64,000 bases of DNA from Paenibacillus sp. G2S3 (lineage in GTDB: Bacteria > Bacillota > Bacilli > Paenibacillales > Paenibacillaceae): NCBI RefSeq assembly GCF_030123105.1, contig NZ_CP126095.1, positions 5,146,001-5,210,000 on the forward strand. Reading direction: 5' to 3'. Below the pieces are notes generated by a model that saw only the letters and a program-made list of their open reading frames with translations, searched no databases and was not told where the DNA came from. The position numbers were made by a program, and so were the translations under genes. Within the stretch, counting starts at the first letter, position 1; each line of letters starts with the position of its first letter. Below are positions 1-64,000 of the stretch, piece after piece.

Positions 1-49
1 CTCCCGCATTTTGCAAAGTAATACGAATGCTTGCAGTCTGTTCTGACAA
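1..49 (-). CDS. phoH: PhoH family protein, 5' end only (cut by window edge)
   Basis: Only the first 16 codons are inside the window, reading MSEQTASIRITLQNAG from a TTG at 49-47. An in-frame TGA at 58-56 rules out an earlier start, and a GGAG at 64-61 can serve as ribosome binding site. The peptide resembles the start of PhoH-type ATPases as I remember them, and phoH follows yqfD in the Bacillus gene order, so the call rests on a short match plus position. It begins 15 bp after the yqfD stop and is probably co-transcribed with it. Confidence 0.6.
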   Translation of the reverse strand, partial: MSEQTASIRITLQNAG

Positions 50-64
50 GTAGCCTCATTCTCC

Positions 65-1246
65 TCAATTGTTTACTATTGGCAGTTCTTCGGAAATTTT
101 CTCTTCTACTTCAAAGATCACTTTCATATAAACTTTACCATTCTCTTTCTTCTCATGCAAAACTTTTTGACTTTTGATGACGCTATCAACGCCATAACGC
201 GCCAAAATATCATTCTTCGCTCGCTCTATTCCCTTTTCAAATCCAGCCTCTGGAGTTAATGTCTCACTTGTTTCACTAATCTCCATTTCTTTCTCAGTCA
301 TTAGGCCCAGCGGCAGCTTAATAGACCGCCAGGACAGCGGATCGTGCTCAGTAAGTGTTCGGGATTTCTCAAAAGGAGAATCGCCATACCCCCATAGCTG
401 GATAGCCCATTTACCAAGCACCAGATAGGTTCGATCCTTACGCTCCCCTGTATATGAGCTGTTCGTTGTTGTAAGTGGCACCTCTATATTGTATTCATGC
501 CACACTAAACCCTTAACCTCACCTTTAGCTACCACGTACTGTACATTCTCTTCGTCACCTAAAGCACCCGAGATCAAGATATCCCCTTTTTTAACCCGTG
601 AGTTACGCGCTACAACCGGTCTACCCTGCTCCGCATATATTTCAGTTACCACCGCATCTGTTCTGCTAATCAAATGTCGCTGACTAAGTAGAGGTTTGAT
701 ATCCGGCTGTTTAGATTCAACCACCTGAATTTTAATGCTCGTCCCCGTCCGCTGCACCCCTATCCATGAAACGCCGGGTAATTGGGCTAGGAGCCCCTTA
801 GAGAGCTTGTCCGGCTCATCCAGACGCCATATCCATTGAAAAGGATACACCCCCTCCTGGCGAGCAGCTGCCAATATATCCTCAGAGGCAATTTTTTCAT
901 TTCCCTCGACTCTAATGCTCCATACCATCGTAGATAACATAAAGAGCATAATCCCGAATACCAATATTCCCATGCCAAAAAATTTACGTTTCCAAAGCCG
1001 CGCCATCACAAAAGGCAGTCCGCTTCTTCCTGTAACGTGCATCCGACAGCCTGTCTTCTTTAAAATCGGACGGAGGACATAAAAATCATTAAGAAGCAGC
1101 TTAAGGGAAGCGCCGCCCTCAGCGGGCCTCACATCCCAAATCACTATACCTGCTTCAGAAATGACATTAATGAATCTCTCCACCTGAGGCCCCGTCACAT
1201 GCAGTGTAACGGATCCCCGCAGTGATGAAAGAGGTGGTTCCTTCAT
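65..1246 (-). CDS. yqfD: Sporulation protein YqfD
   Basis: A 393-residue protein of the YqfD family, a mother-cell membrane protein made during sporulation. Residues 1-85 form a soluble N-terminal part, residues about 88-110 (FFGMGILVFGIMLFMLSTMV) are a single membrane segment, and the remainder is a large extracytoplasmic domain opening with a POTRA-like stretch (IRVEGNEKIASEDILAAARQEG). The ATG overlaps the yqfC stop as ATGA (1246-1243), so the two genes are translationally coupled. The length is normal for the family. In B. subtilis the yqfCD pair is known to be sporulation controlled, but I could not read a clear sigma-E promoter here. Confidence 0.9.
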   Translation of the reverse strand: MKEPPLSSLRGSVTLHVTGPQVERFINVISEAGIVIWDVRPAEGGASLKLLLNDFYVLRPILKKTGCRMHVTGRSGLPFVMARLWKRKFFGMGILVFGIMLFMLSTMVWSIRVEGNEKIASEDILAAARQEGVYPFQWIWRLDEPDKLSKGLLAQLPGVSWIGVQRTGTSIKIQVVESKQPDIKPLLSQRHLISRTDAVVTEIYAEQGRPVVARNSRVKKGDILISGALGDEENVQYVVAKGEVKGLVWHEYNIEVPLTTTNSSYTGERKDRTYLVLGKWAIQLWGYGDSPFEKSRTLTEHDPLSWRSIKLPLGLMTEKEMEISETSETLTPEAGFEKGIERAKNDILARYGVDSVIKSQKVLHEKKENGKVYMKVIFEVEEKISEELPIVNN

Positions 1247-1536
1247 GATTTCCCCTCGCTTTCTTTATATTTGATCTCTCCGATAATGCCTTCTACCGCC
1301 AGCTCCTGGCCAAGAATATTGCGAATGACAAGATCCTCGCCTGTGATTTCAAGCGATCCTTTAGCTAACGCGAGCTTAAGCTGGCCTGAGGAAAAATGCA
1401 GCACGCCGCGATGATTCTCGATATACAGTTCCTTATTGCCGATCAGGGTGATCCGGGGCATTTCCTGTAGTAAGTCCTGTGGTAAATCCAACACCCCGTT
1501 TGTCCATCCCCGCAGCCTGCGGCCAATACGGGTCAT
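1243..1536 (-). CDS. yqfC: Sporulation protein YqfC
   Basis: A 97-residue YqfC-family protein. The frame is open further up to 1608, but the ATG at 1536 (MTRIGRRLRGWTNG) is preceded by GGGGGAG nine bases away and gives the usual family length, whereas the upstream extension is Arg/Lys-rich and has no good ribosome site. The body shows the family's short beta-rich pattern (LPRITLIGN-like EMPRITLIGNKELYIENHRGVL, then LAKGSLEITGEDLVI). The biochemical role is unknown; it always travels with yqfD. A terminator at 1629-1689 separates it from the gene upstream, so yqfC-yqfD probably has its own promoter in 1537-1628. Confidence 0.88.
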   Translation of the reverse strand: MTRIGRRLRGWTNGVLDLPQDLLQEMPRITLIGNKELYIENHRGVLHFSSGQLKLALAKGSLEITGEDLVIRNILGQELAVEGIIGEIKYKESEGKS

Positions 1537-1628
1537 AAGTAGACGCTCCCCCTTCCTGCCTTCTGTACACCTTATGCGGCAACGCTTTTGTTTATGAGAA
1601 GAACTCATAAAGGAGCACCTTTCAGGTA

Positions 1629-1689
1629 TAAAAAAACAAAAAAAAAAAGCCTCAGCTTTCCTATCGTTAAGATAAGAAAGCTAAGGCTT
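1629..1689 (-). terminator. Rho-independent terminator after the 1711-2262 gene
   Basis: On the minus strand a near-perfect 19-bp stem (arms 1647-1665 and 1671-1689, GATAAGAAAGCTAAGGCTT and its partner with few mismatches) is followed by a long U run interrupted by one G. It ends the transcript of the 1711-2262 gene, floA and nfeD before yqfC. Confidence 0.85.
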
Positions 1690-1710
1690 AATTGTTACTT
1701 TGACCTAAAA

Positions 1711-2262
1711 TTACGATCTTCGGGTAGAATGCGGCTGGCGCGCGCGCGGAGGTCCTAGAATCTCCGCCCAAACCACACCATTGCGAAGCTCATCCCTATT
1801 CCCTATTCTATTTGACTGAACATCTGAATCAGAGGATAAACTCTTCGTCTTCTTCGAAATGGGATCTGCTCCCGCTATTCCATCAAAAGCAGATTGAAGA
1901 CGCCGCACCTCTTCCTGCATTCTTTGCGTGCGCAATTCAACTCCGTCATCGGCGTGCTCCAAGGATATACCTTCTCCAGTAGAATAATCCGGTGTCGGGA
2001 TGTACGCAGGCTCTGGAAAGGCAGGTGATGCGTCATACTCACGGGAGGATGTAGTAACAGGAGTAGGAAACCCACTACCAGACTGCTCTGGTTGATCTCT
2101 GTTCCCGTCTACATCCTTATTACGGTGGAGAGGATTCCCGTCTCCTCCACCAAAGGTCGGCATCCCTCCGCGTGTAGTACCTTTGGGTTTGTTCTTCGTG
2201 GCTTTGTTCACATTGGATACAATCGCGAAGATAATAACCGCAACAATATAGATCCAGCTCAT
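1711..2262 (-). CDS. Membrane-anchored protein of unknown function, next to floA
   Basis: 183 residues. Residues 2-17 (SWIYIVAVIIFAIVSN) are one hydrophobic segment that would anchor the protein, followed by a Gly/Pro/Ser-rich low-complexity stretch (residues 25-105), a short coiled-coil-prone helix (QRMQEEVRRLQSAFDGI, about 113-130) and a basic tail ending GPPRARQPHSTRRS. No domain is recognised. It lies 18 bp after floA with its own GGGG-type ribosome site, in the position B. subtilis gives to yqfB, but I see no clear similarity to that protein. The context suggests a membrane role together with FloA; this is inference only. Confidence 0.75.
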   Translation of the reverse strand: MSWIYIVAVIIFAIVSNVNKATKNKPKGTTRGGMPTFGGGDGNPLHRNKDVDGNRDQPEQSGSGFPTPVTTSSREYDASPAFPEPAYIPTPDYSTGEGISLEHADDGVELRTQRMQEEVRRLQSAFDGIAGADPISKKTKSLSSDSDVQSNRIGNRDELRNGVVWAEILGPPRARQPHSTRRS

Positions 2263-2280
2263 GGAGATTCACATCCCCTT

Positions 2281-3282
2281 TTATTTATTATTGTTAGGAC
2301 GGTTATTGTCGTCCTGATCATTCATTTTGCCGAGGGAGCCGCGCATTTGGGTATCCGCCTCGATATTTTTGATGTTCATGTAGTCCATCACACCGATTTG
2401 ACCATTTCTGAGTGCCTCAGCCATCGCCATAGGCACCTGAGATTCAGCTTCCACAACAAGCGCCTTCATCTCAACTACACGTGCCTTCATCTCTTGCTCA
2501 TGAGCGACAGCCATTGCTCTGCGTTCTTCCGCCTTAGCTTGTGCAATACGTTTATCCGCTTCTGCTTGTTCGGTTTGAAGATACGCACCGATGTTCTTGC
2601 CTACATCGATATCCGCAATATCAATGGAGAGGATCTCAAAAGCTGTACCAGAATCCAAACCTTTGGCCAAAACCGTACGTGAGATCGAATCCGGATTCTC
2701 CAAAACATCTTTATGCGAATCACTCGAACCTACCGTAGTTACAATCCCTTCACCAACCCGGGCAATAATCGTTTCTTCACCTGCACCACCAACGAGGCGA
2801 TCAATATTAGCACGAACAGTAACCCGCGCTTTTACTTTAACTTCAATACCATTCTTAGCTACAGCCGCTACAATAGGTGTTTCGATCACTCGTGGATTTA
2901 CACTCATCTGAACGGCCAGAAGCACGTCACGTCCTGCGAGGTCAATTGCTGCTGCGCGAGTGAATTCCAAAGGAATATCTGCACGTTGTGCTGCAATAAG
3001 CGCATTAACCACTCGGTCTACGTTACCACCTGCGAGATAGTGGCTCTCCAGTTGATTAATATTTAGTCCAAGACCTGCCTTAGTTGCTTTAATCATTGGA
3101 TTAACGATTCGACTTGGCGTTACACGGCGCAGTCTCATTGCTACTAACGTTATAATACTGATTCTAACGCCCGACGCCAATGCTGAAATCCAGAGCATGA
3201 CCGGGAAGAAGCTTAAAAATACACTCAACACAATGATTACGACTACCGCAATCAACAAAAAAGTAATTAAAGATGCTTCCAT
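2281..3282 (-). CDS. floA: Flotillin-like protein FloA
   Basis: 333 residues, full length for the FloA/YqfA family, which scaffolds functional membrane microdomains and affects membrane fluidity and protease activity. The N-terminal hydrophobic hairpin (about 5-35, [20 protein letters not shown]) is followed by the SPFH-like domain ([23 protein letters not shown] onward) and a C-terminal Ala/Glu/Lys coiled region ([20 protein letters not shown], about 235-285). It is directly downstream of nfeD (63 bp), the standard pairing for this family. The Asn/Asp-rich tail is likely disordered. Confidence 0.96.
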
Positions 3283-3345
3283 AACTTTATAACCTCCGTT
3301 AAATTATTGTGGAGCTACTATTCGTCATACCCATTATCTTTTACC

Positions 3346-4731
3346 TTATTCCTTAATTTCCTTCACCACAATCCGTCCGCCCTCAACTTTTACAACTGAG
3401 ACCGGTGCATTAACGTTAATGAAACTGCCTTCAGTAACGACATCTACCCGCTCGCCGCCTATCATAGCCGTTCCGGATGGACGAAGTGGAGTAATGCTGA
3501 TTCCTATAGCTCCAACTAAGCTTAACTTCTCTTCAACAGGTACAAATCCCTGATCTTTGGAGAGCGTATCCTTCAAAATAAACCTATTCCAAATTCCACG
3601 TTCTTTAAATGCTACAGCCACAATTACAATGACTACAATCGCTGCCGCGAAAGCAATACCCAGACTAAACAATGCATGTGTAAAGCTGTATGCTGCGCGT
3701 ACGACACCCGCCACAAGGCTCACGGAACCGAGTAACCCCAATATCCCAAAGCTCGGCACGAACAGCTCCAGCACAAGCATGACAAGTCCGATTATGAACA
3801 AAAGCCAAGTCTCAGATCCAGCAAACCCTGCTACAGAGTTTCCGAAAAAATATAAAACAAAGGCTAATGTCCCAATAATCCCAGGTGCACCAAAGCCCGG
3901 AACGATTAACTCAATCACAATGCCTGTAATCCCGATGAACAACAGAATCGTCATAATAATCGGATTCGTCAGAAATTGCGACATTTTCTCGGCACCCGTA
4001 TGCTCCACACGAAAAATGTCATCTGTAGTATACCCTAGCCAAGTAATTGCCTCTTCAGGCGTAGTGGTGATTTGATCAGCATAGCCAGCTTTTAAAGCTT
4101 CGTCACTAGACAAAGCAATAATTTCGCCCTGCGCTTTAGATACGCCTAGATCCGGCTTATCCACAATCAAATTACTATCAACCATTCCCGCAGCAATATC
4201 AGGATCACGCTCATTTAGAGCAGCGGCTCCAATCATTTTTGATTTCCAGTAGGACACCATCTTCGCGTCATCTACTTTCTGGCCGCTACTATCTACTAGA
4301 GATGCAGAACCGATCATGCTGCCCGGCTTCATGATGATTGCACCTGCGTTAAGTGCTATGTAACTGCCTGCGGAAGCGGCATCACCTTTAATAAAAGCAG
4401 CCGTTGGTATGTCACTATCTCTTACCATCGTCCCAATCTGCTCTGCTGAACTCACCAGTCCACCCGGTGTATCCACCTCCAGTACAATTAGAACCGCTCC
4501 ATAATTAGAAGCTTCTGCAAAGCCTCTTTCCAAAAAGCTTTGCAGACCTCTTTCAATTTTCTGATCAACCGGAATAATAAACACAGGGCCTTTCTTCATC
4601 TCGCCATTCGCAGCTTTCGGTGCTTTTGGTGCTGTTACATCAGCGCTTACATTCGGGATAAACGGTGTTAAGAGCAGTAACAGTAAAACAACGGGAATGC
4701 TGGCTAACATAATTTTCCGTAATCTTTTCAA
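3346..4731 (-). CDS. nfeD: NfeD family membrane serine protease (YqeZ type)
   Basis: 461 residues. A signal or anchor sequence (residues 7-30) precedes a ClpP-fold protease domain: TPGG at 88-91, the catalytic serine at about 120 in GDAASAGS, and a candidate catalytic lysine in YWKSK (about 163-165), matching the Ser-Lys dyad known for this family. Four to five membrane segments follow (about 255-375), then a C-terminal OB-fold NfeD domain (LVGAIGISITPLRPSG to the end). Long-form NfeD proteins pair with SPFH proteins, and floA is next door. A protease role on membrane proteins or on the partner is inferred from the family. Confidence 0.92.
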   Translation of the reverse strand: MKRLRKIMLASIPVVLLLLLLTPFIPNVSADVTAPKAPKAANGEMKKGPVFIIPVDQKIERGLQSFLERGFAEASNYGAVLIVLEVDTPGGLVSSAEQIGTMVRDSDIPTAAFIKGDAASAGSYIALNAGAIIMKPGSMIGSASLVDSSGQKVDDAKMVSYWKSKMIGAAALNERDPDIAAGMVDSNLIVDKPDLGVSKAQGEIIALSSDEALKAGYADQITTTPEEAITWLGYTTDDIFRVEHTGAEKMSQFLTNPIIMTILLFIGITGIVIELIVPGFGAPGIIGTLAFVLYFFGNSVAGFAGSETWLLFIIGLVMLVLELFVPSFGILGLLGSVSLVAGVVRAAYSFTHALFSLGIAFAAAIVVIVIVAVAFKERGIWNRFILKDTLSKDQGFVPVEEKLSLVGAIGISITPLRPSGTAMIGGERVDVVTEGSFINVNAPVSVVKVEGGRIVVKEIKE

Positions 4732-4805
4732 TGTTTTTACCTCCCTTCTTCAACTTGACCCGGGACACATAATCGTTATTACGCTGAAAGCGGATTTACG
4801 TTTCA

Positions 4806-4840
4806 AAACAAAGAAAAGCACCCCTTTTGCAAGGGGTGCT
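4806..4840 (-). terminator. Terminator after yqeY
   Basis: A perfect stem AGCACCCCTT/AAGGGGTGCT (4817-4826 and 4831-4840) with a four-base loop, followed on the minus strand by TTTTCTTTG. It lies ten bases past the yqeY stop and separates rpsU-yqeY from nfeD-floA. Confidence 0.9.
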
Positions 4841-4849
4841 GGCGCTATA

Positions 4850-5293
4850 TTATTGCAGAAATTGCTGAACCGCTTGGTTCACGAGTTTACCATCGGCGCG
4901 ACCTTTGACCTTAGGCATCAGTGCGCTCATGACCTTACCCATTTCACTTTTCGAAGAAGCACCGGTTTCCTGGATGGTCTGCTGTACAATTGCTTTAATT
5001 TCTTCTTCGGAAAGTTGCTCGGGAAGATACTTAATAATAATCTCGATTTCTGCCTTCGTACTCGCGGCAAGCTCATCGCGACCCGCTGATTCAAATTCTT
5101 GGAGGGCATCTTTGCGCTGTTTGATTTCACGACTAAGGATATCAAGCACTTCGTTGTCGTCCAATGTTCTCTTCAAATCTATTTCAAGATACTTTATTGT
5201 AGAACGAACCATTCGAATCGTGGAGAGCGTGAACTTGTCCTTACTCTTCATCGCTTGCTTCATATCTTCGTTCAATCTCTCGCTAAGATTCAT
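4850..5293 (-). CDS. yqeY: GatB/YqeY domain protein
   Basis: 147 residues, whole-length match to the YqeY family, which is related to the tRNA-interacting tail domain of GatB. Typical blocks are MNLSERLNEDMKQAMKSKDK at the start, the helical KQRKDALQEFESAGR middle, and the closing MGKVMSALMPKVKGRADGKLVN. Its exact role is not established; an RNA or tRNA-linked function is inferred from the GatB relationship and from the constant link to rpsU, whose stop is 15 bp upstream. It begins with ATG and a GGAGG-type site (TAGGAGGATTACCC). Confidence 0.93.
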   Translation of the reverse strand: MNLSERLNEDMKQAMKSKDKFTLSTIRMVRSTIKYLEIDLKRTLDDNEVLDILSREIKQRKDALQEFESAGRDELAASTKAEIEIIIKYLPEQLSEEEIKAIVQQTIQETGASSKSEMGKVMSALMPKVKGRADGKLVNQAVQQFLQ

Positions 5294-5308
5294 GCGTGGG
5301 TAATCCTC

Positions 5309-5482
5309 CTAAAACTTTCTCTTACGAGCAGCCTCAGACTTCAGCTTTTTCTTAACGCTTGGCTTTTCGTAATGTTTGCGTTTCTTCACCTCAGCCAAGA
5401 CACCATCTTTTGCGATGGAACGTTTAAAGCGACGAAGTGCAGCATCAATTGTCTCGTTTTTGCGAACTTTCGTTTCAGACAC
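5309..5482 (-). CDS. rpsU: 30S ribosomal protein S21
   Basis: 57 residues starting at a GTG (5482-5480), [21 protein letters not shown], and ending in the basic [15 protein letters not shown] tail typical of bS21. GGAGGGG lies five bases upstream. The reading frame is open further up but the extra residues match nothing. bS21 helps position mRNA on the 30S subunit during initiation. The gene has its own sigma-A promoter at 5540-5569 and is co-transcribed with yqeY. Confidence 0.97.
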
Positions 5483-5539
5483 AGTTTCCCCTCCCTCCGA
5501 CCATACCGTCCAAGAGCATAACACGGTTTATCAAATTCC

Positions 5540-5569
5540 ATTATAGGTCAAACGGAAATAGGGTGTCAA
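5540..5569 (-). promoter_or_regulatory. Sigma-A promoter of rpsU-yqeY
   Basis: Read on the minus strand: a perfect -35 TTGACA (5569-5564), an 18-bp spacer and a perfect -10 TATAAT (5545-5540). It ends 57 bp before the rpsU GTG. The two consensus hexamers make this one of the strongest-looking promoters in the window, as expected for a ribosomal protein. Confidence 0.78.
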
Positions 5570-5621
5570 CCTTCGTGTTATTCTTTTTTTCTGGCAAGTT
5601 CTTCAACATTAAATGATTGTA

Positions 5622-5981
5622 CTATGCGTGAGAAGCTGAGTTTCCTGTGAGGGCTCCCAGCTTGGCCCCACCAAGCAAGTGATAATGAAGATGAGGCACA
5701 GCTTGTCCACTATCAGGACCACAATTATTGATCAGACGATAACCAGACTCGGCAATCCCAAGGTCGATAGCGATCTGTTGCGCTACACTGTGAATTTCTG
5801 CGATCAGCGGAAGATCCTCAGGTGTGACATCATTCATGGAAGCAATGAACTTCTTTGGAATGATCAACACATGTACCGGTGCAGCCGGCTCGATGTCGTA
5901 GAATGCAAGAATACGTTCGTTCTCAAATACCTTTTTGGAAGGAATAGTACCCTCAATAATTTTGCTAAACACGGTCTCCAT
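5622..5981 (-). CDS. HIT family (histidine triad) nucleotide-binding protein, HinT type
   Basis: 119 residues. The active-site triad is complete: H97, H99 and H101 in the sequence PHLHYHLLGG, the HxHxHxx signature of purine-nucleoside phosphoramidases. The N-terminal SKIIEGTIPSKKVFENE and HVLIIPKKFIASMNDV segments are standard for HinT. It probably hydrolyses AMP-lysine-type phosphoramidates; the in vivo role is not known. It sits alone, with no strong terminator seen between it and the rpsU promoter, and its ATG is preceded by GGGGGCAAGCACTCT. Confidence 0.93.
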   Translation of the reverse strand: METVFSKIIEGTIPSKKVFENERILAFYDIEPAAPVHVLIIPKKFIASMNDVTPEDLPLIAEIHSVAQQIAIDLGIAESGYRLINNCGPDSGQAVPHLHYHLLGGAKLGALTGNSASHA

Positions 5982-6167
5982 AGAGTGCTTGCCCCCTAAA
6001 AATTGGTGAAATTTCGCTTCATCATAAGATAATCATACAGGATAATCACCAATTACGAAAGACGCTAGGAGATTCAACATCTACATCCTAAAACTGTATC
6101 TATTACAGAATGAAATCCGTTAACAAATGAAGTAAAGCTATATTTACATCCATCAGGTCTAAAAAAG

Positions 6168-6270
6168 GCAAAAAAAAAGAGAAACACCCTTCACAGCTTA
6201 TATAGCTGATTCGGCGGCGGACGTATGAAAAGGATAATATTCCCGGTCATACGTCCGCCGAGGTGTTTCT
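6168..6270 (-). terminator. Large composite terminator after sbcC
   Basis: Outer arms AGAAACACC (6180-6188) and GGTGTTTCT (6262-6270) and a strong inner stem CGGCGGACGTATGA/TCATACGTCCGCCG (6214-6227 and 6247-6260) form one long hairpin, with a small AGCTTATATAGCT hairpin on one arm. On the minus strand it is followed by CTTTTTTTTTGCC, so it should end the addB-addA-sbcD-sbcC transcript. The rest of the 5982-6349 gap shows no gene; it must also contain the HIT gene's promoter. Confidence 0.8.
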
Positions 6271-6349
6271 AAAGTAATGTCGGCTTAGCTGTATTATAAC
6301 AGCGCGTTGATACTGTATCTGTGATATCAATCACACGCCTTAATTTTCT

Positions 6350-8572
6350 TCACATTTTTTCCAAAAGGATACGAGATCCTCCTCCACCCTGTTCAGCAGG
6401 AACTACTACCAGCTTGCGCGGCAACCTCGCACGAAGCTCTGGAACGTGGCTTATAATGCCGACAGACAGCTGGTCGTTGTGCAGCCTTTCAAGTGAAGTA
6501 ATCACTGTATCCAGCAGCTCTGGGTCAAGCGTCCCAAACCCTTCATCCAGGAAGAAAAACTGCAACGGGTATTGTCCCCGAAGCTGGATTTGGGCTGAAA
6601 GAGCAAGCGCCAGTGAAAGCGATGTGAGGAAGGTCTCTCCACCAGACAGCGTTGAGACAGGTCTTCTCACCCCACCGTTCCCATCATCTCGGATTACAAA
6701 GCCGCCGCCCGAATCAACCTCCAACGCATAACGCTGCTTGCTCAGGAAACGGAGTCGCTGAGATGCGGACTGACACACCTGCATCAATTGTTCCTCCGCA
6801 ATGTACTCAACAAAGGCATTCCCACGTAAGACCGTCTGCAGTTTGGAAAGCTGATCTTGCAAAGAGGCGTGGTCAGTCCGCTGGGCTTCGAGCTCCATCC
6901 AGCGAATATGCCGATGCCGCAAATCCTCCAGATCACGCTCTGCACGTGCTCGTGCTTGGAGAGAGCCTTCATCTTCAGCCTTGCTTTCTCTTAAGGTCCC
7001 CTGGCTTACTTGCCATTCCTCTTCACTTAAGCTAGCCCCGTCAAGCTTCTCTTCAATGTTACGCAGCTGCAATGAGACCTCAGCTTCTTCGGCACGATGA
7101 GCACGTACGCGGGAAGAAGCTATCTCCCGATCTTCGGGATTAAGCGCTGCTGCTTCAACCTCAGCGGCTGAACTAAACGGTGAAGAAGCCAAGCTTTGTT
7201 CCCAATGACTGGTAGCTGCAACGTAATGTTCACGCGCAGATTCCGCAGCCTGGCGAGTAATCGCCGCTTCCTTAATCTCATGCTGAGCCTTCTCCGCCGC
7301 CGCGAGATGTGACTGCTTGCTAGTCTCCAGAGCAGTTAACAACTCGTGAAGACGCCCTTCACATTCCACTAGAAGAGGAGCAGCAGCACGACCATTCGTC
7401 CACTCCAGTAGACGCTGATCTTTTTCACGCTGCAATTCTTCCTTGCCTTCGATCTGTGTGATCCATTGAGCCAGCTCTTTATCCAGCCCCGTTATGGTCT
7501 CCTGAAGGTTCTGAACTGAAGCACTCTTCTCCTCCAGAAACTTAACGCTGATATCAAGACGAGATCTAATTTCTTCAGCTTGTGCATCCTTCGCTACCAG
7601 CTCACGGTATGCTTGTTCTACTTCTCCAGGTGCCAGATCGGGGAACTGCTGTGTCCAGTTCTGCCGCAGAGCCGTTAGCTGGGCGCTTAACTCCTCAGCT
7701 TTGGCAGTAATTCCTTCTACCCAGCTCCTTTCACCAGCGACACCTGCCGCTTCTTTGAGACACAGCTGCTGAACCTCCTGCATCGATTGCTGCCACTGTA
7801 CCGCAGTTCGGCGTAGTTCGCCTGACTGCCCTTTTAATGCCAAAAGTGCAGCTTCAAGTTCTGCCAAGGCTTTTTCATCTGGAACGGACACATCGGTTGA
7901 GGAAACCTCAGTAGTGCTGACTTCTGAACCAGCAGCTGCAGGGTGATTTGCCGCTTCGATGACTTCATTTCCAAATACCTGCTCCAGCCATATTTGATCC
8001 TGTTCACGAAGACCGCGGAACAGATGACGAGCTTCTAAAGCCCGTCTGGACAATGCCCGAACTTGCTGAAGCTTCATTTCCAGTTCCTGTTGCTCTAAGC
8101 TATCCTGCAATAATGCAGGCGTAGGATGATGCTCGCTGCCGCATACAGGGCAAGGTTGGCCTTCTTCCAGCTCCTTAGCCAGTGCAAGCGACAGTCTGTG
8201 AAGCTCTTGATCCTTCAGAGCCGCTTCCAAAGCACTGACATGCTGCTCCAGACGCTCCGCTGCTGCGCGTGCTGCCTCTTCTGTCGCCAGCAGCTTCTCT
8301 TGATGCAGTGCCGCCTCGCGGATCAGTTGCCCGCGAGCAGCTTCCTGCAGCTCGCGACGGCCCTCGGCCTCCGCGAGTCGTGCCTGCGCAGCCGCGAGGG
8401 CAGCGGCACGCTCGCGGCGCTCCTTCTCCGCCTTATCCCACTGGGATTCGGCGGAGTGCAGCCCCTGCAGTCTCTGCATCGCTTCTTGCAGAGACTGCCG
8501 CTCCTGGGAGCGGACACCGAGCGGCTGCAAGCTTTGCTGCAGCTCTTGCTGGCGCTTTTGGCCCTTGGCCAA
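6350..8572 (-). CDS. sbcC: Exonuclease SbcC, C-terminal part (gene interrupted by two frameshifts)
   Basis: The open frame from a TTG at 8572 gives 740 residues covering the Zn-hook CPVCGSEHHP (residues 141-150), the second coiled coil, the ABC signature TLSGGETF (about 641) and Walker B FFFLDEGFGTLD (about 672). This is the C-terminal two thirds of SbcC, the ATPase partner of the SbcD nuclease that opens hairpins and blocked DNA ends. An in-frame TGA lies just upstream of the TTG, and coding similarity continues upstream in another frame (about 8586-8708). The TTG is therefore probably not a true start: the full gene runs 9764 to 6350 with one indel near 8561-8584 and another near 8705-8725. 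See the next entry for the front half. Confidence 0.85.
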   Translation of the reverse strand: MAKGQKRQQELQQSLQPLGVRSQERQSLQEAMQRLQGLHSAESQWDKAEKERRERAAALAAAQARLAEAEGRRELQEAARGQLIREAALHQEKLLATEEAARAAAERLEQHVSALEAALKDQELHRLSLALAKELEEGQPCPVCGSEHHPTPALLQDSLEQQELEMKLQQVRALSRRALEARHLFRGLREQDQIWLEQVFGNEVIEAANHPAAAGSEVSTTEVSSTDVSVPDEKALAELEAALLALKGQSGELRRTAVQWQQSMQEVQQLCLKEAAGVAGERSWVEGITAKAEELSAQLTALRQNWTQQFPDLAPGEVEQAYRELVAKDAQAEEIRSRLDISVKFLEEKSASVQNLQETITGLDKELAQWITQIEGKEELQREKDQRLLEWTNGRAAAPLLVECEGRLHELLTALETSKQSHLAAAEKAQHEIKEAAITRQAAESAREHYVAATSHWEQSLASSPFSSAAEVEAAALNPEDREIASSRVRAHRAEEAEVSLQLRNIEEKLDGASLSEEEWQVSQGTLRESKAEDEGSLQARARAERDLEDLRHRHIRWMELEAQRTDHASLQDQLSKLQTVLRGNAFVEYIAEEQLMQVCQSASQRLRFLSKQRYALEVDSGGGFVIRDDGNGGVRRPVSTLSGGETFLTSLSLALALSAQIQLRGQYPLQFFFLDEGFGTLDPELLDTVITSLERLHNDQLSVGIISHVPELRARLPRKLVVVPAEQGGGGSRILLEKM

Positions 8573-8609
8573 AGCTCACGCTCCCGGGCCATGCCCTCCC
8601 GCAGCTCCG

Positions 8610-9764
8610 CTAGCTTGCGGGAGGCCTCTTCGCGGCGCTCGCGCAGAGCCGCGAGTTCGCGCCGCAGGCCGCCGAGCTCGGACTCGAGCTCGAGCGCGCG
8701 GCGGTAGGTGCCGGCCCCTCCCGGAGGGCCGGCTCTTCCGCCGCAAGTGCGGCCTGCGCAGCAGCCGCGACGGCAGCGGCACGCGCCGCCTCCTGCTCGG
8801 CGGCGGCGGCCAGCACCTCTTGGCCCTCCGCGCGGGCCAATCGGCTCTTAAAGGCTTCTTCCGCGCTGCGCCATGCTTTCAGCGCGGGAAGCCTTGCCTC
8901 GGCCTCGTCAGCTTGGCCGAGCTTCTGTTCAAGGAGGAGGATCTCCTCCTCCTTGGCGAGCAGCCCCTGCCGCTGCAACTCGCGGCGGGTCCGTTCCTCT
9001 TGGAGCTCGCGTATACGCGCGAAACGCTCCGAGACCTGCAGCGCCGCTTCCAGCTTTCGGCGGCATTCCGCAGCATAAAGGGTTGCCTGCTCGAGGCGCT
9101 CAGCTGCTGCCTCTACATCCCCTTTTCCTGCGCTGCCAAGACCCTGCTGCTCAGCGATGAGCGCGCGGAGCGCAGCCTCATTCTCCTTCACCCGGCGGCT
9201 AAGCTTAATTGCCAGCTGATCGCCATACTGTTCCAGATGGAACAGGCGCTGCAGCATTTGCCGGCGATCTACGCCACGAAGTGATAAGAATTCGGCAAAT
9301 TTCCCCTGCGGCAATACAACCGCTCGCGTGAAGTCATCCATTTTTAGACCGATATGCTCCTCCACACAGCGTGTAACATCTGCGAGCTTATCCGCCATAA
9401 CATTATCACCGTCAGGTGTGATTTCAATGAAACGGCTAATCGTGTTGCTGACAGTTTGTTCACCAGTCCGCTTGAACTTCCTTTCAACACGATAACGATG
9501 TGCCCCCGCGGAAGAAGTGAGCTCAAAGGTAAACGCCACGCTAAGTGTATCCTCAGAGTGATTCATAATCCCCTGTGTTCCGTTAACGGCACGTTCCACT
9601 TTTCCGTACATTGCCAAAGTAATAGCATCCAGCAAGCTAGACTTGCCGCTGCCCGTAGGTCCAAAAATCCCAAACAGACCCGTCTCACACAGACTTTCAA
9701 AATCTATTTCTTGCATTTCTCTATAACTCTGTAAACCTGCTACTTTTAATAGAATAGGCTTCAC
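8610..9764 (-). CDS. sbcC: Exonuclease SbcC, N-terminal part (runs out of frame near 8710)
   Basis: GTG start one base after the sbcD stop. Walker A is GPTGSGKSS (about residues 35-43), then the Q-loop region LPQGKFAEFLSLRG and the first coiled coil. The true SbcC sequence continues to about residue 349; after that the 384-residue frame turns into Ser/Ala/Arg nonsense and stops. The neighbouring frame carries the continuation TYRRALELESELGGLRREL. Joining the pieces would give about 1,130 residues, ordinary for SbcC. The 8.3-9.1 kb stretch is visibly much richer in G and C than its surroundings. Either the gene is a recent pseudogene or the two indels are sequencing errors in a difficult GC-rich segment. 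Confidence 0.85.
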   Translation of the reverse strand: MKPILLKVAGLQSYREMQEIDFESLCETGLFGIFGPTGSGKSSLLDAITLAMYGKVERAVNGTQGIMNHSEDTLSVAFTFELTSSAGAHRYRVERKFKRTGEQTVSNTISRFIEITPDGDNVMADKLADVTRCVEEHIGLKMDDFTRAVVLPQGKFAEFLSLRGVDRRQMLQRLFHLEQYGDQLAIKLSRRVKENEAALRALIAEQQGLGSAGKGDVEAAAERLEQATLYAAECRRKLEAALQVSERFARIRELQEERTRRELQRQGLLAKEEEILLLEQKLGQADEAEARLPALKAWRSAEEAFKSRLARAEGQEVLAAAAEQEAARAAAVAAAAQAALAAEEPALREGPAPTAARSSSSPSSAACGANSRLCASAAKRPPAS

Positions 9765-9765
9765 C

Positions 9766-10947
9766 TTAGTTCTCCTCTCCTTCCTCCGGCTGACGCCGTT
9801 CTTCTTCGGTTAGCTGTAAGAACAGCTCTATTAGCTTATCTTCCGGTTCCGCTCCACCTGTCTGACGCTGATAGAATTTACGGAACAATTCTTGCACCGG
9901 CATTCGTGAACGGGCAGTTTGTTCGAGCTCCATCTCCATTTGCGGGTAGATGGGACGAATATGAATGATCCCCTCGCGTGATTTGCGCAGGCGCTGAATA
10001 TCATTCATCGACATGGCTTCACTAAGCCGAATCTCCAAATCTATAAAAGCAGAGGCATCTCTACCTTCATCCAGCCAGTTATATACCTCCTGCAATCCAC
10101 CTGTGGAGCTCCATCTTACAAGCGGACGCCCACAGCGAAGATAGATTTCTTCAAAGGTTGGCTCACCACCCGGCGCAACATCAATCAGCGTCACCGATTT
10201 AGCCTGTCCTGCTTCAGAAAAACTGTATGCCAGCGGAGATCCGCTGTAACGGATCATTCCTTCCCCTTTGACACGTTGTGCGCGATGAAGATGACCTAGT
10301 GCAGTATATTGCGCTCCACAAGCCAAAGCAGAAGGATCAACGGTATACGCTCCGCCCACTTGAATTGGACGTTCCGAATCACTTTCCACACCACCAAGCA
10401 CATAAATATGGCTCATCGCCAAATTTACAGTCTGCGGCGTGAATTCCCGTCCCAACAGCTGCATGAGCTTGCCTACCCGTGCGCTATAAGCCAGTCGAAG
10501 CTCCTCTTCTCCGCTATCTCCTGCAAGCAGTTCACCGAGACGCGCCTCGGAGGGATAAGGAAGAGCTGCGATTTTGGCGATCTCACCCGTGCGTACAGCA
10601 TGAACAGTCACTGGCTCTGAGGTAGGAAGCCCCACTAATGTAATCCCCTGCCTTAATACAAGCGGTGAGACTGAAGATACGCGCTCCGGTTGATCATGAT
10701 TTCCGGCGATTACAACAAGGGGCCTGCCCCCTGAAGTCAGCCTTGCAGCAGCCTCATAGAATAGTTGTTCTGAAGCCGCTGGTGGATTAACGGAATCGTA
10801 CACATCTCCCGCCATCATTATCAAATCCACTTTATGAAAATCGGCGATCTCCACCAGTTCATCTATGAACTGCTCTTGCTCCTTCTGCCGGCTTCTTCCT
10901 TCCAGCGTTCGGCCGAGGTGCCAATCTCCCGTATGCAATATCCGCAT
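9766..10947 (-). CDS. sbcD: Exonuclease SbcD (Mre11-type nuclease)
   Basis: 393 residues with all metallophosphoesterase motifs: HTGDWHLG (5-12), MMAGDVYDS (about 45-53), VVIAGNHDQ (about 78-86), SHIYV and LGHLHRAQ. This is the nuclease subunit of SbcCD, which processes hairpins and protein-blocked ends. It is in the addB-addA-sbcD-sbcC operon, 41 bp after addA and one base before the sbcC GTG, so the four genes form one double-strand-break-processing unit. It is intact even though sbcC appears broken. Confidence 0.96.
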   Translation of the reverse strand: MRILHTGDWHLGRTLEGRSRQKEQEQFIDELVEIADFHKVDLIMMAGDVYDSVNPPAASEQLFYEAAARLTSGGRPLVVIAGNHDQPERVSSVSPLVLRQGITLVGLPTSEPVTVHAVRTGEIAKIAALPYPSEARLGELLAGDSGEEELRLAYSARVGKLMQLLGREFTPQTVNLAMSHIYVLGGVESDSERPIQVGGAYTVDPSALACGAQYTALGHLHRAQRVKGEGMIRYSGSPLAYSFSEAGQAKSVTLIDVAPGGEPTFEEIYLRCGRPLVRWSSTGGLQEVYNWLDEGRDASAFIDLEIRLSEAMSMNDIQRLRKSREGIIHIRPIYPQMEMELEQTARSRMPVQELFRKFYQRQTGGAEPEDKLIELFLQLTEEERRQPEEGEEN

Positions 10948-10988
10948 CTTCGTCCTCTTTCTCCGCTCCTATGCGGTAATGAATAGAT

Positions 10989-13900
10989 TTATAATTTCAC
11001 AGCATGTCCGCCGTCAAAAAAGTACAGCCAAATCTCGCTGATCGGTTCTCCCAAAATATCATGTAATGCCTTGCTGTATAACTCTAGCTGAAAACGATAT
11101 TTTTCCTTAAGCGCTTCTAACCCACCCTGATGTTCTAAAACAGAGTCCGTCTTATAGTCTAACAGAATAATCCGGTCCTCTTCGCGGAACAGGCAGTCAA
11201 TGACCCCTTGGATCAGAACTCCTTCACTAAAGCCTTCATTATTATTTCCATGGCTTAGCTCTGTGACGGCTTTATTCATATAATCGAGCCCTCCATAAGC
11301 CTCGCCTGCGGGAAGCATATAACTGAACGGCATTTCTCTAAGCTTCCAAGAAGAATCTATTAATCTACGACCAAGTTCATTCGTATAAAAAGTCTCTATC
11401 TGATCGGGGGATACCGCCTCCACCTGCTCAGCAGTTAGAATAGCTAATCTCTGCAAACGGGCTAATGTTTCTTCCACAACCTTAGGATCAACTGAACCCT
11501 CCAGTGGAATATGCTGCATAACCGTATGGTAGGCTGTGCCGCGCTCCGCTGGGGTTAGGCTGCGCTTTTCCATAAATTTCGGACGCCGCAAATGAAGACT
11601 GTCTGCTCCTGCCACATTTGTACGTTTAATGTTTTCTGTTGAGGTGACAGAGTAGTCACCTTCCTCTAGGAGATCATAAGAAGGCTGGTCCTGCATCGAT
11701 AACAAAGCTTTTAACTCCGTAACAGAGGTTTTAGCCGGAATACCAGAGGCAGCCGCAAACGGATAAGGCCATTCTAGTCTTCTAGCAATCTCATCGCTAT
11801 TCACTGATCCATAGACACTTACAGATTCACCTTTTTGCAGCGCCTTGAGTACAGATTGACGCTCTTCTGCTTTTTCCTCTGAGTTATCCGATGGAAGGAA
11901 CGCCCCCGAATTCAGTTCCGAAGCATTCTGCACACTGATGCTCCAGTTCGAAACATCGCTGTGCAGCACTGTCGAGACAGTACCTTCTGAACCGCCTAGC
12001 TTCCGAAGAATAGCCGCCGCCGGATGCCGGATCAATGCTGGTCCAACCCAGTCCAAATAGCTGCGTCCCCGGGCTAGTAAATGATCAGCAAGCAGTAGCT
12101 CATCCCGATTCTGCACACTGCTCCAGCTAGCGATTTTCCGCGGTAGATCTCTAACAGTACCTACTAGAATCATCTTATCTCTCGGACGAGTTAAAGCTAC
12201 ATATAATACCCGCATTTCCTCAGCCAATAATTCAAGTCGTGTACGACGATTAATAGCCAAATAAGGTAGAGTTGGGTAGCTGACCCGTGTTTCCCGCTCC
12301 ACAAAACGTGGCCCGAAGCCGAGCTCTTTGTGCATCAGGAAAGGAGAATGCAAATCCTGCCGATTGAACTGCTTCGCCATACCGGCTATAAAAACAACAG
12401 GGAACTCCAAACCTTTGGATTTATGGATGGTCATTATTCTGACCCCATTGCCCTCTTCACCGCCACCACCAGCTACGCCTAGATCTCCACCATTCTCACG
12501 AAGCCGTGAAATGAACACTAAGAAACGGAACAACCCACGCGCCGCAGTATCATTCTCAAATTGAACAGCCCGATCATACAAAGCCTTAAGATTGTTCTGG
12601 CGCTGCGAGCCTCCAGGTAGTCCTCCAACCCATTCCAGATAACCACTCTCTCCATAAATACGCCAGATCAGTTCACTGAGGCTTCCTTGTCTAGCCGCAT
12701 CTCTCCAACTTTCAAGCTGTTCTAGGAAATTCTTAAGCTTACGCTTCAACTCTGGGTTGATTTGCGGTACAGCTCCACGTTCTGTCCCCACATCATGAAT
12801 GCTGCCATCAAAAGAGGCTTCATTAGAAAAGGCATTTATATCAGCGGTGCTAGCGGATTCCATTTCATGAGCCGAGAAAAGATCGTACTCATCTTCAGCT
12901 TCTTTTACATCTTGCATGTTCGCTGCCACTTGTACAGCACGATAGAAAGAACCGTGGCTGCACATCCGAACTGTAGCCAGCTCCTCTTCAGATAAACCAA
13001 CAACAGGTGACCGAAGCACACCAGCGAGCGGAATATCCTGCTGAGGATTATCAACTATTTTTAAGAGTGAGAGTGCAATTTCTACTTCTGTGGCTTCAAA
13101 ATATCCTTTATTCAGATCTCCGTAAGCAGGAATTCCCTCCATCCGAAGCTCTTCAATGATTAAAGGGGTCCATATTCTCGCCGAACGAAGCAAAATCACG
13201 ATATCACCATAAATCACTGGGCGCATAATCTTAAGTCCTTTATCATAAATGAGCAACGGAGACCCGCCATTCAAGCCAGTCATCTGTGATATACGCCGAG
13301 CAATCGCTCGTGCTTCCAGCTGCGCGGTCTCACTCTCAATAGCTTCGCTTTCCTGAAGTGGCGTCTCACCGTCCTCAGCAGTCTCTTCTACTTTCCCTGC
13401 CGCAGCTCCGCGATCGATCAATAGTAGCTCTGGTGCAAAAAAAGTATCTGGCCCCTTTTCTGCTGCACCTGGGAAATTCGCGCCATACACAAGCTCAGCG
13501 CGATCGTCATAATTAATCTCCGCCACCGTTTCGTTCATAATCTGCCGAAAAATCATATTTACGGCATTTACAACCTCCATACGACTACGGAAATTACGGG
13601 CTAGATCGATAACCGAGCCGCCAGACGGTTCATTAGGCTTTTCAGATAACTCACCTAAGTCGGATTCGCCTACTACATTCCCGTCACCTCCGGCATGGTT
13701 CGCGCCAAAGCTACGGTATTTATCCAGGAACAGCCCCGGCTCTGCCAGACGGAACCGATAAATACTTTGCTTCATATCTCCGACCATAAATCGGTTACCA
13801 GGTGCTTCACGGGAGATTAACCGTACTATCTCTTCTTGCACACTATTCGTATCCTGATATTCATCTAGCAGCACCTCATCGAATTGAGCACGGTACTCCA

Positions 13901-15122
13901 TCGCTGCGTCTGAAGGCAGGGAATGGCCTGGTAGAGAATCTGGATGGCGTAAAATTTGCAGGCAATAATGCTCCAAATCACTGAAGTCGACTAGACCACG
14001 TCCTGCTTTTTCGATTCGATAACGTTCACCGAACGCTATCACCGTCTCAGCAAGTTCTGCCATAAGTGGAGCCGCCTCGTTCAGTTCTCTCAAAAAGACG
14101 TCTGCAGGACGGCCAAACAATGCCTTCTGAAGATCTAAAATACTCTTCTTCACACTGTCGCGCAGCTCTTTAACCATCTCCTGCAATCCAGGATCTGTCG
14201 AATCCTTCTTACAAGCCTTTAATTTTCCAAAGTATACTTCCATGAAAATATCATATAGTTCTGCCCAGGGCCGTTCGTTTACGGCCTCCTGCAATGTATT
14301 TACCATCTCAAGATCAGCCGTCAAATTCTCGGCATAAGGTGCCGGACCGCCCGGCTGTAACGCTATCTCTCGGCCTTGAATAAGCTGACTGGCTGCACCC
14401 GCAAGGGTCAGCTTTGCTTCTTCAAGAATACTAAGCACCCATGGTGTTCGACCCAAGCTATCGGTGTCTGGTAATGAGAAATCCGCTGCGGTATCACGAA
14501 GCCACTGCTCTGGCCAAGGATGGCTACGGGCATAATCATGCAATCGCTGTATGAGCGCATGCACCGCATCATCACTGCGTTCACCACTAAACCAATCGGC
14601 GAGCTGTACAAACACGCTATCCTCGCCATCCACACCGACTTCACCGTATTTTTCCTCTAGCAGCTCTTCCAGCAGCTCCTGCCGCATCATCTCTGCTTCA
14701 TGTTCGTTCAGGATACGGAAACCGGGATCTATCGGAATAATCTGATAATAACGCCGGATTACTTCCAAACAGAAAGAGTGTAGTGTTGTAATCGAGGCTT
14801 TACCTAGCAGAGACAGCTGACGACGCAAATGGTCGTTCTCTCCATTCTCCTCTAGCTCCCGATCAAGTGCTTCCCTGATTCGCTGGCGCATTTCGGCAGC
14901 AGCAGCTTTGGTAAACGTAGCTACCAGCAATCTATCTACGCTAAAGCCGTTCTCTTCCTTGCTGATTTTGCGAATAATCCGTTCTACCAGCACAGCCGTC
15001 TTACCAGAGCCTGCTGCCGCGGCTACGAGAATATCATCACCGCTCTCAGCGATGGCGCGCCACTGGTCATCACTCCATATGCTCCCTTCCGGTTTCGCTT
15101 CTATTTCAGGCTTCATACTCAC
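10989..15122 (-). CDS. addA: Helicase-nuclease AddA subunit
   Basis: 1,377 residues from a GTG at 15122-15120. That start is nine bases after AGGAGG and overlaps the addB stop as GTGA, so I prefer it to the upstream TTG of the longer frame. It is a UvrD-type helicase: Walker A AAAAGSGKTA near residue 35, LLDEYQDTN, and the C-terminal RecB-type nuclease domain with GVIDCLF and LLDYKTDS. AddAB resects double-strand breaks and loads RecA; it is the Gram-positive counterpart of RecBCD. A linker-like segment around residues 490-640 is long and charged. Confidence 0.97.
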   Translation of the reverse strand: MSMKPEIEAKPEGSIWSDDQWRAIAESGDDILVAAAAGSGKTAVLVERIIRKISKEENGFSVDRLLVATFTKAAAAEMRQRIREALDRELEENGENDHLRRQLSLLGKASITTLHSFCLEVIRRYYQIIPIDPGFRILNEHEAEMMRQELLEELLEEKYGEVGVDGEDSVFVQLADWFSGERSDDAVHALIQRLHDYARSHPWPEQWLRDTAADFSLPDTDSLGRTPWVLSILEEAKLTLAGAASQLIQGREIALQPGGPAPYAENLTADLEMVNTLQEAVNERPWAELYDIFMEVYFGKLKACKKDSTDPGLQEMVKELRDSVKKSILDLQKALFGRPADVFLRELNEAAPLMAELAETVIAFGERYRIEKAGRGLVDFSDLEHYCLQILRHPDSLPGHSLPSDAAMEYRAQFDEVLLDEYQDTNSVQEEIVRLISREAPGNRFMVGDMKQSIYRFRLAEPGLFLDKYRSFGANHAGGDGNVVGESDLGELSEKPNEPSGGSVIDLARNFRSRMEVVNAVNMIFRQIMNETVAEINYDDRAELVYGANFPGAAEKGPDTFFAPELLLIDRGAAAGKVEETAEDGETPLQESEAIESETAQLEARAIARRISQMTGLNGGSPLLIYDKGLKIMRPVIYGDIVILLRSARIWTPLIIEELRMEGIPAYGDLNKGYFEATEVEIALSLLKIVDNPQQDIPLAGVLRSPVVGLSEEELATVRMCSHGSFYRAVQVAANMQDVKEAEDEYDLFSAHEMESASTADINAFSNEASFDGSIHDVGTERGAVPQINPELKRKLKNFLEQLESWRDAARQGSLSELIWRIYGESGYLEWVGGLPGGSQRQNNLKALYDRAVQFENDTAARGLFRFLVFISRLRENGGDLGVAGGGGEEGNGVRIMTIHKSKGLEFPVVFIAGMAKQFNRQDLHSPFLMHKELGFGPRFVERETRVSYPTLPYLAINRRTRLELLAEEMRVLYVALTRPRDKMILVGTVRDLPRKIASWSSVQNRDELLLADHLLARGRSYLDWVGPALIRHPAAAILRKLGGSEGTVSTVLHSDVSNWSISVQNASELNSGAFLPSDNSEEKAEERQSVLKALQKGESVSVYGSVNSDEIARRLEWPYPFAAASGIPAKTSVTELKALLSMQDQPSYDLLEEGDYSVTSTENIKRTNVAGADSLHLRRPKFMEKRSLTPAERGTAYHTVMQHIPLEGSVDPKVVEETLARLQRLAILTAEQVEAVSPDQIETFYTNELGRRLIDSSWKLREMPFSYMLPAGEAYGGLDYMNKAVTELSHGNNNEGFSEGVLIQGVIDCLFREEDRIILLDYKTDSVLEHQGGLEALKEKYRFQLELYSKALHDILGEPISEIWLYFFDGGHAVKL

Positions 15123-18100
15123 GGTGTAGTTCCTCCTTTGCGGGACAGCAGATCCCAAATGACGTCCTTCCCTGGCTTACCCAGATTGTTGTAGCCATTG
15201 CCTTCCACGGCTTCATCGAACTGGCAGACAGGTCTAAAGGAACAGAAGGTGCAGGCTGTCTCTTGTTGAATTCTGTATGGCTCAATCGCGACATCACCTT
15301 CCGTAATGCGTGTCCCGATATCCGAAATTGTTCCTCGAACGGAAGACAGCAAATGGCTCCATTGCTCTGGTGTAGCAACAGAAGCACTGCTATAGAAGCT
15401 GCCATCAGCTTTTACTGCTACAGGCACGATAGAAGAATATCCTTTATCTAAAGTTGTATCCATCAGGGATACAACCTCACGATCTGCCGTAAGCAATCCT
15501 TTCATCTTGAAGCGTTTCAGCAATTCTTGCTCTGCCTGATCTTTGTTCATCCCGTTAGACGAGGTCAACAATGGGTCATGCACATGGAAATACAGTGTCC
15601 CTGCTGGAAGCGCCGGTTGCCCGAGCCATTGCTCCGAGTACGTAAGCAGCACATCCAGATAGGTCAGCATCTGTAGCGATAATCCATAGTACACCTCGTG
15701 CAGCTTGAGGTCTTTTTGACTTGATTTATAATCAATTACCCGCAGAAGAATTCCATTCTCTCCACGGGCCATGTCTACACGGTCGATCCGTCCAACAACT
15801 TCCATCACACAGCCATTCGGCAGTGTAATTCTTAAAGGAGGCAACTCCTTATCCGGTCCAAAATCCAGCTCCAGCCCTACGGGCTCAAAGCTGCCTCGGC
15901 GGGCATGCTCGCCCAGAATCACAGAAGCACGTCCAACAATGTTCTTTAGCTTGCGTGAGATGTATCCGTAACGTTTAGAGCTCATCAGAATTTCACCCTG
16001 CAGCATCGGCGATAAACGTTCTACCGTCTCACTTGCCTCACGCCGACACTCCTCTGGAGATAAGCTTCCCCAGCCCCGGCCCTCTTGTTTCAGTCTGACC
16101 GCCATATCACTTAACGCAGCATGAAATAGTTGTCCAATATCAGGTGCTTGTAGCTTATATAGCTGCCGTTCCTTCAGTCTAAGTCCATAGGATGCAAAAT
16201 GAGAGAAGGAGCAAGCAACAAACTTCTCCATCCGGGACACACTGCCTCGCAGTGTCGATCCACCGTACAATCGGAGGCTTGTTCCACGCTTCAGCTTCGT
16301 TCCCACGTTACGATAGAACAACGAACTGAGCAGACGTTTCAATTCGAGACTACGAATATCATCAGCAGCGAACCAGTTATACACATCCCACCATAATTCA
16401 GGTATCTCCGTCCCCTGACGCCACTGGCGTAGCTGCATAATCAATGCACGAAGACTCTGTTCTGGATGACCAATGTAACCGAGGTGAATGAAATCTCTGA
16501 CTTCTCCTGGTAGTCCTGCAGGGGGAAGTGCTGCCAAGCTGTGCTCTTGAACACTTGGGAACATTCTATGCAAATGGCGGATTACCTCAGAGGGAAGAAG
16601 CGCCTTGCCCTCATCATCAGCAGTGGCGTAGCTAATCCAGAGCTTTCGACTTCCTGTCGTTAGCGCATTATAGATTAAAAACCGCTCGTCCAGCAGTTTA
16701 CGAGAAGCACCAGGAGCAAGCTCCATACCAGCGTTCTCAAGCACGGAGCGTTCGCCTTCCGAGAGAATTCCATCCTCCTTAAACTGCGCAGGCACAACAC
16801 CTTCATTAAATCCAAGCAAAAAAGCGTATTTCACTCCCGTTGGTCGAGTCCGATCCATGTTACCAACCAGTACTTGGTCGAGCGCGGGAGGAACAAGTCC
16901 CATCTTAAGCTCAGCAAGTCCTGTCTCTAGGACGCCGGTGAACACATCAAATTCCAGTCTTTCGTTGCCCATCATTTCGACGATCTGATCCAGCAGATCA
17001 AGCACTGCACCCCACAGCTGACTATGTTCTCTAGCTTTCTCGGGTTGCCCCTTCTCCATAGAACCAACACTAAGTTTCTCCAGCTTTCGAGCAACATCCG
17101 TCTCATCAAGCAGCTTGTACACTGCGGTACATAGTTCAAGGCCGCTTCTACTCTTCTGTATTCGTTTCTCAAAAGCAAATAGAGGACCTGTTATACTAGC
17201 ACGGCATCGCTCCATCGTAGCAAGCAGTTCTTCATCCATCTGTCTGCCGCCTTCCAGCGACAAGCTAGGAATCCCTTTCCATGAACGACCATCCGTCCAG
17301 CGATATCCTTGAATCCCACAAGCCAGCACATAGTTCTCTAAAGCATCCATATCCTCACGCGTAATACTACTGTCCATCGGTAGCAAAAGCTCTGTCTTTA
17401 CACAGCGGAATACATCCTCGAAGCGCCAGCGTCGACGTACCACATCCAATGCGGAACGTACAAACTCTACCAATGGATGGTGCAGCTCATTTACCTTCTG
17501 GTCCAGAAAAAATGGCACTCCGTAATCTTGGAACAACGGTTTAATCAGCTGCTCATAATCTCCAATATTACGCATCAATACGGCCATTTCGCCATATTTT
17601 GCACCTTCATCTCGCGCCAGTCTGATCATTTCGCGCAGTGCTCCCTCAACCTCTGCTCTGTGAGAAACTGCTGCGCCTATAGATATCGCTTCATTTGCCA
17701 GTTCATCCGCACCCATCCAGACCTTCCGGCGGTCATATCCCCGTTCGAGATGAGCAAGAACAGGACTTTCTTCAAAACGTGGAAGAACCGCCGGCTCCAG
17801 AAGCTCGTCCCACACATCAATGCCTAGCTCTTCAGCTATTCCACGCAGTTTAATGTAAGTAACCGCAGTTGGGTGAAACAATTCAAGCTCATTCAACTGA
17901 TCTCCATAGGGATACGAACGATCAAGTGTAAGTGACACGGTCAGCTTCGATGCTTGCTGCATCAATTCACGAAGCACTACGAATTCTTGCGGGGTAAACC
18001 CATGGAACCCATCTACCCAAATCTCCGCCCCGCGAATGTAGGAGGATTCAGGAATATGCTCAGCTAGTTCCGCTAAACGATCCTCTTCATCGATGTAGAG

Positions 18101-18631
18101 ACGTGACATCTCCTTCTCTAGATCGCTGAATACCAGCTGTAAATCATCCAGCTTGCCTTCAAGAATAGGACTTCTTGCAATAGCGCCTCGCATTGCGGAC
18201 AACTGCTCCTCTAAATCGGAGGAAGCCAAACAGCAACGCTTCATCTCCGTATGCAGTTGATTTAGCCGTTCCACAAAACCCGGTCTGTCAGCAGAGGCAC
18301 CGAACAATTTCAGTTCCTCTTTGCGTCGACTGATGATTTTGTAAATTAGCATCTTTTTACCTTCTTCACTGATCGGCAGACTAGCGCTACCCCCAGTTTC
18401 CTGTTTCACTCGATAAGCAAGCCGAGAAAAGCTCAGTGTCTGCGCCCGAATGCTTCCCTTCACATTGCCTACGGTCAGAAGCCCCCGTTCTGCACCAAAG
18501 GAACCTTGTTCCGGTACAAGAATAATGATTGGCGCGCCAAGAGGCTCCTTCTCTAATGAAGAGGAGATAGACTCCCATATTTTTGTTGTCTTGCCACTGC
18601 CCGATCGGCCTAGTAAAAAGGTTACCGACAT
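15119..18631 (-). CDS. addB: Helicase-nuclease AddB subunit
   Basis: 1,170 residues. The ATG at 18631 (MSVTFLLGRSGSGKTTKI) has GGAAGGAG ten bases upstream; the frame is open 15 codons further but that part lacks a ribosome site. Walker A is GRSGSGKT at 8-15. The C-terminal nuclease contains VIDYKSS, and the four cysteines of the iron-sulphur staple are present: one in VACSFSHFASYGL and three in CTFCSFRPVC. AddB recognises Chi with AddA in the family. It is the first gene of the repair operon. Confidence 0.97.
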   Translation of the reverse strand: MSVTFLLGRSGSGKTTKIWESISSSLEKEPLGAPIIILVPEQGSFGAERGLLTVGNVKGSIRAQTLSFSRLAYRVKQETGGSASLPISEEGKKMLIYKIISRRKEELKLFGASADRPGFVERLNQLHTEMKRCCLASSDLEEQLSAMRGAIARSPILEGKLDDLQLVFSDLEKEMSRLYIDEEDRLAELAEHIPESSYIRGAEIWVDGFHGFTPQEFVVLRELMQQASKLTVSLTLDRSYPYGDQLNELELFHPTAVTYIKLRGIAEELGIDVWDELLEPAVLPRFEESPVLAHLERGYDRRKVWMGADELANEAISIGAAVSHRAEVEGALREMIRLARDEGAKYGEMAVLMRNIGDYEQLIKPLFQDYGVPFFLDQKVNELHHPLVEFVRSALDVVRRRWRFEDVFRCVKTELLLPMDSSITREDMDALENYVLACGIQGYRWTDGRSWKGIPSLSLEGGRQMDEELLATMERCRASITGPLFAFEKRIQKSRSGLELCTAVYKLLDETDVARKLEKLSVGSMEKGQPEKAREHSQLWGAVLDLLDQIVEMMGNERLEFDVFTGVLETGLAELKMGLVPPALDQVLVGNMDRTRPTGVKYAFLLGFNEGVVPAQFKEDGILSEGERSVLENAGMELAPGASRKLLDERFLIYNALTTGSRKLWISYATADDEGKALLPSEVIRHLHRMFPSVQEHSLAALPPAGLPGEVRDFIHLGYIGHPEQSLRALIMQLRQWRQGTEIPELWWDVYNWFAADDIRSLELKRLLSSLFYRNVGTKLKRGTSLRLYGGSTLRGSVSRMEKFVACSFSHFASYGLRLKERQLYKLQAPDIGQLFHAALSDMAVRLKQEGRGWGSLSPEECRREASETVERLSPMLQGEILMSSKRYGYISRKLKNIVGRASVILGEHARRGSFEPVGLELDFGPDKELPPLRITLPNGCVMEVVGRIDRVDMARGENGILLRVIDYKSSQKDLKLHEVYYGLSLQMLTYLDVLLTYSEQWLGQPALPAGTLYFHVHDPLLTSSNGMNKDQAEQELLKRFKMKGLLTADREVVSLMDTTLDKGYSSIVPVAVKADGSFYSSASVATPEQWSHLLSSVRGTISDIGTRITEGDVAIEPYRIQQETACTFCSFRPVCQFDEAVEGNGYNNLGKPGKDVIWDLLSRKGGTTP

Positions 18632-19003
18632 AAATGATAGACTCCTTCCGTAGCGGAGAAAATGTATATGAAACAAGGTGAAATACTCACCGTTTGATAA
18701 TGTTCAAATGAAAAAGTTCAGTCGTTCCTCGTCCCCTCAGTATAGCATAACTGTACAAATCAGAACATGCGTTTGCTAGTATTTTCTAATGATTTACATT
18801 AAAAACAGCTACGAAGTGAACCGCATCCAACGTATTTTGGTGACTTGCTGTTTAGTATTTCTAGTTTGTTAATATCCGGTGCGTAACGTTCGATGCTTTC
18901 TGTTTGGAGCGTAGAGTTAGGGGTCGGAGGTCGGCGTTCACCATCAACATTCCGCATTCAACACTCAACATTTTTGCTTCTGCTAGCTACACTAATTACT
19001 TAT
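18632..19003. other. Intergenic region upstream of addB
   Basis: No gene is seen in these 372 bases. On the minus strand TATACT (18744-18739) preceded by TG (positions 18747-18746) would make an extended -10 promoter for addB about 110 bp before its start; the -35 is poor, so this is tentative. The distal part (18910-18975) contains short CAACATT repeats and runs into the first copy of the 175-bp element. Confidence 0.4.
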
Positions 19004-19450
19004 GGACTCAGGAGTCACTATTCTTAAATTTTGTGCTGTTTTGGCAACTTTTCGGACTCCAGTGAAGTTATTCTTCACGAAATTGCCCCATCTCAGCTAG
19101 TTTGAGATCAATAGCGCCTGTGGAGTCCGCAACGGTCAAAATATTGGCTTTTTTCTCTGTTTAGTGCCATCTGAGTCCTATAGCAACTTCTTCCCTATGA
19201 ACACCCTAAAGACCAGCCTCGTTACCGCTTATTGTCTAGCTCCCCTACAATTAATCTTTCTGCTGGAATACATTCGGACTCAGGAGTCACTATTCTTGAA
19301 TTTTGTGCTGTTTTGGCAACTTTTCGGACTCCAGTGAAGCTATTCGTCGCGAAAGTGTCCGATTTCGGCTGGTTGGGGGTCAATAGCGCCTGTGGAGTCC
19401 GCAACGGTCAAAATATTGGCTTTTTTCTCTGTTTAGTGCCATCTGAGTCC
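19004..19450. repeat. 175-bp four-motif element, array of two copies
   Basis: Two copies, cores 19004-19178 and 19276-19450, each exactly 175 bp, with period 272. Each core carries GGACTCAGGAGTCACTATT at its left end, GGACTCCAGTGAAGCTATT (or TTATT) 50 bp later, then AATAGCGCCTGTGGAGTCC ending 50 bp before TTTAGTGCCATCTGAGTCC at the right end. The outer pair and the inner pair can each form an imperfect stem. The 97-bp linker (CTTCCCTATGAACACCC onwards) is also conserved between copies. Function unknown. Confidence 0.9.
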
Positions 19451-19532
19451 TATAGCAACTTCTTCCCTATGAACACCCTAAAGACCAGCCTCGTTACCAC
19501 TTATTCTCTAGCTCTCCCTACTGTTTGGTAAA

Positions 19533-19673
19533 AATAAAGTGTTAGACTGGAGTCGTTGATTTAACGCGGTTTTTGAATTGAAAAATCGTCAGCTTTTGAA
19601 AAATAAGTTTTAGACTGATCCATTAAAAAAAAGCAGCGGCGGACCAAGACTTGATAAATAAAGTCTTAGACTG
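19533..19673 (+). repeat. Three copies of a 17-mer AATAAAGTnTTAGACTG, left side of accessory island
   Basis: Copies at 19533-19549, 19602-19617 (one base shorter) and 19657-19673, all in forward orientation. The first and last are followed after 4-13 bases by GTCGTTGA(N)2TAACG. Two more copies in the opposite orientation lie at 22929-22962 on the other side of the MerR/ABC/lipoprotein segment. Confidence 0.7.
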
Positions 19674-19712
19674 CCGCTGTTGTCGTTGAACTAACGTTCC
19701 CCGTTAGTTCAA
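19623..19712 (-). terminator. Two consecutive hairpins after the GNAT gene
   Basis: Directly behind the stop codon is a perfect 11-bp stem TTGAACTAACG/CGTTAGTTCAA (19686-19696, 19702-19712). Next comes a second stem CAGCGGC...CCAAGACTT/AAGTCTTAG...GCCGCTG (19634-19679), which on the minus strand runs into TTTTTTTTAATGG. The second has the form of a rho-independent terminator; the first may protect the 3' end. Confidence 0.75.
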
Positions 19713-20117
19713 TCATATCAACTCTGAGATAAACATTGGTGTAGCTCCATCCTCTGTATTAAAGCCAAATTTATTATAGAAATCCTTTGCATGAGGATAA
19801 GAAATTAATACTTTTGTTTTACACCCTTTATATCTATCAAGCATTATATTCATCATTTCCTTACCTATACCTATACTCTGATAACTCGGATTAATAAGCA
19901 TATAATGAAAATATACCGTTAAAACACCATCTGACAAAGCATTTATTAAACCGACAAGCTTTCCTCCTTCCCAAGCGGTAACAATTGAATGAGATCCTCC
20001 GATGGCTTGTAAAAGCTCGTTTGGATACTTGCCAGACTCCCATTCTACCGAAAGAAATAACTCTTGAAGTGCATCCTTAGTGATATCCTCTTTGCTTGAA
20101 GCGTAATAAATACTCAC
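19713..20117 (-). CDS. GNAT family N-acetyltransferase
   Basis: 134 residues from a GTG preceded by GGAAGG. The acetyl-CoA-binding motif A is INPSYQSIGIGKEMMNIML (about residues 74-92), following the beta-strand VGLINALSDG and YFHYMLI. The end, HAKDFYNKFGFNTEDG, is the usual motif B of small GNAT proteins. The substrate cannot be told. It stands alone with its own terminator in an AT-rich segment bounded by repeats, consistent with accessory origin. Confidence 0.85.
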   Translation of the reverse strand: MSIYYASSKEDITKDALQELFLSVEWESGKYPNELLQAIGGSHSIVTAWEGGKLVGLINALSDGVLTVYFHYMLINPSYQSIGIGKEMMNIMLDRYKGCKTKVLISYPHAKDFYNKFGFNTEDGATPMFISELI

Positions 20118-20417
20118 CCTTATACCTTCCTTTCATAAAACTAACTACGGCACAACATCTGTTTTAAACTCCCATATTTCGATGGTTTTGCAATCCTTAC
20201 GAAGCCATAAAATAATACCGACAAAGCAATTTCGGATTTATCAAAGTGAATAATCACTTTATTTACCTCAATATACTATTAAAAATATGTATAGAAAATG
20301 GATTAACTGAAGTGGAATTTGTATTTATTCACATTAGAGAATTCATGAGAATAATCGGCGAAGTATAACATTCTTGTCCTCAGCCAGGGGTAAGAAACGT
20401 GATTCCTTAATCAAAAA
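20118..20417. other. AT-rich intergenic region, no supported gene
   Basis: Nothing convincing. A 40-codon GTG frame at 20246-20368 has no ribosome site and no recognisable similarity. The region contains the GNAT gene's promoter end and is visibly AT-rich like the rest of the island. Confidence 0.5.
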
Positions 20418-20440
20418 AAAGCCGCTAAATTAGCGACTTT
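20411..20440 (-). terminator. Terminator after the MerR gene
   Basis: Stem AAAGCCGCTAA/TTAGCGACTTT (20418-20440) with one mismatch and a tiny loop, followed on the minus strand by TTTTTTTTGATT. Confidence 0.65.
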
Positions 20441-20486
20441 CAATCGAACAATTTTCTTTTCCTAAGCCTTTTCCTTTGTATTTATT

Positions 20487-21281
20487 CTAACATGTGCGTT
20501 TCTTAATGAACAGTTGTATCTGATAATCCCACTGCAATATTCCAGTCACAATAATGTTATGAAGAACAAAATCTGGACACACATCGTATTCCGTCTTTGC
20601 CCTTTCAAGTAAATTTTTTAATACAGCATTCTTATTCTCTTCGGTACAATTTGCACACAGATAGTCCCCTTCTGGTAGCACAGTCAGCCCCTCTAAAGAC
20701 GGATATTTCAAGCAAACAGCAAATAATCGTGTTATTCCTTCAGTCGTGAACATTCCCGCCATATCTTCAAACAGAAATTGTGAATGCAGAGACGTTTCAA
20801 TTTGTTGATAGAAATGTCTGTGATAGTCCCATAAATTCTTAAGTGTGGGGCTGTCCATTTTATTCGAAAGCATAATTACCCTTTCCTCTATGTGTCTGAC
20901 AAAGTAATTTTCACTTTGACTATAACCATTGTGGAACTTATTTTCATAATGTAGATAGGCACGTTTAATTTTTGATTTTGCATACTGCAGACGAGCAATT
21001 TTATCGTCTGCTCTTTTTTCTGCCTGTTTTAGAAATGCAATTACTTTAGAGAGATCATTCTGCTGCAAAATATCTTTAATATCCATTAAAGTAAGATCCA
21101 TTGCTTTAAGCAGTTCAATGGTTTGCAGCTTTACGAGCTCCTGCTCGGAATAGTATCGATATCCCGACAATTCATCTTTATGGCATGGCTTGACTAATCC
21201 AATACGATCATAGTGCCGCAAGGTCTCACTGGTCATCTCTACGATCTCTGCTGCTTGCTTAATTGTAAAATAGTTGTTCAT
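20487..21281 (-). CDS. MerR family transcriptional regulator with C-terminal effector domain
   Basis: 264 residues from the ATG at 21281 (MNNYFTIKQAAEIVEMTSET), with AGAGGG upstream; the longer open frame adds a hydrophobic leader that belongs to the divergent promoter region. Residues 1-70 are the MerR winged helix (TSETLRHYDRIGLVKP, SGYRYYSEQELVKLQTIELLKAM) and 75-115 the dimerising coiled coil. The remaining 145 residues are a sensor domain I do not recognise; it has three cysteines near its end, in YLCANC and DVCPDF. It faces a MerR-type operator at 21292-21322 and probably controls both itself and the decayed ABC operon to the right. Confidence 0.85.
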   Translation of the reverse strand: MNNYFTIKQAAEIVEMTSETLRHYDRIGLVKPCHKDELSGYRYYSEQELVKLQTIELLKAMDLTLMDIKDILQQNDLSKVIAFLKQAEKRADDKIARLQYAKSKIKRAYLHYENKFHNGYSQSENYFVRHIEERVIMLSNKMDSPTLKNLWDYHRHFYQQIETSLHSQFLFEDMAGMFTTEGITRLFAVCLKYPSLEGLTVLPEGDYLCANCTEENKNAVLKNLLERAKTEYDVCPDFVLHNIIVTGILQWDYQIQLFIKKRTC

Positions 21282-21291
21282 ATCTACCCTC

Positions 21292-21322
21292 TTGACCTTT
21301 TTGTAACACAAAAGTTTATGAT
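21292..21322 (+). promoter_or_regulatory. MerR-type promoter/operator with 19-bp spacer
   Basis: -35 TTGACC (21292-21297), a 19-bp spacer and -10 TATGAT (21317-21322), with an inverted repeat CTTTTTGT-AAC-ACAAAAG centred in the spacer. Over-long spacers carrying a dyad are the hallmark of MerR-activated promoters, which the regulator untwists. It points at the transporter remnant at 21395 and lies immediately upstream of the merR start. Confidence 0.65.
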
Positions 21323-21394
21323 GATTAAAACATATGCGACTGATAAACGCAACGAAATACAAAAATGAATTTATTACCAGAGAGGAAGGCAAAA

Positions 21395-21490
21395 ATGATA
21401 GAACTAAATCATGTATCAAAGGATTATCAAAAAGCATTTTTCCTTAAGGACTTTACGTTAAAGATTGAGACCTGTGGTATTTACTCCTAG
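21395..21490 (+). pseudogene. ABC transporter ATPase, N-terminal remnant
   Basis: Preceded by GAGAGGAAGG, the frame starts MIELNHVSKDYQKAFFLKDF, the classic opening strand pair of an ABC ATPase, but ends at a TAG after 31 residues, before Walker A. Nothing of the remaining roughly 200 residues is present downstream, so this is the stump of a deleted gene. It is correctly placed behind the MerR-type promoter. Confidence 0.75.
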
Positions 21491-21814
21491 CTATTACCGC
21501 AGTATTGGTATCTATGGTGAATACATTTATCCATCTGGTAGTTGACCCCATCAATAAGACACAAATCATAGTCAATCTGCTTGAACTTTGCGGCTGGTGG
21601 GAAAATGGTGTAATCCTTGCATTTCCTCAGTAGTTTGCCTTTTTGCTATTGACGGCTATATTCCTGCATGTATTGCTGTCTAGGCAGTCATATTTGGGTA
21701 GACTTTTTCAAGATCATTATGTTCAACTCTAATGCTTTGTTGCATATCGGAATTTGTCTGCGTAGCAGCTTAAGATTGGCATTCATAGGACTGGCTATAT
21801 TAAAAAGAAAATGA
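21491..21814 (+). pseudogene. ABC permease remnant, frameshifted
   Basis: In one frame 21491-21634 reads LAITAVLVSMVNTFIHLVVD...LELCGWWENGVILAFPQ up to a stop. After that stop the same frame continues FAFLLLTAIFLHVLLSRQS. In a second frame 21723-21814 reads NSNALLHIGICLRSSLRLAF and ends GLAILKRK, a typical membrane-protein tail. The hydrophobic patches across frames indicate a decayed integral membrane subunit. Together with the ATPase stump it represents a collapsed transporter operon. Confidence 0.55.
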
Positions 21815-21836
21815 TTTAACGAAGGAGCATTTTATA

Positions 21837-22511
21837 ATGAAAAGTACTGCAAAAAAATTACTAACTACTATAGGCATATTGGTGACACTATTGATATCAT
21901 TGGCAGGATGTTCCTCCGACTCCACTTCCATGGAGGAAAAAAATTACGTCATCCCTGCCCAAAAGATTGATACCTTAACAATTGATGTAAAGGACAAAAA
22001 AATAAATATCCTCCAATCTAAAGATGAACAAATTCATATTGTTTACTATGAAAGTGAGAAAGATTTTTACAAGATTGATCTATCTGACGATAAAGAACTG
22101 TCAATGGTAAGTGATAGTAATAAGGAATGGAACGACTATATCGGAGGAAAAAGCTCGCAAGTAACCAGAACTATTCAGGTATGGATACCTGATGCAACTT
22201 TAAAAAATTTGACTTTAAAAACATCAAATGAAAGTATTGTATTACCAACAATCGTGTTTTTAGGGACAGTGGAAGTAAACATAAATAACGGAAATATCCA
22301 GCTGGACAAATTGAATGTAGGGACTGCTATAACCCTTAAAACAAAAAACGGAAATATTAGCGGTTCAATTCTAGGGTCATATGATGATTTCGCGATCTTA
22401 AGCAAGGTAAAGAAAGGAGATAGCAATTTGCCTGCCAATAAAGAGAATGGTTCGAAAAAATTATCTGCTTATACAAATAACGGCGATATTACCTTACAAT
22501 TTTCTGAGTAG
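21837..22511 (+). CDS. Lipoprotein with DUF4097-like beta-repeat domain
   Basis: 224 residues; GAAGGAG nine bases before the ATG. The signal peptide ends in a lipobox, ISLAGC (C at about 25), so the protein is predicted to be anchored outside the membrane. The body is a repetitive beta-helix-like pattern (IDVKDKKINILQSKDEQIHI, TLKTSNESIVLP, VNINNGNIQLDKLNVGT, LKTKNGNISGSILGS, AYTNNGDITLQF) typical of DUF4097 proteins. Such proteins often accompany MerR- or two-component-regulated ABC exporters, so it is probably the surviving last gene of the decayed operon. The function is unknown. Confidence 0.8.
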   Translation: MKSTAKKLLTTIGILVTLLISLAGCSSDSTSMEEKNYVIPAQKIDTLTIDVKDKKINILQSKDEQIHIVYYESEKDFYKIDLSDDKELSMVSDSNKEWNDYIGGKSSQVTRTIQVWIPDATLKNLTLKTSNESIVLPTIVFLGTVEVNINNGNIQLDKLNVGTAITLKTKNGNISGSILGSYDDFAILSKVKKGDSNLPANKENGSKKLSAYTNNGDITLQFSE

Positions 22512-22928
22512 CCAGTAGTTAAATATTAGCTCGTATGAAGTCAGATACAATATTGAAAGGGATAACCCCTGTTTCACTTTTGAAACCTCTGGTCCTACCT
22601 CTTCGACTATTCCACCGGCCTATGACCGATAAAATATCCCTCTTGTATGGAAAATCACCTTGATAAAGTTGTTGATCCGACCCGTAAATCAATTATCTTA
22701 TGATGTACCCGAGGGCCAAAATTAAGCTTGATCGTGACTTCCATCAAAATAAAGTATAAGTCGCATTACAGCGGCTTATACCTTCATGTTTTTGTTTGAC
22801 TGTCTTGAACCATCCTTTGGACTGAATGTATCCGATGCATATAAAAAGTACTACTATCGATATAATTAAAATAATACCGTATATTGGATATTCAAACGAT
22901 CCTGCCAGTTAGCTTAATGAAGCATCGT
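22512..22928. other. Intergenic region downstream of the lipoprotein
   Basis: No gene supported in 417 bases. It contains the hairpin at 22754-22781; the remainder is featureless AT-rich sequence leading into the inverted 17-mers and the second repeat array. Confidence 0.5.
22754..22795 (+). terminator. Possible terminator after the lipoprotein gene
   Basis: Stem GTATAAG-T-CGC/GCG-G-CTTATAC (22754-22763, 22772-22781) followed by CTTCATGTTTTTG. It is 240 bp past the stop, so its assignment to the lipoprotein transcript is uncertain. Confidence 0.45.
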
Positions 22929-22962
22929 CAGTCTAATACTTTATTAAGTCTAAAACTTTATT
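22929..22962 (-). repeat. Two tandem inverted copies of the 17-mer, right side of accessory island
   Basis: On the minus strand 22945-22929 reads AATAAAGTATTAGACTG and 22962-22946 reads AATAAAGTTTTAGACTT, directly abutting. They are the inverse of the three copies at 19533-19673. Confidence 0.7.
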
Positions 22963-23005
22963 TTCTTTTGACACCTACAATTAACCTTACTGCTGAATTA
23001 CATTC

Positions 23006-23723
23006 GGACTCAGGAGTCGCTATTCATGAATTTAGTGTTGTTTTGGCAACTTTTCGGACTCCAGTGAAGCTATTCGTCGCGAAAATCCCCCATCTCGGCC
23101 AGTTTGGGGCCAATAGCGCCTGTGGAGTCCGTAACGGTTCAAATATTGGCTTTTTTCGCCGTTTAGTGTCTTCTGAGTCCAATAACAGCTTCTTCCCTAT
23201 GAACACCCTAAAGAGCACCTCGTTACCGCTTAATGTCTAGCTCCCCTAAATTTAATCTTACTGCTGAATTACATTCGGACTCAGGAGTCGCTATTCATGA
23301 ATTTAGTGTTGTTTTGGCAACTTTTCGGACTCCAGTGAAGCTATTCGTCGCGAAAGTCCCCCATCTCGGCTAGTTTGGGGTCAATAGCGCCTGTGGAGTC
23401 CGCAACGATCAAAATCCAAGCTTTTTTCGCTGTTTAGTATCATCTGAGTCCTATAGCAACTGCTTCCCTTATGAACACCCTAAAGAGCACCTCGTTACCG
23501 CTTAATGTCCAGCTCCCCTAAATTTAATCTTACTGCTGAATTACATTCGGACTCAGGAGTCGCTATTCATGAATTTCGTGCTGTTTTGGCAACTTTTCGG
23601 ACTCCAGTGAAGCTATTCATCGCGAAAGTCCCCCATCTCGGCTAGTTTGGGGTCAATAGCGCCTGTGGAGTCCGCAACAATCAAAATCCAGGCTTTTTTC
23701 GCTGTTTAGTATCATCTGAGTCC
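23006..23723. repeat. 175-bp four-motif element, array of three copies
   Basis: Cores 23006-23180, 23277-23451 and 23549-23723, each 175 bp, period 271-272, same orientation and same linker as the array at 19004. The four GGACTC motifs keep their positions in all three while the sequence between them varies (for instance ATATTGGC against ATCCAAGC). The whole 22962-23880 stretch is repeat or repeat-derived and contains no gene. Confidence 0.9.
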
Positions 23724-23907
23724 TATAGCAACTTCGTCCCTTATGAACACCCTAAAGACCAGCCTCGTTACCGCCTATCATCTAGCTCCTCCTACAATAA
23801 ACCAGCCTCGTTCCCATTTGTCGACCAGCCACTCACCTCATCTCAACAGCTCCACAGTAGCGGACCTACCTTGTTAATCCCGAATCCTACTCTTCTTAGA
23901 ACATAGC

Positions 23908-23953
23908 AAAAAATCCGTAAAAGGAATCCTTGTTAAGGACTCCTTTTACGGAT
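23908..23953 (-). terminator. Terminator after the RlmI-like gene
   Basis: Near-perfect 19-bp stem (ATCCGTAAAAGGA and partner, 23913-23953) with loop GTT, followed on the minus strand by TTTTTTGCTATG. Confidence 0.88.
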
Positions 23954-23983
23954 CAACATTCATTGTCTATATGAACAGCCAGC

Positions 23984-25417
23984 TTATTTCTTACTACGCA
24001 CTTCAAAAATCGCAAACTTCAGATAATGTCCTTCGTTAACGCCTAGAATCTGTGGATGGTCTTTGCCTGCGGCACGCCATTCCACAAGTCTCAATACTTT
24101 ACCAGCATCTTTAGCTGCATCTGCAATCGTTTCAAGGAACAGATCCGGCTGCATGTGGTAGGAACAACTTGCGGTAACCAAATACCCACCTTCGTTCACC
24201 AGCTTCATGCCATGCAGATTAATATCTTTGTAACCACGACAAGCACCTGCTACTGCGCTTTTAGTTTTCGCAAACGCTGGAGGGTCTAGGATAACTACAT
24301 CCCAAGTTCTACCTCCACCTGCTGTCATCGGCTTGGAGGTATCCGTTTTAGTTGCTTTGCCTCCGGATTTAGCATTTGTAGTCGCTACTGTTGATTCCGT
24401 TCCGCTTGCAATCGTCGCCCGCTCCGAACGTTCCTCCAGTCCTTTAACCTGATTACGCAGGTAGGCAAAAGCATCATCCACTACAAACTCCACTCGGTCA
24501 CTAAAGCCATTCAGCTCTACATTGACCTTGGCACTCTCTATAGCATGAGCGGAAACGTCAAGGCAGGTTACTTTTTTGGCGCCATATTTGCATGCATGCA
24601 GAGTGAAGCTGCCTGTGTGTGAGAAGCATTCCAGCACTGTAGCACCATCCCAATAAGGGAAGGTTACGTGTTTACCACTCTTATTTACTGGCAAAGTCTG
24701 TAGCGAGCCATCTTCTGCTTCGATTTCTTGCAGTGTAATGCCGCTTCGTCCACCCCAGCCCTTCATGAGTGGCGCAATGGATGCTCTATTTTCACGCTGA
24801 TCAAAGAAATATCCTGTCTTCTGGCCCTCTTCGATATCTACTACCAGCTTCAGGTCATTCTCACTTACGGTAACATGCCGTGGGCATTCCCCGTATAGCA
24901 CACCTGTAGTCTGCTCCAACCCTTCCAGTTCGCGCACGCTAACATCACTGCGTTCATAAATACCACGCGGTGCCATAACCTGTACAAGTGCTTCAACAAT
25001 CTCTGTACGGCACTTGTCCATTCCGAGTGTAAGGAGCTGCACAACCAGAATATCCCCGAACCGATCTACAATAAGCCCAGGTAAAAAGTCCGCCTCACCA
25101 TAAACCAATCGATATGCGTCTGCCCCAGGAAGGAAACGTTCTCTATGTTGCAGACAATTTGTAAACCGTTCTACGAAAAAGGCAGTGTCCATGATAGACA
25201 AAGGTCCCTGTGATACAATTCTCACCCGAATCTGTGACGCTGGATTGTAATATCCTACAGCCAGAAAGCGACCTTGATGATTAAGTACATCCACTAATCC
25301 CCCTGCTTCTGGGTTTCCTTCTACTGATGCAACTTCACCTGCAAAGACCCATGGATGGCCCTGTTCCAGTCTTTTTTTGCGATTGCGTTCTAAAATAACC
25401 GATGCCAATGACTTCAA
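23984..25417 (-). CDS. Class I SAM-dependent rRNA methyltransferase, RlmI/YwbD type
   Basis: 477 residues. An N-terminal PUA domain (about 1-80, KKRLEQGHPWVFAGEVASVEG) is followed by the EEHUD-like middle and a Rossmann methyltransferase: motif I ATVLECFSHTGSFTLHAC, motif II VTCLDVS, and the catalytic-loop motif IV VVILDPPAFAK. This family methylates C5 of cytosines in 23S rRNA (RlmI acts at C1962 in E. coli). It is longer than most homologues because of two low-complexity inserts, one around SGITLQEIEAEDGSLQTL and one Thr/Ala/Lys-rich stretch of about 40 residues just before motif IV. The gene is divergent from yqeW. Confidence 0.9.
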   Translation of the reverse strand: MKSLASVILERNRKKRLEQGHPWVFAGEVASVEGNPEAGGLVDVLNHQGRFLAVGYYNPASQIRVRIVSQGPLSIMDTAFFVERFTNCLQHRERFLPGADAYRLVYGEADFLPGLIVDRFGDILVVQLLTLGMDKCRTEIVEALVQVMAPRGIYERSDVSVRELEGLEQTTGVLYGECPRHVTVSENDLKLVVDIEEGQKTGYFFDQRENRASIAPLMKGWGGRSGITLQEIEAEDGSLQTLPVNKSGKHVTFPYWDGATVLECFSHTGSFTLHACKYGAKKVTCLDVSAHAIESAKVNVELNGFSDRVEFVVDDAFAYLRNQVKGLEERSERATIASGTESTVATTNAKSGGKATKTDTSKPMTAGGGRTWDVVILDPPAFAKTKSAVAGACRGYKDINLHGMKLVNEGGYLVTASCSYHMQPDLFLETIADAAKDAGKVLRLVEWRAAGKDHPQILGVNEGHYLKFAIFEVRSKK

Positions 25418-25507
25418 CTCCCTGTTTTTCTAAAAATGATTTTATACATGTCCTACACGTTACTTTCATATATTGGTGTACAACCCTCGTCCAAAGGAGT
25501 ATGCCCT

Positions 25508-26497
25508 ATGTTCCGTGATCTGCTGTTCCCTATTATATATGGTCTTGTTATCTTTCTGGCTGGCATGAAGCTAATGGAAACAGCGTTGTCCAAGCTTGCG
25601 GGCCCTCTGTTAACTACAAGCCTGAATAAGGCTACCTCTACACCTATCAAAGGCTTGATCGCAAGCAGTGTACTGTCAGCCTTGCTTCAGAGCAGCACGG
25701 CAGTAACTGTACTCACGATCGGCATGGTGAATGCCGGCCTGCTTACCTATGCTCGTACTCTCGGTATTATCTTAGGTAGCAACATCGGTACCACTTTGAC
25801 CACCGAACTGATCGGGCTTCAGATCAATTCCATGGCCTCACCACTGCTGGCTGCCTCGCTGAGTCTGTGGGCAGCGGCTGTCATTGCTGGTGAGCTACCG
25901 CCGTATACATCACGGATTGCTGCACTCTCCCGAAAAATAGCAGAGCCGCTGCAATTCATCAGCCTGGCTGTATCAGGATTCGCCCTAGTCTTATGGGGAA
26001 TCGCAGTCATGCAGTCCATCGGCGGGACACTTCAGGAGAGTGGCCTATTCCTCTGGTTCCTGAATCATGCTGCCACAAGTGTCCTGTGGGGACTCGCGGC
26101 TGGCGCCTGCCTAACAGCCCTGCTACATAGTAGCGCTGCGGTCATTGCCATGGCTATGAGCATTGCCGCGTCGGGTGCCATGCCCCCAGAGCTCGGCATA
26201 GCCATCGTGCTCGGTGCCAACGTCGGCACCTGCTTCACAGCAGTCATCGCTTCCATCGGTGGCTCGTCTTCCGGCGTCTTCGTCGCTTGGTCGCATGTAG
26301 CTCTTAACATTGGCGGTGCGCTGCTCTTCCTGCCACTTATCGGACCTTTGCAAGCAGCAGTTATCTGGATCGGCGGGGGCCCCGCTTCACAAATTGCCCA
26401 TGCCCAGACTATTTTTAATATCATCTGCTCGCTAATTGCACTCCCATTATGTTACCTGCCTGTATGGTCAAGACTGGAGAAACGTCTTCAATCGTAA
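25508..26497 (+). CDS. yqeW: Na/Pi cotransporter family protein, YqeW type
   Basis: 329 residues from the ATG at 25508, which has AAAGGAG eight bases upstream; the frame is open from 25436 but the extra 24 codons have no site of their own. Two inverted Na/Pi-cotransporter repeats are plain: LLQSSTAVTVLTIGMVNAG with GSNIGTTLT, and LLHSSAAVIAMAMS with GANVGTCFTA. About eight membrane segments. The family imports phosphate with sodium. In B. subtilis yqeW lies between mtaB and rpsU on the same strand; here it keeps roughly that place but is reversed. Confidence 0.9.
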   Translation: MFRDLLFPIIYGLVIFLAGMKLMETALSKLAGPLLTTSLNKATSTPIKGLIASSVLSALLQSSTAVTVLTIGMVNAGLLTYARTLGIILGSNIGTTLTTELIGLQINSMASPLLAASLSLWAAAVIAGELPPYTSRIAALSRKIAEPLQFISLAVSGFALVLWGIAVMQSIGGTLQESGLFLWFLNHAATSVLWGLAAGACLTALLHSSAAVIAMAMSIAASGAMPPELGIAIVLGANVGTCFTAVIASIGGSSSGVFVAWSHVALNIGGALLFLPLIGPLQAAVIWIGGGPASQIAHAQTIFNIICSLIALPLCYLPVWSRLEKRLQS

Positions 26498-26549
26498 CGA
26501 TATACTGTAACGCCTGATCCCAAACTTTCCACAACTGTACTATTATACT

Positions 26550-27380
26550 TCAATCGAAAATATTATAAAACCGCGATCCATCGTAAAAAGTGATTACCGT
26601 CGAAGATATTGCGATCAGAGCGAATAAGATCAAAGCAATATAGTCGTTTCTTGAGAAAGGACGACTACTGTACCAAGTCCGTTTACTCTTAGTTCCGAAG
26701 CCACGTAACTCCATAGCCGTACTAATATTCTCAATTCGCTCAATGCTAGTCAGAATTAAGGGCATAAGAATCGAAATGATATTTTTAAGCCGCTTAGGCA
26801 GCTTTTCTTTTCGAGAGATGTCTATTCCACGTGCCTGAGCAGAGAAAGATATATTCTCATAATCTCTTTGGATATCCGGAATGTACCGCAGCGCAAGCGA
26901 TACAGAATATGCAACTTTATAATTCACACCAATCCGGTTTAAGGAGGCTGCGAATTCACTAGGATGTGTCGTTAGAAGGAACAACAGTGCCATTGGAATG
27001 ACTACCGCATACTTAAGGGCAATATTGAATTGATAGAATAGCTGCTCCCCTGTAACGGTATACCGACCTACAAGATGAACAATATCATGACGTGAACCGT
27101 AGACCTTTACACCTTCCAATGGAGAAAAAATAAAGATGGCTATATGATTAAGCACAAAGAAAATCAAAATAAAATATAGTACGAAGGCATAATCCTGAAA
27201 TTGAACTTTAGAGACTCTAAAGGCAATCAAACTAAATAATAGCATCACTATTAGACATCTTGTATCATATGTAATCATCCCTGTCACAGACCACACTATA
27301 AATAAAATCAGCTTAGTGGCGCCTGTAAGACGGTGAATGGGTGAATCCTGCTTCGTAAAAGTTAACATTGTGGCCTTCAT
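26550..27380 (-). CDS. ecfT: Energy-coupling factor transporter transmembrane protein EcfT
   Basis: 276 residues with five or six membrane segments and the two C-terminal coupling helices carrying the Ala-Arg-Gly motifs SAQARGIDI and AMELRGFG, which dock on the ATPases. Its ATG overlaps the ecfA stop as ATGA (27380-27377), so the two are co-translated. It forms the scaffold of an ECF vitamin or cofactor importer with the fused ATPase and the S component upstream. Confidence 0.92.
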   Translation of the reverse strand: MKATMLTFTKQDSPIHRLTGATKLILFIVWSVTGMITYDTRCLIVMLLFSLIAFRVSKVQFQDYAFVLYFILIFFVLNHIAIFIFSPLEGVKVYGSRHDIVHLVGRYTVTGEQLFYQFNIALKYAVVIPMALLFLLTTHPSEFAASLNRIGVNYKVAYSVSLALRYIPDIQRDYENISFSAQARGIDISRKEKLPKRLKNIISILMPLILTSIERIENISTAMELRGFGTKSKRTWYSSRPFSRNDYIALILFALIAISSTVITFYDGSRFYNIFD

Positions 27381-29083
27381 CCGCCCCGGCTCCTCCTATC
27401 GTATGCAATAAATCTTCTTACGAACTCTTCTGGCTGACCCAATTGGGCTTTCATTGCCAGTGTAAAAAGTGAAGTTTCCTTCAAGTTTGCATTCCTCACA
27501 ACTTCTATATTGGTTAATACTCGCTCAGGGCTGTCATCCGCAAGCTTCACCCCATCAGACAACACCACAGCTCTATCGGCATATTCCAGCATGAGATGCA
27601 TATCATGCGTGATCATAATGACCGTCATCCCCTGCTCCCTTAACGTAAGAAGGAATTCCATCATATCGTTATAATGTCTGTAATCCTGAGCTGCAGTCGG
27701 CTCATCCAATATGATAACTTCCGGCTCCAGAATCATAATAGACGCAATAGTAACACGTTTCTTCTGACCATAGCTAAGTGCTGAGATGGGCCAGCTACGA
27801 AAAGCATATAGACCGCATATCTTCAAAACATGATGCACTCGCTCACGAATAAGCTCCTCAGACACCCCTCGTAATTTAAGGCCTAGCGCAACCTCATCAT
27901 ATAAAAGCGTCTTAGAAATCATATGATTAGGATTCTGCATCACGAAACCAATCCGCTCTGCCCGCTCCTTAATCGTATCCTTGGCAATATCCCTTCCGTT
28001 CATCAGTATTGATCCGGAGGTAGGCTTATAAAATCCACAGATAAGCTTAGATACCGTGGATTTCCCTGCCCCATTTCGCCCGGCTATACAGATCATTTCT
28101 CCTTTATTAACAAGAAGGTTAAGCTTATGAAGCACTGGCCGATTCTTCTCATAACTGAATGAAACATCTCGTAGCTCAAGGATTGGTAGACTCTCATGTT
28201 TATCCTGCTGCGAATTATGGTTATCATTCCAGTACTCAAGCTTGCTGGAGCAAGAATCCAGCCGAATTTCATCTATATGCTGTGGATTCATATCTGATGT
28301 AATCGTACATCCTGCATACTTTAAAGCCGTTAAATAGAGAGGTTCCCGAATACCTACTTCTGAAAGCAGATCAGTGCTTAACAGCTCAGCAGCTGACATA
28401 TCCGCCGCAACACGTCCGTCATGAATCACAATAATGCGGTCCACCGCACGGTGAAGTACTTCCTCGAGTCTGTGCTCGATAATAATAACCGTTTTACCAG
28501 TCTCTTTTTGCACTCGATCAATGAGCTCTATCGCTTTTGTGCCTGTATAAGGATCTAAGTTTGCCAAAGGCTCATCAAACAGCAGGATGTCCACATCACC
28601 AACTAGAACGCCAGCTAAGGTCGTTTTCTGCTTCTGACCGCCTGATAATTCCTGAGGTGAAGATCCCAAATATTCGTGGATATCCACCGCAGTTGCCGCA
28701 GCCAATACCTTTTCTATCATCTCGATCTGCTGAACCGCGTGATTCTCCAAACTGAAGGCGATATCCTCTCCAACCGTTAATCCAACAAACTGTCCGTCTG
28801 GGTCCTGCAATACTGTTCCTACCTGATCAGACAACGCTGCAATACTTAGTTCTGTCTGCTCCACACCCATAATTCGCAATGACCCAGACATTTCACCTTT
28901 ATATGCAAAAGGGATGAGTCCGTTTATACAATGAGCTAGTGTACTTTTTCCAGATCCAGAGGGTCCCACGATAAGTACCTTCTCTCCTTCGGCAATCGTT
29001 AAGTTGATACCTGTGAGTGTAGGTTCCTGCTGGGCTCGATATTGAAAACTGAAATCCTTAAATTCAATCACTGCTTTTCTCAT
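27377..29083 (-). CDS. ECF transporter ATPase, fused tandem ABC domains (YkoD type)
   Basis: 568 residues with two complete ABC cassettes in one chain. The first has GPSGSGKST, LSGGQKQK and LLFDEPLANLD; the second (from about residue 300) has GRNGAGKST, LSYGQKKR and IILDEPTAAQD. The signature of the second is LSYGQ instead of LSGGQ, a common variation in ECF ATPases. A poorly conserved linker of about 50 residues joins the halves. A fusion replaces the separate EcfA1/EcfA2 pair, as in YkoD of the thiamine-type systems. Confidence 0.92.
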   Translation of the reverse strand: MRKAVIEFKDFSFQYRAQQEPTLTGINLTIAEGEKVLIVGPSGSGKSTLAHCINGLIPFAYKGEMSGSLRIMGVEQTELSIAALSDQVGTVLQDPDGQFVGLTVGEDIAFSLENHAVQQIEMIEKVLAAATAVDIHEYLGSSPQELSGGQKQKTTLAGVLVGDVDILLFDEPLANLDPYTGTKAIELIDRVQKETGKTVIIIEHRLEEVLHRAVDRIIVIHDGRVAADMSAAELLSTDLLSEVGIREPLYLTALKYAGCTITSDMNPQHIDEIRLDSCSSKLEYWNDNHNSQQDKHESLPILELRDVSFSYEKNRPVLHKLNLLVNKGEMICIAGRNGAGKSTVSKLICGFYKPTSGSILMNGRDIAKDTIKERAERIGFVMQNPNHMISKTLLYDEVALGLKLRGVSEELIRERVHHVLKICGLYAFRSWPISALSYGQKKRVTIASIMILEPEVIILDEPTAAQDYRHYNDMMEFLLTLREQGMTVIMITHDMHLMLEYADRAVVLSDGVKLADDSPERVLTNIEVVRNANLKETSLFTLAMKAQLGQPEEFVRRFIAYDRRSRGG

Positions 29084-29146
29084 CCTTGACCTTCCTCTTG
29101 GCTTCGTTTGAAGATATTTACATTCATTATATGTTTTATAGCCATG

Positions 29147-29173
29147 AAAAAGCCGGTGATCTCCACCGGCTTT
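29147..29173 (-). terminator. Terminator-like hairpin between the S component and the ATPase
   Basis: AAAGCCGGTG-ATCT-CCACCGGCTTT, followed by TTTC on the minus strand. It is placed inside the transporter operon, 20 bp after the S-component stop, and may attenuate readthrough so that S component is made in excess over the ATPase and EcfT. The hairpin is symmetric and has a short T run on both strands. Confidence 0.7.
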
Positions 29174-29193
29174 TGGTTTGGATTATATGCTAC

Positions 29194-29754
29194 TCAGGCT
29201 TCTCTGGTCAAGCTACCTTGCTTCGTTCTTGTCTTAGCATATGCAATTGCAAGTAGAGAACCAATCACTGCCACAGTGACTATATTAGATGCTCCGGCGA
29301 TAAGTCCTTGTGTGAATACTTTATTCGCTGGTTCCGCATAGATTAGAATATCCAGTACAGGTGCTACCAAGAACCAGGCGATTGCGTTCGCTACAATCTG
29401 GGCCAAATTAAAACGAATCAGTTCCTTTCGTCCGAACTCCCCATCATGAATCCCGATTCTAGCCACTAGCAGACCAACGACGAGCCCAACGATTCCAGAT
29501 GCGATCACCCAACTGAACCAAGGGGATCCATAAAAAATCGCATCCTTCAGTGTATGTCCAATTAAACCAATGAGCAATCCGGCAAACGGACCGTACAACA
29601 GTGCGAACAATGCCAGTAAAGCGTATGTAGTCTCAATGTTAGTGTTTGGAATTCCGGATGGAATTGAACCGAACCTGCCCAATATAACGAATAAAGCAGA
29701 ACCGATGCCAATCGCAACAATGGTCTTGATCGATAACACCTTTTGTTTTGCCAT
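29194..29754 (-). CDS. ECF transporter substrate-binding (S) component, UPF0397 type
   Basis: 186 residues, five to six membrane helices, with the UPF0397-family blocks [40 protein letters not shown] and [18 protein letters not shown] components bind the vitamin or cofactor and hand it to the EcfT-ATPase module encoded just downstream. The ligand of this family is not settled, and no riboswitch was recognised in the short leader (29755-29830) that would reveal it. Confidence 0.88.
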
Positions 29755-29831
29755 TTTTTCATCTCCCCCAACGCGTCTTCTTTATTTTATGTGATTATAC
29801 ATCGGAATAGTCGGAATTACTATAGAATAAA

Positions 29832-29872
29832 ATAAAAAAATCTGCAAAGCAACATAATGTTGGCTTTGCAGA
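29832..29872 (-). terminator. Terminator after the Ig-like protein gene
   Basis: Stem TCTGCAAAGC/GCTTTGCAGA (29841-29850, 29863-29872) with the loop AACATAATGTTG, itself partly paired, followed on the minus strand by TTTTTTTATTTTATT. Confidence 0.88.
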
Positions 29873-29915
29873 CCCAAACCACCTATAGATTCATTATTCA
29901 AAAGATTTGCTCTAT

Positions 29916-32144
29916 CTATTTCACAGTAACCGTTACCGTCACTGTCTTGGTACCAATCTTTCCTTTAATGGATGCCGTTCCTTTGCTCACAGCTACAATC
30001 TGACCACTAGCTGATACTCTAGCTACAGAAGGCTTAGAGCTGGTCCACGCTGCACTTCCAGTAACAACTTCTGTCTTCCCCGTGTCATACTGCGCAATCA
30101 CAATTGCATTCTGAACAGCTCCTGGAGCCATCTTCAGTCTATTCTCATTAACAGTTAACTTCATTAGCTTAGGAACAACATTAATTTTGACACTAGCTGC
30201 GAGCCCCTGGTAAGAACCTGATAACGTCGCAGTTCCTTCTGTTATAGCTTTAACAGATGTACTTTTAACCGTGGCAACTGCTTCATTCGAGGACTCCCAA
30301 TTCATGCTGCTGGAGATATTCCCCGTCTTACCATTAGAGTAATAAGCCGTTACCTTTATGGATTTAGAGCCTTTAATATTCAACTCAATCGCATTTGGTT
30401 CTACAACAATCTTAGTAACCTTTTGTTCAATGGTAACCGGGATACTAATGCTCTTATTAGCATAGGTTCCCTTTAAAGTGGCAGAACCCTTCACCAGTCC
30501 TTTGATTACCTTACCGGAAGATGTTGTCTTGATAATTGCATTCGTACCGGTAATCTCCCATTCCATAGTACCTGTAGCATCGAGTTCGTTCCCATTTTCC
30601 ATCACAGCTTTTACTTCAGGAACAGCCTTCTCTTCACCAGTAACAATCACAAAGTTTTCCTCTGGTCCGAGCAAAATATGAACCTTATCTTTAACTGTAA
30701 CACTCACTACAACACTTTTTTCCCGTATAGCCGCTTTGGAGGAGGTAGGGTTCTCCGATTTTATCTTGCCGACAATATTAACAGTACCAGCCTTTTCAGC
30801 AACGAGCTTGCCATCTTTGATGGTGGCGATCTCATCATTGGCAGATGTCCACTCGATTTCTTGACTGAGATCCAGCTTCGTTCCGTCCAGTTTGGTCCCG
30901 TTTACCTTTGGCAAACTAACGGAATCTTCAGTGTAGAGATCCAGTTCTGTTTTATCAGCTTCCAGCTCTGTAATCGTAGGATACACAGTTACCTTAAAGC
31001 TCTTACTAACGCCCATATGTTCTGCTTTAACATTCGAAGTTCCCACTGCTTTTGCAGTGATTGCTGCAGCATCACTTCCCGCAATAGCCGTTACCGCGAG
31101 CTGATTGTCCGAACTCCATACTGCAATACCCGATACATTCGGAGTGGAATTCGCAGCATCTCGAACCTCTGCTTTAACGCTCAAGCTCTCACCCATAAAC
31201 AAGAATTGATCACCTGATGGAGTTAGCAATAACGCCTCATAAGGAGCACGTACATATACATCCAAAGTTTGTGTAATTCCCAAATAAGCTACTGTAATTA
31301 CAGCTTTTCCCGCGGCTAATACTTTGACTTCTCCCTTGTCTACCGTAGCAACACTTGTATTGGAAGAAGACCATTCCGCTTTCGCGGAAATATCATTTGC
31401 GGTCGATTTTGTAGTCTCTTTGGTAAACGCAGCGATTTTCACCGGATTATCGCCAACGAGCATTTCGATTTCCTTAACAACGATATCCTTATCATTTTTA
31501 AGTTCAATCCCAGAATAAGGCAATTTAACTACTGCTTTAAAGGTTGCTGTTAAGTCTTTATATTTGGCAGTAATGGTTGAAGTACCTTCACCTGCCAGGG
31601 TAATCTTACCTTCTGCAATCGTCAATACGCTTGTATTGGAGCTGCTCCAAGTGGTATCAGCCGTTACATCCTTGGCAGAAGTCGCTGTATCGCCACCAAT
31701 CGCATTGGCTTTGACCAACAGTTTATCCTCTTCATCACCCAATTTATAGTTCCCTTCGGAGCTATATTCGAGCTTCAATTCTTTGACCGGATGTGTTACC
31801 TCTACTTCAATAGTAGCAAGCGCATGATTGTAAGTAGCAGTAATAATAGCCTTTCCGCTATCTATCGGAGTCAATAAGCCATTTACTACTTTCACAGCGT
31901 TAGTGTTAGAAGAATTCCATACCACTGCACCCGTCACATCTCTTTTGGAGGAGGATCCTTCCACATTCGCATATACCTTCAGTTGCTTTGGCGTTTGTCC
32001 AACCGTAAGTTGTACTTTGGCTGAGCTTTCGAATTCGATCGAGTTAATGTCGCCGGTAGCTGCAAAGACACTTACCGGAAAAACCGCAGTAGCTAACAAT
32101 ATCATGATGAGGAGCATTTTCGTCATTTTCCTGTACACAGTCAT
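29916..32144 (-). CDS. Secreted protein with eight bacterial Ig-like (Big_2) repeats
   Basis: 742 residues. A signal peptide (about 1-29, MLLIMILLATAVFPVSVFAA) is followed by nothing but Big_2-type repeats of about 85-95 residues; I count eight. Each has the signature of a strand, a W-S-S-S/T-N core such as WSSSNTSVATV, then G-x-A-x-I-x-A-x-Y. No SLH domain, sortase motif, lipobox or enzyme domain is visible, so the protein is either released or held non-covalently. A surface or adhesive role is inferred from the fold. It lies alone between the ECF operon and the divergent azlCD. Confidence 0.88.
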   Translation of the reverse strand: MTVYRKMTKMLLIMILLATAVFPVSVFAATGDINSIEFESSAKVQLTVGQTPKQLKVYANVEGSSSKRDVTGAVVWNSSNTNAVKVVNGLLTPIDSGKAIITATYNHALATIEVEVTHPVKELKLEYSSEGNYKLGDEEDKLLVKANAIGGDTATSAKDVTADTTWSSSNTSVLTIAEGKITLAGEGTSTITAKYKDLTATFKAVVKLPYSGIELKNDKDIVVKEIEMLVGDNPVKIAAFTKETTKSTANDISAKAEWSSSNTSVATVDKGEVKVLAAGKAVITVAYLGITQTLDVYVRAPYEALLLTPSGDQFLFMGESLSVKAEVRDAANSTPNVSGIAVWSSDNQLAVTAIAGSDAAAITAKAVGTSNVKAEHMGVSKSFKVTVYPTITELEADKTELDLYTEDSVSLPKVNGTKLDGTKLDLSQEIEWTSANDEIATIKDGKLVAEKAGTVNIVGKIKSENPTSSKAAIREKSVVVSVTVKDKVHILLGPEENFVIVTGEEKAVPEVKAVMENGNELDATGTMEWEITGTNAIIKTTSSGKVIKGLVKGSATLKGTYANKSISIPVTIEQKVTKIVVEPNAIELNIKGSKSIKVTAYYSNGKTGNISSSMNWESSNEAVATVKSTSVKAITEGTATLSGSYQGLAASVKINVVPKLMKLTVNENRLKMAPGAVQNAIVIAQYDTGKTEVVTGSAAWTSSKPSVARVSASGQIVAVSKGTASIKGKIGTKTVTVTVTVK

Positions 32145-32288
32145 TTGTTCTCTCCCTTAGGCTATAATGTCGTTTGGTGGTTTATCCCCACACTCTTTTA
32201 CTTATATCGACAATTGTACACCAAGTGTTTACCCTATAACTCCATAAAGCCAAATTCAGGACTTTCAGACTAGATGAATAGGTAAAGG

Positions 32289-32317
32289 TTGATCAAAATA
32301 ACTGGACGTAATATGCT
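32289..32317 (+). promoter_or_regulatory. Probable sigma-A promoter of azlCD
   Basis: TTGATC (32289-32294), 17-bp spacer, TATGCT (32312-32317), 36 bp before the azlC ATG. Each hexamer matches four of six consensus bases. No T-box, leucine-responsive or other leader structure was seen between it and the gene. Confidence 0.45.
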
Positions 32318-32353
32318 AACTATTAAACTCTTTCTTGTAACAAGGAGGCTACA

Positions 32354-33088
32354 ATGAGCGCAGAGAACGTACATCTAGAAGCCAATCTGTCTTCTAAAGA
32401 GGAAGATAGCTTCCTTAAAGGGGTAAAAGATTGCATTCCCACACTACTAGGTTATTTAAGCATTGGACTTGCAGCAGGTGTTGTTCAAAAGACTGCCGGG
32501 CTTAGCATTGCTGAGATTGCCTTAATCAGTCTGATTCTTTACGCAGGATCAGCTCAGTTTATAGCTGCTGGAATGATAGCGGTAAGCAGCTCGCCTGCAG
32601 CCATTATCATTACGATTTTTATCGTTAATCTTCGTCATATTTTGCTTAGTGCAGCTCTTTCACCGTATTTCCGACATCTTTCCCCACTGAGAAATATGCT
32701 CGTTGGCTCATTATTAACCGATGAGACCTTCGGGGTCGCCATTAATCAAACCTTGAACAAGGAGCGAATCAGTGAAAAATGGATGCACGGACTTAACATC
32801 ACCGCTTATTTAAACTGGTTTCTTGCGAATATAGCCGGTGCTTTTTTAGCTCAGTGGATATCAGACCCCGATCAATTCGGTTTGCAGTTTGCCTTGCCTG
32901 CCATGTTTATTGGCATCCTTGTAATTTCCATGATTGACCGAAAGAAAATTAAACTTGATTTGGTTGTCGCAATCCTTGCCGTGATCATTGCTATAGGAAG
33001 CTCCTTCGTATTTTCCGGTAGTGTAGGTGTCATTATTGCAACGGTCATTGCGTCAACAGTAGGGATGGTGTTTGAAAAATGGAAGTGA
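32354..33088 (+). CDS. azlC: AzlC family branched-chain amino acid exporter, large subunit
   Basis: 244 residues, about seven membrane segments. Family blocks are LLGYLSIGLAAGVVQKTAGL, LILYAGSAQFIAAGM and FIVNLRHILLSAALSPY, plus GSLLTDETFGVA. With AzlD it forms a small export system for branched-chain amino acids and analogues (AzlCD confers azaleucine resistance in B. subtilis). The last ten bases overlap azlD. CAAGGAGG precedes the ATG. Confidence 0.93.
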   Translation: MSAENVHLEANLSSKEEDSFLKGVKDCIPTLLGYLSIGLAAGVVQKTAGLSIAEIALISLILYAGSAQFIAAGMIAVSSSPAAIIITIFIVNLRHILLSAALSPYFRHLSPLRNMLVGSLLTDETFGVAINQTLNKERISEKWMHGLNITAYLNWFLANIAGAFLAQWISDPDQFGLQFALPAMFIGILVISMIDRKKIKLDLVVAILAVIIAIGSSFVFSGSVGVIIATVIASTVGMVFEKWK

Positions 33089-33405
33089 GATGGGATGTTT
33101 TTCTGATCATACTGGGGGCGGCATTGGTAACCTTCATTCCAAGAGTGGTTCCATTAATGATTCTAAGCCGATTTGAATTGCCTGAATGGGGAATGCGCTG
33201 GTTAAATTATGTCCCTATCTCTGTCATGGCCGCATTAATAGGTCAGGAGATCTTCTTGAATGATGGGAAATTCTCGCCTATAGCTAATAATATTGAGCTT
33301 TTTGCGGCAATTCCTACTTTTTGGATCGCGATAAAGACCCGGAGTTTGCTAGGTACTGTACTGGCGGGTGTAATTTCAGTTATGATCCTGCGGATGTTTT
33401 TTTAA
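33079..33405 (+). CDS. azlD: AzlD family branched-chain amino acid exporter, small subunit
   Basis: 108 residues with three to four membrane segments (FLIILGAALVTFIPRVVPLM, WLNYVPISVMAALIGQEIF, AAIPTFWIAIKTRSLLGTV). It is translationally coupled to azlC by a 10-bp overlap, the standard arrangement, and completes the exporter. Confidence 0.92.
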   Translation: MEVRWDVFLIILGAALVTFIPRVVPLMILSRFELPEWGMRWLNYVPISVMAALIGQEIFLNDGKFSPIANNIELFAAIPTFWIAIKTRSLLGTVLAGVISVMILRMFF

Positions 33406-33502
33406 CCAAAAAAAGGTCACTACAGCAATGAAAATGGCTGCTAGGTACCCAACTCTTTTCTAACCTTTTTGCGCCTTTATCTTCGCCTACGAAGCCGCAA
33501 AC

Positions 33503-33677
33503 GGACTCAGCTGATCTTATTCGCAGCATAATCGCCCATTTGGAATACTAACGGACTCCATAGTCGCTATCGCCATGAAAAACAGCAAATATAGACTTCT
33601 TTCTAAGGAATAGCGACACTGGAGTCCGAAACTATGCCCAAAAAGCAAAAAAATTGCAAATAACGTCATCCGGGTCC
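33503..33677. repeat. 175-bp four-motif element, single copy
   Basis: Exactly 175 bp, with motifs at offsets 1, 51, 107 and 157: GGACTCAGCTGATCTTATT and GGACTCCATAGTCGCTATC forward, then the reverses of GGACTCCAGTGTCGCTATT and GGACCCGGATGACGTTATT. The sequence between motifs is largely unlike the other arrays. It lies in the 33406-33820 gap between azlD and mtaB, which otherwise holds only the hairpin at 33756-33794. Confidence 0.85.
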
Positions 33678-33755
33678 TCCAGCACATGGAAAGGTTATGA
33701 ATTAGCGAGGGAAGATTATAACTCTGCGATTTAGGTAGCCGGCAACTAAAACCAA

Positions 33756-33794
33756 AGAGCAGCCATTCTCCACTAACGGGAAAATCGCTGCTCT
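33756..33794 (-). terminator. Terminator hairpin between mtaB and azlD
   Basis: Arms AGAGCAGC/GCTGCTCT with an inner CTCC/GGGA pairing (33756-33794); a TTTGG run follows on the minus strand and TATTATCT on the plus strand. It resembles the hairpin after dnaJ at 49726-49768 in sequence, including the loop TAACGGGA. Confidence 0.65.
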
Positions 33795-33820
33795 ATTATC
33801 TACTTACTTCTATCTATTGC

Positions 33821-35164
33821 TTAAAGGACAGCCTGCTTAAGACCGCTCTGACTAACCCCGACCAATTCGCCTCGGCATTCGTTCACACCAGCTTCAGTGA
33901 TCTTCACGTCACAAAGTTCTCCTTGAAGTGAATCATCTCCATCAAAGAAGACCTGCAAATAGTTGTCGCTGAATCCATGCTGGATATTGCGGCCCGGAGC
34001 ACCTTTAGCGGATCTTTCCGGAATCACACTAAGCGTCTGGCCTACAAACTTACGGGCATATGCTAATTGCATTTCTTCGGATAGATCAATCAGCTCCTGC
34101 ACGCGTACATTCTTGATGTCCTCGTCGATCTGATTCTCCATCCGCGCTGCAGGCGTACCTGTCCGCTTGGAATAAGGGAATACATGCATCTCGGAGTAAT
34201 TTACAGCCTTCATAAAATCGTATCCGGCACGGAACATCTCATCGGTCTCACCCGGGAATCCTACGATAACGTCAGTAGTAATCCCGACATCTGGCATCGC
34301 CTGACGGATCAATTGCATTTTGGCGTAATACTCTTCTGTCGTATATTTACGGCGCATCACTTTCAGCACATCATTATGTCCGGCTTGTAGCGGGATATGC
34401 AGATGACGGCACATTTTGGAGGAACGGTTCAGCACCTCAAGCAGCTTCTCATCGATCTGACTAGCTTCGATAGAACTGATACGCACTCGCTCCAAACCAT
34501 CTACCTTATCTAGATCCCACAGCAAATCGGAAAGACGGTAATTATCAAGATCATCACCGTAACCTCCGGTATGAATACCCGTAAGTACAAATTCCTTGTA
34601 CCCTGCTTCTACCAATTGATGCGCTTGGGCTACGATGCTTTTTGGATCACGGCTGCGCGAAAGTCCACGCGACCAAGGAATGATACAGAAAGTGCAAAAG
34701 TTGTTGCAGCCATCCTGAATCTTCATAAAAGCACGCGTCCGATCCGCAAAGCCTGGCACATCCATCTCTTCGAACTCACGTGTCTTCATAATATTACGCA
34801 CAGCATTGACCGGCTGACGTGAGGATTCAATGTTCTTCACATGCGTCATAATCTGATCACGGTCCTGGTTACCAATGACAAGGTCAACTCCAGGAATATC
34901 CAGAATCTCACCAGGAGAGGTCTGCGCGTAGCAGCCTGTTACGGCTACTATGGCCTCTGGATTACGGCGCACGGCACGTCGGATCATTTGACGGCTTTTT
35001 TTGTCACCTGTGTTAGTTACTGTACAAGTATTAATCAGATATACATCGGCGGGACCCTCGAAATCAACCTGCTCGTAACCTTCATTTTTAAATAGCTGCC
35101 AAATGGCTTCGGTATCATAGAAATTCACTTTACAACCTAAAGTATAAAACGCTACGGATGGCAT
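33821..35164 (-). CDS. mtaB: tRNA t6A37 methylthiotransferase MtaB
   Basis: 447 residues, a complete radical-SAM methylthiotransferase. The N-terminal cluster cysteines are C11 (TLGCKVN), C47 (NTCTVTN) and C78 (TGCYAQ); the radical-SAM triad is C153, C157 and C160 in CNNFCTFC; a TRAM domain closes the chain. It adds a methylthio group to t6A37 of ANN-decoding tRNAs. It starts four bases after rsmE, in the conserved prmA-rsmE-mtaB order. Confidence 0.96.
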   Translation of the reverse strand: MPSVAFYTLGCKVNFYDTEAIWQLFKNEGYEQVDFEGPADVYLINTCTVTNTGDKKSRQMIRRAVRRNPEAIVAVTGCYAQTSPGEILDIPGVDLVIGNQDRDQIMTHVKNIESSRQPVNAVRNIMKTREFEEMDVPGFADRTRAFMKIQDGCNNFCTFCIIPWSRGLSRSRDPKSIVAQAHQLVEAGYKEFVLTGIHTGGYGDDLDNYRLSDLLWDLDKVDGLERVRISSIEASQIDEKLLEVLNRSSKMCRHLHIPLQAGHNDVLKVMRRKYTTEEYYAKMQLIRQAMPDVGITTDVIVGFPGETDEMFRAGYDFMKAVNYSEMHVFPYSKRTGTPAARMENQIDEDIKNVRVQELIDLSEEMQLAYARKFVGQTLSVIPERSAKGAPGRNIQHGFSDNYLQVFFDGDDSLQGELCDVKITEAGVNECRGELVGVSQSGLKQAVL

Positions 35165-35167
35165 CTC

Positions 35168-35932
35168 TTAAGCTCCTCCCATTTCTCCAGATTCATATAA
35201 TATACAAGCAGCGGCAACCATGCCCGCTGTCTCACAGCGCAGAATTCGCCGTCCTAGTCCTACGGATACAGCCCCGGCTTCTTCTGCCTTGAGGCATTCC
35301 TCAGGAGTAAAACCTCCTTCAGGACCCACCACAACTATAACTTTCCCGCCAGACTGCGGTGAAAGCGATGCTAACCATGGAGCGACACTGCTTCGGAGCT
35401 GTAAGCCTTCCTCTTTTTCATAACAGAAATACACAGCATCATACTCACTAAAAGTCTGCAACAGCTGTTTCCACGAAAGAGGTGAGGCTACAGCTGGAAC
35501 GATGTTCCGATGAGCCTGTTCGGCAGCTTCCTTGCAAATTTTACGCCAGCGATCCAGTCGTTTGCTTTCCTTACGCTCGTCGTATTGCACTATTGTGCGT
35601 TCTGACAGAAAAGGAACAAAGCTTACAGCACCAATCTCAGTGCACTTCTGAATGACAGTTTCCATCTTATCGGCCTTAGGCAAGCTTTGAGCTACTGTAA
35701 TCTTAATTCGAGGTTCATGCGTCATCTCCAGGGACTCTAGGATGTTCACAGTGACTTCCCCAATTTCAATCTGCGCAATCTCTACTAAAGCCTCACGGGA
35801 AACACCATCGCTAACAATAAGCTTGTCCCCTGCCTTACCACGCATCACTTTAGCGATATGACGGGCGTCTTCCCCATCAATTCTCACGGTATCCGCACCA
35901 AATTGCTCCGGTGTAACGAAATATCGCTGCAT
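35168..35932 (-). CDS. rsmE: 16S rRNA m3U1498 methyltransferase RsmE
   Basis: 254 residues with an N-terminal PUA-like domain and a C-terminal SPOUT knot. The SAM-binding motifs VVVGPEGGFTPEE and VGLGRRILRCETA are intact. It methylates N3 of U1498 in 16S rRNA. The ribosome site is weak (GGATGATGATGAG), which suggests moderate translation. Upstream, 35933-36209 holds a repeat and a long hairpin instead of a simple junction with the protease gene. Confidence 0.95.
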   Translation of the reverse strand: MQRYFVTPEQFGADTVRIDGEDARHIAKVMRGKAGDKLIVSDGVSREALVEIAQIEIGEVTVNILESLEMTHEPRIKITVAQSLPKADKMETVIQKCTEIGAVSFVPFLSERTIVQYDERKESKRLDRWRKICKEAAEQAHRNIVPAVASPLSWKQLLQTFSEYDAVYFCYEKEEGLQLRSSVAPWLASLSPQSGGKVIVVVGPEGGFTPEECLKAEEAGAVSVGLGRRILRCETAGMVAAACILYESGEMGGA

Positions 35933-35970
35933 CTCATCATCATCCTGTTCATAAATTCAGTAACAAATAT

Positions 35971-36062
35971 AAACGCCTTCGCCATCCTTATAAGGACGGT
36001 AAGCGTTTAATCGAGAAATAAGTCATAAAGTATAGAGTGAAACTTATACTTTCTTATATTTG
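35971..36062 (-). repeat. 90-bp intergenic repeat, copy 1
   Basis: On the minus strand it opens AAATATAAGAAAGTATAAGT and ends in the hairpin CCGTCCTTATAAGGATGG. It aligns over about 90 bp with 56790-56883 (AAATACAAGAAAGTATAAGT ... CCGTCCCTATAAGGACGG), sharing roughly two thirds of positions. It lies just upstream of rsmE. Confidence 0.7.
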
Positions 36063-36119
36063 AAGAAACGGCTTAGTCGCCCTTAGAAGGACGTCACCCG
36101 TTTCTTCAAGAAATATAAG
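36053..36119 (-). promoter_or_regulatory. Long hairpin between the site-2 protease gene and rsmE
   Basis: Arms CTTATATT-TGAAGAAACGG (36053-36071) and CCGTTTCTTCA-AGAAATATAAG (36098-36119) enclose a second stem CCCTT/AAGGA. No good U run follows on the minus strand, so processing or attenuation within the prmA-protease-rsmE-mtaB unit is as likely as termination. Confidence 0.55.
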
Positions 36120-36209
36120 GTTTGGTCGGGCGAAAAAATAACTATAAAATTTTGATCAAATTACATAATACAATGTTTGACAGAGGTTGAAAAGGCTTCA
36201 TTCCTTGCC

Positions 36210-36893
36210 TTAGCTGCCAAAAATACTTAGAGACAGCTGTACAAATGTTCTCGACATTTCACTAGCCCAGACTGCGAGCGGATCAATCGTATAAGTCCGT
36301 AGCCCAGGAATAAACAGAATCAATAAAAAGAGAAATACAGCCCATTGTTCAAATTGCTGTAATTTGCCGCGGATCGAACGTGGGGCGATATCTTCCACAA
36401 TCCGATAGCCATCCAGTGGTGGCAGCGGAATAAGATTGAACAGAAACAGAAAGAAGTTCCATTGTATGAAGGTGCCAAAGAATAAATATACAGCCTCAAG
36501 CACGCGGTCATTCGAGATATTATCTAGAACTCCAGTTGCCGCAAGTGCACCGTAGATTATAGCACCTATAATCCCTAAGAGCAGGTTACTAATTGGTCCC
36601 ACAGCCGACACGATGACTCCCATGAGACGAGGACGACTAAAGTTATCGCGGTTTACCGGAACCGGACGTGCCCAACCGAAGCCGGCAACAAGCAGCAGCA
36701 AAATACCAAAGAAATCGAAATGAACAGCAGGGTTAAGCGTCATACGGCCTAGTAATCTTGCTGTTGGGTCACCGAACTTATTGGCGAAATAAGCATGACT
36801 GAATTCATGTACTGTAAAAGCAATTAAAATCGTAATGAGCAGGAAAGGAAGCTGATCTAAATCTACTCGAATTAAGCTTTGCAATATATCCAT
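36210..36893 (-). CDS. Site-2 protease family (M50) membrane metalloprotease, YwhC type
   Basis: 227 residues from the ATG at 36893, two bases after the prmA stop and five after AGAGG; the longer frame starting at 36926 overlaps prmA. The zinc ligands are HEFSH (about residues 30-34) in the first helices, and the distal aspartate is probably in PLPPLDGYRI (about 160-169). Five to six membrane helices. The NPAVHFDFFGILLLLVAGFGWARPVPVN block is typical of this short, PDZ-less branch. The substrate is unknown. Confidence 0.9.
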   Translation of the reverse strand: MDILQSLIRVDLDQLPFLLITILIAFTVHEFSHAYFANKFGDPTARLLGRMTLNPAVHFDFFGILLLLVAGFGWARPVPVNRDNFSRPRLMGVIVSAVGPISNLLLGIIGAIIYGALAATGVLDNISNDRVLEAVYLFFGTFIQWNFFLFLFNLIPLPPLDGYRIVEDIAPRSIRGKLQQFEQWAVFLFLLILFIPGLRTYTIDPLAVWASEMSRTFVQLSLSIFGS

Positions 36894-36895
36894 CT

Positions 36896-37951
36896 TTACC
36901 TCTTTCCGGCTGTAAACGCCACCCAATCTTCCTCACGGGATATTTCAATAATCTCAAAGCCAGACGCTTTCAGCGCGTTCGCCACAAGTCCTTCTTTATC
37001 TTTATATATACCTGAGGTAATGTAGAGGCCTCCAGGCTGAAGCGCGCGGTATACATCATCCGTAAACAATACGATGATTTCCGCCAAAATATTCGCAACT
37101 ACAATTTGTACAGGCAGTGTCACGCCAAGGCTGCCTTCTTGCTCTTGCTTAGCAGGAACGGCTCCTTCTAGTGAGTGACCAGGTCTAGCGGATGGCCACA
37201 TCTCTCCAGCCGCTGTGTCAGCTACGCCTTCTCCGCCCAGCAGCGATAGAAGATCGCTTTCTTTTACCGTTATAGACGATTCAAGCTTGTTAAGCACCAC
37301 ATTCTCCCGCGCACTTTCCACAGCCACCGGATCTAAGTCTAGAGCCAATACGGATTTTGCACCGAGCAGCATCGCGCCTACAGCCAGAATTCCTGAACCG
37401 GTGCCGACATCAATAACTTCTTCACCGCCGCTAATATTCTTTTCAAGTGCACGGAGGCACAAAGCTGTTGTAGGGTGAGTCCCAGTACCAAATGCCATGC
37501 CAGGGTCGATCTCAATGATGGCTTCATCTGGACTCTCAGGCGTATATTCCTCCCAGGTTGGCTTAATGGTGAGACGTTTCGATACTCGTAGGGGTTTAAA
37601 ATATTGCTTCCATGCATGAGCCCATTCGTCTTCATCCACAGTCTTCCAAGAAATCAACGCTTTCCCCGGATCAATCCCGTACTCACTCAATTCGGATACC
37701 CGAGGAGTCAATTCTTCTATAACAGCATCCATATCCGTGGAATCGGCATAATAACCTTTTATGACCGCTTCCCCTTCTGGAATATCATTCAAAGGTTGGT
37801 CGTACAATTCACCATAACGTGTATCCCGTGCTTTGTTCAGTGTGCCGGATTCCTCGATAGAAACCCCACCCGCACCAGCTTCATATAGAAAATTCGAAAT
37901 CATTTCTTGTGCTTCTTCTGTTGTATGTATCGTTACTTCATGCCATAACAT
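36896..37951 (-). CDS. prmA: Ribosomal protein L11 methyltransferase PrmA
   Basis: 351 residues. The N-terminal substrate-recognition domain (LWHEVTIHTTEEAQEMISNFL) is followed by the methyltransferase with motif I VIDVGTGSGILAVGAMLLGA, motif II VLALDLDP and motif IV VVANILAEII. It trimethylates ribosomal protein L11. It is about 35-40 residues longer than usual because of an Ala/Gly/Pro/Glu-rich insert between the SDLLSLLGGEG and VQIVVANI segments. TTAGGAGG precedes the ATG, itself preceded by the 65-bp tandem repeat. Confidence 0.94.
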   Translation of the reverse strand: MLWHEVTIHTTEEAQEMISNFLYEAGAGGVSIEESGTLNKARDTRYGELYDQPLNDIPEGEAVIKGYYADSTDMDAVIEELTPRVSELSEYGIDPGKALISWKTVDEDEWAHAWKQYFKPLRVSKRLTIKPTWEEYTPESPDEAIIEIDPGMAFGTGTHPTTALCLRALEKNISGGEEVIDVGTGSGILAVGAMLLGAKSVLALDLDPVAVESARENVVLNKLESSITVKESDLLSLLGGEGVADTAAGEMWPSARPGHSLEGAVPAKQEQEGSLGVTLPVQIVVANILAEIIVLFTDDVYRALQPGGLYITSGIYKDKEGLVANALKASGFEIIEISREEDWVAFTAGKR

Positions 37952-37970
37952 CTTTATGTGATCCTCCTAA

Positions 37971-38099
37971 AGTTTTGTGAGCATACGCTTCACTGATTTA
38001 CTTCGTGCAAAACTCACTTCGAAAGCATAGGCTTAGTTTTGTGAGCGTTCCACTACTTGAATTTACTTCGTGCAAAACTGTCTTCGAAAGCATTCGCTT
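37971..38099 (-). repeat. 65-bp tandem repeat in the prmA leader
   Basis: Two units, 37971-38034 and 38035-38099. Both begin AGTTTTGTGAGC on the plus strand, share TTTACTTCGTGCAAAACT and CTTCGAAAGCAT, and end GCTT. Within a unit AGTTTTG can pair with CAAAACT. The unit nearer the gene ends a few bases before the prmA Shine-Dalgarno, so both would be in the mRNA if the promoter lies beyond 38099. Confidence 0.75.
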
Positions 38100-38134
38100 C
38101 ATAGTATAACATTTCTTATTGGTGTAACGCCAAA

Positions 38135-38719
38135 CTACAGATCAACGGCCTGCCGCCCCTCTTCACTCCTACAAAAGCAGTTAAGCGAATGATCATCCAC
38201 CATCCCCGATGCCTGCATAAAAGCATAACAGATTGTAGTACCCACAAACTTCATGCCATTCTTCTTTAATGCCTTACTCATCACATCAGACTGAGACGTC
38301 GAAGCAGGTACATCTGCACGAGTCTGCCAATGGTTGATAGTAGGCACACCTCCGACAAAGCTCCAGAGATAATCTGCAAAGCTGCCATGTTCCTCGCAAA
38401 TTCGCAAGTATACACCTGCATTACGAATAATAGCATCAATTTTCAATCGATTTCTAATAATCCCTGGATCACTCATTAGCTCCGCAATTTTGACTTCATC
38501 ATAATGGACAATCTTATTCGGATCAAATCCGTCAAATACCTCTCTGAAATGCGCCCGTTTTTTTAGTACTGTGTACCAGCTTAACCCTGCCTGCATCCCT
38601 TCCAGCATAAGTAATTCAAACAGCTTTTGGTCATCATACAGAGGCTTGCCCCACTCCTCATCATGATAGGCAATATATAGAGGATCATCATTGACCCAAG
38701 CACAGCGAGTGACTTCCAT
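38135..38719 (-). CDS. tag: DNA-3-methyladenine glycosylase I
   Basis: 194 residues, full-length Tag family. The start TRCAWVNDDPLYIAYHDEEWG and LMLEGMQAGLSWYTVLKKR are diagnostic. Zinc-snap ligands are present as C6, H19 and the C-terminal DDHSLNCFC. It removes 3-methyladenine from alkylated DNA. AAAGGAG lies close before the ATG. It is a single gene inserted between the prmA unit and the sigma-factor pair. Confidence 0.95.
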   Translation of the reverse strand: MEVTRCAWVNDDPLYIAYHDEEWGKPLYDDQKLFELLMLEGMQAGLSWYTVLKKRAHFREVFDGFDPNKIVHYDEVKIAELMSDPGIIRNRLKIDAIIRNAGVYLRICEEHGSFADYLWSFVGGVPTINHWQTRADVPASTSQSDVMSKALKKNGMKFVGTTICYAFMQASGMVDDHSLNCFCRSEEGRQAVDL

Positions 38720-38780
38720 CCTTCTTCTCTCCTTTAATTATGCATAGCTGAATCTTTACAACGTCTACTCACTGTAAACG

Positions 38781-38812
38781 AAAAAAAGGGAAGAACACAA
38801 GGTTCATTCCCT
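38781..38812 (-). terminator. Terminator after the DUF4179 gene
   Basis: Stem AGGGAA-GAAC/GTTC-A-TTCCCT (38787-38812) followed by TTTTTTCG on the minus strand. Confidence 0.8.
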
Positions 38813-38855
38813 AAAAAAGTTATTCTATTTTCTTGAATTATGATTCTACTAACTC

Positions 38856-40538
38856 TTATGGCTGGATCTTCACTCTCGTTTCTTTATCCGGATCATCAGT
38901 CGTGTAGTAGAACATATATATAGTAGCTTCTGTACCTTTAAAATCCTTATACACATCAATAGCCTTATTGTTTCCATCCCCCGCGAAATTGACAGTTACC
39001 GGTTTACCTAGTATGCGATCTTTACCCAGCCCGATATGGGTCTGATTAATTCCACCGAAGCGAGCATCTTCACTTTCAGTCTCTACATAAAGATCGGCAC
39101 CCTGCATGTAGTACGTCCACTTCACCGGATATCCGCTAAGCTGCTGGATAATTGTCTGTTTCTTTTGAGAGATGTTTGTTAAAAGAAGTGGTATTTTATC
39201 ATCATTATTTTTGGTAATTTTATAGCTACCATGCTGAGTTATCTTATACTTAGCTACAAAGGTAATCGGAGTCTCTTTCGTAATTTCAAGGTCAACGGGC
39301 CGCTCGAAACGAAGCACTGTCAGCTCCGGCTCACCTTCTGGAGATCTCCAGAAACTGCCCTCCAGCGTCTTTCCTGCTACTTCAAGAGTAGACTTTTGAT
39401 ACGGGAAATTGTTGCCTTTCTCTTTACTTCTAATTGCGATTCGAATTTGAGTAGGCGTCACTACCATTTTCTCCAGCGTGTAATTAGGTCCGCCCTCTTC
39501 TAGTGGCAGATTCAATGAGGTATTTATGGTGCCGCTCTCCATCTGCTTTTTGCTTAATTGAAGATCGAAAGCTAATGGCCCCTCAACATTTTTCTCTTGT
39601 TTCATATACTTCAGCTTATAATTCACTTCTCCACCGGTAATATCAGCCGCCTTAAAATATTGCTGAGACGTATACTCCCCTTTTTCTCCCGGTGTACCGA
39701 AAGTACCTCCAGGCAGCGAATTTATGAGCGTTCCGTTTTTGTACCCAACAATATTAGGAAAGGCCCATTCTTTTGCTTCCGGTTGATCAAAAATAATCGC
39801 TGAAGAGAATAACATTTTTTCTTGTCCTTGGGTAAAAGGTTTCACCTCTATGCTGCGCATTCCTTCCTGCCCAATAGGAAACTTTTGAGTCTCCTGAGAT
39901 TGGATATCCAACGGTAAATCTAACTCCTGTGTGCTATAGGACTGCAGATTATCCGCAACTAGTTGGACATTCACAGTGTCCTTCTTCGGCGTCCAATCAC
40001 TTTCGAAATATCCGTTGTAAAGTTGATTTTTCTCATCCCATAACACATAACTGAACTCACTAGGACTATTCGCCCCATCTGCGCCCTTCAAAGTCATTCC
40101 TTTAATATTCCAATCTTCATTATCCATACGTTTTCCTACATCCAATGTGAATAAGATAATCGTTCGATTCTCATCCACAATGGCTGTATGTAGCTTTAGA
40201 GTTACTCCGTCCTTCGTCACCGATTGATCCAGCTGTTGTCCAAGGTTTTGTGCCAGTGCAGCTTGAACGCCACCTCTCCCATGGAGCAAATTATCCCAAT
40301 CATAATGCACTGCCGCATATACAGGCGCCGCTGCAATAAGCACGGAAAATGAAGCAACAACCGCTATTTTACTCCAGTTTCTCCCTCTGCTTCCGCTACC
40401 ATTAGGCATCCGAAATTGTATAGGTGTCATTGTACTCCCTTCCTGCTCCAAGCGTCCCCACATACTTTCAAAATCTGGATATGGCACACCTTTATCCTCA
40501 TTTAAACGATGCTCCAGCATATTTTCTAACTTTTTCAA
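38856..40538 (-). CDS. DUF4179 domain membrane protein, probable anti-sigma factor
   Basis: 560 residues. Residues 1-55 are cytoplasmic and acidic/amphipathic (PDFESMWGRLEQE resembles the sigma-binding end of such proteins), and one membrane helix follows (IAVVASFSVLIAAAPVYAAV, about 57-76). The DUF4179 domain and a long beta-rich extracytoplasmic region make up the rest. Its start lies inside the end of the sigma-factor gene (41-bp overlap), which argues strongly that it is the cognate membrane regulator. The signal it senses is unknown. Confidence 0.85.
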   Translation of the reverse strand: MKKLENMLEHRLNEDKGVPYPDFESMWGRLEQEGSTMTPIQFRMPNGSGSRGRNWSKIAVVASFSVLIAAAPVYAAVHYDWDNLLHGRGGVQAALAQNLGQQLDQSVTKDGVTLKLHTAIVDENRTIILFTLDVGKRMDNEDWNIKGMTLKGADGANSPSEFSYVLWDEKNQLYNGYFESDWTPKKDTVNVQLVADNLQSYSTQELDLPLDIQSQETQKFPIGQEGMRSIEVKPFTQGQEKMLFSSAIIFDQPEAKEWAFPNIVGYKNGTLINSLPGGTFGTPGEKGEYTSQQYFKAADITGGEVNYKLKYMKQEKNVEGPLAFDLQLSKKQMESGTINTSLNLPLEEGGPNYTLEKMVVTPTQIRIAIRSKEKGNNFPYQKSTLEVAGKTLEGSFWRSPEGEPELTVLRFERPVDLEITKETPITFVAKYKITQHGSYKITKNNDDKIPLLLTNISQKKQTIIQQLSGYPVKWTYYMQGADLYVETESEDARFGGINQTHIGLGKDRILGKPVTVNFAGDGNNKAIDVYKDFKGTEATIYMFYYTTDDPDKETRVKIQP

Positions 40539-41058
40539 AAGATTCGCCCTCCTTTAATTCAATTTGAACCCCAGCCTCCTGCAGGATGTTCCTCATTACC
40601 GTTAGGCCTTTATGCAGCCTGGATTTGGTCGTTCCAAGTGGGATGGACAGCAGATCCGAAATTTCAGCCAGACTGAAATCATGCATATACCGAAGCGCGA
40701 TCACCATCCTAAGTTTGATAGGGAGCCGGCTCATATACTGTGCCCACTCACCTTCCGTCTCTCGCTGCTCAATCTGCTGCTCCACAGGTGTTTCCACCGT
40801 TTTATGAAAGAAGTGTAGGTTGTCCGTAATCTTTTGCTGTAAAGTACGCTTCCGTTTCAAATGATTCAGGCAATGGTTGACTGTTATTTTCATAATCCAA
40901 GCCTTCATATGCTCCACGTTCTCACGATTCGTGCGAAATACGGTAATGAACACATCCTGCGTCAAGTCCTCCGCATCCGCCGAGTCATGCACCATGTAGT
41001 AGCAGGTCCGGTATACATCCTTGTTGTAGGCTTCGAATAACTCGCGGTTAGTCTCCAA
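40498..41058 (-). CDS. ECF-type RNA polymerase sigma factor
   Basis: 186 residues from a TTG at 41058-41056, nine bases after AAAGGAGG; the upstream TTG at 41100 has no site and its codons run through this Shine-Dalgarno. Region 2 is AYNKDVYRTCYYMVHDSADAEDLTQDVFITVFR (about 8-40) and region 4 is LPIKLRMVIALRYMHDFSLAEISDLLSIPLGTTKSRLHKGL (about 112-153). It should direct polymerase to a small regulon under control of the DUF4179 protein encoded with it. No autoregulatory promoter could be identified with confidence. Confidence 0.92.
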   Translation of the reverse strand: METNRELFEAYNKDVYRTCYYMVHDSADAEDLTQDVFITVFRTNRENVEHMKAWIMKITVNHCLNHLKRKRTLQQKITDNLHFFHKTVETPVEQQIEQRETEGEWAQYMSRLPIKLRMVIALRYMHDFSLAEISDLLSIPLGTTKSRLHKGLTVMRNILQEAGVQIELKEGESFEKVRKYAGASFK

Positions 41059-41192
41059 TTCTTGCACCCTCCTTTCTTCTCTGTGATATCTATATGACAA
41101 CCAATCTCTGGAAAAGGTTCGTTTTTCTGAGCATAAGCTATAGATGCTAGTAATAACAGATGGAGGTTAATATCAACTGTACTCACAACACA

Positions 41193-41227
41193 AAAAGCCA
41201 CTCCCCATAAATCTGAGAACTGGCTTT
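41193..41227 (-). terminator. Terminator after the PAS/chemoreceptor-like gene
   Basis: On the minus strand AAAGCCAGTTCTC pairs with GGGGAGTGGCTTT and runs into TTTTTGTG. Confidence 0.7.
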
Positions 41228-41259
41228 CCTTTATATTCACCGCTAACAGCCTATAAAAA

Positions 41260-42171
41260 TCAAATAATATTCATAACCTCTCGTGCTTGTGTATCTAAAT
41301 CGTGGGCTGAGGAAGAAATATTCTTGAAATCATCTAATGCTATATGAATCTGCTGTTGACTATCTTCTATATTTTCTTGCACCTGGTTTGTTCCTTTGGA
41401 GATTTTATCGATTTCCAGCGTAATAGCATCGACACTATTTTTCACTTGAATGATCGAATCCTGCACCATGATGGATAGCTTCCTAACTTCTTTAGCAACC
41501 ACGTCAAAACCTCGCCCAAACTCCCCGGCATGTGCCGCTTCAATTGCTGCGTTAAGCGCTAACAGTTGCGTTTGCGAAGCAATATTACGAATAGTTTGTA
41601 CAATTCCCTGAATCGATACCGCTTGTGTCTCCAGATTGGCTAGAGTCTGTGTATTTTCAATTGATACTTCGGCAATTTTGTCGACGCTCAGTAATAGTTC
41701 TTGACTACGTTCAATGCCTTTCTCGGCTCTTTGATTTAAGCTCTCGGACATCTCTTGCATCCGCTGTACCACGACACTCATGTTATTTTGTCGATCCGTA
41801 ATATTGGCCGCTATTTTGGAAACGCCTATGACTTGTTCATTATTTTCATCAAAGACAGGCATATAGGTAGCTTCTAGCCATACCACATTTCCTTTTGCAT
41901 CCATTCGTTCGATTTTATCCTGAAAACTTTTTCCTGAAAAAAGGTCCTGCCAGAACAACTCATACCCCGGGCTATTTACAAAATGAGAAAAGCAAAACTC
42001 TTTATGGTGCATCCCAATCATATCTTCTTTGTTATACTCCATCGAACTAGCAAAAACTTCATTCACATAAGCCACTCGTCGATCAAGATCAAACCTTATA
42101 ATCGCTAAATTTCTTTCTAAAGATCGGACAACTAGCTCATCGGTAACTCCTTGAGAGTGTACCATTGCCAT
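41260..42171 (-). CDS. Soluble PAS-domain methyl-accepting chemotaxis-like protein
   Basis: 303 residues with no membrane segment. Residues about 12-130 are a PAS domain with PAC end ([21 protein letters not shown] ... [14 protein letters not shown]). From 140 a short MCP signalling coiled coil follows, with the hairpin tip [20 protein letters not shown] and [15 protein letters not shown]. Only about 80 residues follow the tip, so the coiled coil is short. The PAS domain could bind haem, flavin or another small ligand. GGGGGAATTATTAT precedes the ATG. No chemotaxis genes are nearby. Confidence 0.88.
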
Positions 42172-42330
42172 ATAATAATTCCCCCTGGATATCTATAAAT
42201 TATTCGCGTCATCTTGAAGTATATCTGAACAATTATACGCTCTTATTACGCAGAGAGAAATACATCATTTTTATTAAAATGATTAAAATTCGTTATTAAA
42301 AAAGGCCAATGGCGTTATATGTACATTTCC

Positions 42331-42705
42331 TTATTTCTTGGATCCGTAATCTCCGATCTTAATTCCCCATACCGAATCCTTCTGATAGGACGCAGCCTCC
42401 TTTAAACTTGGAAGTCTTACATCCAGAGGACAATGTCTTTCCAAATACAACACAAATGCGTGGCGAACCCCAATCTCAGCATCCAGTTTATTAAGTTCGT
42501 TCGGGTGTTTCTCCATCTCCGCTAATTCTACTTCCCAACGGTATAAATCGCTTGCCTCAGATCGTTCCATCCGAACTTTTTCAGTCAGCTCCCGCAGCTC
42601 ACGGAAGGCCTGTTTTACTTTTGAAGAGTACAGTTGTTTCTGATTCATAAAAGTTAAGAGTGCGATAAGCAGCGCTAAACCTATCCATAAAATAACGTTA
42701 TCCAT
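42331..42705 (-). CDS. Small membrane-anchored protein of unknown function
   Basis: 124 residues. An N-terminal membrane helix (VILWIGLALLIALLTFM, about 4-20) is followed by a charged, helical cytoplasmic part (SKVKQAFRELRELTEKVRME, ASDLYRWEVELAEMEKHPNEL) and a tail KDSVWGIKIGDYGSKK. No family recognised. GGAGGGAGAACATGG covers the start, a strong ribosome site. No terminator could be assigned. Confidence 0.75.
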   Translation of the reverse strand: MDNVILWIGLALLIALLTFMNQKQLYSSKVKQAFRELRELTEKVRMERSEASDLYRWEVELAEMEKHPNELNKLDAEIGVRHAFVLYLERHCPLDVRLPSLKEAASYQKDSVWGIKIGDYGSKK

Positions 42706-42751
42706 GTTCTCCCTCCAGCTTGGGTTATTCTCCTAATTATACACATCAGAA

Positions 42752-42779
42752 CGCAAAAATACCCCACAATGTGAGGTAT
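42752..42779 (-). terminator. Terminator after the YfhD-like gene
   Basis: ATACC-CCAC-AAT-GTG-A-GGTAT (42759-42779), followed by TTTTGCG on the minus strand. Confidence 0.65.
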
Positions 42780-42798
42780 CTGCCCTAGCATTTAGCAT

Positions 42799-42978
42799 CT
42801 ATTCTTTTTTCATAATTTCATGCAGCTGACGTTTGTCTGCTTCTAAAGCTCGAGCCTGTGCTTCGACATCCTCCAGATCTGCCTCCGCTGCTGAAAACTC
42901 TACATCCTCTGCTTTCGCCTCGTACAGCATTTTCATCTTCTCGGTCTTTGAGAATATTTGCGAGTTCTCTCTATCCAT
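42799..42978 (-). CDS. YfhD family small protein
   Basis: 59 residues from the ATG at 42978 (MDRENSQIFSKTEKMKMLYE). The second half, VEFSAAEADLEDVEAQARAL, matches the conserved core of YfhD proteins, which are short, highly charged and present in many spore formers with unknown function. The frame is open from 43014, but the upstream ATG lies on the stop of the preceding gene and has a poorer ribosome site; GGGAG is 12 bases before the chosen start, slightly long, so the start is not certain. Confidence 0.65.
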   Translation of the reverse strand: MDRENSQIFSKTEKMKMLYEAKAEDVEFSAAEADLEDVEAQARALEADKRQLHEIMKKE

Positions 42979-43017
42979 AGTATCGATCGTCTCCCTTCTT
43001 ATTAATGAAATCATTAT

Positions 43018-43377
43018 TCAAATCATCCCGCCTGCTTCTTCAATTAAGCGTAATGCCTGATCATAGGACTCTGAATGCAAGATCACCGTAAGTAAAATAT
43101 CTCTACCCGTCGGTCCTCCATCTCCACCATGACTCATCCCACTCGCGCTGGTGTCAGCAGCAGCTAGTATGCCTGTGTGTGCACGCTCAGCAGTCATGGA
43201 GTCCATTCTGGCAACATTGCCTGTCACTGGGTTTACCCCTGAGCTAAAGCTCGTGCCTCCATATCTACTGAAGCGATCAATGGAGATTTCAATGGCCCGA
43301 AGTGCACGGAGCTTACGAGCAACACCTTCCGCTTCCTCAGGACTTTTAAAATAAGCCAAAATAGATCTTTCCGACAT
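43018..43377 (-). CDS. Hypothetical protein (119 residues)
   Basis: Soluble. It begins ERSILAYFKSPEEAEGVARK, an alpha/beta pattern like that of small general-stress or YflT-like proteins. A Gly/Ser/Ala-rich central linker (about 40-90) follows, and the end ILLTVILHSESYDQALRLIE gives a second strand-helix unit. I read two halves of a ferredoxin-like fold separated by a flexible linker, which is speculative. It ends four bases before the long open form of the YfhD-like gene, so the two are probably co-transcribed. Confidence 0.7.
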   Translation of the reverse strand: MSERSILAYFKSPEEAEGVARKLRALRAIEISIDRFSRYGGTSFSSGVNPVTGNVARMDSMTAERAHTGILAAADTSASGMSHGGDGGPTGRDILLTVILHSESYDQALRLIEEAGGMI

Positions 43378-43661
43378 CTTATCCCCGCTCTCGCTTGAAA
43401 TTCAGATATCTGTTGCATTCCTTTATATTGTCTTCCTTGCGCTTGTTTTATGCCCTTTTTTTCTCATATTCCACTAATCTACTAGGAATTCGACATTTTC
43501 TTCAATTCTTCCCTGCAATATAGTACTAAAGTTGTATATTCGATTTGAAGTTATAGCTGTAGAATAAATTTAATTTTCATAATTTTTTACATTTTACGTT
43601 GAGGAGGAGAACTACAGATACACACTGCAATATAAAAATTCATTTGGGAGGATGAACTTAT

Positions 43662-46600
43662 TTGAAACGTACCTTTAAACACTCTATTCAAAGATTTGGT
43701 ATTGGGGCGGCGAGCTTCGGACTGGCTGTTTCTGTCCTTTTTCCATCCGCTGCATTTGCGAACTCATCCATTGAATCATCCACTAACCTAGCTAATAATG
43801 TACAGTCTCAAAGTGTGACCCCTCATAACTACGCGGGTGTGCTCAAAGGTTCAGCACCAGTGTCCGTAATTGTGGAATTAACTAATAAACCAGTCAGTGT
43901 GTATGAAAATGAGGCTAAAACTTCTTCTTTACGATCCTCAGTCTCCTTACAACGCAGTAAAATTATCTCAGAGCATAAAAGCTTTATTTCCTCAGCGCAG
44001 AAAATCGATGCCGATATCGGTTTTGAATACAGTGAAATTTTTAACGGGTATTCCATTACGTTGCCCGCCAATCAAGTAAATAAGCTGCTAGAGCTTCCGG
44101 GCGTTGCGGCTGTTTATCCAAATGATGAAGTACATGCGTTAGCAGACAGTGTTGAGGTAGCAACTTTGCCTGTTACGCGTTCCTATTCAGATAGTGGCAA
44201 TCTTATAGGCGCGGATAAACTACATGCATTAGGTTACACAGGAGAAGGGGTACAGGTAGCGGTTGTCGACACCGGCATCGATAAAAGTCACCCTTTATTA
44301 AAGGATAATTATAAGGGCGGTTACGATGCCTATGATCAGGATGATGATCCGTCAGAAACACCTCCTGATGCTAACTTTCCTCCAAAAGCAGGAAACCCTT
44401 ACGAAACCTCACATGGCACACACGTAGCCGGTACAATTTTGGATGTTGCCCCTGACGTGGATTTGTACGCCTATCGCGTACTTGGCCCTTATGGTTCTGG
44501 ACCCACAGCGGTTGTAATCGCGGGTATTGAAAAAGCGGTTGCTGATGGAGCCGATATAATTAACCTCTCGCTGGGCTCTGATGTCAACCAAAGCTATTCC
44601 GCAAGCTCAATTGCGATAGACAACGCCATAAAATCGGGCGTGAATGTTGTTGTTGCCGCCGGTAACGCTGGACCGGATGTAGCAACATTGGGCGAACCTG
44701 CTGGATCTCAACTCGCGCTTACTGTAGGCGCTTCTACTACCCCAGTGAATACCCCATTCTTTGATATTGGCGATGTAAAAAAAATTCCAGGGACCTTAGC
44801 AACTTACTCCCCAGAATTAGTTGATAATATTGCTGGTAATAAGATCGTTTACGCTGGTCTTGGAGGTACTTCCGATTACACAAATTTGGATGTCAAAGAT
44901 AAGGTAGTCCTTGTCGATCGTGGTGTGCTGAGTTTCGGAGAGAAATCTTTAAATGCCAAAGCAGCTGGAGCCAAGCTTGTCCTAATTGCCAATAATGCTG
45001 CTGGTGAAATCAGTCCCACCCTTGGTGCGCCTGGGAATTACATTCCTACCTACGGAATTACTCAAGCGGATGGCAAGAAGATAAAAGCTCAAATGGCTGC
45101 TGCTAAAGATATCATCAGTTACTATATAGGGCTTGAAGTCAATCAGTTAGCAAACTTCAGCTCTATGGGTCCGGGGATGCCGGATTATCTAATCAAACCT
45201 GATGTTGTAGCTCCTGGAGTAAATATCAACTCCACAATTCCTAGCTGGAGTGGGGATTACGAACATGCTTATGGCTTAAAAAGTGGCACCAGCATGGCAA
45301 CCCCACATGTTGTAGGGGCTGTAGCTTTGCTACTGAGTGAAAACTCTGATCTTAAGCCAAATGATATTAAAGCGTTGCTGATGAACAATGCGGATCCTAT
45401 CTCTAACCGTGATGGAGCTGCTTACTCTTTGTATCAACAAGGTGCCGGATTAATTAATTTGGAGAAATCAGCAAAAGCTGAATCTATCGCTAAAGTTGGG
45501 GAGAGCTTAATTAGCGGCCTTCCTGGGACTGTAGAAATCCCTTATTACACAGGTTCCTTGTCCTTTGGCCTGCTCCCAAAAGGAGCTAGCGTAACGAAAT
45601 CAGTTTATGTGGAAGACTTTAATGAGAATGGATCAACCTATACTCTATCCACCAAATGGCTTACAGAAGCGCCTGGTGACATTAGTATTAATATTGCACC
45701 AAACAGCGTTACCTCAGGTGTAGATCAATATGCACAATTTACACTAAAGGTATCTGACACAGCAAAAGAGGGTGCATATGAAGGGATCCTGTTCCTAACC
45801 TCTGATATAGAAACTCTTCGTCTTCCCTTTAATGCACTTGTCGGCGATAAATTCAATTTAGAGCCTGTTAATCAGCTTTCTTTTGAAAGTCCACAGATTT
45901 CTCCTAATGGGGATGGACGCTCAGACGACACCACCTTTACCTTCTCTGTCAATGAAGAGCTGGATGGCATAAGTTTCGTAACCTCTTCAATAGATGCTCC
46001 TGCGACAGTTCTAGGTGAAGTTTATTCTATCGATGAAAAGGTCTATCGTGGCGTGTACGAGATTACAAATTGGGATGGAACGTTAACAGATCTGGAGACC
46101 TCCGCCAAGTCCACTTTACCAGATGGTCACTACTACATCACTCCTGTGCTTCCCAACGGACAACTGCTCGAGAAACAAAAGATCGAGTTCACAATTGATA
46201 CCGAGAAGCCATTAGTTTCCGGCATCACACTTGAGGAGTATGAACGTGAGGCGCCAACCGATCCTGGTGCAGCACAAATTAGTGGTTTCATTGATGATGA
46301 CCTAATGGCCTATTATATTTCGAATACACAACCTATTGGAAACTGGTTTACCGTGTACGCCGAAGGTAAACATTATGATGGGAATACTTATAAATTTGGC
46401 GGTGTGATTGCAAATAACGGTGCTTTTTCCATTGACGTTCCTGTTAACGAGGGGCTTAATGAGTACAAAATCTATGTGGTCGATAAAGTAGGTAATGGCG
46501 CAGACGACGATGATTATGCTCAGCGACTGCTTTATAGCACAGGGGATGGTATTTTCAATGTAAATCCGTCTCTATCTGCAGCCACCATTGATGTGGGACA

Positions 46601-48239
46601 ACCGGTAACCGTTGATCTAGGGTATTCCGTGACTGACGAGGTTTATGGCGTCTATGGTGCTTCATTCGCTGTCATCTACGATGATTCTCTTGAAACACCA
46701 GCGATCCAGCCAAGCGTACAACTGGCAACGTATCAAGAGGAGAATTTCTCTGGTGTTCCACTTAAAGAATTCACAGAAACCTATGATCTAGGAGACGGCC
46801 GCAAACTGACACAGTATAGCGTCAATCTGTCAGGCGGTGCTTATCACGGCTCCGGTTCTCTAGGCAAAATAACCTTCAAACCATCTACAGTGGGAAAATA
46901 CGACTTTGAGCTGTACGATGTACAGGTCTGGAATGATGCTACAACATCAACAATCCCATCTGGTTTGAGAACGGTAAGCGTAACTGTTAAGACACCTGAA
47001 ACACCGACGCCAACACCAACACCAACAGAGTCACCAACAGAGTCACCAACAGAGTCACCAACAGCGACACCATCAACATCACCAACACCAACACCAACAC
47101 CAACACCAACACCAACACCAACATCTGATTCGTATGTACCTACAGCAACCAGTGCTCCCACTCCTGGAATCGCATTGAAATCTGGGAAGCTAGTAGAGAC
47201 TGCAGATCCAGCAGGTGGCAAGCCTTCTGCGGTGTTCAACATCTTAGACACTGCACTTGCAAATTCGATCCAGAATGCAAAAGATAAAACTTCTGTACTT
47301 GATCTTAGCGATGTAAGCTTCAATAAATATAGCCAAGTTGTTATTTCTCTTACCCCGGCCCAAGCCGAGCAGTTAAAGAAATCGGAGAATGCACTCCGCC
47401 TAAACGGTAGTGGGTTCAATGTACTTATTCCAGCGGCGACTCTTCCGGATTTTATCAACAGCAACGGCTTGACCCTTACGATTAGCCTGACAGATGCGGG
47501 CAACACAGCAGTTTTAGCAGGTAGCTCAGCAGCAATAAATATCGGTTCTTCCATTCTCACTATCAAAAATGGTTGGACAACCGGAAAGCCGATCATCCTT
47601 CAGCTTAATCTAAAAGCCGCCAGTCTACATGATGCTCGAAAGACTGCCGCTTATGTAGAATCAAAAGATCGTAAATGGTCCTACCTGCAACCTGGTTCTA
47701 TCTCTAAAGATGGTATTCTACAGTTTAACGTTACTGGTGATGGTTCTTACAGCGCAGCATCCAGAAATATAAGCTTTAAGGATATTGGCACACACTGGGC
47801 TCAAACCGATATCGAGGTCCTTGCTGCCCATGGTATCATTGCTGGCAAAGGAGCCGATGGCAGCTTTAAGCCTGCCGACACCTTAAATCAGGCAGAGCTT
47901 CTAACGCTCTTCGACCGTCTACTTGGAAAAGGTGACACTTGGAATACTCGCATCAAAGAAAGCGGATCTCGTGATGTGCTGACCCGCGAGGAAGCAGCTC
48001 TTATCATTGCTAAGGCCCTTGGTGCAGATCTTACAGTAGCCAAAACACCTTTAAGCTTTAAGGATGCCGACAGCATCGCTGCGGAAGCACGCAACGCTGT
48101 AGCCTATGCTGTAACCAAAGGTTATCTCAAAGGTGTTACTGCAGATAACTTCAATCCACAAGGTACTCTGACTCGTGCACAAGCAGCAACGATTCTGAGC
48201 CGTGTGCTCGAAGATTTACGTTCTTCGAGCAACCTCTAG
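43662..48239 (+). CDS. Cell-surface subtilisin-like serine protease with PA insert, cohesin-like and SLH domains
   Basis: 1,525 residues from a TTG with GGGAGGA ten bases upstream. In order: signal peptide (about 10-33), inhibitor-type propeptide (about 60-160), S8 catalytic domain with D203, H251 (SHGTHVAG), oxyanion N335 and S544 (GTSMATPH), with a protease-associated domain inserted at about 380-490. Next come Fn3/C5a-peptidase-like beta domains (560-950), a cohesin-like domain (about 970-1110), a Thr/Pro/Ser linker (TPTPTPTESPTESP..., about 1110-1155) and C-terminal SLH repeats, two clear and one degenerate. SLH domains hold it to the S-layer or pyruvylated wall polymer. The catalytic triad is intact. 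Confidence 0.94.
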   Translation: MKRTFKHSIQRFGIGAASFGLAVSVLFPSAAFANSSIESSTNLANNVQSQSVTPHNYAGVLKGSAPVSVIVELTNKPVSVYENEAKTSSLRSSVSLQRSKIISEHKSFISSAQKIDADIGFEYSEIFNGYSITLPANQVNKLLELPGVAAVYPNDEVHALADSVEVATLPVTRSYSDSGNLIGADKLHALGYTGEGVQVAVVDTGIDKSHPLLKDNYKGGYDAYDQDDDPSETPPDANFPPKAGNPYETSHGTHVAGTILDVAPDVDLYAYRVLGPYGSGPTAVVIAGIEKAVADGADIINLSLGSDVNQSYSASSIAIDNAIKSGVNVVVAAGNAGPDVATLGEPAGSQLALTVGASTTPVNTPFFDIGDVKKIPGTLATYSPELVDNIAGNKIVYAGLGGTSDYTNLDVKDKVVLVDRGVLSFGEKSLNAKAAGAKLVLIANNAAGEISPTLGAPGNYIPTYGITQADGKKIKAQMAAAKDIISYYIGLEVNQLANFSSMGPGMPDYLIKPDVVAPGVNINSTIPSWSGDYEHAYGLKSGTSMATPHVVGAVALLLSENSDLKPNDIKALLMNNADPISNRDGAAYSLYQQGAGLINLEKSAKAESIAKVGESLISGLPGTVEIPYYTGSLSFGLLPKGASVTKSVYVEDFNENGSTYTLSTKWLTEAPGDISINIAPNSVTSGVDQYAQFTLKVSDTAKEGAYEGILFLTSDIETLRLPFNALVGDKFNLEPVNQLSFESPQISPNGDGRSDDTTFTFSVNEELDGISFVTSSIDAPATVLGEVYSIDEKVYRGVYEITNWDGTLTDLETSAKSTLPDGHYYITPVLPNGQLLEKQKIEFTIDTEKPLVSGITLEEYEREAPTDPGAAQISGFIDDDLMAYYISNTQPIGNWFTVYAEGKHYDGNTYKFGGVIANNGAFSIDVPVNEGLNEYKIYVVDKVGNGADDDDYAQRLLYSTGDGIFNVNPSLSAATIDVGQPVTVDLGYSVTDEVYGVYGASFAVIYDDSLETPAIQPSVQLATYQEENFSGVPLKEFTETYDLGDGRKLTQYSVNLSGGAYHGSGSLGKITFKPSTVGKYDFELYDVQVWNDATTSTIPSGLRTVSVTVKTPETPTPTPTPTESPTESPTESPTATPSTSPTPTPTPTPTPTPTSDSYVPTATSAPTPGIALKSGKLVETADPAGGKPSAVFNILDTALANSIQNAKDKTSVLDLSDVSFNKYSQVVISLTPAQAEQLKKSENALRLNGSGFNVLIPAATLPDFINSNGLTLTISLTDAGNTAVLAGSSAAINIGSSILTIKNGWTTGKPIILQLNLKAASLHDARKTAAYVESKDRKWSYLQPGSISKDGILQFNVTGDGSYSAASRNISFKDIGTHWAQTDIEVLAAHGIIAGKGADGSFKPADTLNQAELLTLFDRLLGKGDTWNTRIKESGSRDVLTREEAALIIAKALGADLTVAKTPLSFKDADSIAAEARNAVAYAVTKGYLKGVTADNFNPQGTLTRAQAATILSRVLEDLRSSSNL

Positions 48240-48255
48240 TTTCGCTTTAAAAAAA

Positions 48256-48288
48256 GCCTCAGCAGCCAAATGGCTGCTGGGGCTTTTT
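48256..48288 (+). terminator. Terminator after the subtilase gene
   Basis: GCCTCAGCAGCC-AAAT-GGCTGCTGGGGC (48256-48283) followed by TTTTT; it starts 17 bp past the stop. Confidence 0.92.
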
Positions 48289-48326
48289 CGACTTTAGGTT
48301 ACATTTGCGTTTCCGAGGCACCTCTC

Positions 48327-49345
48327 GGACTCAGATGACCTTAAACGCTGGATTATGCGATATTCGCTATGTTAACGGACCCCATAGTCGCTATTGGCAT
48401 GAAAAACACCAATTATGAGCGCTTTTTTGGGGGATAGCTGCACTCGTGTCCGAAACTTCGCTTCAAATCCAATATATTGGCAAATAGCGTCTGCTGAGTC
48501 CGATAGCATCAGAGAATGATTATACTCGGCACCTCTCGGACTCAGATGACCCTAAACGCCGAATTATGCGATATTTGGTATGTTAACGGACCCCATAGTC
48601 GCTATTGGCATGAAAAACACCAATTATGAGCACTTTTTTGGGTATAGCTGCACTGGAGTCCGAAACTTCGCTTCAAAGCCAATATATTGGCAAATAGCGT
48701 CAACTGAGTCCGAAAGCATCGAAGAATGATTATACTCGGCACCTCTCGGACTCAGATGACCCTAAACGCCGGATTATGCGATATTTGGCATGCTAACGGA
48801 CCTCATAGTCGCTATTGGTATGAAAAACACCAATTATAAGCGCTTTTTTGGGGAATAGCTGCACTGGAGTCCCAATCTTCGCTTCAAAGCCAATATATTG
48901 GCAAATAGCGTCTGCTGAGTCCGATAGCATCGGAGAATGATTATACTCGGCACCTCTCGGACTCAGTTGACCCTAAACGCTGGATTATGCGATATTTGGC
49001 ATGCTAACGGACCCCATAGTCGCTAATGGTATGAAAAACACCAATTATGAGCGCTTTTTTTGGGGGATAGCTGCACTCGTGTCCGAAACTTCGCTTCAAA
49101 TCCAATATATTGGCAAATAGCGTCTGCTGAGTCCGATAGCATCGGAGAATGATTATACTCGGCACCTCTCGGACTCAGATGACCCTAAACGCCGGGTTAT
49201 GCGATATTTGGTATGTTAACGGACCTCATAGTCGCTATTGGCATGAAAAACACCAATTATGCGCACTTTTTTGGGGGATAGCTGCACTCATGTCCGAAAC
49301 TTCGCTTCAAAGCCAATAAATTAGCAAATAGCGTCAACTGAGTCC
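48327..49345. repeat. 175-bp four-motif element, array of five copies
   Basis: Cores 48327-48501, 48538-48711, 48748-48922, 48959-49134 and 49171-49345 (174-176 bp) with period 210-212 and a short conserved linker CGATAGCATCGGAGAATGAT. Each core has GGACTCAGATGACCCTAAA and GGACCCCATAGTCGCTATT forward and, reversed, GGACTCCAGTGCAGCTATA and GGACTCAGTTGACGCTATT (copy 2 quoted). Compared with the arrays at 19 and 23 kb the order of motif types is inverted, so these are the reverse orientation of the same element. They occupy most of the gap between the subtilase and dnaJ. Confidence 0.92.
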
Positions 49346-49412
49346 GAAATCCCAAGCAGACGGTTCAAAGCAGTTAATGTGTTTGAAAATCCGGAGACCA
49401 GCGGTGATTTCA

Positions 49413-49611
49413 GGGTTACGGGTTACGGGTTACGGGTTACGGGTTACGGGTTACGGGTTACGGGTTACGGGTTACGGGTTACGGGTTACGGGTTACGGGT
49501 TACGGGTTACGGGTTACGGGTTACGGGTTACGGGTTACGGGTTACGGGTTACGGGTTACGGGTTACGGGTTTTACGGGTTTTACGGGTTTTACGGGTTTT
49601 ACGGGTTTTAC
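49413..49611 (+). repeat. Heptamer microsatellite (GGGTTAC)x22 followed by (GGGTTTTAC)x5
   Basis: 49413-49566 is exactly 22 perfect copies of GGGTTAC; 49567-49611 is five perfect copies of GGGTTTTAC, followed by seven Gs. The second unit is the first with two extra Ts. Because seven is not a multiple of three, the 21-bp superperiod leaves the forward frames free of stops and produces spurious ORFs. Confidence 0.97.
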
Positions 49612-49719
49612 GGGGGGGTTCCAGCCCGTAGAGTTTACTGGCTCTAACACATTCTTTAAACCTTATGAGATGGGCTAGCTTGCCCTACTAACAGTCGACA
49701 TGCGCAAACTACCTTAATC

Positions 49720-49768
49720 AAAAACGCAGAGCAGCGATCCCCCAGTAACGGGAGGATCGCTGCTCTGC
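49720..49768 (-). terminator. Terminator after dnaJ
   Basis: A strong stem GCAGAGCAGCGATCCCCC / GGGAGGATCGCTGCTCTGC (49726-49768) with loop AGTAAC, followed by GTTTTTGATT on the minus strand. Confidence 0.88.
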
Positions 49769-49806
49769 TGTATTATTTATTTACTCAATTAATGAAGTTA
49801 GAAATA

Positions 49807-50931
49807 TCAGTCCCCGCGGAACGCACGCTTCACACGATCAAAGAAGGATTGCTCATGCTCATGTGTGTTTTCTCCATTCAGAGAGGCGAACTGTCGCAAC
49901 AAATCTTTTTGCTCATCATTCAGCTTGCTAGGTGTCACTACAATGACTCTAACATGCTGGTCACCTTGGCCAGATCCACGTAGACGTGGAACACCTTTGC
50001 CTTTGAGGCGGAAGAAAGTACCGGTCTGTGTTCCCGCAGGAATCTTCAGCTTCACTTTTTCCGTTAAGGTAGGGATCTCAATCTCATCGCCAAGTGCTGC
50101 CTGTGCAAACGTAAGCGGAACCTCGCACATAATATCATCGTTCTCACGCACGAAGAAATCATGCGATTTGACACGGATGACAATATACAAGTCTCCAGCA
50201 GGACCACCGCGTAAGCCGCCCTCGCCTTCGCCAGTCATGCGCAGCTGCGCGCCGTCATCGACACCGGCAGGGATGCGTACATGAATCTTGCGCTGCTTCT
50301 TAACTTTACCCTGTCCGCTACAAGTCGTACATTTTTCCTTAATAATCTTACCTGTACCACTGCAATGCGAACATGGACGACGATTACGCATCTGTCCAAG
50401 TGGTGTATTCTGTACGAATTCCTGTTGCCCGCTACCATGACAAGTGGAACAAGTCTCTGGTTTAGTACCCGGTTTAGCCCCGGAGCCGTAGCAGGTATCG
50501 CAAGTTTCCGTACGTGGAATAGTAATATCGGTTTCTTTACCGAATACCGCTTCCTTGAATTCAATGGTCATCGTATACTGCAAATCCCCGCCACGCTGTG
50601 GTGCGTTAGGATCACGACGTCCGCCGCCGCCAAAGAACATATCAAAGATATCGCCTAGTCCTCCGAAGTCGCCACCACCGCCGCCTCCGAAGCCGCCCAT
50701 ACCTTGGTTAGGATCAATATGGCCATATTGGTCATATCTAGCTCGTTGTTGTCCGTCGCTAAGAACATCGTAAGCTTCTTTTACTTCTTTAAACTTAGCT
50801 TCAGCATCATCTGCTTTATTCACGTCTGGGTGATATTGGCGCGCCAATTTCCGGTACGCTTTCTTCACCTCGTCGTCTGAAGCATCTCTACTGAGGCCAA
50901 GCACTTCATAATAATCGCGTTTATCTGCCAC
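49807..50931 (-). CDS. dnaJ: Chaperone protein DnaJ
   Basis: 374 residues from the GTG at 50931 ([12 protein letters not shown]), eight bases after GGAGG, in preference to the GTG three codons upstream that touches the ribosome site. J domain with HPD (YHPDVNK), a Gly/Phe-rich linker, four zinc-finger CxxCxGxG repeats ([32 protein letters not shown]), and the two C-terminal client-binding domains. It is the co-chaperone of DnaK. Unlike the usual tight dnaK-dnaJ junction there are about 257 bp between them with a terminator-like hairpin. Confidence 0.97.
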
Positions 50932-51088
50932 TGCTTTCACCTCCGTACGTTACATACTCAAATTCCTAATTACCTGTCAAAGAAACCATTATACGATAAA
51001 ACCCCAGGATCTGACCATCCAGTTCCAGCAGATGTTTATTCTTACAATATCAGAAGGCGCATTCGCCAAGAGTGTGCAAACTGATATT

Positions 51089-51137
51089 ACAAAAGGAAAG
51101 TCAAAACACGGGATGACCCGGTTTTGACCTTCCCTTC
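51089..51137 (-). terminator. Hairpin between dnaK and dnaJ
   Basis: AAGG-AAGTCAAAAC-CGG...CCG-GTTTTGACCTTCCCTT (51093-51137), followed by TTTTGTAAT on the minus strand. It is about 50 bp past the dnaK stop, probably a partial terminator giving DnaK in excess over DnaJ. Confidence 0.75.
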
Positions 51138-51188
51138 TTAACTATATAAGAATTTATCAGTTACGCCCTATACACTTATCGTTTAAGG

Positions 51189-53051
<1,863 letters not shown>

Positions 53052-53153
53052 CTAAAGGTATATGGAGCATATGCTCATTTAAATTATAAAAATATCAAAA
53101 AAATTCGATTGGTACCGATAATGGACAGATACTGCCCGTCCTATATAGACAGA

Positions 53154-53732
53154 TTACATGCTGACTTTGACCATAGCAGGACGAAGGACTTTATCTTTCA
53201 GAAGGTATCCCTTTTGGACCTCTTCCGTTACGATACCCTCTTCGTACTCCTCGCTCTCCACCTGCATAATAGCCTGATGGTATTCAGGATTAAAAGGCTG
53301 TCCTACTGTTTCCATAGCCGTAAGTCCCTCGGACTTCAATACCCCATCTAGCTGACGGAAAATCATATTAACACCCTTCACGAAAGCTTCGGATTCAGGG
53401 CTGCTAGGAGTAGTGACTAACGCACGCTCAAAATTGTCCAGTACTGGAAGTAATTCAGTCACGAGCTTGGAGGTGGCATATTGAGCCAACTCTTCTTTCT
53501 CCTTCTGAGTACGACGACGGAAGTTATCGAAATCAGCCTGCGCACGCAGCGCGCGTCCTTGATATTCATCAGCTAGATCCTGCAGACGTTTTACCTCCGT
53601 ACCTGTGTCTGAAGCACCTTCACTAACTTCTTCTGTAAATGAGTCGGTTTCTGAAGCTACATCAGCCTCAGGTTCCTCATTTATCAAATCATCTTTGAAT
53701 TCATTAGCATCTTGAACTTGTTCCTTTTTCAA
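53154..53732 (-). CDS. grpE: Nucleotide exchange factor GrpE
   Basis: 192 residues from a TTG, eight bases after AAGGAGGTG. An acidic disordered N-terminus (1-55) precedes the long dimer helix (VKRLQDLADEYQGRALRAQADFDNFRRRTQKE) and the beta-wing ending EVQKGYLLKDKVLRPAMVKV. It releases ADP from DnaK. It sits between hrcA and dnaK as is standard. Confidence 0.97.
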   Translation of the reverse strand: MKKEQVQDANEFKDDLINEEPEADVASETDSFTEEVSEGASDTGTEVKRLQDLADEYQGRALRAQADFDNFRRRTQKEKEELAQYATSKLVTELLPVLDNFERALVTTPSSPESEAFVKGVNMIFRQLDGVLKSEGLTAMETVGQPFNPEYHQAIMQVESEEYEEGIVTEEVQKGYLLKDKVLRPAMVKVSM

Positions 53733-53781
53733 GTTGTCTTCACCTCCTTAAAATCATTCACGTAATCAATGTTGACTCTGT

Positions 53782-54813
53782 TCACTTATACCAGTGTGCT
53801 AGCATCGCTGTCAAATCTCGGGATAAAATGCCCAAGATCCCCATCACTCTTGCATATTCCATTCGTGTCGGACCAAGGATCCCAATGCTTCCTAGGGCCT
53901 GCCCATCAAGAGAATAAGTGGCGGTGATCAGACTGCAGTTAGCGAACGCTTCATGATTGTTCTCCGTCCCTATTCGGACCTGAATACCTGTGCCGCCTGT
54001 TGTAGGGGCCAGCATTTTGAGCAATGTAGGCGTCTCTTCTAGCAGATCAAGAATGCTTTTCACCTTGTCAACATCCTTGAACTCAGGCTGTGTAAGCATA
54101 TTCGTGGCTCCACTAAGATAGATACGCTGCTCTTGATCACTTTCCAGCGCAATGTCCAGCACTTGCATTAATTCTTCATAATGTGAGATGTGACGCTGCA
54201 TTTCCTCGCCAAGCTCGGAATACAGCCGAGTCTTCAGCTTATAGAGTGGTACATTGACCAGCTTACTATTCAGTAGGTTAACCACTTTCTCCATCTCGGA
54301 AACGGAAATCTCCGGTGGAATGTTCACCGTACGGTTCTCAACTTGCCCCGTACTTGTAACGATAATCGCTACAGCGGTTTTATCATCTAGTGGTAACAAC
54401 TGAAAATGACGCAATGATGTATGAAAAACCTCCGGTCCCAGAAGGATGGAAGTGTAATTCGTCATATTGGAAAGAATCATCGCCGCATGTTGGATTACCT
54501 GCTCCATCGCATTCAGCTTCTCGGCAAAAAAAGCGCGGATCGTGCCCATCTCTGCCGTTTCGGCGGAATTCCACGGTACCAAATGATCCACATAATATCG
54601 GTATCCTTTATGGGAAGGTATTCTCCCCGCCGATGTATGAGGCTGCTCGAGATAACCCAAATCCTCTAGGTCAGCCATTTCATTTCGAATAGTTGCAGGG
54701 CTGTACCCTACATCACCCCGTTTAGAAATGCTGCGAGATCCTACTGGTTCTGCTGATGAAATATAATCATCTACAATTGCATTTAGTATCATTCTCTGGC
54801 GATCAGTTAACAT
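53782..54813 (-). CDS. hrcA: Heat-inducible transcription repressor HrcA
   Basis: 343 residues from the ATG at 54813 (MLTDRQRMILNAIVDDYISS), five bases after AGGAGGGG; the longer frame would start inside the operator. The N-terminal winged helix includes SKRGDVGYSPATIRNEMADLEDLGYLEQPHTSAGRIPS. The protein represses class I heat-shock genes by binding CIRCE and needs GroEL for activity. It is the first gene of hrcA-grpE-dnaK-dnaJ and autoregulates through the site at 54849-54875. Confidence 0.97.
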   Translation of the reverse strand: MLTDRQRMILNAIVDDYISSAEPVGSRSISKRGDVGYSPATIRNEMADLEDLGYLEQPHTSAGRIPSHKGYRYYVDHLVPWNSAETAEMGTIRAFFAEKLNAMEQVIQHAAMILSNMTNYTSILLGPEVFHTSLRHFQLLPLDDKTAVAIIVTSTGQVENRTVNIPPEISVSEMEKVVNLLNSKLVNVPLYKLKTRLYSELGEEMQRHISHYEELMQVLDIALESDQEQRIYLSGATNMLTQPEFKDVDKVKSILDLLEETPTLLKMLAPTTGGTGIQVRIGTENNHEAFANCSLITATYSLDGQALGSIGILGPTRMEYARVMGILGILSRDLTAMLAHWYK

Positions 54814-54848
54814 GTTATCCCCTCCTATCGGCTGTTGGCTCCGATTCG

Positions 54849-54875
54849 TTAGCACTCGACTCAGATGAGTGCTAA
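54849..54875 (-). promoter_or_regulatory. CIRCE operator of the hrcA operon
   Basis: TTAGCACTC-N9-GAGTGCTAA, a perfect nine-base inverted repeat with a nine-base spacer, identical to the CIRCE consensus. It is 36 bp before the hrcA ATG. A -35 TTGACA at 54916-54911 and a TATTTT at 54891-54886 just upstream could form the sigma-A promoter, with the operator over the transcription start. Confidence 0.96.
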
Positions 54876-54917
54876 CCACTAATACAAAAATACCAAACTG
54901 ACATTGACATTGTCAAG

Positions 54918-55427
54918 TCAGTTCAGCATCTTAAGTACTGCTATTTCATCGCAGGCATGCTGCTTTTTACAATTCACGCAATCTGTCCATACCTTTTCGG
55001 GAAAAATCTCTTTCTCGACGACTTCGAATCCGTTTCTAAGAAAGAAATCTACGGCGTAGGTCAGTGCCATGACCTTAGGGATTTTCTGGTTTCTGGCTTC
55101 CTCAACCAACTTCTCTAAAATCATAGAGCCCACACCTTTACCCTTACCCTCGTCATTCAGTCCAATCGAGCGAATCTCTACAAGATCATTTCCGAGCCTG
55201 AAGAGCGAACCACAGCCAACGAATCTGCCACCAATTTCTGCAACAACGAATTGATCGATCTGGCGTGTCAGCGCCTGCCTGGAACGAGGCAACATGATAC
55301 CGCGCTGTGCGTATTCTTCTATCATCAGATACAACGGTTCAACATCTTCTACCACTGCATTTCTGCAAGTCACCTGTGCGTCTCCTGCTGGAGACGAATG
55401 GCGGATCATTTCCGTCTTGGCAAGCAC
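54918..55427 (-). CDS. GNAT family N-acetyltransferase, ArgA-like
   Basis: 169 residues from a GTG. The GNAT core carries VVAEIGGRFVGCGSLFRLG and the acetyl-CoA loop IRSIGLNDEGKGKGVGSMIL; the end has FFLRNGFEVVEKEIFPEKVW and a CVNCKKQHACDE cysteine cluster seen in ArgA-like (N-acetylglutamate synthase-type) single-domain acetyltransferases. The substrate is not certain. It sits between hemW and hrcA, ending only two bases before the -35 of hrcA. Its ribosome site is folded into the hairpin at 55431-55479. Confidence 0.85.
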   Translation of the reverse strand: MLAKTEMIRHSSPAGDAQVTCRNAVVEDVEPLYLMIEEYAQRGIMLPRSRQALTRQIDQFVVAEIGGRFVGCGSLFRLGNDLVEIRSIGLNDEGKGKGVGSMILEKLVEEARNQKIPKVMALTYAVDFFLRNGFEVVEKEIFPEKVWTDCVNCKKQHACDEIAVLKMLN

Positions 55428-55430
55428 TTT

Positions 55431-55479
55431 AATTCACCCCTCTGTTGATAATATGAATAAATATACAACAGAGTGAATT
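55431..55479 (-). promoter_or_regulatory. Hairpin sequestering the Shine-Dalgarno of the GNAT gene
   Basis: On the minus strand AATTCAC-TCTGTTG (55479-55466) pairs with CAACAGA-GGG-GTGAATT (55447-55431) around an 18-base AU-rich loop, leaving only a GGG bulge. The ribosome site GAGGGGTGA of the GTG at 55427 lies inside the second arm. No U run follows, so it is not a terminator; it looks like a translational switch. Confidence 0.6.
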
Positions 55480-55502
55480 ACAATTCAAGGGGTATTTTAA
55501 AA

Positions 55503-56675
55503 TTAAACTTCTGTCAGTGCGCCTACAAATTCTGCGAAAACATCGTTCCCAAAAAGGATCCCTTGCTTGCTGAGACGGTAAGTGCCCTCTTCGTGCTCAA
55601 GCAGACCTGCATGCAGCATCTTATGCAAGGATTTCGCGAATACATCCTCTATTGAACGCCCAAATTGCGCTTGAAAAGCCTCATTAGAGACGCCTTCATG
55701 CATACGCAAGCCAACCATCATAAAGTCCTCCATCGCTTCTGCTTCAGTGATTGGGAATGCATCCAATCGAGGCAGACCTTTACGTGTAGCTTCAATATAA
55801 GGATTTACGCCTTTAACATTAATATGCCGCTGGCGCCCCACATATCCATGTGCACCTGCTCCGAGACCATAATAATCTTCATTACGCCAGTAAGTGATAT
55901 TGTGACGACTCTCCATACCTGGTTTTGCGAAGTTACTAATTTCGTATTGGTTATAGCCCGCTTCCTTCATAGATGACATCAACAAAAGGTACATTTGCAG
56001 TTCGTCTTCTTCATTAGGAAGTGGAAGTTTGTTCTTATTAAATAGGGTGTGAAAAAGTGTGTTCTCCTCCACCTTCAAGCTGTAAATAGAATAGTGAGGT
56101 AAATCTAGCTCGAGCGCCTTGCGAATACTTTCGCCCAGCATCTCTACAGTTTGGTTCGGTAAACCAAACATAAGGTCAACCGACAGGTTGTTAAGTCCGA
56201 CTGCACGAGCATTCTCCAAGCTACGGTATACATCGTCAACATTATGAATCCGGCCAATGCCCGTAAGGAGTTCGTTCTGAAACGCCTGAACGCCAAAGCT
56301 TACCCGATTCACGCCGCCTTCTTTCATAACCGTCAACTTGTCTAGATCCGTTGTTCCTGGATTTGCTTCCATAGAGAACTCGATATCTTTATCCCAGTTC
56401 GGGAAATGTGTTCGAACAGATTTTAGAAAATAAGCCATTTCATCAGGCTTCAGTACTGTTGGGGTACCACCACCGACAAAGATCGTTTTGATGACACCCG
56501 GTGGGGTGTTCTTGACAGTTTGCTCCATCTCTCTATCCAAGGCTTCAAGATAATCCATAACCGGCTGATCCTTGAGAACGTAGGAATTGAAATCACAATA
56601 AAAGCACTTATTGGTACAAAAAGGAATATGAATGTATACGGCCTCAGGGGGACGGCCATTAGTATTCGTGGTCAT
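55503..56675 (-). CDS. hemW: Radical SAM haem chaperone HemW
   Basis: 390 residues. The radical-SAM cysteines are C20, C24 and C27 in PFCTNKCFYCDFNSY, without the extra cysteine of true HemN coproporphyrinogen oxidases, hence HemW. Typical blocks are IFVGGGTPT, VNRVSFGVQAF, LSVDLMFGLPNQT and GLGAGAHGYVG. It binds haem and is thought to deliver it to haem proteins. It starts the hemW-hrcA-grpE-dnaK-dnaJ order found throughout Bacilli. Confidence 0.95.
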   Translation of the reverse strand: MTTNTNGRPPEAVYIHIPFCTNKCFYCDFNSYVLKDQPVMDYLEALDREMEQTVKNTPPGVIKTIFVGGGTPTVLKPDEMAYFLKSVRTHFPNWDKDIEFSMEANPGTTDLDKLTVMKEGGVNRVSFGVQAFQNELLTGIGRIHNVDDVYRSLENARAVGLNNLSVDLMFGLPNQTVEMLGESIRKALELDLPHYSIYSLKVEENTLFHTLFNKNKLPLPNEEDELQMYLLLMSSMKEAGYNQYEISNFAKPGMESRHNITYWRNEDYYGLGAGAHGYVGRQRHINVKGVNPYIEATRKGLPRLDAFPITEAEAMEDFMMVGLRMHEGVSNEAFQAQFGRSIEDVFAKSLHKMLHAGLLEHEEGTYRLSKQGILFGNDVFAEFVGALTEV

Positions 56676-56723
56676 TAGCTGTCTCCTTTATATAAAAATA
56701 TCGTTTGACTAGTGTAATCTAAA

Positions 56724-56755
56724 AAACAAGAAAAGGGAAGCCTGACGGCTTCCCT
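56724..56755 (-). terminator. Terminator of the carbohydrate cluster
   Basis: AGGGAAGCC-TGAC-GGCTTCCCT (56734-56755) followed by TTTCTTGTTTTTT on the minus strand. It lies between the FAD oxidoreductase gene and the hemW promoter region. Confidence 0.88.
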
Positions 56756-56763
56756 CCAAGGGT

Positions 56764-56781
56764 GATCATTTATAAATGATC
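56764..56781. repeat. Perfect 18-bp palindrome
   Basis: GATCATTTATAAATGATC reads the same on both strands. It sits between the terminator hairpin and the second copy of the 90-bp repeat, so it could be an operator for hemW or part of the repeat's flank. Confidence 0.6.
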
Positions 56782-56789
56782 TCTATTTT

Positions 56790-56883
56790 AAAATACAAGA
56801 AAGTATAAGTTTTACGTAATCCTATATATTTTGTATTTCTCGCAAAAACGGATACCGTCCCTATAAGGACGGCAAAGCCCTTT
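56790..56883 (+). repeat. 90-bp intergenic repeat, copy 2
   Basis: Reads AAATACAAGAAAGTATAAGT ... TTTCTCG ... AAACG ... CCGTCCCTATAAGGACGG on the plus strand, aligning with the minus strand of 35971-36062. Its closing hairpin is at 56855-56872. It is antisense to the direction of the flanking genes. Confidence 0.7.
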
Positions 56884-56887
56884 CCTC

Positions 56888-59137
56888 TTAATAAATCCGC
56901 ATTTCCACAAGTTCTGCACGTTCTCCACCGTTAGTTTCATGAATCACGATTCGAACAGCGTCCGTAAGGACAGACTTCTCTAAGCGATGTACGTTCTTCC
57001 GGCGATGGTTGTCTTTGACACGGAACATGACTTGCCACGCACCATCAATGAGCAACTCTACATCGTAAGCCTTTACCAGTTCAGGAATCACTAGAAATGG
57101 CGTTTCATGGTGATGTAAGTTGATAAGATCCTCATTAACATCATCGTTAAAGGTAACATGAATTTCAGAGACTGAAGCAGCATCCGGGAGACGCGCCTCT
57201 ACCCACTCCGTTCTACCAGCAGTCATCGGTTCAGAAACCCAGCTATGTGGTCCTGCAAAAGGTCGAACATACCCATCGGTGACTTTGGATGCAGCATATG
57301 CGGAAGTTTCTACTGCAAAGCAGAAATGCCTGCGTACAAGTTGTTTCATGCTCCACTCCATCACCGGCTGATCTGGCTGATGATCCTCCAGCGCTGAATC
57401 AACTACAGGTTTAACACCTCGCTCAAATGTAATGACACCTGTAATTGGGGTTTCCGAAATATGCAATTGAAGATGCTCATTAGCTCGAATAATAGCAAAG
57501 ATATTACATGCACCAATTGAACTCCACTGCTCCTCTTGTACCGGAATATCAATCCATTGCTGTTCTCCAGCTTGTAATGTTATAGCATCAACCTGGCTGC
57601 ACTCCGCTGGTACGTAATTTTCCGCACGCCCAGTCGTCCATAGTTCCACGTTCAGCTCTGACTGAATACTTGCTGACACAAGCAGCTTCAACCCACTGAT
57701 ATTTCCTTCAACCGGAAACAATATACCTACATCATGAGAAAGCTCATATGATTCAACTGGACGATCCAGCAGTATACCATTCATTGTACTGGACGCATGA
57801 ATTTCGCTTTTTCTCGCGAGGTCTAGTGGATCTTCGCTACGCAATCCAATAATCGAAGCATCTTGCTTTAACATCAGCTGTTGCAATTCATGCATATGCT
57901 GCTCGCGAATTTCACGAGGGGTCACACCTTTGATGACGGATAATGCTGCACCTGTACCAGCCGCTTCACCCATGATCGCACAGGTTGCCATGACGCGCGT
58001 TGTTCCAAAAGCCACATGAGATGCGCTGATATTCCGACCCGCGAAGAGTAGGTTTCGCACATTCTTCGAATAGAGCGAACTAAATGGAATATGATAGATC
58101 CCGTCCGCATGCAGATGCTTCGAGCCACTCTCTTGAGCGTACATCCCTTGCGGTGGATGCAGATCAATCGACCAACCTCCAAATCCTATCCGATCTTCAA
58201 ATTCACGCTGCGCGAGAATATCATTTTGCGTTAGAATCGTGTCGCCAACAAACCGTCTGTATTCACGTTTACCTGGAATCGAGCCAACCCACTCAAGCGT
58301 CATATTTTCAGCATCAAAATGGCCTGAGTTTTTGATATAATCCCAAATCCCATAAATAACAGAGGATAGCTCGTCGCGAATAAGTTCATTCTCATGCACC
58401 GTATCAAGCTCACCGCCCCACTCAATCCACCAGTAGTGACAGCCTGAATCCCCACTCCGAATGACCCGGCGGATCGGGATCGACGTTGTTGTAATATCCT
58501 TCGCGAACGATGGTGCAACATAACGTACCGGTTTTCCAGTATCCTGTGTATAGAACAATAATGTACTGCCTAATGTAATGTTATCAGGCACTTCTGGTGC
58601 CCATTCCTCATTAAATTCATGGCGGGCCTCACGTCCTAATCGAAAATCCGCTCCTGCTAGGAAGCCAACTAAACCATCACCCGTACAATCGATGAATGCA
58701 CCGCTCACAAAAGTGATTAACCGCTCAGATCCCATCATCCAGCCGGTCACACTGCGAATCGTACGATTCTCTGCCTCACCTTCCGCTTCCAATTCGCGCA
58801 CATCGGTATTTAGGAACAAGCTGATATTCGATTCTGCCTTCACGGCTTCGAGTAAGGTTAGATCCCATAAGTATGGATTCCCCTCCGGGTTCCGGTATTG
58901 ATTCTCGATGAATAACTCACCCATAATGCCTGTCTCACGCGCATATCGATTTACACCATGTCCTGTTGCACCACATACCCATACCCGAACCTCTGAACTC
59001 GAGTTACCACCAAGTACAGGACGATTCTGCACTAGTGCTACCTTTAACCCAAGGCGCGCTGCTGCGATCGCCGCGTTCATCCCTGCAAGTCCACCCCCGA
59101 CCACTGTCACATCGGATTTAATCGTTTCTGTTCTCAT
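56888..59137 (-). CDS. FAD-dependent oxidoreductase (FAD_oxidored family) with C-terminal beta domain
   Basis: 749 residues. The Rossmann dinucleotide site is VTVVGGGLAGMNAAIAAARLG (about 10-30), followed by LGGNSSSEVRVWV; IDCTGDGLVGFLAGADFR and LLFAGRNISASHVAFGTTRV complete the FAD-binding core of the PF12831 group. The last roughly 280 residues form beta-sandwich-like domains (AASKVTDGYVRPFAGPHSWV resembles a carbohydrate-binding discoidin fold). No signal peptide. It begins 20 bp after the permease gene in the sugar cluster, so oxidation of an imported sugar derivative is plausible; the substrate is unknown. Confidence 0.85.
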   Translation of the reverse strand: MRTETIKSDVTVVGGGLAGMNAAIAAARLGLKVALVQNRPVLGGNSSSEVRVWVCGATGHGVNRYARETGIMGELFIENQYRNPEGNPYLWDLTLLEAVKAESNISLFLNTDVRELEAEGEAENRTIRSVTGWMMGSERLITFVSGAFIDCTGDGLVGFLAGADFRLGREARHEFNEEWAPEVPDNITLGSTLLFYTQDTGKPVRYVAPSFAKDITTTSIPIRRVIRSGDSGCHYWWIEWGGELDTVHENELIRDELSSVIYGIWDYIKNSGHFDAENMTLEWVGSIPGKREYRRFVGDTILTQNDILAQREFEDRIGFGGWSIDLHPPQGMYAQESGSKHLHADGIYHIPFSSLYSKNVRNLLFAGRNISASHVAFGTTRVMATCAIMGEAAGTGAALSVIKGVTPREIREQHMHELQQLMLKQDASIIGLRSEDPLDLARKSEIHASSTMNGILLDRPVESYELSHDVGILFPVEGNISGLKLLVSASIQSELNVELWTTGRAENYVPAECSQVDAITLQAGEQQWIDIPVQEEQWSSIGACNIFAIIRANEHLQLHISETPITGVITFERGVKPVVDSALEDHQPDQPVMEWSMKQLVRRHFCFAVETSAYAASKVTDGYVRPFAGPHSWVSEPMTAGRTEWVEARLPDAASVSEIHVTFNDDVNEDLINLHHHETPFLVIPELVKAYDVELLIDGAWQVMFRVKDNHRRKNVHRLEKSVLTDAVRIVIHETNGGERAELVEMRIY

Positions 59138-59156
59138 GTTAGTATCCCTCCTATAG

Positions 59157-59984
59157 TTAGCCTTTCACAGCCGAACTCGATATCCCTTGAATAATATATT
59201 TCTGACCCACGAAGAAGATAATGATCATTGGAATAATCGCAGCCGATGAAGCAGCCATCATCCCGTTGTAGTCCACATTGTTCTCAAGAATAAAATTCTG
59301 CAATCCAAGCGGAATGGTATATAGTTTAGGGCTTTGCAAGAATACAAGCGCATTCTCATAATCATTCCATTGCCAGGAGAAATCGAGAATAGCAAACGTT
59401 GCTATTGCCGGCTTCGCTAATGGCAGAATTAAGCGGAAAAATATCTTATAATGCCCCGCTCCATCCAAAAAAGCAGATTCCGTAATTTCCTTAGGAATGC
59501 TCATGAAGAACTGCCGAAGCATAAACACGCCAAAGATCGAAAACATAGCTGGTAGGATTAGAGCCCAATGCGTATTGTAAATCCCAACCCAGTTAAACAT
59601 TATAAATTTTGGAACAAAAAGCACCTGAGGTGGAACCATCATCATGGATAGATATACGACAAATAATCCATCTCGCCCTTTGAACGAAGTACGTGAAAAT
59701 CCGTAAGCGGCAAGGGCAGATAGAAACACTGCCCCTACAGTTCCAATAACCGAAATCTTAAGTGAATTTAAATAATACGAAACAAAATCATAGTTTCCTG
59801 TCCACACCCGAATATGATTGCTCCAGTTGAGAGATGCGGGCAGCCAATTCTTAAACACCTCGGTAGGTGTCTGAAAAGATGTGCTAAGCATCCATAAGAA
59901 AGGCACAATCATAAATAGTCCTAGAACAAACATGATGATCGTTACTGGCATTTTGACCATCATGTTTCCTGCTTTATCATTCAT
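59157..59984 (-). CDS. Carbohydrate ABC transporter permease (MalG type)
   Basis: 275 residues, six membrane segments, with the ATPase-docking EAA loop ESAFLDGAGHYKIFFRLILP (about 185-205). It pairs with the permease encoded upstream to form the import channel. No ATPase gene is present in the cluster, so it probably uses a shared MsmX-type ATPase, as other such systems in Bacilli do. Confidence 0.93.
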   Translation of the reverse strand: MNDKAGNMMVKMPVTIIMFVLGLFMIVPFLWMLSTSFQTPTEVFKNWLPASLNWSNHIRVWTGNYDFVSYYLNSLKISVIGTVGAVFLSALAAYGFSRTSFKGRDGLFVVYLSMMMVPPQVLFVPKFIMFNWVGIYNTHWALILPAMFSIFGVFMLRQFFMSIPKEITESAFLDGAGHYKIFFRLILPLAKPAIATFAILDFSWQWNDYENALVFLQSPKLYTIPLGLQNFILENNVDYNGMMAASSAAIIPMIIIFFVGQKYIIQGISSSAVKG

Positions 59985-60012
59985 ACCGCCTGCTCCTTTA
60001 ATTTATGGTTTC

Positions 60013-60042
60013 GGGGCCCCCCGCAAAGCTTCACTTTGTGGG
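60013..60042 (-). promoter_or_regulatory. Intercistronic hairpin between the two permease genes
   Basis: CCCGCAAAG-CTTCA-CTTTGTGGG (60020-60042) next to a GGGGCCCC palindrome (60013-60020). There is no U run, so it is more likely an mRNA-stability element than a terminator. Confidence 0.45.
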
Positions 60043-60047
60043 ATTAT

Positions 60048-60932
60048 TTAGTAATGAACCCAACGCTTTTGGCCGATCCACTGAATGACTGTAATGAAGA
60101 GAATGACGGCGAACAAGAACCATGAAATGGCTGAAGCGTATCCCATATCGTAATAACTGAATGCTGTTTTATAAACAAATAGTGATAATACCGTCGTACT
60201 TCCGCTAGGTCCTCCAGCCGTAATGGCTTGAATAATGGAGAACGATTTCATCGTCATAATTAATCCGGTAATCATTAATAAGAACGTTGTTGGACTAACA
60301 AGAGGCCATACAATTTTCCATGTTGTTTTGAATGTGCTTGCACCATCGATCCGAGCAGCTTCCAGCTGTTCTGTCGAAATTTCCTGTAATGCAGCTAAAT
60401 ATATGATCATATTGTAGCCAAGCATCAGCCAGATCTGTACGATATCAATGGCATACATCGCGGTTTCCGTATCCGCAAACCATCCTGGCGGCGATGTAAT
60501 GCCAATCCAGCGAAGCATTTCATTGATGGGTCCCTGTGAAGGCTGAAATAGTAGCATCCAGACAAATGCAACGGCTACTCCACTGGAGATATACGGTAGG
60601 AAGAACATTCCACGTAATAAGCCTTTAAGATACACACTGCGGTTTAGAAATAGCGCTACAATAAAAGCGAGCACCATCGATACTGGAACCGATATCAGGA
60701 ATATCACCGTATATTTGATCGAGGCATAGAAATTATCGTCATGGAACAACCGTTTGAGATTATCCAGCCCTGTAAATTGCCAATTCGGATTTGAAAATTG
60801 ATAATTCGTAAACATGAGGACAAAGGAATAGATTGCAGGAATAATAAAGAATAAGAGAATACCAATCATATTCGGAAGAATAAAGGTCATGCCGATCCAG
60901 CCTTGTCTGTCCATCCAGCTTCTCCGCTTCAC
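60048..60932 (-). CDS. Sugar ABC transporter permease (MalF type)
   Basis: 294 residues with six membrane segments (the first is IGMTFILPNMIGILLFFIIPAIYSF) and the EAA loop EQLEAARIDGASTFKTTWKIVWPLV (about 192-216). It is the first permease behind the binding protein, in the order binding protein, MalF-type, MalG-type. Confidence 0.93.
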   Translation of the reverse strand: MKRRSWMDRQGWIGMTFILPNMIGILLFFIIPAIYSFVLMFTNYQFSNPNWQFTGLDNLKRLFHDDNFYASIKYTVIFLISVPVSMVLAFIVALFLNRSVYLKGLLRGMFFLPYISSGVAVAFVWMLLFQPSQGPINEMLRWIGITSPPGWFADTETAMYAIDIVQIWLMLGYNMIIYLAALQEISTEQLEAARIDGASTFKTTWKIVWPLVSPTTFLLMITGLIMTMKSFSIIQAITAGGPSGSTTVLSLFVYKTAFSYYDMGYASAISWFLFAVILFITVIQWIGQKRWVHY

Positions 60933-61023
60933 GGTATCGCCGCCTTTCGTATGCTGAAAAATGGGTACACGAAAGAGAAGAACGAAGACATCTTCCTCCT
61001 CCTCTTTTGTGCTAACGATTTCT

Positions 61024-62346
61024 TTATTTCATTAACTCTTGCGAACGGGTTTGCATATTTTTCATCGTGGTATCAATATCTTGCTTATTTAAGAAGTATT
61101 TTTCATACTCTTCTTTACGTGCATCAATGGCTTGCTGAGGTACATTTAGCTGGAAGGATGGGAATTTGCCGAATACAATTTTATTCATTGAATCTGTATC
61201 ATATTTGTCTTCTACACCTTTCAAGAGAAGACTCATCGCTTCTTTACTGTCTACACTCTTAGAGGCTGGAATACGACCACCACTTGCCATTGGCAGCATA
61301 CCTCCATCCGCATACCATTTTGCGAACTCCCAAGCTGCATCCAGGTTTTTAGACTTCGCATTAAGAGCAAGTACGTCACCTACACCGCCAGAATATTTAT
61401 AATCCTTTTGATCTTTATTCACTTTTGGAATAGCGGCGAACGCGATTTTGAAATCATGCGGATAGTCCTTCAAGTTGTTCGCATTTCTGAAAATAAACTC
61501 ACCTGCTGCCAGCATTCCCGCTTTGCCTTGCAGGAACATGGTGTCAACCGGCATTTTACTGGTCAGTTGTTCCCCATATTCCGGTGTGGATTTATCCACA
61601 AACATCATGTTATGCAATATTTCCAGCTGCTGTTTCCAGAGATCATTCCCAAAGTTCGAAGTACCATCCGCCTGCTTCACACCCATCCCAGCAAGTGTAC
61701 CGTCCATCGTTGATGTGAAGGAGGAATCTGCCTGCAATAGTCCGTACACATCAGACTTCGTTAACTTCTTCGCATACTCCTCCAGATCCGACCAAGTCCA
61801 GTCCACCGCAGGAATTGGTAATCCTGCTGCATCCAGCATATCTTTGTTCAACCATACAAACGCCATATTTTTCTTCGTTGGAATCCCATAGTACTTATCA
61901 TTGATCTTCCACATTGCTGCGTCCTCACCGATCTGGCTGTCGATATCATAATCTGTTTTCGTACTAAGATCCAAAGCAACGCCTGCATCCATACGTTTCT
62001 GTAAATGAGCAAGATCGTAGTTCATGAAAAGGTCTATGTTTTGATTGGTCATCAAGGCAGTATCCAGCTTTAAGTTTCCTGCATCGTCATTTACATTACG
62101 GATATACTCGACTTGAACGTCTGGATGATCTTTATTCCAGTTATCAATTACAGCTTGAGGCCCGGCTTCTGCAGGAACTGCCCCCCACATCGTAAGCTTT
62201 ATTTTCTCCTTTGCTGTTTGTCCATTTGCACTGCCCTGCGCATCTTTATTTCCACTACTTCCATTACTTCCACTACTACCACAACCAGCCAGCATCGTAC
62301 CTGCTAATAAGACAGAAAGCACTGCAGGATACCACTTTTTCTTCAT
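61024..62346 (-). CDS. Extracellular sugar-binding lipoprotein (ABC family 1)
   Basis: 440 residues. The signal peptide ends in the lipobox MLAGC (cysteine at about 22), followed by a Gly/Ser/Asn linker and the two-lobed binding fold (KLTMWGAVPAEAGPQAVIDNW, MFLQGKAGMLAAGEFIFRN, AWEFAKWYADGG). It captures a sugar or oligosaccharide for the permeases downstream. It is encoded directly after the response regulator, which probably activates it. Confidence 0.93.
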   Translation of the reverse strand: MKKKWYPAVLSVLLAGTMLAGCGSSGSNGSSGNKDAQGSANGQTAKEKIKLTMWGAVPAEAGPQAVIDNWNKDHPDVQVEYIRNVNDDAGNLKLDTALMTNQNIDLFMNYDLAHLQKRMDAGVALDLSTKTDYDIDSQIGEDAAMWKINDKYYGIPTKKNMAFVWLNKDMLDAAGLPIPAVDWTWSDLEEYAKKLTKSDVYGLLQADSSFTSTMDGTLAGMGVKQADGTSNFGNDLWKQQLEILHNMMFVDKSTPEYGEQLTSKMPVDTMFLQGKAGMLAAGEFIFRNANNLKDYPHDFKIAFAAIPKVNKDQKDYKYSGGVGDVLALNAKSKNLDAAWEFAKWYADGGMLPMASGGRIPASKSVDSKEAMSLLLKGVEDKYDTDSMNKIVFGKFPSFQLNVPQQAIDARKEEYEKYFLNKQDIDTTMKNMQTRSQELMK

Positions 62347-62441
62347 CGATATCTTCCCCCTTGGAAGGATTATGTGTTGTGCTCTACGTCTATAACTTTA
62401 TCATCAGAGCGGATTCTGGGGGATGAACTACATTTGGGAAC

Positions 62442-63209
62442 TTATAGAACGTTTTTTGGTTCTTTACGGAATTCATTTGGCGTGACACCACACCACTTTT
62501 TGAAAATTTTTATAAAATAATTATCGTTCTCAAAGCCCACCTGCTGCCCAATCTCGCTAATTGTCAGCTTCGTCTCTGCAAGCAGCATTTTCCCAGCCTG
62601 AATACGCCGCTCTTGAATATAATTCGTCAACGTTTTCCCTGTTTTTTTCTTAAATAAGTCACTGATATAGCTGGCATCCATTCGTATCAGCTCTGACATG
62701 GATTTGAGCGAGATGTCCTCAGAATAATGTTCTTCAATATAAGCTATAATTTTGTTCATCTCTACATGATCTGTCGGTCCTGTTTGCTGCTTCTCAGGAA
62801 ACCATTTATCGGCCTTCTTCATCTTCACCATTCGCTCCAGCTCGGCATGAACCTTACCCATCGTCTGTTTCAAGCCTTGGAGATCTAAAGACAGCTTCAG
62901 AATGTAGTCCGAAGCCCCAAATACGAGCGCTTGCCGAGCGTATTCAAATTCACTCAATGCGGTCAACATAACAAATCGACAGTCGAAGCCTTCCTCTCGC
63001 GCAACTTGAAGGAGCTTCACCCCATCCATCACTGGCATATTAATATCCGTCACTACCACATCAGGGCGAAGCTCACGAATCATTTGCAAGCCCACTTCTC
63101 CATTCTCCGCTTCACCTATAATTTCAAACGGAATTCCAGCCTTTAAGAATAGCTTCCGTATACTTTTAACCGCAGGTTGTTCATCATCCACAATTAACGT
63201 TCTCCACAT
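62442..63209 (-). CDS. Response regulator with AraC-type DNA-binding domain (YesN type)
   Basis: 255 residues. The receiver domain carries the phosphorylatable D55 (VVVTDINMPVMDG) and acidic pocket DDE at 8-10. After a linker, the C-terminal AraC domain (about 155-250) has the two helix-turn-helices ISLKSMSELIRMDASYISDLF and LTISEIGQQVGFENDNYFIK. Its start overlaps the kinase gene by 16 bp. Such pairs control the adjacent sugar transporter. Confidence 0.94.
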   Translation of the reverse strand: MWRTLIVDDEQPAVKSIRKLFLKAGIPFEIIGEAENGEVGLQMIRELRPDVVVTDINMPVMDGVKLLQVAREEGFDCRFVMLTALSEFEYARQALVFGASDYILKLSLDLQGLKQTMGKVHAELERMVKMKKADKWFPEKQQTGPTDHVEMNKIIAYIEEHYSEDISLKSMSELIRMDASYISDLFKKKTGKTLTNYIQERRIQAGKMLLAETKLTISEIGQQVGFENDNYFIKIFKKWCGVTPNEFRKEPKNVL

Positions 63210-64000
63210 GTGAGCTTACCTCCATCATAAGGTTTTGAAATAAGAAGTGGAAAATGGATAATCACTTCAGTTCCTGTGTCCGAAGATACAATGTCCATAC
63301 CTGTCCGTTGATTCTTGAACAACAGCTCCAAGCTTTCCCTAATATTCTGAACACCAATTCCTTTTCGTTTCCGTGTGGCCTTGTTCAGCTGTGCTCTTTC
63401 TATCCCCATGCCGTTATCTCTAACCTGCAGGTACAACTGCTGACCAGTCACCTTAGCGGAGATATCAATTCTCCCTTGTTTCACAGACTGACCGAAGCCG
63501 TGAATCAAGCTATTTTCAATTAAGGGCTGAAGACAGAATTTAGGGATTAATGCGTATTGTAACTCCTCGTTGATATCATATTGAATTTCAATCCCATGTC
63601 CGAAACGTTGCCGCTGAATCTCCATGTAAGATTCAATGAGTACGATCTCATCCTTTAACAGGATCAAATCCACTTCAGTATTTAATGTCGTCTCCAATAT
63701 TTTTCCTAGTGCAACACAAATTCCATAAATTTCATCATCATCTTTATCTAAGGCGATGCTCTTTATCGTATTCAATGTATTAAGTAGAAAATGCGGGTTC
63801 ATCTGCGAGAGCAACACCTGAAATCGAACAAATTGCTTCTGTTTTTCTTCAAGCTGAAGACGCTGCAATAGCTCATTTAAATCATGGATCATGATATTGA
63901 AACTCTGAGTGAGTGCAAGTATCTCTCCGCGCCCATGTTCGGGTAACTTCATTTTAAGATTCGTTTTAGCGGTCATCTCCATCTTCTTCTGTAGCTTCTT
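63194..64000 (-). CDS. Sensor histidine kinase (YesM type), C-terminal part, cut by window edge
   Basis: The frame is open to the end of the window, so what is visible (about 268 residues) lacks the N-terminal sensor and membrane segments. The visible part starts in a HAMP-like helix (LPEHGRGEILALTQSFNIMIHDL), followed by the His_kinase domain with the phosphorylated histidine in QMNPHFLLNTLNTIKSIA and the ATPase with VRDNGMGIE and GIGVQNI. The ATG at 63982 is internal, not the start. It phosphorylates the response regulator next to it in response to an extracellular signal, probably a carbohydrate. Confidence 0.93.
   Translation of the reverse strand, partial: KKLQKKMEMTAKTNLKMKLPEHGRGEILALTQSFNIMIHDLNELLQRLQLEEKQKQFVRFQVLLSQMNPHFLLNTLNTIKSIALDKDDDEIYGICVALGKILETTLNTEVDLILLKDEIVLIESYMEIQRQRFGHGIEIQYDINEELQYALIPKFCLQPLIENSLIHGFGQSVKQGRIDISAKVTGQQLYLQVRDNGMGIERAQLNKATRKRKGIGVQNIRESLELLFKNQRTGMDIVSSDTGTEVIIHFPLLISKPYDGGKLTCGER

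What the first reader, a model, noticed from the sequence alone, without database searches (positions are those of the whole stretch)
48327..49345. A 175-bp element with four phased GGACTC-N7-GCTATT motifs, eleven copies in this window
Eleven copies occur at four sites (19004, 19276; 23006, 23277, 23549; 33503; 48327, 48538, 48748, 48959, 49171). Core length is 174-176 bp in every copy. Each has four 19-bp motifs at offsets 1, 51, 107 and 157: two forward, two reversed, so the element is mirror symmetric with a 50-bp step (offsets measured in copies from all but the 23 kb array). Outer motifs read GGACTCAG..., inner ones GGACTCCA..., and all end near GCTATT. Between the arrays the spacers have diverged far more than the motifs, which suggests selection on the motifs and on their spacing. 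Two readings fit: a nested RNA or cruciform structure (outer with outer, inner with inner, each stem having a central bulge), or a protein array that binds paired, phased sites. I know of no named family with this layout.
Basis: seen in the sequence. Interest (0 to 1): 0.85.

Follow-up and report, generated by a model that had tools for sequence, protein, structure and literature searches.

The report
Four-site, probably wrapped DNA repeat element
A roughly 187-base non-coding DNA element, built from four copies of one binding site at fixed distances, is scattered between genes in many Paenibacillus-type bacteria; its sites and exact length appear to be kept by selection and its A/T-rich steps recur every ten bases, so an unknown protein probably wraps the DNA there.

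Summary
In detail: eleven copies of 174-176 bp, four oriented sites at offsets 0/50/106/156. The family is far larger: 189 half-elements in this genome, some in 71 of 100 same-genus genomes (0-335 halves each) and 78 of 198 genomes of the order; backwards-pattern controls gave 3 and 6 hits. The unit is ~187 bp, (G)CTAAC-GGAC...GTCC-GTTAG(C). RNA or cruciform structure is not supported: the arms do not covary. The box before GGAC covaries among all four sites, as for one trans-acting protein. Between three related species, elements at six shared loci align without gaps, core 94% identical against 78% in spacers and 73% in flanks; broken copies are not seen above chance. Between its motifs the element conserves A/T rather than particular bases every ~10 bp, replicated in further genomes and genera: the mark of DNA bent around a protein. 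One genome holds ~50-bp head-to-tail arrays of a similar unit. Best reading: a phased, wrapped nucleoprotein element, enriched between convergent genes, spread earlier like a mobile repeat, now held by selection. Protein and function are unknown.

The parts
19004..19178 (.). four-site element, copy 1 of the array upstream of addB
19276..19450 (.). four-site element, copy 2 of the same array
23006..23180 (.). four-site element, copy 3 of the same array, beyond the insertion
23277..23451 (.). four-site element, copy 4 of the same array
23549..23723 (.). four-site element, copy 5 of the same array
33503..33677 (.). single four-site element between azlD (+) and mtaB (-), convergent; copies at the same place in G001 and G007
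48327..48501 (.). four-site element, copy 1 of the five-copy array (about 211-bp period)
48538..48711 (.). four-site element, copy 2 (174 bp, central step -1)
48748..48922 (.). four-site element, copy 3
48959..49134 (.). four-site element, copy 4 (176 bp, central step +1)
49171..49345 (.). four-site element, copy 5

Best explanation
The element is a DNA site, not an RNA. Each ~187-bp unit carries four copies of one asymmetric site (upstream box, most often CTAAC, then GGAC-N6-GNC-N-YTATT), two pointing each way about a dyad, 50, 56 and 50 bp apart. SHOWN: core and length are kept at shared loci across three species; the spacers keep A/T content, not particular bases, every ~10 bp; the box changes together in all four sites. 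INFERRED: one unknown protein binds all four sites and the DNA follows its surface, A/T-rich minor grooves turned inward each helical turn, in a wrapped complex of ~18 turns. INFERRED, less sure: the complex is architectural (topology or domain marking behind genes, where convergent transcription piles up supercoils), comparable in role to REP/BIME elements. The family spread earlier by copying or transposition; in this clade the surviving copies are held in place by selection.
For: In-place selection: 14 species-to-species comparisons at 6 shared loci, no gaps, core 526/560, rest of motif 393/504, spacers 1079/1386, flanks 1897/2592; the flanks had 100 internal indel events in 28 x 100 bp. 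Intact or absent: in 1.24 Mb, 45 elements score 58-100 and none lies between -5 and 58 (steps within 2 bp); independent of spacing, single sites of >= 8 bits outside elements number 26, 20 and 18 in the three blocks against 28, 23 and 28 in reversed sequence, while 178 of the 180 sites in elements reach 10 bits. Protein, not pairing: arms do not covary, while positions -6 to -1 covary in all six site pairs (z 3.2-5.4, 49 dereplicated elements). Helical phasing: A/T maxima about every 10 bp, best period 10.1, 0 of 2000 column shuffles as strong, spacers alone too; replicated in 34 dereplicated halves with A and T mixed at several of those columns. Placement: 2 of 176 groups inside a large ORF; convergent pairs 47 of 159 against 18.9% expected (p 0.001), and in the blocks 10 of 28 against 41 of 304 other intergenic regions (p 0.003). 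Breadth.
Against: No binding protein was identified, and no neighbouring gene recurs enough to point to one. Many genomes lack the element (29 of 100 in the genus), so its function is dispensable or clade-specific. Homogeneous subfamilies and copies within single genomes (G003, G014) show copying, which a purely architectural site does not explain. The rest of the motif is no better conserved than the spacers. Loci are not all shared: of seven G000 loci with flanks in the other blocks, five have an element in all three species and two in two, and G007 has at least two (2029345, 2134643) that G000 and G001 lack. Orthologous partners were first found by the matrix, the comparisons share species, and they are few. 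Placement is a bias only: 31 of 159 groups lie between divergent genes. Some A/T peaks (the A of GGAC, positions 4 and 54 and their mirrors) are off the 10-bp phase.
Confidence: 0.55

Rival explanations
1. A non-autonomous transposon (MITE): each half is a transposon end with two transposase sites, and the unit is two ends back to back, copied by a transposase encoded elsewhere.
For: Dispersed copies with sharp ends at about -6; homogeneous subfamilies within a genome; patchy presence; box covariation fits a co-evolving transposase. The dinucleotides at -4/-3 and +3/+4 are equal in 26 of 71 copies against 16.8 expected (p 0.0004), 23 of them TA/TA, so a TA duplication as in IS630/mariner (recalled) cannot be excluded. 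Two sites per end recalls Tn7, IS21 or Mu ends (recalled).
Against: The same dinucleotides match better as inverted repeats (31 of 71 against 16.7) and TAAC also precedes the inner sites, so TA belongs to the site; no longer duplication stood out. 301 of 314 half-elements belong to four-site units; the only two-half pairs found apart (3 loci, one species) hold the same IS110-family gene, not a parent transposon. Copies are retained at shared loci with core-only conservation and no visible broken copies. Three empty sites examined were not clean.
Confidence: 0.25
2. Operators for a transcription regulator that loops or wraps DNA to control adjacent genes.
For: Multiple oriented, helically phased sites; some loci conserved beside the same genes in three species.
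Against: Roughly 95-170 elements in the rich genomes of this clade (189-335 halves), enriched between convergent genes and not at divergent promoters; no strongly recurrent gene class next to them (largest cluster 7 of 315 neighbour proteins, one member scanned is AraC-type).
Confidence: 0.12
3. A structured RNA or cruciform, outer site paired with outer and inner with inner.
For: Dyad complementarity 55% against 19-30% at other offsets; some copies fold better than shuffles (z -6.75 at 33503, -4.0 at 23277).
Against: Four copies of one motif give such complementarity by construction; no covariation of arms across dereplicated elements nor along the dyad of single sites; the copy at 48327 folds little better than shuffles (z -1.6); no Rfam family.
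Confidence: 0.04

Closest known systems
REP / BIME elements and REPINs (enterobacteria, Pseudomonas; recalled)
   Same: Many intergenic copies, inverted arrangement, arrays, genome-specific subfamilies; an IS110-family element inserts into them (IS621 in REP, recalled; here three loci in Cohnella rhizosphaerae).
   Different: REPs are 20-40-bp palindromes tied to RAYT (Y1) transposases; here four ~24-bp sites in ~187 bp, no pairing constraint, and neither this genome nor G001, the richest found, has a Y1 match.
MITEs / multi-site transposon ends (Tn7, IS21, Mu; recalled)
   Same: Two like-oriented sites per end, inverted ends, dispersal.
   Different: No parent element found, fixed internal length, in-place conservation; a duplication is at most the TA of the box.
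Gyrase-wrapped sites (BIME-2, Mu SGS) and Lrp-type wrapped arrays (recalled, not tested)
   Same: DNA wrapping over >100 bp; sites behind genes; helical phasing.
   Different: No four-site GGAC motif or 50/56/50 layout is known to me for them.
Nucleosome-positioning sequences (recalled)
   Same: A/T steps every ~10 bp without fixed bases.
   Different: Bacterial; phasing is tied to four specific sites.

Membership tests
REP/REPIN-RAYT | short palindromic REP able to form a hairpin | tested here: not met
   No covariation between arms or along the dyad of single sites.
REP/REPIN-RAYT | cognate Y1 (RAYT) transposase in the genome | tested here: not met
   PF01797 matches in 56 of 100 genomes, among them rich ones (G007 9, G071 12, G075 11), but 0 in G000, G001 and G099 despite 189, 335 and 144 half-elements, and 6, 8 and 12 in G041, G053 and G093, which have no half-element.
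MITE | target-site duplication | tested here: inconclusive
   No duplication longer than 2 bp stood out in 71 flank-dereplicated copies; TA/TA in 23 of 71 cannot be told from the inverted TAAC/GTTA box.
MITE | related autonomous element with the same ends | tested here: inconclusive
   13 of 314 half-elements unpaired; 6 of these are three pairs apart with an IS110 gene between; 7 were not followed. Only held loci were scanned.
MITE | precise empty sites in relatives | tested here: inconclusive
   Three loci aligned, none clean.
Structured RNA family | compensatory base changes | tested here: not met
Structured RNA family | match to a curated family | tested here: not met
   No gathering-level match in the window; around the 48-kb array two sub-threshold hits, both left of the first copy.
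Wrapped nucleoprotein site (gyrase- or Lrp-like) | A/T phasing at the helical repeat over the element | tested here: met
   Period 10.1 bp, 0 of 2000 shuffles as strong; halves of further genomes, period 10.0, 0 of 2000, also with 3-bp blocks.
Wrapped nucleoprotein site (gyrase- or Lrp-like) | a protein shown to bind and wrap it | not testable with these tools
   Needs footprinting or pull-down.

The most novel reading that the evidence does not exclude
A bacterial counterpart of a nucleosome-positioning element: a fixed ~187-bp, about 18-turn DNA unit with four sequence-specific anchor points that an undescribed protein wraps, scattered over whole chromosomes as topological marks; a relative uses the same ~50-bp, five-turn step as longer head-to-tail arrays.
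Probability: 0.33. Interest if true: 0.92.

Novelty: new variant of a known kind. Interest (0 to 1): 0.8.

Why it matters
It is a large, order-wide family of non-coding DNA with a rigid architecture that the curated RNA library does not hold and that my literature searches did not turn up. Sequence-encoded helical phasing outside the recognition motifs is rare evidence for programmed DNA wrapping in bacteria. The cognate protein could be sought by pull-down with one 187-bp probe, and spacer insertions of 5 against 10 bp give a direct test. If architectural, it opens chromosome organisation in Paenibacillaceae to experiment; if mobile, it points to a transposition system not identified here.

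Tried and rejected
RNA and cruciform structure: rejected on absence of covariation although single copies fold well. Polarity of the element: only a marginal gain when copies are oriented (information 107.97 against 107.31 +/- 0.17 in eight re-paired sets), so treated as symmetric. Parent transposon: three split elements first looked like autonomous copies but hold one IS110-family gene, a later insertion. REP/RAYT: rejected because element-rich genomes lack Y1 genes. Neighbour gene as trans-acting factor: 315 neighbour proteins clustered; the largest clusters were 7 (one member scanned: AraC-type), 6 (the subtilase/SLH gene of the window and relatives) and 6 (ORFs of Cohnella-type loci); none was followed further. 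Twenty further loci showed no shared neighbour by eye. Clean empty site: three candidates, none clean. Viral spread: one viral contig matched, not followed. In the orthology test I left out the addB-side array because its copy number differs between species, and took one copy of the 48-kb array per species. The missing G007 partner of G000:5223372 is not a decayed element, but one site-like remnant (16.8 bits) lies at the edge of that region. A first quartet script missed 58 loci through a naming slip and was rerun.

Papers: I saw search listings and the starts of abstracts only; none was opened. Statements on REP/RAYT, REPINs, IS621, BIME-gyrase, Lrp, nucleosomes, Tn7, IS21, IS630 and Mu are recalled.

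Full report
OBSERVATION. The eleven copies are present at the stated places. A position-weight matrix built from the sites finds them as four-site elements with steps 50/56/50; two differ by one base in the centre. In three chromosome blocks of together 1.24 Mb (G000 with the window, G001, G007) 45 such elements score 58-100 and, with each step allowed to vary by 2 bp, nothing else scores above -5; reversed sequence gives nothing. In all, 161 elements were found in the three blocks plus 119 contig pieces of named records, 98 of them with exactly 50/56/50. Of them 103 hold a four-site element; among the 16 without are the five from distant taxa (Clostridiales, Flavobacterium, Pirellulaceae, Paludibacter, Gammaproteobacteria), presumably chance matches.

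DISTRIBUTION. The half-element pattern with up to 2 mismatches occurs in 71 of 100 same-genus genomes, 0 to 335 times each; control total 3. In the order it occurs in 78 of 198 genomes and 22 of 43 genera; control total 6. In a class-wide draw (GGAC or GGAA, at most 1 mismatch) 9 of 299 genomes match, one of them outside the order. Named carriers are mostly Paenibacillus and Cohnella, also Ammoniphilus and Alkalihalobacterium. Some genomes use GGAA in place of GGAC. In genomes whose copies were listed, spacers form genome-specific subfamilies. One genome, G258, has head-to-tail arrays of a similar unit (GGC..., GCC(G/T)CTATT, most with TAAC or TAGC in front) at a period of mostly 50 bp (50-53 or multiples), 4, 5, 9, 10, 13 and 16 exact sites in the six arrays fetched, one orientation per array.

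ANATOMY. Conservation extends to about -6 outside GGAC and then stops, giving (G)CTAAC GGAC ... GTCC GTTAG(C), ~187 bp. Site: GGAC at 1-4, G at 11, C at 13, YTATT at 15-19; positions 5-10, 12 and 14 vary. No duplication longer than 2 bp stands out in 71 copies; TA at -4/-3 and +3/+4 (23 of 71) could be a duplication or the inverted TAAC/GTTA box, and the box reading fits better because the inverted match is stronger and inner sites carry TAAC too.

NOT A PAIRED STRUCTURE. In 55 dereplicated elements opposing arms are no more complementary than arms shuffled among elements, and 252 dereplicated sites show no covariation along their own dyad. Instead the box at -6..-1 covaries among all six pairs of sites (z 3.2 to 5.4), while motif and downstream spacer do not (highest C-D in the motif, z 2.2); at -12..-7 only B-D (3.1) and A-C (2.1) stand out. 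A stem would link only A with D and B with C; a shared binding protein links all four. Part of this may be that some lineages have relaxed the TAAC box.

SELECTION IN PLACE. Of seven G000 loci (the split array counted once) whose flanks are found in the other blocks, five carry an element in G000, G001 and G007 and two in two of them; two further G000 loci had no flank match in the held blocks; G007 has at least two elements that G000 and G001 lack. In 14 comparisons at six loci both partners are 175 bp and align without gaps; core positions agree in 526 of 560 cases, the rest of the motif in 393 of 504, spacers in 1079 of 1386, flanking 100 bp in 1897 of 2592. The flanks show 100 internal indel events in 2800 bp. 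The comparisons share species. Partners were found by the matrix with steps within 2 bp, so copies with larger indels would be missed; I therefore counted single sites without any spacing rule: outside elements they are at the level of reversed sequence (26, 20, 18 against 28, 23, 28 at 8 bits; at 16 bits 0, 4, 3 against 0, 0, 3), and none lie two together within 400 bp at 12 bits. Elements are thus almost always intact or absent.

HELICAL PHASING. Numbering the first G of GGAC as 1 and the base before it 0, the A/T fraction in 29 dereplicated 175-bp elements (both strands pooled) peaks at -2, 17, 27, 37, 48, 67, 77 and 88 and at the mirror positions; further peaks at 4 and 54 (the A of GGAC) are off this phase. 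The best period is 10.1 bp, stronger than all 2000 spacer-column shuffles, also with motifs masked; the flanks show no such peaks by eye. Thirty-four dereplicated halves from 27 further loci of the same and other genera give the same peaks, period 10.0, with A and T mixed at several columns (27: 17 A, 14 T; 28: 18 A, 13 T; 77: 14 A, 12 T), also under 3-bp block shuffles. Conserving weak pairs rather than bases at the helical repeat is expected when DNA is bent smoothly around a protein; it would explain why indels are not tolerated.

PLACEMENT. Elements are intergenic (2 of 176 groups inside a large ORF) and enriched between convergent genes (47 of 159 against 18.9%, p 0.001; blocks 10 of 28 against 41 of 304, p 0.003). 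Gene calls were crude longest-ORF calls.

SPREAD. In G014, 26 copies fall to 10 after removing those with similar flanks, and the 10 share only the unit; other G014 copies share flanks too. In G003 the unit is embedded in a larger repeat of ~530 bp. So copying has happened. Three elements in Cohnella rhizosphaerae are split, with the same distance between the halves, by an IS110-family gene (PF01548 and PF02371 in all three, the ORF of L057 shorter; NF033542 in the one scanned), so this insertion sequence appears to use the element as a target.

CONCLUSION. A phased, probably wrapped protein-DNA element with a past of dispersal and a present of in-place selection. The binding protein and the cellular role remain to be found; an architectural or topological role behind genes is my favoured inference, a non-autonomous transposon the main rival.

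Noticed in passing
window 19522-22973: A ~3.45-kb insertion splits the array upstream of addB: ends TGT...ACA, CCTAC on both sides (5-bp duplication), repeats AAGTNTTAGACTG at 19537, 19605, 19661 and, reversed, 22929; this looks like Tn7-type ends (recalled) around a GNAT gene, a MerR regulator and a DUF4097 gene; no transposase among these three ORFs.
   Followed up: partly
L298:9935-12330 (G080): G080 has an element next to the addB-like gene at the same kind of locus, followed by MerR and DUF4097 genes and one such repeat (AAAGTCTTAGACTG) at 10257, perhaps another form of the same insertion.
   Followed up: partly
window 49416-49615: A ~200-bp run of the 7-bp unit TTACGGG, ending in TTTTACGGG units, directly beside the five-copy array.
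   Followed up: no
L292-L297 (G258): Six arrays of ~50-bp head-to-tail units (4-16 exact sites each), each array with its own variant of the GGC...GCCGCTATT core.
   Followed up: partly
L135:3750-5641, L094:1754-3645, L057:5625-7517: The same IS110-family insertion in three elements of Cohnella rhizosphaerae, with equal distance between the halves.
   Followed up: partly
L221-L240 (G003): A ~530-bp dispersed repeat contains the element; its right end carries an inverted repeat followed by T-rich sequence (CACCCGCTAGGGTGATTTTG), by eye like an intrinsic terminator.
   Followed up: no
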